Below are positions 1 through 33,950 of a stretch of DNA of 33,950 nucleotides, piece after piece. The translations under genes were made by a program, and so were the position numbers. Within the stretch, counting starts at the first letter, position 1; every line of letters begins with the position of its first letter. The DNA is from Alphaproteobacteria bacterium (GTDB lineage: Bacteria; Pseudomonadota; Alphaproteobacteria; Sphingomonadales; Emcibacteraceae): NCBI GenBank assembly GCA_013152755.1, contig JAADFR010000057.1:1-33950 (forward strand), written 5' to 3'. The notes beneath the pieces are model-generated. The model did not search any database. It saw only the letters and a list, made by a program, of their open reading frames with translations, and had not been told where the DNA came from.

Positions 1-251
1 AGATCATCCATGATCTGTGACGCGTCAATCAACAGGCTGATCATCTTGCGCTGATTATCGCTGAGGTGGCTCAGGTCACCGGTCAGGGTGTAATCCGTAT
101 AAATATCGGCCCGTGCGCGGGCGGCGTCCGAGACCCAGACATTTTCGGCGGGCTTTGCGGTACTTTCCCCGGCGGGTTTGTCACAGCCAGACAGGGCCAT
201 GAGGGCGGTTGCAGAGGCGGCGGTTAAGAGTAGTTTCAGTGTTTTGTTCAT
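1..251 (-). CDS. Partial lipoprotein, M49 dipeptidyl-peptidase III-like (5' end only)
   Basis: Only the first 83 codons are inside the window; the gene runs off the left edge and so is absent from the ORF track. The product begins MNKTLKLLLTAASATALM and continues to a lipobox LSGC, so it should be a lipoprotein acylated at Cys23. After a short linker the sequence YTDYTLTGDLSHLSDNQRKM resembles, from memory, the N-terminal part of bacterial M49 (dipeptidyl-peptidase III-like) zinc peptidases, in which a 'TLTTDLS-L-NE-KMIPLLIEAA-IMD' stretch recurs. The catalytic HExxGH-type motif would lie outside the window, so the family call is tentative, while the lipoprotein call is firm. It lies 78 bp downstream of the sterol desaturase-like gene on the same strand. 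Confidence 0.6.
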   Translation of the reverse strand, partial: MNKTLKLLLTAASATALMALSGCDKPAGESTAKPAENVWVSDAARARADIYTDYTLTGDLSHLSDNQRKMISLLIDASQIMDD

Positions 252-329
252 CCTGTATCCCCGGATCATGTTTTGTTGATTTTGAAACAGTGAGTGTTGC
301 AGAAAACCAGCCGGAGATCAAAGAGATAT

Positions 330-1145
330 TTATGTCTGTTCTTTTTTTTCCGGAATGAAGGGCAGGGCCAGAAGCCAGAAGATATTACGGTGCTTTTCAC
401 CCTGACAATCAAGAAGGCCAATGGGCATATTTTCCTGATCCACGGCGTCCACGGGCGTATAGCTGCGGCCCAGATAATCCCAATAGGGAAAGACGATGCT
501 GTAATTGCTGTTGGTATGTGGCTCATAAGCGGAATGATGTATCCGGTGCATATCCGGGGTGACGAAAAATAGCCGCAGGAATTTTTCCAGACTTTTAGGC
601 AGTTTGACATTGGTATGGACAAAGAAATTTACGCAAATCAGGAGAAACTGATAAATAATAATCGCGATAACCGGCACCCCCAGCAAGAAAATTAAGGCAA
701 AAGCGGCCAGAGCGCCGATAAATGGCTCCAACGGGTGAAATCTGAAACTGGTGGTGAAATCATAATCCGGATCGGAATGATGTATTTTATGAAAGGCCCA
801 GAACAAAGGCACATGATGATACAGCAGATGCAGGGCATATTTGCTGAAATCATAAATCAGGATGGACAGAACCACGGCGATACTGCCTGGCACCGCCACA
901 ATATTGAACAGCCCCCAACCTTGGTTATGCACATAAATGGCAAGGGCAATTCCGGTGATTGGCAGGATAAATCTTTCGATGATGCTATAGCTTATGCCAA
1001 GCAGGAAGTTGCTTAGCCAACGCATCCCGATTGGGTATTTGTTGGTGCGCAGCGGCAGGAGTATTTCCAGTAAAGGCATAATGGCGAGCATGGAAAAATA
1101 TAGGCCATTATATATATAAGGCTCATAAGATTCCAGAAAACTCAT
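330..1145 (-). CDS. Sterol desaturase / fatty acid hydroxylase family membrane protein
   Basis: A 271-residue integral membrane di-iron oxygenase. The histidine clusters typical of the fatty acid hydroxylase superfamily are visible: HLLYHH (about residue 106), HKIHH (about 119-123) and HRIHHS (about 200), plus a His in FRFHPLE. Hydrophobic segments flank them at about 12-32, 45-70, 85-102 and 143-178, as expected for a protein holding the iron centre on the cytosolic face. These enzymes hydroxylate or desaturate lipids; the substrate cannot be read from sequence. The start at 1145 is the only good Met near the family N-terminus. The gene begins 30 bp after the stop of the small PEP-CTERM gene on the same strand with no terminator visible between them, so it may share that gene's sigma-54 promoter. 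Confidence 0.88.
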   Translation of the reverse strand: MSFLESYEPYIYNGLYFSMLAIMPLLEILLPLRTNKYPIGMRWLSNFLLGISYSIIERFILPITGIALAIYVHNQGWGLFNIVAVPGSIAVVLSILIYDFSKYALHLLYHHVPLFWAFHKIHHSDPDYDFTTSFRFHPLEPFIGALAAFALIFLLGVPVIAIIIYQFLLICVNFFVHTNVKLPKSLEKFLRLFFVTPDMHRIHHSAYEPHTNSNYSIVFPYWDYLGRSYTPVDAVDQENMPIGLLDCQGEKHRNIFWLLALPFIPEKKEQT

Positions 1146-1175
1146 CCATTATGCCTTTTGAAAGCACTAAAAATA

Positions 1176-1352
1176 TTATTTCTTTTTAATAATTCTGGCC
1201 AGAATGATAGCTACGGCGGCGCCGGCAGCAAACATGCCGAATGTGCCGGGTTCTGGAACAGCGGTTGAATTCGGAGAGCCAGCAGCGGCCAATGAGACAA
1301 AACCCAATAGTGAAATGGTTGCTAAACCAGCTTTAATACCTATATTTTTCAT
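1176..1352 (-). CDS. Minimal PEP-CTERM sorting-domain protein (58 aa)
   Basis: This ORF is too short for the supplied track but is well supported. It encodes a signal peptide (MKNIGIKAGLATISLLGFVS then LAAA-G), about eight polar residues (SPNSTA), the exosortase motif VPEPGT, a hydrophobic helix (FGMFAAGAAVAIILA) and a basic end RIIKKK. This is the exact tripartite PEP-CTERM signal recognised by exosortase A-type proteases (known for the family). The start has a strong Shine-Dalgarno AAGGA 8 nt upstream. Nearly the whole protein is signal peptide plus sorting signal, so the mature product would be a very short peptide. A consensus-like sigma-54 promoter lies just upstream, and PrsR, the sigma-54 activator usually tied to PEP-CTERM genes, is encoded 9 kb away. 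It could alternatively be a degraded remnant of a longer PEP-CTERM gene, but the intact ORF, ribosome site and promoter argue against decay. Confidence 0.88.
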   Translation of the reverse strand: MKNIGIKAGLATISLLGFVSLAAAGSPNSTAVPEPGTFGMFAAGAAVAIILARIIKKK

Positions 1353-1389
1353 TTTTACATCCTTTTTTTAAATTTAGTGATGTTTAATA

Positions 1390-1405
1390 TGCAATATGCA
1401 TACCA
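1390..1405 (-). promoter_or_regulatory. Sigma-54 (-24/-12) promoter of the PEP-CTERM gene
   Basis: On the minus strand the sequence is TGGTATGCATATTGCA. It has GG and GC separated by exactly 10 bases and matches the RpoN consensus TGGYRYRNNNNTTGCW at every defined position. The predicted start of transcription is near 1379, about 27 bases before the ATG at 1352. The site lies in the gap between moaE and the PEP-CTERM gene, both on the minus strand. Regulation by PrsR is inferred. Confidence 0.75.
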
Positions 1406-1417
1406 AAGTTAGATGTA

Positions 1418-1439
1418 CCTAATGTAACATAGGGTTAGG
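1418..1439. repeat. Inverted repeat CCTAA...TTAGG upstream of the sigma-54 promoter
   Basis: CCTAA at 1418-1422 and TTAGG at 1435-1439 form 5-bp arms around 12 bases that contain the smaller palindrome ATGTAACAT. It lies about 15 bp upstream of the -24 element. It is a possible protein-binding site; no function is shown. Confidence 0.35.
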
Positions 1440-1461
1440 GGAAGGCGGCAACATTTACATG

Positions 1462-1492
1462 CTAAATACTGTAAAGAATCCTGACAGTTTAG
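1462..1492. promoter_or_regulatory. Imperfect inverted repeat, candidate upstream activator (PrsR) site
   Basis: The plus strand reads CTAAATACTGT, then AAAGAATCCTG, then ACAGTTTAG-type sequence, so arms ACTGT/ACAGT are extended by CTAAA/TTTAG with a 2-base bulge. Its centre is about 98 bp upstream of the predicted sigma-54 start, where enhancer sites for NtrC-type activators usually sit. It directly follows the moaE stop, so a weak terminator is the alternative reading, although no U-run follows. Confidence 0.35.
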
Positions 1493-1496
1493 GGCT

Positions 1497-1949
1497 TTAT
1501 TCTTGCCATTTTTTACACTTTTGGCTGTCGGATTCTTTGGCGGCAACCCACTCGGCACCCTGTTCCGTTTCTTCTTTTTTCCAGAAGGGCGCGTCCGTTT
1601 TCAGCCAGTCCATGATAAATTCGGCGGCCTCAAAGGCGGCTTCGCGGTGGGCGGACAGGGCGATGACCAGAACGATCTGATCACCGGGTTTCAGGGGGCC
1701 ATGGCGATGGATGACGGTGATCCCCTGAAGGGGCCAGCGGCCCTCGGCGGTCTGGCATATCTCACGCAGTTGTTTTTCAGCCATGCCGGGGAAATGCTCA
1801 AGGGTCATCTTGCGGACAATATGATCCCCGTGAAAATCCCGCACCAGCCCGGTAAAGGTGACAATAGCCCCAATGTCTGTACGGCCACTGCGGAGGTCGT
1901 TGATCTCGGCGGTAATATCAAAATCCTGTGACTGAACCCGGACTTTCAT
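1497..1949 (-). CDS. moaE: Molybdopterin synthase catalytic subunit MoaE
   Basis: The 150-residue product is the large subunit of molybdopterin synthase, which inserts two sulfurs into cyclic pyranopterin monophosphate during molybdenum cofactor synthesis in the cytosol. Family features are GAIVTFTGLVRD near the N-terminus, the invariant HRHGPL segment, and the active-site stretch DWLKTDAPFWKKE with the catalytic lysines. Length fits the family (about 150). The Lys/Glu/Gln-rich tail is typical variable sequence. It starts 3 bases after the moaD stop, and the pair form the MoaD-MoaE heterotetramer. It is in one minus-strand run with moaD, pgsA and uvrC. Confidence 0.95.
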   Translation of the reverse strand: MKVRVQSQDFDITAEINDLRSGRTDIGAIVTFTGLVRDFHGDHIVRKMTLEHFPGMAEKQLREICQTAEGRWPLQGITVIHRHGPLKPGDQIVLVIALSAHREAAFEAAEFIMDWLKTDAPFWKKEETEQGAEWVAAKESDSQKCKKWQE

Positions 1950-1952
1950 GGC

Positions 1953-2213
1953 TCACCCGCCTGTCATGGGAGGAAAGAAAGCAACCTCGTCACGGTCCGT
2001 CAGGGGATGGTCAAAACTCACATGGGTTTGATTGACCGCCACCCGGATCAGGGCCTTGTCGTCAAATGCCGCCCGGTAAGCATCGCCTTTTTCCCGCAAG
2101 TGGGCGATCAAACCGGCCACGTCAGCAATATTTTCCGGCAGGGACAGAGTCTCTGCCCCATGGCCAATTGTCTCGCGAAGCTGGGCGAAGTAAAGCAGTT
2201 CCATAATCGTCAC
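1953..2213 (-). CDS. moaD: Molybdopterin synthase sulfur carrier subunit MoaD
   Basis: An 86-residue ubiquitin-like protein ending FFPPMTGG. The C-terminal Gly-Gly is the residue pair that is adenylated and thiocarboxylated before sulfur transfer to the precursor in MoaE. The N-terminal MELLYFAQLRE strand and the AVNQTHVSFDHPL segment fit the family. Its ATG overlaps the pgsA stop as ATGA, a sign of translational coupling. The annotated start MTIMELLY contains a second Met three codons in, which could also be used. Co-location with moaE confirms the pathway. Confidence 0.94.
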   Translation of the reverse strand: MTIMELLYFAQLRETIGHGAETLSLPENIADVAGLIAHLREKGDAYRAAFDDKALIRVAVNQTHVSFDHPLTDRDEVAFFPPMTGG

Positions 2214-2761
2214 TCCATCATATGGCGCAGGCCGGATTTCAGGTAATCATAGCCGGTATAAAGGGTGAGTATGGCCGCAACCCAGAGACATATATTGCCA
2301 ATCAGGACGGCATCTATCGCATCCGGCGCGGCATCGCCCACCAGCAAAAAACCCAGGGCAAAAATTTGCAATGTGGTTTTCCATTTGGCAAGGTAAGACA
2401 CCGGGACGCTGACCTTTAAGTCCGCCAGAAATTCCCGCAGTCCCGATACCACAAATTCCCGGCACAGGATGACCACCGCCGCGATGACGGCCAGCCCCTC
2501 AATCCTTTGAAAAGCCACCATCATCAGCAGGGCGGCAGCGATGAGCAGCTTGTCGGCGATGGGGTCCATGAATTTGCCCAGCGCAGAGGTCATGTTGTAT
2601 CTGCGGGCGACATAACCATCAAGAAAATCGGTAATCCCGGCGAGGGAAAAGATGGTAAAACCAATCCAGTTCGCCTTGTCCCCATCCAGATAGAAGGAGC
2701 CGACGATCAGGGGGATCATCAGGATACGTGAAAAGGTTAATAGATTGGCAAGGTTATACAT
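2210..2761 (-). CDS. pgsA: CDP-diacylglycerol--glycerol-3-phosphate 3-phosphatidyltransferase
   Basis: A 183-residue CDP-alcohol phosphatidyltransferase that makes phosphatidylglycerol phosphate from CDP-diacylglycerol and glycerol-3-phosphate at the inner membrane. The family signature DG-x2-AR-x8-G-x3-D-x3-D is intact in DFLDGYVARRYNMTSALGKF followed by MDPIADK (about residues 45-72). Several hydrophobic helices follow, including the C-terminal AVLIGNICLWVAAILTLYTG. The N-terminus MYNLANLLTFSRILMIPLIV is characteristic of PgsA. The 68-bp gap from uvrC and the 4-nt overlap with moaD indicate one operon, an arrangement common in alphaproteobacteria. Confidence 0.95.
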   Translation of the reverse strand: MYNLANLLTFSRILMIPLIVGSFYLDGDKANWIGFTIFSLAGITDFLDGYVARRYNMTSALGKFMDPIADKLLIAAALLMMVAFQRIEGLAVIAAVVILCREFVVSGLREFLADLKVSVPVSYLAKWKTTLQIFALGFLLVGDAAPDAIDAVLIGNICLWVAAILTLYTGYDYLKSGLRHMME

Positions 2762-2829
2762 TACATCTGGCCCGTTGGCATGTTTCCGCGATAGTTATAG
2801 GCCAAACTGACTGCCCTGCCAATAGTCAA

Positions 2830-4677
2830 TTAGGCAGTGTTCTCATGAAAATAATCATAGATGTTTTTGGCCAGCACGCGGCTGATACCATTGACGGCTT
2901 CCAAGTCCTGCAATCCGGCGGCTTCCACGGCTTTGGCCGAGCCGAAATGATGGAGCAGGGCTTTTTTGCGGGAGGGGCCAATGCCGGGCAGACCGTCCAG
3001 AATGGATTTATGCATCTTTTTGGCCCGCTGTTGCCGATGGCTGCTGATAGCAAAGCGATGGGCCTCATCGCGTAGCCTTTGCAGGAAATAAAGCGCCGGA
3101 TCATTGGGCGGCAGTTTGAAAGGTTTTTGTCCCGGCAGATAGAAATCCTCTCGACCCGCATTGCGGTCCGGCCCCTTGGCGATGGAAACCACCGCAATAT
3201 CCGAAAGCCCCAGATCCTCCAGAATTTTCATCACGGCGGAGAGTTGCCCCTTGCCGCCATCGATGATGAGCAAGTCCGGCCAGGTGGCACTTGTGCGGTC
3301 CGGGTCTTCCTTTATCTGACGGGTAAAGCGGCGGGTCATCACTTCGCGCATCATACCGAAATCATCGCCGGGGGTGATATCGGGTGATTTGATGTTGAAC
3401 TTGCGGTAGCTGCCCTTGTCAAAGCCGTCCGGCCCCGATACCACCATGGCCCCGATGGCGTTTGTGCCGGAAATATGACTGTTGTCATAGATTTCAATCC
3501 GTTCCGGCGGCCCGTCCAGCTTGAATTGCTCGGCAATACTGTTCAGAAGTTTCTTTTGGGATGATTTTTCCGCGAGGCGCCGTTCCAATGCCTCGCGGGC
3601 ATTTTTCTCGGCCATGAGGACAAGATTACGTTTATCACCGCGCACGGGGCAGGTGATGGTGACCTTATGGCCGGCCTTGATTGTCAGGGCCTCTTCCAGC
3701 AGGGCGGACTGGGTGATTTTATGGCTGACCAATAATGCCCGGGGCGGGGGTTTGTTGTCATAAAACTGGGACAGGAAAGCGGGCAGAATATCATCCAGAT
3801 TCTGATCCTTGTGATGGCGCGGGAAATAGGCCTTATTGCCCCAATTTTGTCCGGCGCGAAAGAAAAATACCTGTATGCAGCTTTGGCCGCCTTGCTGGAA
3901 CCCGGCAATTATATCCGCTTCTTCCACATGGCCTTGCGCTGTATCCTGCCTAGATTGTACGGCGGCTAGAGCTTTCAGGCGATCCCGGTAAATGGCGGCC
4001 ATTTCATATTCAGTATCGGTGCTGGCCTGTTCCATCCTTTCGGTTAAGTCATCCTTTATGGCCTGACTTTTTCCGGTCAGGAAATCATGGGCGGACTGAA
4101 CCAGTTTTTTGTAATCTCTTAGTGAAACCTTCTCAACACATGGCCCGGCACAGCGTTTGATTTGATACAACAGGCAGGGGCGGGTGCGGGCATTATAGAC
4201 GCTGTCGGTGCAGGTACGCAGCAAAAAGGCCTTTTGTAGAATATGGAGGCTGTGGTTGACCGCCCGGACTGAGGCAAATGGGCCAAAATAATAGCCGTCC
4301 CGGTTTTTGGCACCCCTATGCTTTTTAACTTGCGGCGCCGGATGGGTGGTATCAATCAGGATATAGGGAAAAGATTTGTCATCCCTGAGCAGGATATTAT
4401 AGCGTGGTTTCAGCCGCTTTATCATATTGGCTTCAAGGAGCAGGGCTTCGACTTCCGTGTGGGTGGTGACAAACTCCATGGTGCGTGTTTCGCTGACCAT
4501 ACGGGCGATGCGATAGGGCTGGTTCGTAATATTGGTATAGTTTGTGACCCGGTTTTTCAGGCTCTTAGCCTTACCCACATAGAGGACATTTTCTTGCGCA
4601 TCCATCATACGATAAACCCCCGGTTTCCCCGGTAGGTTTTTGACGTATTTTTTGATGATGTTGACGCCTTCAGTCAT
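2830..4677 (-). CDS. uvrC: Excinuclease ABC subunit C
   Basis: UvrC makes the dual incisions in nucleotide excision repair together with UvrA and UvrB. The N-terminal GIY-YIG domain is visible (LPGKPGVYRM, then LYVGKAKSLKNRV), followed by a Cys-rich stretch (CLLYQIKRCAGPC), the UVR motif near residue 200, the RNase H-like C-terminal nuclease (ERIEIYDNSHISGTNAIGAM, LLIIDGGKGQL) and C-terminal helix-hairpin-helix repeats (LDGLPGIGPSRKKALLHHFG). I prefer the start at 4677 (MTEGVNIIKKYV, 615 aa, the usual length) over the track's 4731, whose extra 18 residues are not family-like; GGGAAAAA precedes the chosen ATG. The last residues are HENTA. Confidence 0.95.
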   Translation of the reverse strand: MTEGVNIIKKYVKNLPGKPGVYRMMDAQENVLYVGKAKSLKNRVTNYTNITNQPYRIARMVSETRTMEFVTTHTEVEALLLEANMIKRLKPRYNILLRDDKSFPYILIDTTHPAPQVKKHRGAKNRDGYYFGPFASVRAVNHSLHILQKAFLLRTCTDSVYNARTRPCLLYQIKRCAGPCVEKVSLRDYKKLVQSAHDFLTGKSQAIKDDLTERMEQASTDTEYEMAAIYRDRLKALAAVQSRQDTAQGHVEEADIIAGFQQGGQSCIQVFFFRAGQNWGNKAYFPRHHKDQNLDDILPAFLSQFYDNKPPPRALLVSHKITQSALLEEALTIKAGHKVTITCPVRGDKRNLVLMAEKNAREALERRLAEKSSQKKLLNSIAEQFKLDGPPERIEIYDNSHISGTNAIGAMVVSGPDGFDKGSYRKFNIKSPDITPGDDFGMMREVMTRRFTRQIKEDPDRTSATWPDLLIIDGGKGQLSAVMKILEDLGLSDIAVVSIAKGPDRNAGREDFYLPGQKPFKLPPNDPALYFLQRLRDEAHRFAISSHRQQRAKKMHKSILDGLPGIGPSRKKALLHHFGSAKAVEAAGLQDLEAVNGISRVLAKNIYDYFHENTA

Positions 4678-4794
4678 GTTTTTCCCGGCGGTTAAAATGA
4701 TTAGGCGCATCATGCTTAAAAATAGTATCATTCACAATGATAAATTTTGCTAAATTTTCAATTTAGAGAACCCTAATGTAAAGATGAAATATGG

Positions 4795-4809
4795 TTAACA
4801 AATTCTTAA
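4795..4809. promoter_or_regulatory. CtrA-like binding site TTAA-N7-TTAA
   Basis: TTAACAAATTCTTAA matches the full CtrA consensus TTAA-N7-TTAA of alphaproteobacteria. It lies 118 bp upstream of the uvrC start chosen here. Such a site occurs by chance fairly easily in AT-rich DNA, so function is inferred only from the match and from the alphaproteobacterial context. Confidence 0.4.
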
Positions 4810-4858
4810 AGCCTTGGAAACCAAGGGCTAAAGAAGATGTAGGGGGTTAGAAAAAAAA

Positions 4859-4881
4859 CTATCCACGAATCCTGTGGATAA
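4859..4881. promoter_or_regulatory. Inverted pair of DnaA-box-like sequences
   Basis: TATCCAC (4860-4866) and GTGGATA (4874-4880) are perfect inverted arms separated by 7 bases. The right arm extends to TGTGGATAA (4873-4881), a perfect DnaA box; the left reading CTATCCACG differs from the consensus at both ends. DnaA binding is inferred. Confidence 0.45.
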
Positions 4882-5161
4882 GTCGGTGAAGAACTTTTGT
4901 GACAGTAATGTTAAAGGGCAGGAACATTGGGGTTTCAGCCTTTTGCCTAAAAAATAGGCATATTATATAACTAATTGATTTATATAGTAAAAAATAAAGT
5001 CAACAAGCTTTCAAAAAGAATTCAATGTTGCAGTGCAATGGTCGGGAAAACCCTAAAAATCAGATAAAAACTTATGTGTACAAGTGATGGGTTATGAAAG
5101 GCTAAATACTGATGATTCAAGGTTTATTTTTGATATTGGTCACGAAGGCCTCTGGAATGCA

Positions 5162-5566
5162 TTATTTGCGATACCGTTCTATTTCAATACCAACACTGGT
5201 TGTATTCTCGATGGCTTCGAGCTTTTCTACTCTAACTCTGACACAGGAAACCCTTGGGTCTTGAAGGTTCATTTCAGCGATATTTTCAGCTAGTGTTTCC
5301 ACCAGATGGACATGGCCGGAATTGACGATGGTTTTAATGGCATTGGCTATTTTTTCGTAGCAGACCACATTATCAATATCATCATTCAGATTCCGGCTGT
5401 CTTCCATAACCGACAGATCCACATTTACCCGAATTTTCTGAGCGGTATTTTTTTCGTGGTTGTAAACCCCGATATAGCTTTCCAGAACAAGATCACGGAT
5501 AAAGACATGCCGTACGGACCGGGCCGCATCGGCAAACTTTATGGGCGACAGGTTACTTGTTTTCAT
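5162..5566 (-). CDS. folB: Dihydroneopterin aldolase
   Basis: The 134-residue product fits FolB, which converts 7,8-dihydroneopterin to 6-hydroxymethyl-dihydropterin and glycolaldehyde in folate synthesis. Visible family features are VFIRDLVLESYIGVYNHEK, the following QKIRVNVDLSV strand, VCYEKIANAIKTIVNSGHVH and LVETLAENIAEM, with the catalytic Lys/Glu region and substrate-binding Glu in VETLAE. The N-terminal 18 residues before VFIRD are slightly longer than usual. It is followed by the AT-rich gap and not tightly linked to other folate genes; the antiporter gene lies 69 bp upstream on the same strand. Confidence 0.9.
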   Translation of the reverse strand: MKTSNLSPIKFADAARSVRHVFIRDLVLESYIGVYNHEKNTAQKIRVNVDLSVMEDSRNLNDDIDNVVCYEKIANAIKTIVNSGHVHLVETLAENIAEMNLQDPRVSCVRVRVEKLEAIENTTSVGIEIERYRK

Positions 5567-5635
5567 AGGCTTAAATCCGTTCTTTTAAGAGACGATGCCT
5601 CTAATTAGTATGAATGAGCCAACATGGCAATTAAA

Positions 5636-6619
5636 TTAACCGATCAGGTTCGCTTGTTCTGCCAGATACAGAAGGTATAGAATATACATGGTGGAAAAAA
5701 CAAAACCGGTAAACCGGTTGATCTTGATTTTTCCTGTGGCAAGGGGGATGAGCATGAGTGAGGTTACCAGTAAAATGGGAAAATCAACGTGGAAGAACTC
5801 ATCCGGAATGGTAACGGGTGCGATCAGGGACGTCACCCCCATGATGGCTAGAATATTAAACAGGTTGCTGCCGATGATATTACCTATGGCGACATCACCG
5901 TGGTTGTTGCGTGCCGCTATGAGGGAGGTCACCAGTTCCGGTAGGGATGTTCCAATGGCAACAATGGTCAGTCCGATTACGGCCTCAGGTATGCCAAAGG
6001 TGCGGGCAATGATGATTGCGCCGTCCACAAGAAAATGGGCACCTATAACAAGGCCCGCAAGGCCAAGGATAGTTGCTATTACAGCTTTTACAATAGGTGG
6101 TTTCCTGTCCTGTAATGGCCCTGCATCTTCCAGAACCCGCTCGGCAAAGGCAGCTTCATGCTTTCGTATTTTTGCATTATTTCTGGCACGTTTTACGGCA
6201 TAAAATAAAAACAATATTAGCAGTGTGATCAAGAGCAACCCCTGCCATACGTGAAGAGGGCCATAGAAGGCCAGCACGATAAACAGAACGGTGGCCAGCA
6301 TCATATAAAAAAGACTGTGCCTTATTTCCTTATCATTACAAACGAAGGGGTAAATGAGGGCCGGAATGCCCAGAACCAAGAGAATATTGGCAATGTTACT
6401 ACCCACCACATTGCCCAACGCAATTTCCGGGGCGCCGGACAGGGCGGCATCAATACCAACCACCAGTTCCGGCGCAGAGGTCCCGAATGACACAACGGTT
6501 ATACCAATAACCAGCTTGCTGACGTTCAGGCGCTCTGCAATGATTACCGATCCCTCGACTAATTTATCGCCTGCAATGACCAGAAGGATAAGACCGCCAA
6601 TAACTAAAAGATATTCCAC
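5636..6619 (-). CDS. Calcium/sodium antiporter, CaCA family (YrbG-like)
   Basis: A 327-residue inner-membrane cation exchanger with two inverted repeats. The alpha-1 repeat reads VSFGTSAPELVVGIDAAL with GNVVGSNIANILLVLG, and the alpha-2 repeat reads AIGTSLPELVTSLIAA with GNIIGSNLFNILAIMG. These are the ion-coordinating motifs of the NCX/CaCA superfamily, both with the key Glu. About ten transmembrane segments are split by a charged cytoplasmic loop (KRARNNAKIRKHEAAFAERV). It probably exports Ca2+ in exchange for Na+. It is transcribed divergently from the exopolysaccharide cluster, sharing the 276-bp gap 6620-6895. Confidence 0.92.
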   Translation of the reverse strand: MEYLLVIGGLILLVIAGDKLVEGSVIIAERLNVSKLVIGITVVSFGTSAPELVVGIDAALSGAPEIALGNVVGSNIANILLVLGIPALIYPFVCNDKEIRHSLFYMMLATVLFIVLAFYGPLHVWQGLLLITLLILFLFYAVKRARNNAKIRKHEAAFAERVLEDAGPLQDRKPPIVKAVIATILGLAGLVIGAHFLVDGAIIIARTFGIPEAVIGLTIVAIGTSLPELVTSLIAARNNHGDVAIGNIIGSNLFNILAIMGVTSLIAPVTIPDEFFHVDFPILLVTSLMLIPLATGKIKINRFTGFVFSTMYILYLLYLAEQANLIG

Positions 6620-6683
6620 TATGGTTTCCGCTTTTCGGATATTGTTATTTCATTGGGTAATGTAGAAGCTTATAAGGCTTTTA

Positions 6684-6694
6684 CAAGTGTCTTG
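6684..6694. repeat. Small palindrome CAAG-TGT-CTTG upstream of sigma-54 promoter
   Basis: CAAGTGTCTTG is preceded by TTTA, so TTTACA also appears as in the candidate activator site upstream of the PEP-CTERM gene. It lies about 87 bp upstream of the predicted sigma-54 start, the usual enhancer distance. Short and only suggestive. Confidence 0.25.
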
Positions 6695-6749
6695 TTTTGA
6701 ACTGTTGATAGATTTCAGGGCAATTCTGTTAAAACGGCTTGTCCCAGAA

Positions 6750-6765
6750 TGGGATTTTTCTTGCT
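6750..6765 (+). promoter_or_regulatory. Sigma-54 (-24/-12) promoter of the exopolysaccharide/prs operon
   Basis: TGGGATTTTTCTTGCT has GG and GC exactly 10 bases apart with the TGG and TTGC cores of an RpoN promoter. The predicted start is near 6776, giving a leader of about 120 bases before the ATG at 6896. The -24 element is the right arm of TCCCA-GAA-TGGGA (6742-6754), which might be a site for another regulator. Since prsR lies in the downstream operon, autoregulation is the simplest inference. Confidence 0.65.
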
Positions 6766-6895
6766 TGTTAAGGACTTACTAAGGTTTTAGAAATGCTTTA
6801 TTCATAACTTTCTACTATTGTATGTCTGCAAGAGGTTATCTTTCATTAGCCCACGGTTAAGGCATGTCGGGAATATATTTAGGCGCATATAAGAA

Positions 6896-8284
6896 ATGAT
6901 AAGAATATTTAAACATTACGTTCCAAGGTCCCTGTTTATATTGGGGGTGCTGGAAAGCCTTATTCTTATGGCCGCTATATGGGCAGCCCTGAATTTGCGT
7001 AATTATCAGGTTGGTTTTGAAAGGCCTGTTTTTTCACAGTATGCTGTTGAAATTTTTTCTTTTGCCTTCGTGGTTTATGTGGTCCTGCTGGCAACGGGAT
7101 TATATCAGCTTGAGGCCGGAAGGGATATGCGTGTTACGGTTATCCGTCTGGTTACAAGTCTCGGATTGTCGTTCATTTTTCTTTCCGTTGTACTTTATAT
7201 GTTACCAGACATTGAGTTATGGCGTAGTGTGATTATTATTGGTTTGTTATTCTCTTTTGTTGGTATATTGCTCAGCCGTTATATCTATATGCATGTTGTC
7301 GATTTAAAGGGGTTGAAAAGAAGGGTTCTGGTGTTGGGGGCGGGTGAAAGAGCCAAAATGGTGTATAATTGTGGCGCCATCGCATCCAACGAAGTGGAGT
7401 TCGTGGATTTTTTGCGGGTAAATGCTGCTGAAAATGTCATTGAAGATGCAAAGGACTATCAGGCAGGGCATTCCTTAAGAGAATATGTGGATCAGCAAGC
7501 GGTGCAGGAAATAGTGGTCGCCATTGAAGAAAGGCGCGGTGCGTTGCCCATTGATGAACTCCTGGATTGTAAAATGAAAGGGTGCCACATCATTGAGGCG
7601 ACGACATTTATCGAGCGGCAGTCCGGCACGGTCAGCTTGAAAAATGTAAACCCAAGCTGGATTGTATTTTCGGATGGCTTTGGCGGCGGTGGTAATCTTG
7701 ATCTTGTTCTGAAGCGTATCTTTGATGTGACGGCAAGTCTTTTGCTGTTAATTCTGAGTATGCCAATTTTAATTATTACCGCTATTCTGGTGAAAATAAC
7801 CAGCCAGGGTCCTGTTTTTTACCGACAGGAAAGGGTTGGGTTGAATGGAAAATGCTTTTATGTATTAAAATTCCGCAGCATGACTGTCGACGCGGAGGCG
7901 GACGGCGTACCCAAATGGGCGGCTAAAAATGATGTCCGGGTAACTGGGGTCGGGCGGATAATCCGGGCCTCCAGAGTTGATGAAATACCGCAGATTTTCA
8001 ATGTGTTAATTGGCAGCATGAGTTTTGTCGGGCCCAGGCCGGAACGCCCGTTTTTTGTTGGACAGCTGGAAGAAAAAATCCACCTATATAGCGAACGACA
8101 TCGGGTAAAGCCGGGCATTACAGGCTGGGCTCAGTTGAACTATCCCTACGGTGCATCAGAGGAGGATACTAAACGCAAACTGGAATATGACCTTTATTAC
8201 ATAAAAAATTACTCTTTATTTCTGGATTTCCTTATACTGATACAAACAGTTCGTGTTGTGTTGTGGCCGGATGGCGTGAGGTAA
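6896..8284 (+). CDS. TIGR03013-type XrtA/PEP-CTERM-system sugar transferase
   Basis: A 462-residue polyprenyl-phosphate sugar phosphotransferase that should load the first sugar of the exopolysaccharide repeat onto undecaprenyl phosphate at the inner membrane. Four or five N-terminal transmembrane segments (about 12-125) lead into a CoA-binding-like domain (RRVLVLGAGERAKMVYNCG), then a further helix (SLLLLILSMPILIITAILV) and the bacterial sugar transferase domain with FYRQERVGLNGKCFYVLKFR, VDEIPQIFNVL and MSFVGPRPERPFFV. The N-terminus (IFKHYVPRSLFILG) is what I recall for the PEP-CTERM-associated TIGR03013 group, and the neighbours prsK, prsR and prsT agree. It is first in the operon, about 120 bases after a sigma-54 promoter; prsK starts 10 bases after its stop. 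Confidence 0.9.
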   Translation: MIRIFKHYVPRSLFILGVLESLILMAAIWAALNLRNYQVGFERPVFSQYAVEIFSFAFVVYVVLLATGLYQLEAGRDMRVTVIRLVTSLGLSFIFLSVVLYMLPDIELWRSVIIIGLLFSFVGILLSRYIYMHVVDLKGLKRRVLVLGAGERAKMVYNCGAIASNEVEFVDFLRVNAAENVIEDAKDYQAGHSLREYVDQQAVQEIVVAIEERRGALPIDELLDCKMKGCHIIEATTFIERQSGTVSLKNVNPSWIVFSDGFGGGGNLDLVLKRIFDVTASLLLLILSMPILIITAILVKITSQGPVFYRQERVGLNGKCFYVLKFRSMTVDAEADGVPKWAAKNDVRVTGVGRIIRASRVDEIPQIFNVLIGSMSFVGPRPERPFFVGQLEEKIHLYSERHRVKPGITGWAQLNYPYGASEEDTKRKLEYDLYYIKNYSLFLDFLILIQTVRVVLWPDGVR

Positions 8285-8294
8285 GGCGGATTTA

Positions 8295-10412
8295 ATGGAA
8301 ATTGGATTAGGTAATATAGGTTTTTTAACCTTTGGGCTGGCTGGGTTATCCTATGCGGTATTGGCGATTTTCCTTGTTTTCAAGGGACAGAACCGTCACG
8401 AGAACCTGTGGCTGACCGGGGCCGTTATAATCAGTGCTATTTGGCTGGTTGCTACGGCGGCGGCTTTTTCCGGCTTTCGCCCAATAATATATTTTTTGCC
8501 TTTTCTGGAAGTCCTGCGCGGGGCAACATGGATTGCCTTCTTTACGGTTTTGCTGTCCCGGATATGGACAATGCAGGGAAATGAGAAACATGCCTATAAT
8601 CTGAAATTAGCCCTTTTTGTTTTCCTGGGGGCAATTTTACTTATCAGTCTGATGCAAACCAGCTATCTTCTTGGATATACAAGCCTTCAGATTACTGGCG
8701 GCTTTAACGTATATCGCAACCTTATCATCTGTATCATCATCTTTTTGCTGGTTGAGAATCTCTATCGCAATTCCGCAGAGGAGGGGCGATGGGGGATTAA
8801 GCTTTTATTGCTCGCGGTAGCTGGCCTGTATATATATGATTTTCTTTTGTATGCGGATAGAATTTTATTCACCGCGATCGGGCAGAAACTGTTTGAAGCA
8901 CGCGGTATGGTGAATTTCCTTATTGTGCCTATTCTGGCCATTGCGGTTGCCAGAAACCCCACATGGAAGTTAAACATTAAAGTATCCCGGAAGATGGCTT
9001 TTCATACCATCACTCTGATTGGTACAGGTGCTTATTTAATTGGTATGTCGGCGGCGGGATATTTCTTGCAGAATTACGGCGGAAAATGGGGAAATATACT
9101 ACAGATTACCTTCATTCTTGCGGCTTTGCTGGGGTTGGTGATTCTCATATCCTCCGGAAAGTTCAGAGCCCTCACCCAAGTGCTTTTGACAAAACATTTT
9201 TTTCAGTATCGTTATGATTATCGTGAAGAATGGCTTAAATTTATCAGCACCATATCCGCAACGGGGGAGCATTATGACCTCAGGGAACGTGTTATCAAGG
9301 CGCTTGCGGATGTGATGGACAGTTCCGGGGGGGCTTTGTGGTTGTGTGAGCAACCAGATATTTACCAGTTGGCGGCCAAATGGAACTTTCAGTTTGATGC
9401 GGAAAATGAGCTCTTGTCCGAGGATCAATTCATCAGCTTTCTTGAGCGGGAAGAATGGATTGTTGATCTGAACAAGGAAAGAGATGGGGGTAGATCAAAG
9501 CATAAGGATTTGCTGACACCGGAATGGTTGCTGGGCAATGCCAAATTCTGGCTTGTTCTACCATTAATTCATTTGGGAAAGCTTGTGGGTTTTGTCGTTT
9601 TGCTTCAACCGCGTGTGAAGAGTAGCCTGAATTGGGAAAGCCGGGACTTGTTGAAAACCATAGGGCGGCAAACGGCCAGCTATCTGGCGGAGCAAATTGC
9701 AGAAATGGCTCTTGCAGAATCCCGTGAATTTGATTCTTTTAATCGAAAATTTGCTTTTGTCGTTCATGATATTAAAAATTTAACCAGCCAGTTGTCACTC
9801 ATTGTGAAGAATGCGGAGAAATATGCCGATAATCCGGAATTTCAAAAGGACATGATATTAACGATTCAGGATTCTGTGGCTAAAATGAATAACCTGCTTT
9901 CCCGAATTACGGTTGTGCAGGAACCCTCTCTGGAGAAGGTGGATGACAGCCTCAATATCGGCAAGATGATGAAGGAAATAGTACGGGATTACCATCATGG
10001 CGGTTTGAATATTACGTATGAGGGCAAGGGGGATGGTATTGATGTTTATGCGGATGCGGAAAGCCTTAAGACAATTTTTATGCATCTTATCGAGAATGCC
10101 CGTGAGGCTTGTGTCGAGGATGATATTGATATTAAACTTGACCTGTCTCGTAAAGGGGCGTTTGCTCTTATTAAAGTGAGCGACAATGGTCATGGGATGG
10201 AACAGGATTTCATTCATAATGAGCTGTTCAGGCCCTTTAGATCTACCAAAGAGAACGGATATGGCATTGGGGCCTATGAAAGCCGGGAAATGATAAAACG
10301 TCTGGGGGGCCGATTGGTGGTAAAGAGTGAAAAAAATGTTGGAACGGTTATGAAAGTGTACTTGCGTTTGGTGAGTGACGATAATGAGAGCTTAGGCGCA
10401 GGGGAAAAATAA
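8295..10412 (+). CDS. prsK: PEP-CTERM system sensor histidine kinase PrsK
   Basis: A 705-residue membrane sensor kinase. The N-terminal third is highly hydrophobic (about eight helices, residues 8-290), followed by a GAF-like sensor segment (about 320-470), a dimerisation/phosphoacceptor helix with FVVHDIKNL (His near residue 490) and an HATPase domain with LIENAREAC (N box), DNGHGM (G1) and GYGIGAYESREMIKRLGG (G2). This is the known architecture of PrsK, partner of the sigma-54 response regulator PrsR in bacteria carrying exosortase and PEP-CTERM proteins. prsR begins one base after its stop, which supports the pairing. The signal sensed is unknown. Confidence 0.93.
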   Translation: MEIGLGNIGFLTFGLAGLSYAVLAIFLVFKGQNRHENLWLTGAVIISAIWLVATAAAFSGFRPIIYFLPFLEVLRGATWIAFFTVLLSRIWTMQGNEKHAYNLKLALFVFLGAILLISLMQTSYLLGYTSLQITGGFNVYRNLIICIIIFLLVENLYRNSAEEGRWGIKLLLLAVAGLYIYDFLLYADRILFTAIGQKLFEARGMVNFLIVPILAIAVARNPTWKLNIKVSRKMAFHTITLIGTGAYLIGMSAAGYFLQNYGGKWGNILQITFILAALLGLVILISSGKFRALTQVLLTKHFFQYRYDYREEWLKFISTISATGEHYDLRERVIKALADVMDSSGGALWLCEQPDIYQLAAKWNFQFDAENELLSEDQFISFLEREEWIVDLNKERDGGRSKHKDLLTPEWLLGNAKFWLVLPLIHLGKLVGFVVLLQPRVKSSLNWESRDLLKTIGRQTASYLAEQIAEMALAESREFDSFNRKFAFVVHDIKNLTSQLSLIVKNAEKYADNPEFQKDMILTIQDSVAKMNNLLSRITVVQEPSLEKVDDSLNIGKMMKEIVRDYHHGGLNITYEGKGDGIDVYADAESLKTIFMHLIENAREACVEDDIDIKLDLSRKGAFALIKVSDNGHGMEQDFIHNELFRPFRSTKENGYGIGAYESREMIKRLGGRLVVKSEKNVGTVMKVYLRLVSDDNESLGAGEK

Positions 10413-10413
10413 T

Positions 10414-11769
10414 ATGACAAAAAAAATAAGAAGCTTGCTCGTGGTTGAGGATGACCCGGGCCTTCAGCGGCAATATAAATGGAATTTCGAAAATTATAAT
10501 ACCACCATTGCCGGGACGCGGGAAGAAGCCATTGCGTTTTTTAAAAAAGAAAAGCCGGCGGTTGTGACCCTTGACCTTGGGTTGCCGCCTGACCCTGATG
10601 GCACTTCGGAAGGTTTCGCCACATTGGAAGAAATTCTTAAAATCGCCCCCAATACAAAAATCATTGTGGCCAGTGGTCATGGCACACATGAAAGTGCTTT
10701 GAAAGCCATTGCCATGGGGGCCTATGATTTTTATCAGAAACCGGTTGATCCGGATCAGCTTGGACTGATTGTAGAGCGGGCATTCAGGCTATATGATCTG
10801 GAAGAAGAAAACCTGCGTCTGTCCCAAAATAACAAGGCTTCTGGCTTTCAGGGACTGATTACCGGCAGCCAGGATATGTATAAGGTTTGCGACATGGTAG
10901 AGCGTGTCGCCCCGGCGAATGTGACGGTTTTGTTGCTGGGGGCTAGCGGCACCGGTAAAGAACTTTTGGCCCGGGCCGTCCATAACCTCAGTGACAGAAG
11001 CCACGGTAAATTCGTTGCCATAAATTGTGCGGCCATTCCGGAAAACCTTCTTGAAAGCGAGTTATTCGGCTATGAAAAGGGGGCGTTTACCGGCGCGGTA
11101 AAACAAACCAAAGGTAAGATTGAACTGGCTGAGGGGGGAACATTGTTCCTTGATGAAATTGGCGACCTTCAATTTTCGTTGCAGGTAAAACTTCTTAGAT
11201 TTCTACAGGAGCGTGTGGTTGAACGCATCGGTGGGCGTCAGGAAATTGCCGTGGATGTTCGCGTGGTTTGTGCAACCCATCAGGATATTGAAAAAGATAT
11301 TACGGAGGGGAGATTCCGCGAAGACCTTTATTACAGGTTAAGTGAAATTGTCATCAATATTCCTTCATTGGCAGAGCGTGAAGGCGATTCTATACTTCTG
11401 GCTAAAACCTTCCTGACCAAGTTTAATGATGAACTGAAAAAACAGATTAAAGGCTTTACGCAGGATGCGCTCAGTGCCATTGCGTCCTATAACTGGCCCG
11501 GAAATGTCCGTGAACTTGAAAATCGGATTAAAAGATCTGTTATCATGTGCAACGGAAAAAAGATAACTGCAGATGATCTGGAACTAAGTCAAGGCGAGGG
11601 CGAAGCCGCTGTTTTGAACCTAAAAGCCGTGCGGGAAAATGCAGACATAAAAGCCATAAATATGGCAATGGCACAGGCCAGCGGCAATGTAAGTCAGGCT
11701 GCTAAAATATTGGGTATTAGCCGCCCGACATTTTATGGCCTGATTAAACAATATAATATAAACATATGA
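10414..11769 (+). CDS. prsR: PEP-CTERM-box response regulator PrsR, sigma-54 activator
   Basis: A 451-residue NtrC-type regulator. The receiver domain has the acidic pair (VVEDD, residues 11-14), phospho-acceptor Asp54 in VTLDLGLPPD and Lys109 in YQKPVD. The AAA+ domain has Walker A GASGTGKE (about 176), the sigma-54 contact loop GAFTGA (about 224), Walker B LFLDEIGDL and RFREDLYYRL. A Fis-type helix-turn-helix ends the protein (NVSQAAKILGISRPTFYGLI). All residues needed to activate RpoN polymerase are present. It should be phosphorylated by PrsK. Two sigma-54 promoters in this window, one before its own operon and one before a PEP-CTERM gene, are likely targets. Confidence 0.95.
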   Translation: MTKKIRSLLVVEDDPGLQRQYKWNFENYNTTIAGTREEAIAFFKKEKPAVVTLDLGLPPDPDGTSEGFATLEEILKIAPNTKIIVASGHGTHESALKAIAMGAYDFYQKPVDPDQLGLIVERAFRLYDLEEENLRLSQNNKASGFQGLITGSQDMYKVCDMVERVAPANVTVLLLGASGTGKELLARAVHNLSDRSHGKFVAINCAAIPENLLESELFGYEKGAFTGAVKQTKGKIELAEGGTLFLDEIGDLQFSLQVKLLRFLQERVVERIGGRQEIAVDVRVVCATHQDIEKDITEGRFREDLYYRLSEIVINIPSLAEREGDSILLAKTFLTKFNDELKKQIKGFTQDALSAIASYNWPGNVRELENRIKRSVIMCNGKKITADDLELSQGEGEAAVLNLKAVRENADIKAINMAMAQASGNVSQAAKILGISRPTFYGLIKQYNINI

Positions 11770-11800
11770 CCTATATCGTTATTACCATGAAGGAAGAAAA

Positions 11801-14581
11801 ATGAACAATCTGGCAATAATATCAATCGCATTGATTTTGGGAACATCATTTCCTGCATATGCGGCAGTCGGTAGTGACAAGAGTAGTGCCTATAAGAGGG
11901 ATGCGGATAGCTATCTTAAAAAAGGCGATGTGAAAGCAGCTATTATTCAGTTGAAAAACGCGGTTGTTGCCGACCCTAAAAATCCTGAAAACAGGATTGC
12001 ACTGGCGGACTTATACCTTCAGGTCAACAATGCCCTTTCAGCCGAAAAAGAATATTTACGCGCGATTGACCTTGGCATGGAACCATCAAAGGTCATTGTC
12101 AACCTCAGCAAGGCCCGCCTGCTTCAACGTCAGTTTCAAAAGGTATTGGATACATTGCATGAAGAGGATGTCAGTGATGATGTGAAGGGGGAAGTATATC
12201 TAATTATCGGGAATGCTTATCAGGGATTGGGTGATCTGAACAAGGCCCTTGAATATTTTGAAAAGGGTGAAGGTGTTAAAGGCAAGAATGATAAAATTTC
12301 CATTGCCATTGCACAGATATATTATTTCCAGAAAAATATAGAAAAAGCAGAACAGAAGGTCGATGAAGTTCTTTCCCTCAACCCAAAAAATGTCAAAGGC
12401 CTTATCCTAAAGGGTGAGTTGGTCAATGCGGCTTCCGGTCCGGAAAAATCCTTGCCATATTTTCAGCAGGCATTGGAATATAGTCCCCGGAATATTCCGG
12501 CATTGTTTAAAGTCGCCGCCGTATTATTTGATTTGAAACGCTCAGATGAGGCTTTGGAAAAACTTGAGGCAATATTTACAATAGTGCCCAATCATCCCTT
12601 GGCCAATTATTTGTCAGCGGTTATTTACGCCCAAAAGAATGAAATGGTAAAAGCAGAAGAGTATCTTGATGCTTCTGGTTCGGCACTGGATGATTTTCCC
12701 GGCGCATTGATATTAAGAGGGGTGATGAATTACTCTAAACAGAGCTATGCACAGGCTATTTATTTTCTGGATAAACTGATCAAGATTACGCCGGATAATA
12801 TCGTAGCCCGGCGGTTGTTGGGCGCCTCTCTTTTGCGTCAGAATGAAGCGGAACAGGCCATTAATATTTTGATGCCTATTGTACAAAAGGGACAGGCAGG
12901 CTCCGTTGTTTATGCCTTGTTGGGCAGTGCCAACATGAAGATTGGTGATTTCGAAAAAGGGACTGATTTTTTTCAGAAAGCCGTGGATATTAAACCCGGA
13001 GAAAGTAAGCTGAAGACCCAATTGGCCCTAAGCAAGCTGGCCGGTGGGGATGCGGAAGCAGCTCAGGCAAATCTGCAGGAGGTTCTGGAAAAAGACCCAA
13101 ACTCAAAACAGGCTGCGGTATTTATGACCCTGATTTCTTTACGGGAAAAGAAGTATGATGAGGCTATTGTCAATGCGGACAGGCTGCTTAAACAATCTGC
13201 GGTAAATCCTATCGGCTATAACCTGAAGGGTGTTGCCTATAAGGAAATGGGGAAAATGCAGGAAGCCAGGGCACAATTTGAAAAGGCCTTGAAAGTTTCT
13301 CCTAATTATCATTCCGCCTCAATGAATCTGGCTAAGCTTGAAGCACAGGTCGGTAATGTTGAGCAGGCAGTTAAAATCTATCAGGATATTCTTAAAGCGG
13401 ATGAAAATCATGAAGGTGCGCTTATGGCATTGGCTGGCTATTACAGAAGTAAGAAAGATTTTGCCAAGACTGAGGAATATTATCAGCGGGCTATCACAGC
13501 TGCGCCGAATAATATACGAAGCCGGATAAAATTTTCTGAGTTCTTCCTGAGCCAAAAGAAACTTGACCGGGCTAAATCTGTTGTACAGCAGTTGGTTTCT
13601 GACTTTCCCGATCTAGCGGCGGGTTATGAGGCGAACGGGAATATTGATCTAATGCGCAAGGATGTGGCCTCTGCCGTGGTAAATTTTGAACGGATGGCGG
13701 CGCTGCTTGGTGATAATGCCGGGGCATTTCAAATATTGGGCCGGGCGCAATTGAGAGCAGGCGATCCGATGGCGGCTAAAAAAAGCTTTACCAAAGCCCT
13801 GTCAATGACTGACAAGAAAGCACCAATATTGATGGACCTTGCAGGATTGGAATCAAGTCAGAAAAATTATACCGAGGCTCAGGCTTATCTTGATCAATTA
13901 AAGAAAATAGATGAAAAAAGCCCCGCTCCATATGTATTGGAGGGACGCTTGCTCGGTCTGCAAAAGAAATATGCCAAGTCACTGGAAAGTTTCTTGCGGG
14001 CATCTGATCTGGGTGCGGAAGGTAGTCCGTTTACGGTTGATCTGACTCGAGCCTATATTAATATGGAACAAGCTGATAAGGCGGTAGCTATAATGCAGTC
14101 GTGGCTGTTGAAGAAAAAAGATGACCTTGCGGTACGTCATATATTGGCTGGTCATTATCTTCAGGAAAAAGTCTATGATAAATCTATAAATCAGTATGAA
14201 ATTATTTTGAGCATGAGTGCCAAAAATCCGATTGCCCTGAATAATATCGCCTGGCTCTATAGTCAGACCGGGCAGGATAAGAAAGCTCTGCTGACTGCGG
14301 AAAAGTCCTATAACTTATTCCCGGATGCGGCGCCGTTCATTGATACATATGCCTGGATACTGGTGGAGCAGGGGCAGAATGAAAAGGGATTGGCGTTGTT
14401 ACAAAAAGCCGTGGCGAAAGCACCAAAAATGGTGGAAATTCGTTACCATCTGGCGGTGGCTCTCAATAATGCGGGCAAAAAGACGACAGCGCGTAAGGAG
14501 CTTGAAACCGTCATTTCAAGCGGTGAAGTATTCTCTGAGATAGACAAAGCGCGCAAGCTGATGAGAGAATTATCAAAATAA
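11801..14581 (+). CDS. prsT: PEP-CTERM system TPR-repeat protein PrsT
   Basis: A 926-residue exported protein made almost wholly of tetratricopeptide repeats (over twenty visible, with recurring LG-A-A---KAL---P patterns such as AIIQLKNAVVADPKNPENRI). PrsT is the established companion of PrsK/PrsR, presumed to be a periplasmic scaffold for export or assembly of exopolysaccharide or PEP-CTERM proteins. The N-terminus MNNLAIISIALILGTSFPAYA is a signal peptide with a likely signal peptidase I cut after AYA. The family model describes a lipoprotein, yet no lipobox Cys is present here, so this copy seems soluble in the periplasm. The ATG at 11801 has a clear upstream AAGGAAGAA ribosome site, 31 bases after prsR. 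Confidence 0.92.
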   Translation: MNNLAIISIALILGTSFPAYAAVGSDKSSAYKRDADSYLKKGDVKAAIIQLKNAVVADPKNPENRIALADLYLQVNNALSAEKEYLRAIDLGMEPSKVIVNLSKARLLQRQFQKVLDTLHEEDVSDDVKGEVYLIIGNAYQGLGDLNKALEYFEKGEGVKGKNDKISIAIAQIYYFQKNIEKAEQKVDEVLSLNPKNVKGLILKGELVNAASGPEKSLPYFQQALEYSPRNIPALFKVAAVLFDLKRSDEALEKLEAIFTIVPNHPLANYLSAVIYAQKNEMVKAEEYLDASGSALDDFPGALILRGVMNYSKQSYAQAIYFLDKLIKITPDNIVARRLLGASLLRQNEAEQAINILMPIVQKGQAGSVVYALLGSANMKIGDFEKGTDFFQKAVDIKPGESKLKTQLALSKLAGGDAEAAQANLQEVLEKDPNSKQAAVFMTLISLREKKYDEAIVNADRLLKQSAVNPIGYNLKGVAYKEMGKMQEARAQFEKALKVSPNYHSASMNLAKLEAQVGNVEQAVKIYQDILKADENHEGALMALAGYYRSKKDFAKTEEYYQRAITAAPNNIRSRIKFSEFFLSQKKLDRAKSVVQQLVSDFPDLAAGYEANGNIDLMRKDVASAVVNFERMAALLGDNAGAFQILGRAQLRAGDPMAAKKSFTKALSMTDKKAPILMDLAGLESSQKNYTEAQAYLDQLKKIDEKSPAPYVLEGRLLGLQKKYAKSLESFLRASDLGAEGSPFTVDLTRAYINMEQADKAVAIMQSWLLKKKDDLAVRHILAGHYLQEKVYDKSINQYEIILSMSAKNPIALNNIAWLYSQTGQDKKALLTAEKSYNLFPDAAPFIDTYAWILVEQGQNEKGLALLQKAVAKAPKMVEIRYHLAVALNNAGKKTTARKELETVISSGEVFSEIDKARKLMRELSK

Positions 14582-14602
14582 ATTGTTATGTGAGTAAGTT
14601 TT

Positions 14603-15799
14603 TTGGAAATTCTTTTTCTGAGCCATCGTTTTCCTTATCCACCCACACGCGGGGACAAGATCAGATCATTTAATATGGTCAAGCATCTTCATGAGGCGGG
14701 GCATAAAGTAACCGTTGCCTCACTTGCCCGTACGGCAGAGGAGGCGGCGGATTGTCAGGGTATTCGGGACTATTGTGATGATTACGTCATTTGCGAGGTC
14801 AGGAACCCGGTTCAGGCGGTGCGCATGGGGCTTCGCCTGCTCACATCTGAACCATCGTCCATGGGATTCTTCTATTCGTCAAAATTACAAAAAGAGGTTA
14901 ACCGCCTACTGTCGGAAAAGAATTTTGATCTGATTGTGGTTTTCAGTTCCACGGCGGCGCAATATGTGTCCCATGTGACGGATATTCCAAAATTTCTGGA
15001 TTTTTGTGATATGGATAGCCAGAAATGGCTGGCCTATTCCGCCTTCAAAAAATGGCCTATCAGCATGGGCTATCGTTTGGAGGGCGGCAAGCTGGAACGG
15101 GAAGAAAAGAAGATCTGTCATCAATTTGACCTGTGTAGCTGTGCCACTGATTTTGAGGTTGATACCTTGGACGGTTATGGCACCGGTGTGGCCAGCGCCT
15201 TTTTTCCCAACGGGGTTGATTTTGATTTTTTCACGCCGGGAGAGGGCGATTATCCACGTCACAGCATCAGCTTTGTCGGGCGAATGGATTATTTCCCCAA
15301 TGAAGAATGTGTCCTGTCCTTCTGTGAGCAGATTTTTCCTCAATTACAGGCGAAATACCCCGATGTTACCTTCACGGTTATCGGAGCCTGTCCCCCGTCC
15401 AATATCATGGCTCTAAATGACATGCCGGGGGTGACGGTTACGGGCACAGTGGATGATATTCGTACTTACGTGCGCAATTCTGCGGTAATGGTAACGCCCC
15501 TTGAGATTGCCCGGGGAACCCAGAATAAGATTCTGGAGGGCATGGCCATGGGCGTGCCGGTCATCAGCAGCCGCACGGCGGCGCGGGGGGTTGATGCGGT
15601 GGTGGGGGAACATATCCTTGCGGCCACAACGCCCGATGAATATGTGGCCCATATATCAAGATTATTCGATGATGAGGGGGAACGTGACCGATTGGCAAAG
15701 GCCGGACGTGAGCGGGTAACAACTCATCATAACTGGCCCCGGGCCATGTCTTTGTTTAATGAGGCCATCGAAAGATGCCTCACTATTGCTAAAGGGTAG
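14603..15799 (+). CDS. TIGR03087-type PEP-CTERM/XrtA-associated glycosyltransferase
   Basis: A 398-residue GT4-like glycosyltransferase. Its start MEILFLSHRFPYPPTRGDKI is the hallmark N-terminus of the sugar transferase group found with exosortase/EpsH systems (TIGR03087). The C-terminal nucleotide-sugar binding half shows SFVGRMDYFPNEECVL, VTPLEIARGTQNKILEGMAM and GVPVISS with the E-x7-E-type region. The only reasonable start is TTG at 14603; the nearby ATG (14588) is followed at once by TGA, and the ribosome site is weak. It follows prsT by 21 bases and so probably belongs to the same transcript. It should add a sugar to the lipid-linked repeat on the cytosolic side. Confidence 0.88.
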   Translation: MEILFLSHRFPYPPTRGDKIRSFNMVKHLHEAGHKVTVASLARTAEEAADCQGIRDYCDDYVICEVRNPVQAVRMGLRLLTSEPSSMGFFYSSKLQKEVNRLLSEKNFDLIVVFSSTAAQYVSHVTDIPKFLDFCDMDSQKWLAYSAFKKWPISMGYRLEGGKLEREEKKICHQFDLCSCATDFEVDTLDGYGTGVASAFFPNGVDFDFFTPGEGDYPRHSISFVGRMDYFPNEECVLSFCEQIFPQLQAKYPDVTFTVIGACPPSNIMALNDMPGVTVTGTVDDIRTYVRNSAVMVTPLEIARGTQNKILEGMAMGVPVISSRTAARGVDAVVGEHILAATTPDEYVAHISRLFDDEGERDRLAKAGRERVTTHHNWPRAMSLFNEAIERCLTIAKG

Positions 15800-15807
15800 T
15801 AGATTTA

Positions 15808-17016
15808 ATGCGCATATTGCATGTATTTGACCATTCGATCCCGCTCCATAGCGGCTATACCTTTCGCAGTTATCAGATTTTGCGGGAGCAAAGGGCGTTG
15901 GGCATCGAAACTCTGCATGTGACTGGTATCAAGCATCTGAATCCTGAGGGGCCAGAGGATGTGGTGGAGGGCTTGAAATTTTACCGGACAACGAATTATA
16001 ACAGGCTGCTGGCCAAGCTCCCGGTGATTGGTCAGTATGAGGTGGTCAGAAGCCTGAAAAAGCGGCTTCGGCAAATTTTAAAGACTGAGAAAGTGGATGT
16101 TATTCAGGCCCATTCGCCCATGCTGAACGGTATGGCGGCTGTGGCCGTGGGCAAAGAATTTAATATCCCGGTTCTCTATGAAATTCGCGCTTTCTGGGAA
16201 GATGCGGCTGTTAGCCTTGGTACCAGCAAGGAAGGTGATTTACGTTACCGCCTGTCCAAGGCCATGGAGACCAAAGTGGCGCGTGCGGCAGATGCGGTAA
16301 CGGTAATTTGTGACGGCCTGAAACAGGATTTGATTTCACGGGGTATTTCGGCGGAAAAAATAACTCTGATCCCCAATGCGGTGGATATATCAAAATTTTC
16401 CGGCCCGGAAAAGCCCGATCCGAAACTCAGAACAAAATTGGGTCTGGACGGCAAGACAACGCTTGGCTTTATCGGGTCATTCTATGATTATGAGGGGCTG
16501 GAAATTCTGCTGGAAAGTCTGCCGGTCATTATCAGGCAGGTGCCGGATGTAAAGCTCCTGCTGGTGGGCGGCGGCCCGGTGGACGAGGAGTTGAAAGAAC
16601 AGGCCAAATTATTCGGTATAGAGGACCATGTCATGTTTACCGGACGGGTGCCCCATGACAAGGTACAGGATTATTACAATCAGGTGGATATTTTTGTCTA
16701 CCCACGCAAGAAAATGCGCCTGACGGATCTGGTGACACCGCTTAAACCGCTTGAGGCCATGGCCCAGCATAAGCTAGTGGCGGCATCAGATATTGGCGGA
16801 CATAATGAGCTGATTGAAGATGGTAAAACCGGGGTGTTGTTCAAGCCGGATAATTCTCTTGCGCTGGCCCGGACTATCATTGAGCTGCTCAACAAGCGCG
16901 AAAGCTGGCCTGAAATGATCGCAGGCGGGCGCAAATATGTTGAGGATGTTCGGAACTGGAAAAATTCCATTGCCAATTATCCGGCTGTTTTTGACAGAAT
17001 AGTTAAGAAGCCATAA
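15808..17016 (+). CDS. TIGR04063-type exosortase A-associated glycosyltransferase
   Basis: A 402-residue GT4 glycosyltransferase beginning MRILHVFDHSIPLHSGYTFR, which I recognise as the conserved N-terminus of the PEP-CTERM/exosortase A-associated group (Daro_2409 type). The GT-B C-terminal domain is clear: LGFIGSFYDYEGLEILLESL, LLLVGGGPVDEEL, VPHDKVQDYYNQVDIFVYPR, and PLKPLEAMAQHKLVAASDIG with the conserved E. It begins 8 bases after the previous stop. Its 3' end overlaps by 14 bases the 3' end of the converging gene 17003-18157. It should extend the exopolysaccharide repeat unit. Confidence 0.9.
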   Translation: MRILHVFDHSIPLHSGYTFRSYQILREQRALGIETLHVTGIKHLNPEGPEDVVEGLKFYRTTNYNRLLAKLPVIGQYEVVRSLKKRLRQILKTEKVDVIQAHSPMLNGMAAVAVGKEFNIPVLYEIRAFWEDAAVSLGTSKEGDLRYRLSKAMETKVARAADAVTVICDGLKQDLISRGISAEKITLIPNAVDISKFSGPEKPDPKLRTKLGLDGKTTLGFIGSFYDYEGLEILLESLPVIIRQVPDVKLLLVGGGPVDEELKEQAKLFGIEDHVMFTGRVPHDKVQDYYNQVDIFVYPRKKMRLTDLVTPLKPLEAMAQHKLVAASDIGGHNELIEDGKTGVLFKPDNSLALARTIIELLNKRESWPEMIAGGRKYVEDVRNWKNSIANYPAVFDRIVKKP

Positions 17017-18157
17017 CGCCCCAGATTTTGGCATAGGCCGCAAACATGCGGCTCTGATCATAAGTCTTCCTGACATGTCGTTTATTGTTACCACCGATTT
17101 CCTGCCTGAGCGGTTCATTTGCGGTCAATTCTGTGAGCGCTGCGGCAAAGGCCTGATCATCTCCGGCTGCTGTGATGAAAGGTTTGTTTGCGGTGGAGAC
17201 AATGAATTTCACATCGCCCACGTCCAGCCCGACAACGGGCAAGCCTGCGGCCATGGCCTGATTGACGGAATTGGGCATCTGTTCCGTGTCAGACGACAGC
17301 GCATAAATATCCAGATGACCCAGAGCCATGGCCGGATTATCAATATGGCCGGCAAGATATATCCTGTCCTGCAAGCCATAACCTGTGATCATCTGTTCCA
17401 GTTTTGACCGTTCATTGCCTTCGCCCATAATGATCAGGCTGGTCTTTTGGTCAGGGTGTGCCTGAACAAGATGATTAAAGGCGGTAATCAGGCGCGGCAG
17501 ATTCTTTTCCGGACGTAACGGCGTCATGGTGCCAATGGTAATTTCGCCTGCTTGTTTGGTAAAATGGGGAATGATGCCTTCCTGCGGGGGGGAGGCATAA
17601 AGGTCACAATCCACACCGTTCGGGGTATAGAGGATCTTGTGATCTGGAATTTTCCAGTCCGAAGCACATATTCTGACCAAAGTGTTGGAGGGCACTACAA
17701 TGCCCTCAATATTACGCAGGGCAAGGCGGCGGAACCAGTTTCGGCGACCGATAGTCCCATTGGCCTCTTCCGGCCCAAAACCGCTTTCCAGATGGAAATG
17801 GCGACAGATGGGGTTGACGCTGTTGGCCATGGCCCATTCCGTTGACCCCCAGTTATAGGTCAGCAGTAAATCCGGCTGCATTTCGCGGAGAATTTTACGG
17901 TAATGCCATAGACGTTTGAGCATATTGCCCTCAGCGGCCCCTCCAATATCCGGGATCTCATAGATGACATTCTTCTTCAAACGCGATTCGCAGGTGTAAA
18001 TACCGTCCGTTGACAATAGGGAATGACGCGCCAAAGGCCCGAAATGATTCATCAGGTAAGAAATGCGAATGGGGACGCCACCATGGGCAAAAGACGGAAT
18101 AACATGAAAAATATGTGGTACATCAGCCGTTTTTTTGTCTATTACTGACTTTGTCAT
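17003..18157 (-). CDS. GT4 family glycosyltransferase (possibly TIGR03088/stp2-like)
   Basis: A glycosyltransferase with an N-terminal acceptor domain (FHVIPSFAHGGVPIRISYLM, YNWGSTEWAMANSVNPICRH) and a C-terminal donor domain (GTMTPLRPEKNLPRLITAFN, LIIMGEGNERSKLEQMI, LSSDTEQMPNSVNQAMAAGL). The EX7E-type motif appears as EQMPNSVNQAM. The track's start at 18352 would overlap the divergent gene; starting at 18157 (MTKSVIDKK) gives 384 residues, a normal length, with a purine-rich AAAGAAAA upstream. MVAQKQ at 18184 is an alternative. Probably part of the exopolysaccharide pathway, since it converges on the cluster with overlapping 3' ends. Membership in the TIGR03088 group is possible but not certain. 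Confidence 0.85.
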   Translation of the reverse strand: MTKSVIDKKTADVPHIFHVIPSFAHGGVPIRISYLMNHFGPLARHSLLSTDGIYTCESRLKKNVIYEIPDIGGAAEGNMLKRLWHYRKILREMQPDLLLTYNWGSTEWAMANSVNPICRHFHLESGFGPEEANGTIGRRNWFRRLALRNIEGIVVPSNTLVRICASDWKIPDHKILYTPNGVDCDLYASPPQEGIIPHFTKQAGEITIGTMTPLRPEKNLPRLITAFNHLVQAHPDQKTSLIIMGEGNERSKLEQMITGYGLQDRIYLAGHIDNPAMALGHLDIYALSSDTEQMPNSVNQAMAAGLPVVGLDVGDVKFIVSTANKPFITAAGDDQAFAAALTELTANEPLRQEIGGNNKRHVRKTYDQSRMFAAYAKIWGVMAS

Positions 18158-18302
18158 TTTTTTCTTTTGTTTTTGTGCGACCATAAAGTGGCATATTAAC
18201 TTTATTTTGTTAAAATAGTAGAAATTTACATATTTTTCAAAGAAATATGGCAATAAGCTGTTTTCCCGGGAACAGGGAAAATAAAACAGGAGGGTATTGC
18301 TT

Positions 18303-19880
18303 GTGTCGAGAAATTTAACATTCTTTATTTTAGGACTGACGGCCGCCGTCATAGCCTATATTTTTGCACCGTCATTGATCGGGGTGCTGGAATTTCTGCT
18401 TTCGGAAAGACTGCCCCGCGAATTTACGCGCCTGATGCAGAATAACGACCTTGTGGTATTAGCCGGATATGTCAGCCTGTTTGGCCTGTCATTCTTCCTG
18501 TTGTATCTTATCTTTCCGGTTGCCTATGTCTGGTATCATATCAATTCCGCAAAGGGGATCGTTGGTGAATTGCCTTTGATCAGTAATGGAATCAAGCGAA
18601 CAGACAAAAAAACTTTTCTGGGAAAATTAAAGGGTCTGGGCTTTATTGAAAGACTCGCTGAGGCCTATGGGCCTTATCTCATTCAGGGACCGGAAGAAGA
18701 AGTAAAACCGGAGAACCTGAAAAAACTGCGTTTGACAGGCCCCCGCGCCAAGATTGAAAAAATTGTCATTGCCCCTGTAAGTGCCGCTGTTCCGGCAGAG
18801 TCCATATTTAATGTGGAGAGTATGGTGAGTGATAACCTGCGGCTAGGCTTTTTCACTATTTTTGCCCGCCTGATGGTTGGGGCAGGGGTGGTCTGTCTGG
18901 CAATTTCGTTAATTTCATTTTCTATTGTAAAAGGAGAGGACGGTCAGACCTTGCTTGCTGCCCTGCAACCGGGGCTGGTGTCTTTGCTCTATTTATTAAT
19001 AGCCGCCGTGATTTTGTCAGGGGGGAGCCATTTGGTTAGCCTGGGACTATCTCATAAGGCCGGGGAATTTGCCCGAATGATTAATGGCCTGTTTTACCAA
19101 AATAACTGGCAGCAGGATTTGGCCCGTATTACGACCCACCTTGAAGGGAGCACGGATAAATTTGAAACTATTCTGAAAGACAGCCTTCATAAACCGCTGA
19201 AAGAAATTTCTACGGCGGTTAAATCTCTGTCGGTGGAACAGGAAAAGAAACTGGATAATATCCTGTCAAAGACGCTGGAGAATTTTGCCGTAAATATGGT
19301 GAAGAAAACAGGTGCCGATACTGTGGCCCTGAACAAAGCGCTGAAAGAGGCGAACCTGTCAGCGGAACAGATGAAGAAGCAATTTACCGGCGCCAATGCG
19401 GACTTTGCCAAACAGATGGATAAACAGTCGGCCGCCATAGCGAAACATTTGTCTGACATGCAGAAGGTTTTGGCTAACAGTGAAAAGGCAACGCAGGCCG
19501 GGGCAGAAAAAATAATATCCAAGCTGGCAACACAGGTTGAAAATACCCACAAGAAATTCGGGGATTACATTGAGAGCAACCTGAAAAGGCTGGATGAAAA
19601 ACAAAAGAAAATAGAAAATACGACCAGCGACAAGGACGGTATTCTGAAAGACCTGCATGATACCGCAAAGGATCTTGCGACCATTTCAAATGCCTCCGGG
19701 ATTTTGCTGGAACGGTTTATTTCCCTGTCCGTTGAACTGGATGTAGTGCTCAAGAATATTCAGGAAAATAATATTGGCCAAGATAAGGGGGATGCGCAGA
19801 AGCGCGACAAACTTAAATCGGCCATGATGAAGCTGAAGAAAATCAACAAGGATAAAATTGGCGAATTGCCGGATATGTAA
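18303..19880 (+). CDS. Membrane protein with long coiled coil, distant TolQ/ExbB/ZorA-like layout
   Basis: Not assigned to a named family. Track residue numbers: hydrophobic helices at about 7-35, 52-80, 184-210 and 220-242, then about 270 residues of charged, Ala/Lys/Glu/Leu-rich helix predicted as coiled coil (EQEKKLDNILSKTLENFAVN, EKIISKLATQVENTHKKF). The segment VPAESIFNVESMVSDNLRLG before the third helix, the short loop between helices three and four (LLAALQPGLVSLLYLL) and the helical tail recall the MotA/TolQ/ExbB group, especially ZorA-like proteins, but the usual GxLGTxxGL helix is replaced by GAGVVCLAISLISF and no partner B subunit is adjacent. The start is GTG 18303, 9 bases after AGGAGG (18288-18293); the track's TTG at 18297 is too close to that site. 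It is divergent from the glycosyltransferase. Confidence 0.75.
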   Translation: MSRNLTFFILGLTAAVIAYIFAPSLIGVLEFLLSERLPREFTRLMQNNDLVVLAGYVSLFGLSFFLLYLIFPVAYVWYHINSAKGIVGELPLISNGIKRTDKKTFLGKLKGLGFIERLAEAYGPYLIQGPEEEVKPENLKKLRLTGPRAKIEKIVIAPVSAAVPAESIFNVESMVSDNLRLGFFTIFARLMVGAGVVCLAISLISFSIVKGEDGQTLLAALQPGLVSLLYLLIAAVILSGGSHLVSLGLSHKAGEFARMINGLFYQNNWQQDLARITTHLEGSTDKFETILKDSLHKPLKEISTAVKSLSVEQEKKLDNILSKTLENFAVNMVKKTGADTVALNKALKEANLSAEQMKKQFTGANADFAKQMDKQSAAIAKHLSDMQKVLANSEKATQAGAEKIISKLATQVENTHKKFGDYIESNLKRLDEKQKKIENTTSDKDGILKDLHDTAKDLATISNASGILLERFISLSVELDVVLKNIQENNIGQDKGDAQKRDKLKSAMMKLKKINKDKIGELPDM

Positions 19881-19891
19881 AGGCGTAGAAT

Positions 19892-20707
19892 TTACAGAAA
19901 TCTGGCCAGCACTTTGCGGTAATTCCGGCTGACCTGTAATTCCGCACCGCTTTCCAGCGTGATCTGGTATTTACCACCGCTGGTCGGTTGTAGCTCGGCG
20001 ACCTTGGACATATTGATGATAGTTGAGCGGTGCACCCGTTGAAATAATTCCGGGTTCAGCCTTTTTTCCATATTTTTCATGGTTTCGCGCAGGATATGGG
20101 TCTTGTCGCCCACATGAAGGCACATATAATCTCCGGCGGCATCAATCCATTCAATAGTTGATACATCCACCCGGGTAATTTGGCCCCTGTCTTTGATATT
20201 CAGGTGGGTTTCAAAATTATTTTCCAGCGGCAATTCCTGCGCACTTATGATTTCTGAAAGCTCAAATGTGGGGGGATTATCCAGTGAGCGGATCAGATTT
20301 ATCAACCGGGCATTCTGTTCAATGGTAATGCGTTCCTGAATACTTTCCCTGACCTTTGCAATTGCCTCTAACAGGCGGTCTTCCTCAATCGGTTTTAACA
20401 GATAATCCAGCGCGTGGGTTTCAAAAGCTTTGATGGCATATTGGTCAAAGGCAGTGGCGAAAATAATTAGCGGCATTTCTTCTCTGGCCAGTGCCTTGAC
20501 CACGGCAAAGCCGTCAAAGCCCGGCATTTGAATATCCAGAAAAACGAGGGCCGGGCGTTCTGCACGGATTTTTTTAATGGCTTCCCGGCCATTGGCACAG
20601 GTGCCAATAATCTCTATATCATCAAATTCCTTTAAGCGTAACTCAAGCCCGCGCAAGGCAAGCGGTTCATCATCGACCAGTAATGTTTTTATTTTCTTGT
20701 CTGTCAT
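19892..20707 (-). CDS. LytTR-family response regulator
   Basis: A 271-residue AlgR/LytR-type regulator. The receiver domain has VDDEP (residues 11-15), phosphoacceptor Asp58 in LVFLDIQMPGFDG and the conserved Lys in YLLKPIEEDRL. A linker follows and then a C-terminal LytTR DNA-binding domain (about 165-271) with VSTIEWIDAAGDYMCLHVGD, FQRVHRSTIINMSKVAEL and LQVSRNYRKVL. It binds DNA and regulates transcription when phosphorylated, presumably by the kinase encoded 35 bases upstream. GGAGG precedes its ATG. It converges on the coiled-coil membrane protein with 11 bases between stops. Targets unknown; the neighbouring surface-polysaccharide genes are possible. Confidence 0.93.
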   Translation of the reverse strand: MTDKKIKTLLVDDEPLALRGLELRLKEFDDIEIIGTCANGREAIKKIRAERPALVFLDIQMPGFDGFAVVKALAREEMPLIIFATAFDQYAIKAFETHALDYLLKPIEEDRLLEAIAKVRESIQERITIEQNARLINLIRSLDNPPTFELSEIISAQELPLENNFETHLNIKDRGQITRVDVSTIEWIDAAGDYMCLHVGDKTHILRETMKNMEKRLNPELFQRVHRSTIINMSKVAELQPTSGGKYQITLESGAELQVSRNYRKVLARFL

Positions 20708-20742
20708 TTTGCTGCCTCCACATTTGGCATTTTTTTTATTTT

Positions 20743-21831
20743 TTACGTATCGGACGTATATTCACAGGGCAGGGTAATCCTGATGGTGACCCCTTTGTTT
20801 TTCTTGCTTGTGATGTCGAAGCTACTTTCCTTGGGATAAAGCTTTGCCAATCGTTCTCGCGTATTTGCGATTCCAACGCCGCTTGATTTCTGATCAGTTT
20901 CTCCGGGATTATCTTCGCTAAAACCCGGCCCGTCATCGGACAGGGTAATGACCAGTTTCTTATTTTTGATTTCAGCTTTGAGGGTAATCGTCCCGCCCTC
21001 TATCTGTGGGTTAATGGCATATTTTATGGAATTTTCCACAAGGGGCTGCAACAGCAGATTCGGAATTTGGGCCGACCCGGCCTCTTCTGAAATATCAAAG
21101 ACAATTTTCAGCCGTTCCTGAAAACGGACCCGTTCAATATCCAGATACAGGGACAGGGCATATACTTCTTCCTCAAGCGTTGTTTTCTGCATAGGCTGGC
21201 TGACCAGGCTAAACCTCAGGAAGGCACTCAGTTTGGTGAGCATGCTGTTGGCTTCCTTGGCCTGCTTGTCCAAAACCAACGTGGAGATGGCATTGAGGGT
21301 ATTAAACAGGAAATGAGGGTTCAATTGATAGCGCAGCATCTTGAGCTGTGCCTGATGAGCCTGGGCGGCGGCAGCAAGATACATCTCTTTTTGCTGTTGG
21401 AGCTGAAAATGATTGTTGATGATAAAATACAGACCGGACCAGGCCATAAGAACAAAGGTGTCATACAGGGTCCGGTACAGAAAACCAAGGCCCTGCATAT
21501 TCCAGTCAGGATCATACAGCTGATTCATGGACCATACCTCCACAAAGGAAAATAGCATGGAGCTTATCAGGATGCAGATCGTAACCGAGAGCAACAGCAT
21601 GAGCGGTGACATATCAGAGCGGCGCAGGAACTGATATATATGGCGCAAACCAATGGTAATCCAGAAACCGCCGATAACCCCCATCATAACGGCATATATA
21701 AATTCCGGTTTTTCACCTAGGGCATAGGCATTGAGCGTTCGGGCCGTGCAATAGGCTATCCAGCCCAGAATCTGAAGGCTCCAGAATAATTTTTCCTTAT
21801 GTTCGATAAGGTTTTTGAGTTTTCTATCCAA
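20743..21831 (-). CDS. LytS/YehU-type sensor histidine kinase
   Basis: A 362-residue membrane kinase with four N-terminal transmembrane helices (about 15-35, 45-65, 77-98, 118-138), a short coiled coil and the His_kinase (LytS-type) domain whose phosphoacceptor is His173 in YQLNPHFLFNTLNAIS. The HATPase part shows LLLQPLVENSIKYAI, LSDDGPGF and GVGIANTRERLAKLY. This kinase class partners LytTR regulators, and the regulator gene follows immediately, so the two form one two-component system. No extracellular sensor domain is present; sensing probably occurs within the membrane helices. Confidence 0.92.
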   Translation of the reverse strand: MDRKLKNLIEHKEKLFWSLQILGWIAYCTARTLNAYALGEKPEFIYAVMMGVIGGFWITIGLRHIYQFLRRSDMSPLMLLLSVTICILISSMLFSFVEVWSMNQLYDPDWNMQGLGFLYRTLYDTFVLMAWSGLYFIINNHFQLQQQKEMYLAAAAQAHQAQLKMLRYQLNPHFLFNTLNAISTLVLDKQAKEANSMLTKLSAFLRFSLVSQPMQKTTLEEEVYALSLYLDIERVRFQERLKIVFDISEEAGSAQIPNLLLQPLVENSIKYAINPQIEGGTITLKAEIKNKKLVITLSDDGPGFSEDNPGETDQKSSGVGIANTRERLAKLYPKESSFDITSKKNKGVTIRITLPCEYTSDT

Positions 21832-22286
21832 TTGTTACCCTGCGTAAATATCTGTTAATATTGAGAATATAGCTTTGTCCTATGTGGATAATCAAGTTAT
21901 CTCTTGAGTAACCACGGTTGTCTCGTCATATCTTTACGATGATATGGACAGCAGGCAGGGCATCTATAATCAAGCTGTGTGGTCTTGATAGATGCCCGTG
22001 CCTTTGCCGTCCCTACGGAGGATTGGAGATATAAGGCGGTATTCATTTTACTTACACAGCAGTTTTTAACGGTTTTTTCAGGGGATAGAACATAGTATTC
22101 CCTGCTTGTTGATTTCTTGCCCTCAAGGTAACAGCAAGGGTCTGGTAAAATAAAATCATTTGCGGCGAACAGGTGTTTGAATAGGATGAAATGCTGTTTG
22201 TCGCCCTTAAAATGCATTAATTATGTTAATTCTTGTTTTTTTATGTAAAATATCCTGTCGGAAAATATTAATATCAGGGGATAGAA
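21832..22286. other. 455-bp intergenic region with hairpin and 13-base direct repeat
   Basis: No convincing gene. The minus-strand 106-codon ORF here has no ribosome site and no recognisable domain. The region must carry the divergent promoters of the LytS kinase and the MBL-fold gene. It holds a strong hairpin (21958-21997), a smaller CCGT-CCCT-ACGG hairpin (22008-22019), and TCAGGGGATAGAA present twice (22078-22090 and 22274-22286). Confidence 0.5.
21958..21997. repeat. Strong imperfect hairpin (8 + 6 bp stem)
   Basis: GGGCATCT pairs with AGATGCCC, followed after a 3-base bulge by ATCAAG pairing with CTTGAT around a 9-base loop (CTGTGTGGT). No U-run follows on either strand, so a standard terminator is unlikely. 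It may be part of a leader RNA, a small RNA or a REP-like element. Confidence 0.6.
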
Positions 22287-22964
22287 ATGATGTTTAAAAC
22301 CAATAACCCAACAAAAATATTTCTTATATTTCTTGTGATGTCTTTTTTTGGGCGTGACGCTTATTCACAATCTTTGGAGGCCCAGTTCATTGGGAATGAA
22401 GCCTTTCGTATTACCGATGGCAAGACTTTTCTGATGACGGATTTTCCCTATAAATCCGGGGCCTATAATTATATGAAGTATGAATTTGATTTTTCCAGCA
22501 CCACGGGAACGGTATTGTCACTGATCACCCATCGGCATGATGACCATTTCGCGCCGGTATTATTTGCCAATCAGGCTTGGTATATTCTGGGCCCTGCCGA
22601 AGTGACGGTGGGCTTGCCACAAAGCAGACTGTTGCCATTTTCAGAGAAGGTCACCTTTGAGCCGCTTACCATATGGCCCAAAAAAAGCACCCATGGGAAT
22701 ACGGAACATTATTCCTATCTGGTGGATTGGAGTGGCCGGAAATTGTTTTTCACTGGTGATACTGAGGATCTGGTGGTTCTGAAAGACCTGCCGGAGCTTG
22801 ACGCCCTGTTCATTACGCCCTGGTTTTACCGAAAGGCAAAGCTGAATGATGCTTTGCCGGAGAGTAAAAAGGTCATTATCTACCACCATATGGAAAAAGA
22901 TATTGTCCCTGAATGCCCGGGCTGTATCATACCGGTGCAAAATGACTATATTGAAATAGACTAG
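22287..22964 (+). CDS. Exported MBL-fold (metallo-beta-lactamase-like) hydrolase
   Basis: A 225-residue protein with an N-terminal signal peptide (KIFLIFLVMSFFGRDAYS) and a metallo-beta-lactamase fold similar to UlaG/PhnP-like MBL proteins. The metal-binding motif reads THRHDDHF (H-x-H-D-D-H type is retained as HRHDDH), a later His occurs in KKSTHGNTEHYSYL, and LFFTGDTEDL carries the bridging Asp. The final metal His may be in IIYHHMEKD. The signal peptide suggests periplasmic action, which is unusual for UlaG relatives. AGGGGA precedes the start. First gene of a run with the alpha/beta hydrolase, mgtE and DUF1489. Substrate unknown. Confidence 0.82.
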   Translation: MMFKTNNPTKIFLIFLVMSFFGRDAYSQSLEAQFIGNEAFRITDGKTFLMTDFPYKSGAYNYMKYEFDFSSTTGTVLSLITHRHDDHFAPVLFANQAWYILGPAEVTVGLPQSRLLPFSEKVTFEPLTIWPKKSTHGNTEHYSYLVDWSGRKLFFTGDTEDLVVLKDLPELDALFITPWFYRKAKLNDALPESKKVIIYHHMEKDIVPECPGCIIPVQNDYIEID

Positions 22965-22978
22965 ACGGGATCCGGAAT

Positions 22979-23752
22979 ATGAATACAAAAAACGTCATAG
23001 GTCACACCCTTGTCGGGTCAGGACCGCAAAAGGTGATTATTCTTCACGGTTGGTGGGGGGATTATAGTGCTTATTCCGCCATGCTGCCTTATTTGGATGG
23101 GACGCAATTCACCTATGCCTTTATGGATTATCGGGGCTACGGCAAGTCCTCAGACATGGCCGGACCCCATAGCATAGAACAGATAGCACAGGATGCCATC
23201 GGGCTTGCGGATTATCTGAATTGGGATAAATTTCATACCATTGGCCATTCCATGGGCGGTATGGCGGTGCAGAAAATACTGGCCATGGCAGAGGGGCGGG
23301 TTATATCGGCAGTGGCCATTACCCCGGTTCCGGCCTGTGGTTCACCCTTGGATGAAGATGGCAAGGCCCTGTTCCACGGGGCGACGACCAGTGACGAAAA
23401 TCGCGCGGGCATCCTGAATTTCCTGACCAGTGGCCGCCTGTCGGATAGCTGGTATAGATATACGGTACGTCGTTCACGGGAAACCACCGATGAGCAGGCT
23501 TTCCATGATTATATGCTGGCCTGGACCGAAACGGATTTCGCGGATGAGGTTCAGGGAAATGAGACGCCGTTGTTAATTCTGGTTGGTGAATATGATCAGG
23601 CGATTACCGTTGATGCCATGGATCAGACTATTCTTAAATGGTGTCCCAAGGCGACCATTGACATTATTCATAATGCGGGGCATTTCCCCATGGCGGAAAC
23701 GCCGGTGCGGCTGGCTACACTCATGGAAAACTATATGGCGAAGAATAGTTGA
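22979..23752 (+). CDS. Alpha/beta hydrolase
   Basis: A 257-residue cytosolic alpha/beta hydrolase fold protein. Visible are the oxyanion-hole region VIILHGWWGDYSAY, the nucleophile elbow GHSMGG (Ser91), a late acidic residue in LVGEYDQAIT and the catalytic His in NAGHFPMAETP. The ATG lies 14 bases after the MBL-fold gene, indicating co-transcription. The reaction is ester, lactone or similar hydrolysis; the substrate cannot be deduced. Length is typical. Confidence 0.9.
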   Translation: MNTKNVIGHTLVGSGPQKVIILHGWWGDYSAYSAMLPYLDGTQFTYAFMDYRGYGKSSDMAGPHSIEQIAQDAIGLADYLNWDKFHTIGHSMGGMAVQKILAMAEGRVISAVAITPVPACGSPLDEDGKALFHGATTSDENRAGILNFLTSGRLSDSWYRYTVRRSRETTDEQAFHDYMLAWTETDFADEVQGNETPLLILVGEYDQAITVDAMDQTILKWCPKATIDIIHNAGHFPMAETPVRLATLMENYMAKNS

Positions 23753-23800
23753 CCTGACAGACAAAAAATCCGATACCTTAAACCAAAGGCGTCAATCAGG

Positions 23801-25207
23801 ATGGGTAGTATGGAAGCGCGTGATCTTACAGACAATGATAGCAGCAGGAATTCGCCCCATCAGGAGGTGTTCGAGGTTACGCCTGAACTGGTTGAGGAAA
23901 TCTCCCATGCACTGGCAGAAAATAATATCGAGCAGCTCGAATTTCTGTTAGGCCCCCTGCATTCTGCGGATGTCGCCAATATCTTTGAACAGTTGCGGGA
24001 AGAAAAACGTACCGCTTTAACGTCTTATTTCGGGGCCGAATTGGACCCGGAAGTCCTGACAGAACTGGAAGATACCGCTCTTGATCAGGTCATCCGTGAA
24101 ATGGATGACAAGGATGTTGTCGAGGCCATCAGCCAGCTGGAAAGTGATGATGCGGTCGATATTCTTGAGGATATTGATGCGGAAGACCGCGTGCGCATCA
24201 TGGCCGCCATGCCCGATGAGGAAAGGCTTGCCGCCGAAGAAGGCCTGTCCTTTCCAGAGGATAGCGCGGGCCGCCTGATTCAGAAAAATGTCATCACGGT
24301 TCCCGGGGCCTGGACAGTGGGGCAGGTGATAGATTTCTTGCGCACGGAACAGGAACTGCCGCCGGAATTTTATGAAATTTTCATTGTTGATCCGCTTCAT
24401 CACCCCATCGGCATGGTTTCACTAAGCCATTTGATCCGCTCACCGGATCAAACTCATGTGGGCGAGATCATGGATACGGACCCGAAAGTGGTGCCCGCCA
24501 GCCTTGATCAGGAAGAAGTTGCCCATATATTCCGCCAATATGACCTGACCTCCATGGGGGTTGTGGATGATAATGGCCGCTTGCTGGGTATGATTACGGT
24601 TGATGACGTGGTGGACGTGATTGACGAGGAAGCCGAGGAAGATATTTTGCGCATGGCTGGGGTCACGGAAACCGATATTACGGAATCTGTTTTTGAGGCC
24701 TCAAAAAACCGGATTATCTGGCTGTTGGTAAATCTGGCCACGGCCATTTTGGCCTCCATGGTTATTGCTATGTTTGATGGTAGCATTGAACAGATGGTGG
24801 CCCTGGCGGTTCTTATGCCCATCGTGGCCAGCATGGGCGGCAATGCGGGGACACAGACCATGACGGTGACGGTGCGTTCTCTGGCCACCAAGGATCTTAC
24901 CTCGTCCAATGTGCGGCGGGTAATCGGCAAGGAATTTGCTATTGCGGTCCTGAATGGGACGGTTATGGCCATCATTATCGGGGTATTATCCTATGCCTAT
25001 TTCGGTAATATGCTTTTGGGTGGTGTGATCGCGACGGCGATGATCATCAATATGATCATGGCAGGTTTGGCAGGTATCCTGATCCCGGTGGGGCTTGAAA
25101 AAATGGATATTGACCCGGCACTGGCCAGCAGCATTTTTGTAACCACCATCACCGACGTGGTCGGCTTTTTCGCTTTCCTCGGTCTGGCGTCACTGGCGTT
25201 TATGTAA
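23801..25207 (+). CDS. mgtE: Magnesium transporter MgtE
   Basis: A 468-residue Mg2+ channel. The order is an N-domain (about 30-140, with LLGPLHSADVANIFEQL and superhelical repeats such as MDDKDVVEAISQLESDDAVD), two CBS domains (about 140-270, VPASLDQEEVAHIFRQYDLT, VDDNGRLLGMITVDDVVDVI), a connecting helix and five transmembrane helices (about 295-468). The conserved MPIVASMGGNAGTQT segment and the C-terminal ITDVVGFFAFLGLA line the pore. The Met four codons in (23810) has better spacing to AGGA than the first Met, so the true start may be 23810. It imports Mg2+ with gating by cytosolic Mg2+ at the N/CBS domains. Confidence 0.96.
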   Translation: MGSMEARDLTDNDSSRNSPHQEVFEVTPELVEEISHALAENNIEQLEFLLGPLHSADVANIFEQLREEKRTALTSYFGAELDPEVLTELEDTALDQVIREMDDKDVVEAISQLESDDAVDILEDIDAEDRVRIMAAMPDEERLAAEEGLSFPEDSAGRLIQKNVITVPGAWTVGQVIDFLRTEQELPPEFYEIFIVDPLHHPIGMVSLSHLIRSPDQTHVGEIMDTDPKVVPASLDQEEVAHIFRQYDLTSMGVVDDNGRLLGMITVDDVVDVIDEEAEEDILRMAGVTETDITESVFEASKNRIIWLLVNLATAILASMVIAMFDGSIEQMVALAVLMPIVASMGGNAGTQTMTVTVRSLATKDLTSSNVRRVIGKEFAIAVLNGTVMAIIIGVLSYAYFGNMLLGGVIATAMIINMIMAGLAGILIPVGLEKMDIDPALASSIFVTTITDVVGFFAFLGLASLAFM

Positions 25208-25208
25208 A

Positions 25209-25634
25209 ATGACGGTTCATATTCTTAAATTATGTGTTGGCATTGACAGTGTTGATCACTTGATAGAGGTGCGTAAGGGGCGGCAAAATCTGTTGCCGGA
25301 CGGGACGCCCTATAATTATCATATCACTCGTTTTTGCCCTAAACGGGCTGATGACGTTCTGGACGGCGGCTCCATATATTGGGTGATCAAGGGGTTCGTA
25401 CAGGTGCGCCAGTCTATAATTGGGCTGGAAAAGCTGGAAACGGACACCGGGATTAAATGCAAGATCATCATGGATACCACACTAGTCCGCACGGAAAGCC
25501 AGCCCCGCCGGCCTCATCAGGGATGGCGCTATCTTGAGCCAACAGACGCGCCGCGCGATATTCTGGATGGGCAGAGAACAGATAACCTGCCACGCCATAT
25601 GTCGGATAAGCTCCGGGAAATGGGCCTGATTTAG
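25209..25634 (+). CDS. DUF1489 family protein
   Basis: A 141-residue protein of a family of unknown function largely restricted to alphaproteobacteria. Recognisable family stretches are HILKLCVGIDSVDHL, RFCPKRADDVLDGGSIYWVI and the near C-terminal RRPHQGWRYLEPTDAPRD. It starts one base after the mgtE stop, so translation is likely coupled. No catalytic motif can be assigned. It converges on panC with 9 bases between the two stops. Confidence 0.92.
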   Translation: MTVHILKLCVGIDSVDHLIEVRKGRQNLLPDGTPYNYHITRFCPKRADDVLDGGSIYWVIKGFVQVRQSIIGLEKLETDTGIKCKIIMDTTLVRTESQPRRPHQGWRYLEPTDAPRDILDGQRTDNLPRHMSDKLREMGLI

Positions 25635-25643
25635 AAAAATGTT

Positions 25644-26525
25644 CTAGAAAAATATCTTGATGGGCATATTGTCGATCAGGCGCGTCTTTCCCACAACAGC
25701 CGCTACGAGTATCCGGGCCAATATGGGTGAGGTTTCGGCAATTGTTGTGGTGATGGGGTCCAGATTGTCGGACTGGCGAATTTCAAGATATTGAACTTCT
25801 TTGCATCCACTATCCAGCAAATGCTGGGTGCCCTTGGCGAGGGCTTCTTCCATGGATAATGCGCCGCTTTCAATATCCTCAATAGCCTGTTTCAGTGTTT
25901 TGGGGATTTCCAGTGCGGTTTTGCGTTCTTCCGGACTCAGGTACACATTACGGGACGAGGTGGCCAGCCCGTCATCGTCCCGGATCAATTTACCGCACAT
26001 GACGTCTGTGGGAATATCCAGATCATTTGCGAGCTGTTTCAATACGGTATATTGCTGAAAATCCTTTTCACCAAAAAGCGCCACATCGGGCAGACATTGG
26101 AGCAATAGCTTGGTCACAACGGTGGTCACGCCGTCAAAATGGCCGGGCCGTTTGGCCGCGCACAGGCCTTCGGTAATTTTGGCGACTGATACATTGGTTA
26201 AAAAGCCCTCAGGATATATTTCGCCCACATCCGGCGCATAGAGCAAGTCCGTATCGACCTCATCCAGTTTTTTGATGTCGGCGGTTTCAGAGCGGGGGTA
26301 TTTGTCAAAATCCTCGTTGGGTCCAAATTGTTTCGGATTGACGAAGATGCTGACCACAACCTTGTCCACATGCTTTTGAATTTCCCGGATCAGGGATAAA
26401 TGGCCGTGATGAAGGGCGCCCATAGTCGGGACCATGCCCACTTTCAGGTCCGCCATATGCCATTCCCGTACCTGCGCGCGAAGGTCTTTCTTGTTCCGAA
26501 TAATTTTTACAGATGAAGTGGCCAT
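25644..26525 (-). CDS. panC: Pantothenate synthetase (pantoate--beta-alanine ligase)
   Basis: A 293-residue enzyme joining pantoate and beta-alanine with ATP to make pantothenate, the coenzyme A precursor. The nucleotidyltransferase motif is in VPTMGALHHGHLSLI, followed by VSIFVNPKQFGPNEDF, the ATP-site LFGEKDFQQ and the KMSKS-like SSRNVYLSPEER segment. Length is normal (about 280-295). It lies 16 bases downstream of the Bax-like gene on the same strand; panB is not nearby. Confidence 0.96.
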   Translation of the reverse strand: MATSSVKIIRNKKDLRAQVREWHMADLKVGMVPTMGALHHGHLSLIREIQKHVDKVVVSIFVNPKQFGPNEDFDKYPRSETADIKKLDEVDTDLLYAPDVGEIYPEGFLTNVSVAKITEGLCAAKRPGHFDGVTTVVTKLLLQCLPDVALFGEKDFQQYTVLKQLANDLDIPTDVMCGKLIRDDDGLATSSRNVYLSPEERKTALEIPKTLKQAIEDIESGALSMEEALAKGTQHLLDSGCKEVQYLEIRQSDNLDPITTTIAETSPILARILVAAVVGKTRLIDNMPIKIFF

Positions 26526-26541
26526 ATAATATCCATTATGA

Positions 26542-27501
26542 TTAGCTTCTCAGGCGCGCCTGACTAAAGTCAGTCAGTCTATTGACCCGAATGATATTTT
26601 TGATTTTTTCCACATAGGCGGGGCCTTCTTCGGAATAGCTGATCAATGTTTCCACCAGCGGGATAACATCCATTACTTGATCATCCCGAAAGGCACGGCG
26701 GGCGGTACGCAGGGCGCGGTAGGCGTTATGGGTATTCAGATTTAACATATAGCTGTTAACGGCTTCTATGATGCTTTTAAAGCATTTCATCCGGTGGGTT
26801 TTGCCTTCGTCACGTTGGGCCGGCACCATGCCGCAGCCGCTACCCCATGTCCATTGACCGTAGAGGGCATTGCCCTGCTGGGCAAAGCGGGAGGTGCCCC
26901 AGCCACTTTCCTGTGCCGCTTGTGCCAGCGCCAGTTCCGGCGGAATGATATTCATTCGGTTCAGCAATTTTTCCAGAATATCGCCGAGCCGATTGGTAAA
27001 ATCCCCCACATCCCGGACCTTGACCTTATATTGCACCAGCTTTTGGGTCAGCCAGTAATATTCCGGCTCTGACACCTTGGAGCCAAGAGTAATTTTCAGG
27101 ATGATTTTTTTGAGTTTGTTCCGCTCCGCCCGAATGATCTCATTCACTTTCAGAACCGGCGGCAGCAGGACAGAAAAGAAGAGCTCCTTCTTTATTTTGC
27201 TGTTTTTTATCCGGGGCAATTCCCGGGGCAGATTGGTAAAGAATACTTCCGGCACGGCGGCTTTATTCCGGCGAATCTGTTTTATATCAAAACCATAGGC
27301 CGCGAGCGTTTTCAGGGCATATTCCCCGTCGCGAAGCTGAATACTCCGGATCATTTCAATGGGGGAATGGGGTTGCAAGCTCTTGTTCACCTGCCAGTTT
27401 GCCAGCAGAACAGGCCCGCCGACAAAAAACAATGTTGCAAAGAAGATCAGAATCGTGTCTTTGATAAAGGTATGATTACGGCGTTTATACATTTCGTCCA
27501 T
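26542..27501 (-). CDS. Bax-like glucosaminidase domain protein
   Basis: A 319-residue protein with one N-terminal transmembrane helix (DTILIFFATLFFVGGPVLLA), a basic helical linker and a C-terminal glucosaminidase/lysozyme-like domain. The catalytic Glu should be the one in LAQAAQESGWGTSRFAQQGN, followed by ALYGQWTW, CFKSIIEAVNSYMLNLNTHN and YRALRTARRAF, which are features of the E. coli Bax group. It probably cleaves peptidoglycan glycan strands in the periplasm while anchored in the inner membrane. Divergent from mipZ across a 121-bp gap. Confidence 0.88.
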   Translation of the reverse strand: MDEMYKRRNHTFIKDTILIFFATLFFVGGPVLLANWQVNKSLQPHSPIEMIRSIQLRDGEYALKTLAAYGFDIKQIRRNKAAVPEVFFTNLPRELPRIKNSKIKKELFFSVLLPPVLKVNEIIRAERNKLKKIILKITLGSKVSEPEYYWLTQKLVQYKVKVRDVGDFTNRLGDILEKLLNRMNIIPPELALAQAAQESGWGTSRFAQQGNALYGQWTWGSGCGMVPAQRDEGKTHRMKCFKSIIEAVNSYMLNLNTHNAYRALRTARRAFRDDQVMDVIPLVETLISYSEEGPAYVEKIKNIIRVNRLTDFSQARLRS

Positions 27502-27622
27502 TCATAGATTAATCTGGCACAGTATGGTCTTGTCAGGTTATAATGATGTCTGAATGAAAAAACCAGAAATTACTATCATTGAAATACAGGGTAGATGAAA
27601 ATCGTCAAGGGACCAAAGAAAT

Positions 27623-28468
27623 ATGACTGGCAGTAAGAGCGGTAAAACACATATCATCGTGGTTGGCAATGAGAAGGGCGGTTCAGGTAAATCCACCTCG
27701 GCCATGCATATCGTGGTCAGCTTGCTGGAACGGGGCTTTCGGGTGGCGATCATTGACCTTGATGCCCGGCAGAAATCGCTGGCGCGCTATATTGAAAACC
27801 GGGCAGCCTATGCGGAACAGTATAACCTGAAGCTGACCATGCCGGACGTGCATATTCTGGAACGGTCCGAAGGGGGTAGCACAGCAGAAATGGAACAGCA
27901 GGACGAAGAAAATTTCGCCGCCCTGATTGAGGGGCTTTCGGGTAAGCACGATTATATCCTGATTGATTGCCCGGGTAGTGACAGCTATTTATCCCGTCAG
28001 GCCCATATTTCGGCGGATACGCTGATTACGCCCCTTAATGACAGCTTTGTGGATGTGGATTTACTGGCCAAGGTAAATCCCGATACCTATCAGGTGGAAA
28101 AACTCAGCCTGTATAGTGAGATGGTCTGGGAAGCCCGGAAAATGCGGGCCATGAAGGATCGCGGCACCATTGACTGGATAGTTATGCGCAACCGTACATC
28201 CGCGCTGGATGCGAAAAACAAGCGCCGGGTGCATGATGTGTTGACCCAATTGCAAAAAAGGGTGGCCTTTCGCTATGTGCCGGGCTTTGGTGAACGGGTG
28301 ATTTACCGTGAATTATTCCCCAAAGGACTGACCCTTGTTGATTTTAAAAGCGGGGGACGAGAGAAAATGACCATGTCCCATGTGGCCGCCCGGCAGGAAA
28401 TCCGGCGCCTTATGGATGATTTGAAACTTCCCGGTTGGGAAAAAGCGGCTGTGGCGGCGGCGGAATAG
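27623..28468 (+). CDS. mipZ: MipZ, ParA-like division-site positioning ATPase
   Basis: A 281-residue P-loop ATPase of the ParA/MinD superfamily. The deviant Walker A motif GNEKGGSGKST is near residue 15, with IDLDARQKSLARYIENR and LIDCPGSDSYL as the switch and Walker B regions. The order of motifs and the segment IDWIVMRNRTSALDAKNKRR are typical of alphaproteobacterial MipZ, which forms a gradient from the ParB-bound poles and blocks FtsZ polymerisation except at midcell. It is followed after 8 bases by a DnaJ-domain gene, a frequent alphaproteobacterial pairing. Confidence 0.93.
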   Translation: MTGSKSGKTHIIVVGNEKGGSGKSTSAMHIVVSLLERGFRVAIIDLDARQKSLARYIENRAAYAEQYNLKLTMPDVHILERSEGGSTAEMEQQDEENFAALIEGLSGKHDYILIDCPGSDSYLSRQAHISADTLITPLNDSFVDVDLLAKVNPDTYQVEKLSLYSEMVWEARKMRAMKDRGTIDWIVMRNRTSALDAKNKRRVHDVLTQLQKRVAFRYVPGFGERVIYRELFPKGLTLVDFKSGGREKMTMSHVAARQEIRRLMDDLKLPGWEKAAVAAAE

Positions 28469-28476
28469 GAATTTAA

Positions 28477-28920
28477 ATGCCCTTCATCCTCACATTGGTT
28501 GGTTTTGTCTTTCTGCTTTACATGATTGCGCGTTTTTTGAAGCAATCCAAATCACAGAAATTAAACCGGCTGTTCCGGATCGGCTTTGCCATCATTCTGG
28601 GCTTGCTGGCCTTTCTGATACTGGTCCGCGGTAATATTGCGGTTGGTGGCATATTAGGGCTGTTGTCCTTTTTGTCGGCGCAGGGTGGTTTGTGGACGTT
28701 TTTCACCAGTGGCCCGGCGCAGTCTTCGGGCAGGCCCAATCTTAGCAACTCACCAATGACACGAACAGAGGCCCTTGATATTCTGGAGCTGTCCGGTCAT
28801 CCGGGGCCGTCTGAAATCAAGGATGCCCACCACCGGATGATGCTCAAATATCACCCGGATCAGGGCGGATCGGACTATTTTGCCTCCAAGCTAAATCAGG
28901 CCCGTGATATTTTGCTGTAA
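28477..28920 (+). CDS. Membrane-anchored DnaJ-domain protein
   Basis: A 147-residue protein with two N-terminal transmembrane segments (LTLVGFVFLLYMIARFL and IGFAIILGLLAFLILVRGNI), a short linker and a C-terminal J domain (about 93-147) with the required HPD in MLKYHPDQGGSDYF. The layout resembles Pam18/Tim14-like J proteins that recruit DnaK to the inner membrane. TAGGAA precedes the ATG. It lies just behind mipZ, so co-transcription is likely. The client is unknown. Confidence 0.88.
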   Translation: MPFILTLVGFVFLLYMIARFLKQSKSQKLNRLFRIGFAIILGLLAFLILVRGNIAVGGILGLLSFLSAQGGLWTFFTSGPAQSSGRPNLSNSPMTRTEALDILELSGHPGPSEIKDAHHRMMLKYHPDQGGSDYFASKLNQARDILL

Positions 28921-28947
28921 GGCAGAAATTGCCGTTATGTGAATTAT

Positions 28948-28963
28948 TTGTTGCACTGCACAA
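28948..28963. promoter_or_regulatory. Candidate PhaR operator at the phasin promoter
   Basis: TTGTTGCACTGCACAA is a 16-base imperfect palindrome just upstream of the -35 element of the phasin promoter. TGC/GCA-rich palindromes at phasin promoters are recognised by the PHA-sensing repressor PhaR in alphaproteobacteria (from memory of the family). Its core TGCAGTGCAA (minus strand) also occurs at 5029-5038. Confidence 0.5.
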
Positions 28964-28970
28964 TAATTGT

Positions 28971-28998
28971 TTGACATTTTAGAAAATCATCCTATATA
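28971..28998 (+). promoter_or_regulatory. Sigma-70 promoter of the phasin gene
   Basis: A perfect -35 TTGACA (28971-28976) is followed by TATATA (28993-28998) with 16 bases between; an overlapping TATATA gives an 18-base spacer. The start would be near 29005, giving a leader of about 60 bases. The strong elements fit the abundance of phasins. Confidence 0.7.
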
Positions 28999-29065
28999 TA
29001 GGGCGTAAGAAGATATTGCGCCGCACAATTTATGGCAAAAAAACATCATATGAAAGGATAATATA

Positions 29066-29554
29066 ATGGCAAATGCAAAGACAACGAATAAAGTAAAAGA
29101 AGATAAGACATTTAAAACTGTTCAGGAAACAGTGGAAAAAACCGTGAAAGCGGCTCAGAAAACTGTTGAAGAAAATGTTCAGAAAGCTGTCAAGGATGCC
29201 ACCAGCAACCTTGATAATGTTACGGAATTCAGCAAGGCAAATTATGAAGCTCTTGTGGCATCCGGCAATGCGGCTGTAAAAGTTGCTCAGAGCGTAAATG
29301 CTGACTTCATGGAAAAATCCAAGAAGGCAGTTGAAAAGAATGTAGCCGATGCGAAGGCCTTGTTTGCGGCCAAAACACCCGCTGAATTCTTTGAACTTCA
29401 GGCAAATATTTTTAAAACCCGCTATGAAGAAATCGTTTCTGAATCAACGCGTGTCAATGAATTTGCGACCACTACTGGTGCAGATGTCGTTGCCCCTTTG
29501 AAAGCCCGTTACGAAGAAGTTGCAACAAAATACAATCTTCCGCTTGTAGGCTAA
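29066..29554 (+). CDS. Phasin family protein
   Basis: A 162-residue, almost entirely helical, Ala/Lys/Glu-rich protein without Cys or Trp. Family features are TEFSKANYEALVASGNAAVK, the following KVAQSVNADFMEKSKKAVEK and the segment FAAKTPAEFFELQANIFKTR near residue 110, which are typical of phasin_2 proteins coating polyhydroxyalkanoate granules. The Lys-rich N-terminal repeats (KTVQETVEKTVKAAQKTVEE) form an amphipathic helix. AAAGGA lies 7 bases before the ATG. It is a single-gene unit with its own promoter, operator candidate and terminator. PHA synthase genes are not in this window. Confidence 0.92.
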   Translation: MANAKTTNKVKEDKTFKTVQETVEKTVKAAQKTVEENVQKAVKDATSNLDNVTEFSKANYEALVASGNAAVKVAQSVNADFMEKSKKAVEKNVADAKALFAAKTPAEFFELQANIFKTRYEEIVSESTRVNEFATTTGADVVAPLKARYEEVATKYNLPLVG

Positions 29555-29578
29555 CAACGTAAATTAAATTTTATAAAG

Positions 29579-29614
29579 ACCGGCGTTACTATATTTAGTG
29601 ACGCCGGTTTTTTT
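29579..29614 (+). terminator. Rho-independent terminator of the phasin gene
   Basis: ACCGGCGTTACT and AGTGACGCCGGT form a 12-bp stem with one G-T pair around the loop ATATTT, followed at once by seven T residues. It starts 24 bases after the phasin stop. Confidence 0.95.
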
Positions 29615-29701
29615 ATGCTACCTGTCCATTAAAGATAAATATTTCCCCCGGCTTGTCATTAGTGTTATTATATTTGGATAACAGTTGCGATGAGGGCTGT
29701 A

Positions 29702-31297
29702 ATGTTAAATGTTCTGGGTAAAATTGCGTTAGTAATTTTTATTGTCGAGGGGCTTATCATGCTCACTCTGGCGAATTTTGGGGCTTTGATACCTCATGAT
29801 TGGCTCCCTCTTGTTGATGCGGGCTTTTTAAGTCTCTTGTCCTTCTTTCCGATTTTCTTTTGGGTGATCCGGCCTTTTGTGCTGGCGCGTGAAGCCGCGC
29901 ATGTGGCACTGGTCAATGAAAGCGCCGAAAAGGCGGCTATTGTTGATACGGTCATTGAGGGAATTATCTCAATCGATGACAAAGGCATGATTAGAACCTT
30001 TAATTCGGCCGCAGAAAAAATATTCGGTTATGCAAAAGATGACGTCATTGGCCAGAGCGTCAATATGCTCATGATAGAGGACGATAGCCGTCAGCATGAT
30101 GGATATATGTCGAAATATTCAAAAACAGGGGTGACGAATATCATGGGGGTTGGCCGTGATTTATGTGGCAAACGAAAAGACAATACTGAATTTCCCATGC
30201 ATTTGGCGATCAGCAAGATGAAAGTGTCCGGCAAACGGATGTTTGTTGGTGTGATGCGTGACCTGACGGAAGAAAAGCGAACGACCAAACTATTACAGCA
30301 GCAGGTAGAGGAGCTTGAGCAACAGCGTAAAGAGGTCGAAAAGGCCTCAAATGAGCGGGTGAAAGCCATGGGAAAATTGCTGTTGGCAAAACATGAAATT
30401 GAGGAGAAGCAGGCTCTTTTACAAAAGATAATGGATAATACCGGGCATGGGATTGTCGTCTTTAATCGTGATTTGAGGCTCATGGCATGGAACGCGACTT
30501 TTTCGCGCCTAATGGACCTTAGCGATGAGGGCTATTGTGAGGGCATGACTATAAATGATTTCTTTCAACTGAACATGCAAGATGATGACCAATATAATCA
30601 GACCATAGAGGAATATGTTGAGGATTTGCGCCGGAAAATTAAGAACCGGTCCAAGAAAAATGAATTTTCCCATGATCGGGTTCGGCCGGATGGAACGATT
30701 ATAAATGCGGTTCAGATAATCATGCGGGACGGTATTGTTATCAATACTTACCGGGATGTAACGGCGGAAAGGAAAGAAGAAGAACGCATTAAAATCATGG
30801 CGTTGCGGGATGGCTTGACGGGGCTAGCCAACCGCCGCGCGTTTAATGCCCAATTGGATAAAATGATCGATAAATATACCCAGGATGATATGCCCTTCAT
30901 ATTGGCCTATATTGATCTTGATAACTTCAAAGCCGTAAATGATACCCATGGTCATACAGTGGGGGATGATGTTTTGAAGTTTGTCGCAAAAACCATCCGG
31001 AAATATACCAGAAAAACGGATATAGCGATCCGTTTCGGCGGCGATGAATTTGCCATAATATTTACTGAGATAGATACAATTGATCTGGCTGTTGATCGGC
31101 TGACCAAAATTATTTCAGATATAAAAAACAAGAAATCCATAAATGGGACACCGTTGGATATTGGGGCAAGTGCCGGGCTGGCCTGTTGCCCGTCAGATGG
31201 GAAAGATGTGCCAACCCTGATGGAAGTTGCCGATAAGGCGCTGTATGTGGCCAAAGAAAAGGGCAAGGGCCAGGTTTTTTATGATGGTGCAAGTTAA
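29702..31297 (+). CDS. PAS-PAS-GGDEF diguanylate cyclase, membrane-bound
   Basis: A sensor enzyme that should make cyclic di-GMP. It has two N-terminal transmembrane helices (about 5-30 and 38-62), a FixL-like PAS domain (GIISIDDKGMIRTFNSAAEK, then GYAKDDVIGQSVNML), a coiled coil (QQVEELEQQRKEVEKASNER), a second PAS-7-type domain (GIVVFNRDLRLMAWN) and a C-terminal GGDEF domain. The active site is RFGGDEF and an RxxD inhibitory site (RKTD) stands exactly five residues before it, so product inhibition is expected. No EAL domain is present. I place the start at 29702, 5 bases after GAGGG; the track's ATG at 29690 has no ribosome site. It may affect exopolysaccharide output, an inference only. 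Confidence 0.93.
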   Translation: MLNVLGKIALVIFIVEGLIMLTLANFGALIPHDWLPLVDAGFLSLLSFFPIFFWVIRPFVLAREAAHVALVNESAEKAAIVDTVIEGIISIDDKGMIRTFNSAAEKIFGYAKDDVIGQSVNMLMIEDDSRQHDGYMSKYSKTGVTNIMGVGRDLCGKRKDNTEFPMHLAISKMKVSGKRMFVGVMRDLTEEKRTTKLLQQQVEELEQQRKEVEKASNERVKAMGKLLLAKHEIEEKQALLQKIMDNTGHGIVVFNRDLRLMAWNATFSRLMDLSDEGYCEGMTINDFFQLNMQDDDQYNQTIEEYVEDLRRKIKNRSKKNEFSHDRVRPDGTIINAVQIIMRDGIVINTYRDVTAERKEEERIKIMALRDGLTGLANRRAFNAQLDKMIDKYTQDDMPFILAYIDLDNFKAVNDTHGHTVGDDVLKFVAKTIRKYTRKTDIAIRFGGDEFAIIFTEIDTIDLAVDRLTKIISDIKNKKSINGTPLDIGASAGLACCPSDGKDVPTLMEVADKALYVAKEKGKGQVFYDGAS

Positions 31298-31445
31298 GAA
31301 TGGATTAGGGTTCATCCTGTATAATAAAACCGAGAAAAATTGATTATTTATGTTTTTTTGCCAAAGAATACATTTGATGTCTTTAAAAACGGCGTTGGAC
31401 TGTCTATTTAATATAGGTAACTATTTCAATAATGATGACAGGTAG

Positions 31446-31772
31446 ATGAGCGATAATCAAAAGGATGATAAGGGCAAGGGTAAAACCGGCGTTTTAACCA
31501 AAACCCGCCCCAAAACCAAAAAGCCGTCCATGTATAAGGTCTTGATGCTAAACGATGACTATACGCCGATGGATTTTGTGGTTCATGCGCTGTTGACTTT
31601 TTTTCAGAAAACAGAGGATGAGGCGGTACAAATTATGCTGAATGTTCATCAGACAGGTGTCGGCATATGTGGGGTTTACAGTTTTGAAGTTGCAGAAACC
31701 AAAGTCATGCAGGTGATCGACCATGCCCGTCGCAATGACCATCCCCTGCAATGTACTTTGGAAAAGGAGTGA
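31446..31772 (+). CDS. clpS: ATP-dependent Clp protease adaptor ClpS
   Basis: A 108-residue adaptor that binds N-degron substrates and delivers them to ClpAP. The core [20 protein letters not shown] (with the conserved N-DD-YTPM substrate-binding residues), [19 protein letters not shown] and the C-terminal [10 protein letters not shown] are as in E. coli ClpS. The N-terminal 30 residues are Lys-rich and flexible, as usual for the ClpA-engaging arm. clpA starts 6 bases after its stop, the classical pair. Confidence 0.97.
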
Positions 31773-31778
31773 ATATCC

Positions 31779-33950
31779 ATGCCTACATTTTCCCCCAATC
31801 TTGAACATACATTGCATCGCGCCGTGGGTGAGGCCAACCTGCGCAAACATGAGTTTGCCACGCTGGAACATCTGTTGTTCGGCCTTCTGGACGACAAGGA
31901 TGCGGTGGCGGTCCTGCGCGCTTGCGATGTGAATGTGCGTCAGCTCCGGGCGGAGATAAAGACCTATCTGGATATTGAGCTCGATAATATCAAAACAGAT
32001 CAAAGCGGTGAGGCCACACCTACATCCGGTTTTCAGCGGGTTATACAGCGGTCCATCCTGCATGTGCAAAGCTCCGGGCGTGAGGAAGTTACCGGGGCCA
32101 ACGTCTTGATCGCCCTGTTCTCGGAACGGGAAAGCCATGCGGTTTATTTCCTTCAGCAATATGAGATGACCCGGCTGGACGCGGTCAGCTATGTCTCTCA
32201 TGGCTTGGCCAAATCAGCGGGCAAACATAGTGAAGAAGAAAGCCCCATTGGTGCGGATGAAGACTTTGACGAGGCGGAAAAAGAAGAAACCGCGCTGGAA
32301 AAATACTGTGTTAACCTGAATGAAAAAGCAAAAGCCGGCAAGATTGACCGCCTTATTGGCCGGGAACATGAGGTTGAACGTACAATTCAGATCCTCTGTC
32401 GCAGGTCCAAAAATAACCCGCTTTATGTGGGCGACCCGGGAGTGGGTAAAACCGCCATTGCCGAGGGACTGGCCCGTCATATCGTGGAAAAGAAAGTGCC
32501 GGAGGTATTGCAGAATGCAACCATCTTCTGTCTCGATATGGGAACATTGCTGGCCGGAACTCGTTACCGGGGTGATTTCGAGGAGCGGCTGAAAGCGGTT
32601 ATTTCCGAAGTGGAACAGCATGACGGCGCCATTTTATTCATTGATGAAATTCATACTATTATCGGGGCCGGGGCGACCAGCGGCGGGGCCATGGATGCCT
32701 CAAACATGCTGAAACCTGCCCTGTCATCAGGCGCTATCCGCTGTATCGGCTCAACCACTTACAAGGAATTCCGCTCGCATTTTGAAAAAGACCGGGCCTT
32801 GCTTCGGCGGTTTCAGAAGATTGACATCAAAGAGCCAACTATTCCGGAAACCAAGGAAATTCTGAAAGGCCTGAAGAAATATTTTGAGGAACATCACGGG
32901 GTAAAATACAGCGATGATGTGATTGATGCCGCCGTGGACCTGTCCTCGCGCCATATTAATGACCGTAAGCAGCCCGATAAATCCATTGATGTTATTGACG
33001 AGGTCGGGGCGTCGCAAATGTTACTGCCCCCCGATAAACGCAAGCCTGAAATTTCCGTGGAAGATGTTGAAGTCGTGGTGTCAAAAATTGCCCGTATTCC
33101 GGCCAAATCCGTGTCCAAGGATGATACCGCCGTTCTTGCCAGCATTGATACCGACCTGAAACGGGTCATATATGGTCAGGACAAGGCCATTGAGGTTCTG
33201 ACCGATGCCATACGGCTGTCCAGAGCAGGTCTGCGCCAGGATGACAAACCTATCGGCAGTTATCTGTTCTGTGGCCCCACCGGAGTTGGCAAGACCGAGG
33301 TAACCAAACAAATGGCCAGCCTTCTGGGGCTTGAACTGCACCGTTTTGATATGTCGGAATATTTGGAACGCCATTCTGTGTCACGCCTGATCGGCGCGCC
33401 GCCCGGCTATGTGGGCTATGATCAGGGCGGGTTGCTCACGGATGCCGTGGATCAGTCGCCCCATTGTGTCATTCTGCTGGATGAAATCGAAAAAGCCCAT
33501 CCGGATATATTTAATATTCTGCTACAGGTCATGGACCATGGCAAGCTGACCGACAGCAATGGCAAAAAGATAGATTTCCGCAATGTGATATTGGTCATGA
33601 CCACCAATGCTGGCGCTATGGAGTTGAGCAAGGAGGCCATTGGCTTTGGCTCTGGTGTGCGCGAGGGCGATGATGAGGAAGCCATCAAAAAACTGTTTAC
33701 GCCTGAATTCAGAAATCGGCTGGATGCGACAGTGCCATTTAAAAACCTGTCCATGGAGGTCATGGGACGGGTGGTTGAGAAATTCGTGCTGGAGCTTGAA
33801 ATGCAGCTTGAGGAACGGCAGGTACATATCAATCTGACCCCGGCGGCGAAGACTTGGCTGTCCGAGAAGGGCTATGACCGTCTGTATGGTGCGCGGCCTC
33901 TGGCGCGGACTATTCAGGAATATGTCAAGAAACCGCTGGCCAATGAATTG
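31779..33950 (+). CDS. clpA: ATP-dependent Clp protease ATP-binding subunit ClpA (3' end outside window)
   Basis: 724 codons are inside the window without a stop; the gene runs off the right edge and is thus missing from the ORF track. It begins MPTFSPNLEHTLHRAVGEAN, the Clp-N repeat domain, followed by two AAA+ modules: Walker A GDPGVGKT (about residue 220) with ILFIDEIHTIIGAGA, and Walker A GPTGVGKT (about 500) with VILLDEIEKAHPDIF and FRNRLDATVPF as sensor region. There is no long middle coiled coil, which separates it from ClpB. ClpA unfolds proteins and feeds them to ClpP. AGGAG overlapping the clpS stop is its ribosome site. About 40-60 C-terminal residues should be missing. Confidence 0.96.
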   Translation, partial: MPTFSPNLEHTLHRAVGEANLRKHEFATLEHLLFGLLDDKDAVAVLRACDVNVRQLRAEIKTYLDIELDNIKTDQSGEATPTSGFQRVIQRSILHVQSSGREEVTGANVLIALFSERESHAVYFLQQYEMTRLDAVSYVSHGLAKSAGKHSEEESPIGADEDFDEAEKEETALEKYCVNLNEKAKAGKIDRLIGREHEVERTIQILCRRSKNNPLYVGDPGVGKTAIAEGLARHIVEKKVPEVLQNATIFCLDMGTLLAGTRYRGDFEERLKAVISEVEQHDGAILFIDEIHTIIGAGATSGGAMDASNMLKPALSSGAIRCIGSTTYKEFRSHFEKDRALLRRFQKIDIKEPTIPETKEILKGLKKYFEEHHGVKYSDDVIDAAVDLSSRHINDRKQPDKSIDVIDEVGASQMLLPPDKRKPEISVEDVEVVVSKIARIPAKSVSKDDTAVLASIDTDLKRVIYGQDKAIEVLTDAIRLSRAGLRQDDKPIGSYLFCGPTGVGKTEVTKQMASLLGLELHRFDMSEYLERHSVSRLIGAPPGYVGYDQGGLLTDAVDQSPHCVILLDEIEKAHPDIFNILLQVMDHGKLTDSNGKKIDFRNVILVMTTNAGAMELSKEAIGFGSGVREGDDEEAIKKLFTPEFRNRLDATVPFKNLSMEVMGRVVEKFVLELEMQLEERQVHINLTPAAKTWLSEKGYDRLYGARPLARTIQEYVKKPLANEL

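Follow-up and report, generated by a model that had tools for sequence, protein, structure and literature searches.

A homologue of the motor protein ZorA without its ion-path residues seems to be reused, probably as a scaffold, in a surface polysaccharide gene cluster of Alphaproteobacteria

We have identified a family of alphaproteobacterial membrane proteins whose resemblance to ZorA is true homology, reflecting shared ancestry with the ZorA-type A subunits of ion-driven 5:2 motors, yet which are not themselves ZorAs. What is new here is that the copies sit in PEP-CTERM/XrtA exopolysaccharide clusters, among PrsK/PrsR/PrsT and GT4 glycosyltransferases. A part of an ion motor thus seems to be reused in a surface polysaccharide cluster, probably as a scaffold. 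The best explanation, namely a family that has neither channel residues nor a neighboring B subunit, has kept the core and tail, and serves as a scaffold for exopolysaccharide synthesis, stands as a whole at about an even chance in our judgment.

The window, by which we mean the whole stretch of DNA that was analyzed (33,950 nucleotides), corresponds to contig C57 in a draft genome of 2.9 Mb. Its open reading frame at 18303-19880 on the forward strand, 525 codons from a GTG start at 18303 to a stop at 19880, has the coordinates first assigned to it and is a real gene. The GTG is preceded by a Shine-Dalgarno-like AGGAGGG, the start of the protein is kept among relatives as 'MSRN/MSKN', and the sole nearby alternative is an in-frame TTG at 18297. 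The gene is intact in most genomes of an Emcibacter-like genus, full length and at 48-86% identity. Nearly every Emcibacter-like relative has it, as do several further families of alphaproteobacteria. The named relatives that bear it are MAGs labelled Emcibacter sp. or Alphaproteobacteria bacterium. Features of the gene and its product are as follows.

18288..18294, forward strand: Shine-Dalgarno-like AGGAGGG before the GTG at 18303, read from the sequence
18303..19880, forward strand: ZorA-homologous protein with four transmembrane helices (TM) and a long cytoplasmic helical tail, 525 aa
18309..18401, forward strand: TM1, residues 3-33, an extra helix without ZorA counterpart (AlphaFold2 helix; the hhalign alignment to ZorA begins at residue 58)
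18447..18566, forward strand: TM2, residues 49-88, aligning with ZorA TM1 (AlphaFold, hhalign)
18567..18842, forward strand: cytoplasmic segment, residues 89-180, with F105, A119 and the PA..F motif
18789..18821, forward strand: VPAESIFNVES linker, residues 163-173, homologous to ZorA 'APSASFFSEQQ'
18843..18929, forward strand: TM3, residues 181-209, equivalent to ZorA TM2, with L199 in place of ZorA T147
18951..19085, forward strand: TM4, residues 217-261, equivalent to ZorA TM3, with L228 in place of ZorA S184
19152..19859, forward strand: cytoplasmic helical tail, residues 284-519, with ZorA-like periodicity
19866..19877, forward strand: C-terminal LPDM (of 26 complete members, 19 have LP-x-[L/M] close to the end)

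The PADLOC and NCBIfam ZorA models match the window protein weakly, and single-sequence matches to PDB, PADLOC and NCBIfam entries fall almost wholly on the coiled coil. Because coiled-coil matches alone are weak evidence, a profile comparison was run on the membrane core only, with reversed and unrelated controls. Without the tail, the core aligned with ZorA over 198 columns (hhalign 99.3%, E=1.7e-20). The value was 99.0% when two members from outside the order were left out and 95.8% (E=6.8e-9) for the Emcibacter-like genus alone; reversed ZorA gave 1.7% and an unrelated family (glycosyltransferase) 0.1%. The 19-member family profile matched the ZorA PDB (cryo-EM) chains at E=9.5e-43 over profile positions 53-473, which span core and tail. 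Members in two genomes (G158 and G262) match the NCBIfam ZorA models over the core with E=2.2e-22 to 2.7e-26, although their scores stay far under the curated cut-offs; the window protein likewise falls short of them, at 35.5 bits (cut-off 250) and 25.1 bits (cut-off 750). A Pfam search with the window protein returned only chance coiled-coil matches, with no PF01618 at E≤10. Coiled-coil-only matches in four genomes (G019, G063, G104 and G155) were excluded from membership.

When the AlphaFold model was compared with the PDB using Foldseek, the six best matches were to ZorA (8qyk, E=1.7e-6; 8qyd, 8qyh, 8qyy; 8vvn), followed by ExbB and TolQ. TM-scores were ~0.5 with large rmsd, a moderate fold match, so this evidence is supportive and not exact. 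An unrooted tree of the core separates the XrtA-locus family and ZorA into two groups with one branch between them (99/94 support). The preliminary description had proposed a distant ZorA/TolQ-like relation, to be checked by HHpred-type comparison, with a new subfamily as one option; it had also named, as outcomes that would speak against it, a prediction without ExbB-like packing or assignment to an unrelated family. The core alignment and the ZorA, ExbB and TolQ fold matches uphold the relation, and neither adverse outcome arose.

For residues 1-305, AlphaFold (shallow alignment of 11 sequences) returned a model with mean pLDDT 77 and pTM 0.68, in which helices at 3-33, 49-88, 181-209 and 217-261 are the four predicted TM, with a mixed cytoplasmic segment between TM2 and TM3. 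The full-length model has the same four TM, then helices from ~284 to 519 at low confidence (tail pLDDT ~45). Four membrane helices had been expected from the first reading, as had the VPAESIFNVES linker ahead of the close helix pair; the linker lies immediately N-terminal of TM3 and is among the best conserved stretches of the protein. Two other features needed correction. The long tail is present, but it is nearer 235 residues than the 270 of coiled coil first described, since the AlphaFold tail helices span ~284 to 519. An extra N-terminal helix is likewise present, but there is one relative to ZorA and not two, because TM2 aligns with ZorA TM1. The hydrophobic period of the tail is 3.56-3.68 in most members versus 3.54-3.68 in ZorA tails, and the periodicity signal exceeds 985 of 1000 shuffles for the window protein and 1000 of 1000 for three relatives. 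The LP-x-[L/M] C-terminus, missing from one genus, is a candidate binding peptide at the tip of the putative rod.

A structure paper on Zorya places the ion site at a ring of ZorA Ser/Thr residues that surrounds the ZorB Asp, and describes a Thr plus Ser ring around the B-subunit Asp for both ZorAB and MotAB (PMC11890865). At the column of E. coli ZorA T147, all seven true ZorAs have Thr and none of the 27 family members does (F, L, A, I, V); at the column of S184, Ser is present in 7/7 true ZorAs and 0/27 family members (L, F, A). The window protein has L199 and L228 at these columns. The channel motif that had been called degenerate is indeed so, with the GT motif and the Ser lost in 27/27. 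A Ser or Thr does occur one residue before the S184 column in 10/27 members and, should the alignment be shifted by one position, could take over part of the channel work. A B-type protein with an N-terminal helix is encoded beside no family copy, while the same scan finds ZorB at 5/5 Zorya loci; with these positive controls, the earlier remark that no B-subunit gene lies next to the gene stands. ZorC, ZorD and ZorE were found near family members in no genome, the neighbors being XrtA/EPS genes. The true ZorAs of G188, G441, G229 and plasmids are accompanied by B and effector genes.

Because the Thr/Ser ring of the ion path is lost and no B subunit is encoded nearby, ion conduction or rotation would most likely be absent. 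It had been suggested that the protein is stator-like or a tether; the former is unlikely because the channel residues are lost, and tethering fits better. An ion-driven motor subunit, with its B subunit encoded elsewhere and other polar residues (e.g. S202, S205, S226, Q222) carrying ions to power polymer export or envelope work, is in our view unlikely. In its favor, fold and topology agree with those of motor A subunits, the Emcibacter-like genus keeps S202 and S205 without exception, and the genome itself encodes several OmpA-domain and MotB-like proteins. A B subunit could also be encoded elsewhere. However, the Thr and Ser ring is gone from every member, none has a B neighbor, and the B-type proteins seen in this genome sit with, or plausibly belong to, A subunits of their own.

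Two further sets of loci were noted during this survey. What appear to be Zorya systems, with ZorA, ZorB and genes downstream of these, are present at L110, L111 and L112 in three alphaproteobacterial genomes and were found because the family profile reaches them. On another contig of the same genome as the window (G000:C185, ~41400-44200; L054, L045, L055), a separate 428-aa MotA/ExbB-like protein with an intact GLLGT motif is directly followed by a 367-aa OmpA-domain protein, and the two likely make a complete A/B pair.

The following genes all lie to the left of the ZorA-like gene in the window.

6896..8284, forward strand: XrtA-system glycosylphosphotransferase (TIGR03013, NCBIfam)
8295..10412, forward strand: PrsK, XrtA/PEP-CTERM histidine kinase (TIGR02916)
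10414..11769, forward strand: PrsR, PEP-CTERM-box response regulator (TIGR02915)
11801..14581, forward strand: PrsT, XrtA/PEP-CTERM TPR protein (TIGR02917)
14603..15799, forward strand: stp1, PEP-CTERM/XrtA glycosyltransferase (TIGR03087)
15808..17016, forward strand: stp3, PEP-CTERM/XrtA glycosyltransferase (TIGR04063)
17003..18352, reverse strand: divergent GT4 glycosyltransferase, stp2-like (TIGR03088, below cut-off); the first ATG is probably not its true start, which would lie further downstream, near 18217 or later

This setting is conserved. A GT4 gene lies no more than two genes from the ZorA-like gene in 18/18 loci, which cover nine genera and four families of the order, and PrsT, PrsR or PrsK is in view at most of them. 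Outside the order, the G158 copy is 3.4 kb from PrsT. A location in an XrtA/PEP-CTERM cluster was seen also for the copies in G054 and G037. The search for conserved neighbors that had been proposed at the outset yielded the GT4 genes, and the exopolysaccharide link guessed at then is supported by this consistent placement. The stp2-like glycosyltransferase subfamily tracks the ZorA-like gene better than stp1 does, scoring at least 454 bits in gene-bearing genomes unless contig ends break it and at most 392 bits elsewhere, G021 excepted.

Other genes around the family copies were also recorded. At 19892-21831 of the window, a LytTR response regulator and a LytS-like histidine kinase adjoin the gene, an arrangement found throughout the Emcibacter-like genus and not in other genera. 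A 225-aa protein at 22287-22964 of the window has no NCBIfam or Pfam match and is kept in two neighboring genomes. In other alphaproteobacterial families, a polysaccharide-deacetylase-like gene (L036:6064-7074 and L109:10248-11258, both with a 'VDTEEEFDWSKP'-type start) lies directly upstream of the ZorA-like gene in the same direction; it matches no NCBIfam model at E≤1e-20. A search for sigma-54 promoters as a sign of PrsR control gave 14 matches versus 20 expected by chance, i.e. fewer.

The co-occurrence figures are manual counts made on the output tables. Among 151 genomes of the order, 27 carry the ZorA-like gene. PrsK scores above its cut-off in 26 of the 27, the sole exception (G082) being a fragmented assembly. 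PrsK was found in none of the 34 genomes lacking the gene in six families (f1-f5 and f8; Fisher 2e-16, kinship ignored). In the families f6 and f7, PrsK occurs in the absence of the ZorA-like gene in 86 of 90 genomes; the protein is therefore a feature of one type of XrtA locus and not of every XrtA system. A divergent 428-aa member at the same location in G054 came to light only once the one PrsK-positive genome of f5 had been inspected, and so behaves as a small prediction come true. As a marker for co-occurrence stp1 (TIGR03087) was uninformative, because it is found in 113/151 genomes.

The membrane core and the long cytoplasmic tail have been retained. By analogy with ZorA, copies of the protein would assemble into an inner-membrane ring, probably pentameric, and this ring would carry a helical rod into the cytoplasm. 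At full extension the rod would measure up to ~35 nm (235 residues x 0.15 nm). In ZorA, the tail is a bundled pentameric rod that is required for defence (PMC11890865). Since the gene is consistently located in PEP-CTERM/XrtA clusters beside GT4 glycosyltransferases, the rod would most likely be a scaffold or tether, bringing together or placing the glycosyltransferases of the cytoplasm and the machinery that makes the polymer. We infer this to be the most economical reading once the pore residues and the B subunit are gone. More tentatively, and at somewhat less than an even chance as a whole, we propose a branch of the 5:2 motor superfamily that is without channel and B subunit and is now a stand-alone membrane ring with a cytoplasmic rod, organizing exopolysaccharide synthesis in alphaproteobacteria with XrtA loci.

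The position of the gene among glycosyltransferases, together with a helical tail and two close TM helices, would also suit a polysaccharide co-polymerase-like (Wzz-like) factor that sets polymer length or export by touching the polymerase through its membrane helices. We regard this as rather improbable, since the extra-membrane helices of Wzz-type proteins are periplasmic, unlike a tail that is cytoplasmic by ZorA topology, and both sequence and fold match ZorA and not Wzz. A membrane anchor for signaling, passing on the envelope state to the adjacent LytS-like kinase/LytTR regulator or to PrsK/PrsR, is quite doubtful: the LytS/LytTR pair adjoins the gene in the genus but is not its neighbor in the remaining genera of family and order. 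Most doubtful of all is a divergent Zorya-type defence protein residing by chance in an exopolysaccharide locus, for despite the weak PADLOC and NCBIfam ZorA matches its 35.5 bits compare with a curated cut-off of 250, ZorB, ZorC, ZorD or ZorE lies near the gene in no genome, and the gene is fixed to one locus through genus and family and not patchy.

The scaffold reading bears on how these motors are understood. In descriptions of MotA/ExbB/TolQ/ZorA motors, the A subunits work together with a B subunit and an ion path. A family that lacks both, yet is conserved with its core and tail architecture intact, would show that ring and rod can serve a purpose by themselves. The family also gives PEP-CTERM/XrtA exopolysaccharide loci one more component, as yet unnamed, and it is a caution for annotation by homology, which can wrongly label such proteins as Zorya defence. 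Neither an A-only motor homologue nor such a protein in XrtA loci was found in the open-access papers searched.

Of the known systems, ZorA of the anti-phage Zorya systems (PDB 8qyd, 8qyk, 8qyy, 8vvn) shares with the family a homologous core (the PA..F linker and two channel helices) and a cytoplasmic tail of the same period, whereas the family is without equivalents of Thr147 and Ser184 and without ZorB/C/D/E, has one extra N-terminal TM, occupies exopolysaccharide loci and forms its own group in the tree. ExbB/TolQ (MotA/TolQ/ExbB proton channel family, PF01618) resemble it in overall fold by Foldseek, after ZorA, but the family has no PF01618 match and no ExbD/TolR, and has an extra TM and a long tail. 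The flagellar stator MotA, with four TM helices and a cytoplasmic segment between TM2 and TM3, is alike in topology only: there is no sequence match and no MotB, MotA is absent among the listed Foldseek matches, and the family has a tail where MotA has its torque-generating domain. As for the PEP-CTERM/XrtA (EpsH) exopolysaccharide-associated sorting system, none of its NCBIfam models matches the ZorA-like protein and the consulted portion of the founding paper names no such component (PMC1569441), while the gene lies inside the cluster of this system in the genomes examined.
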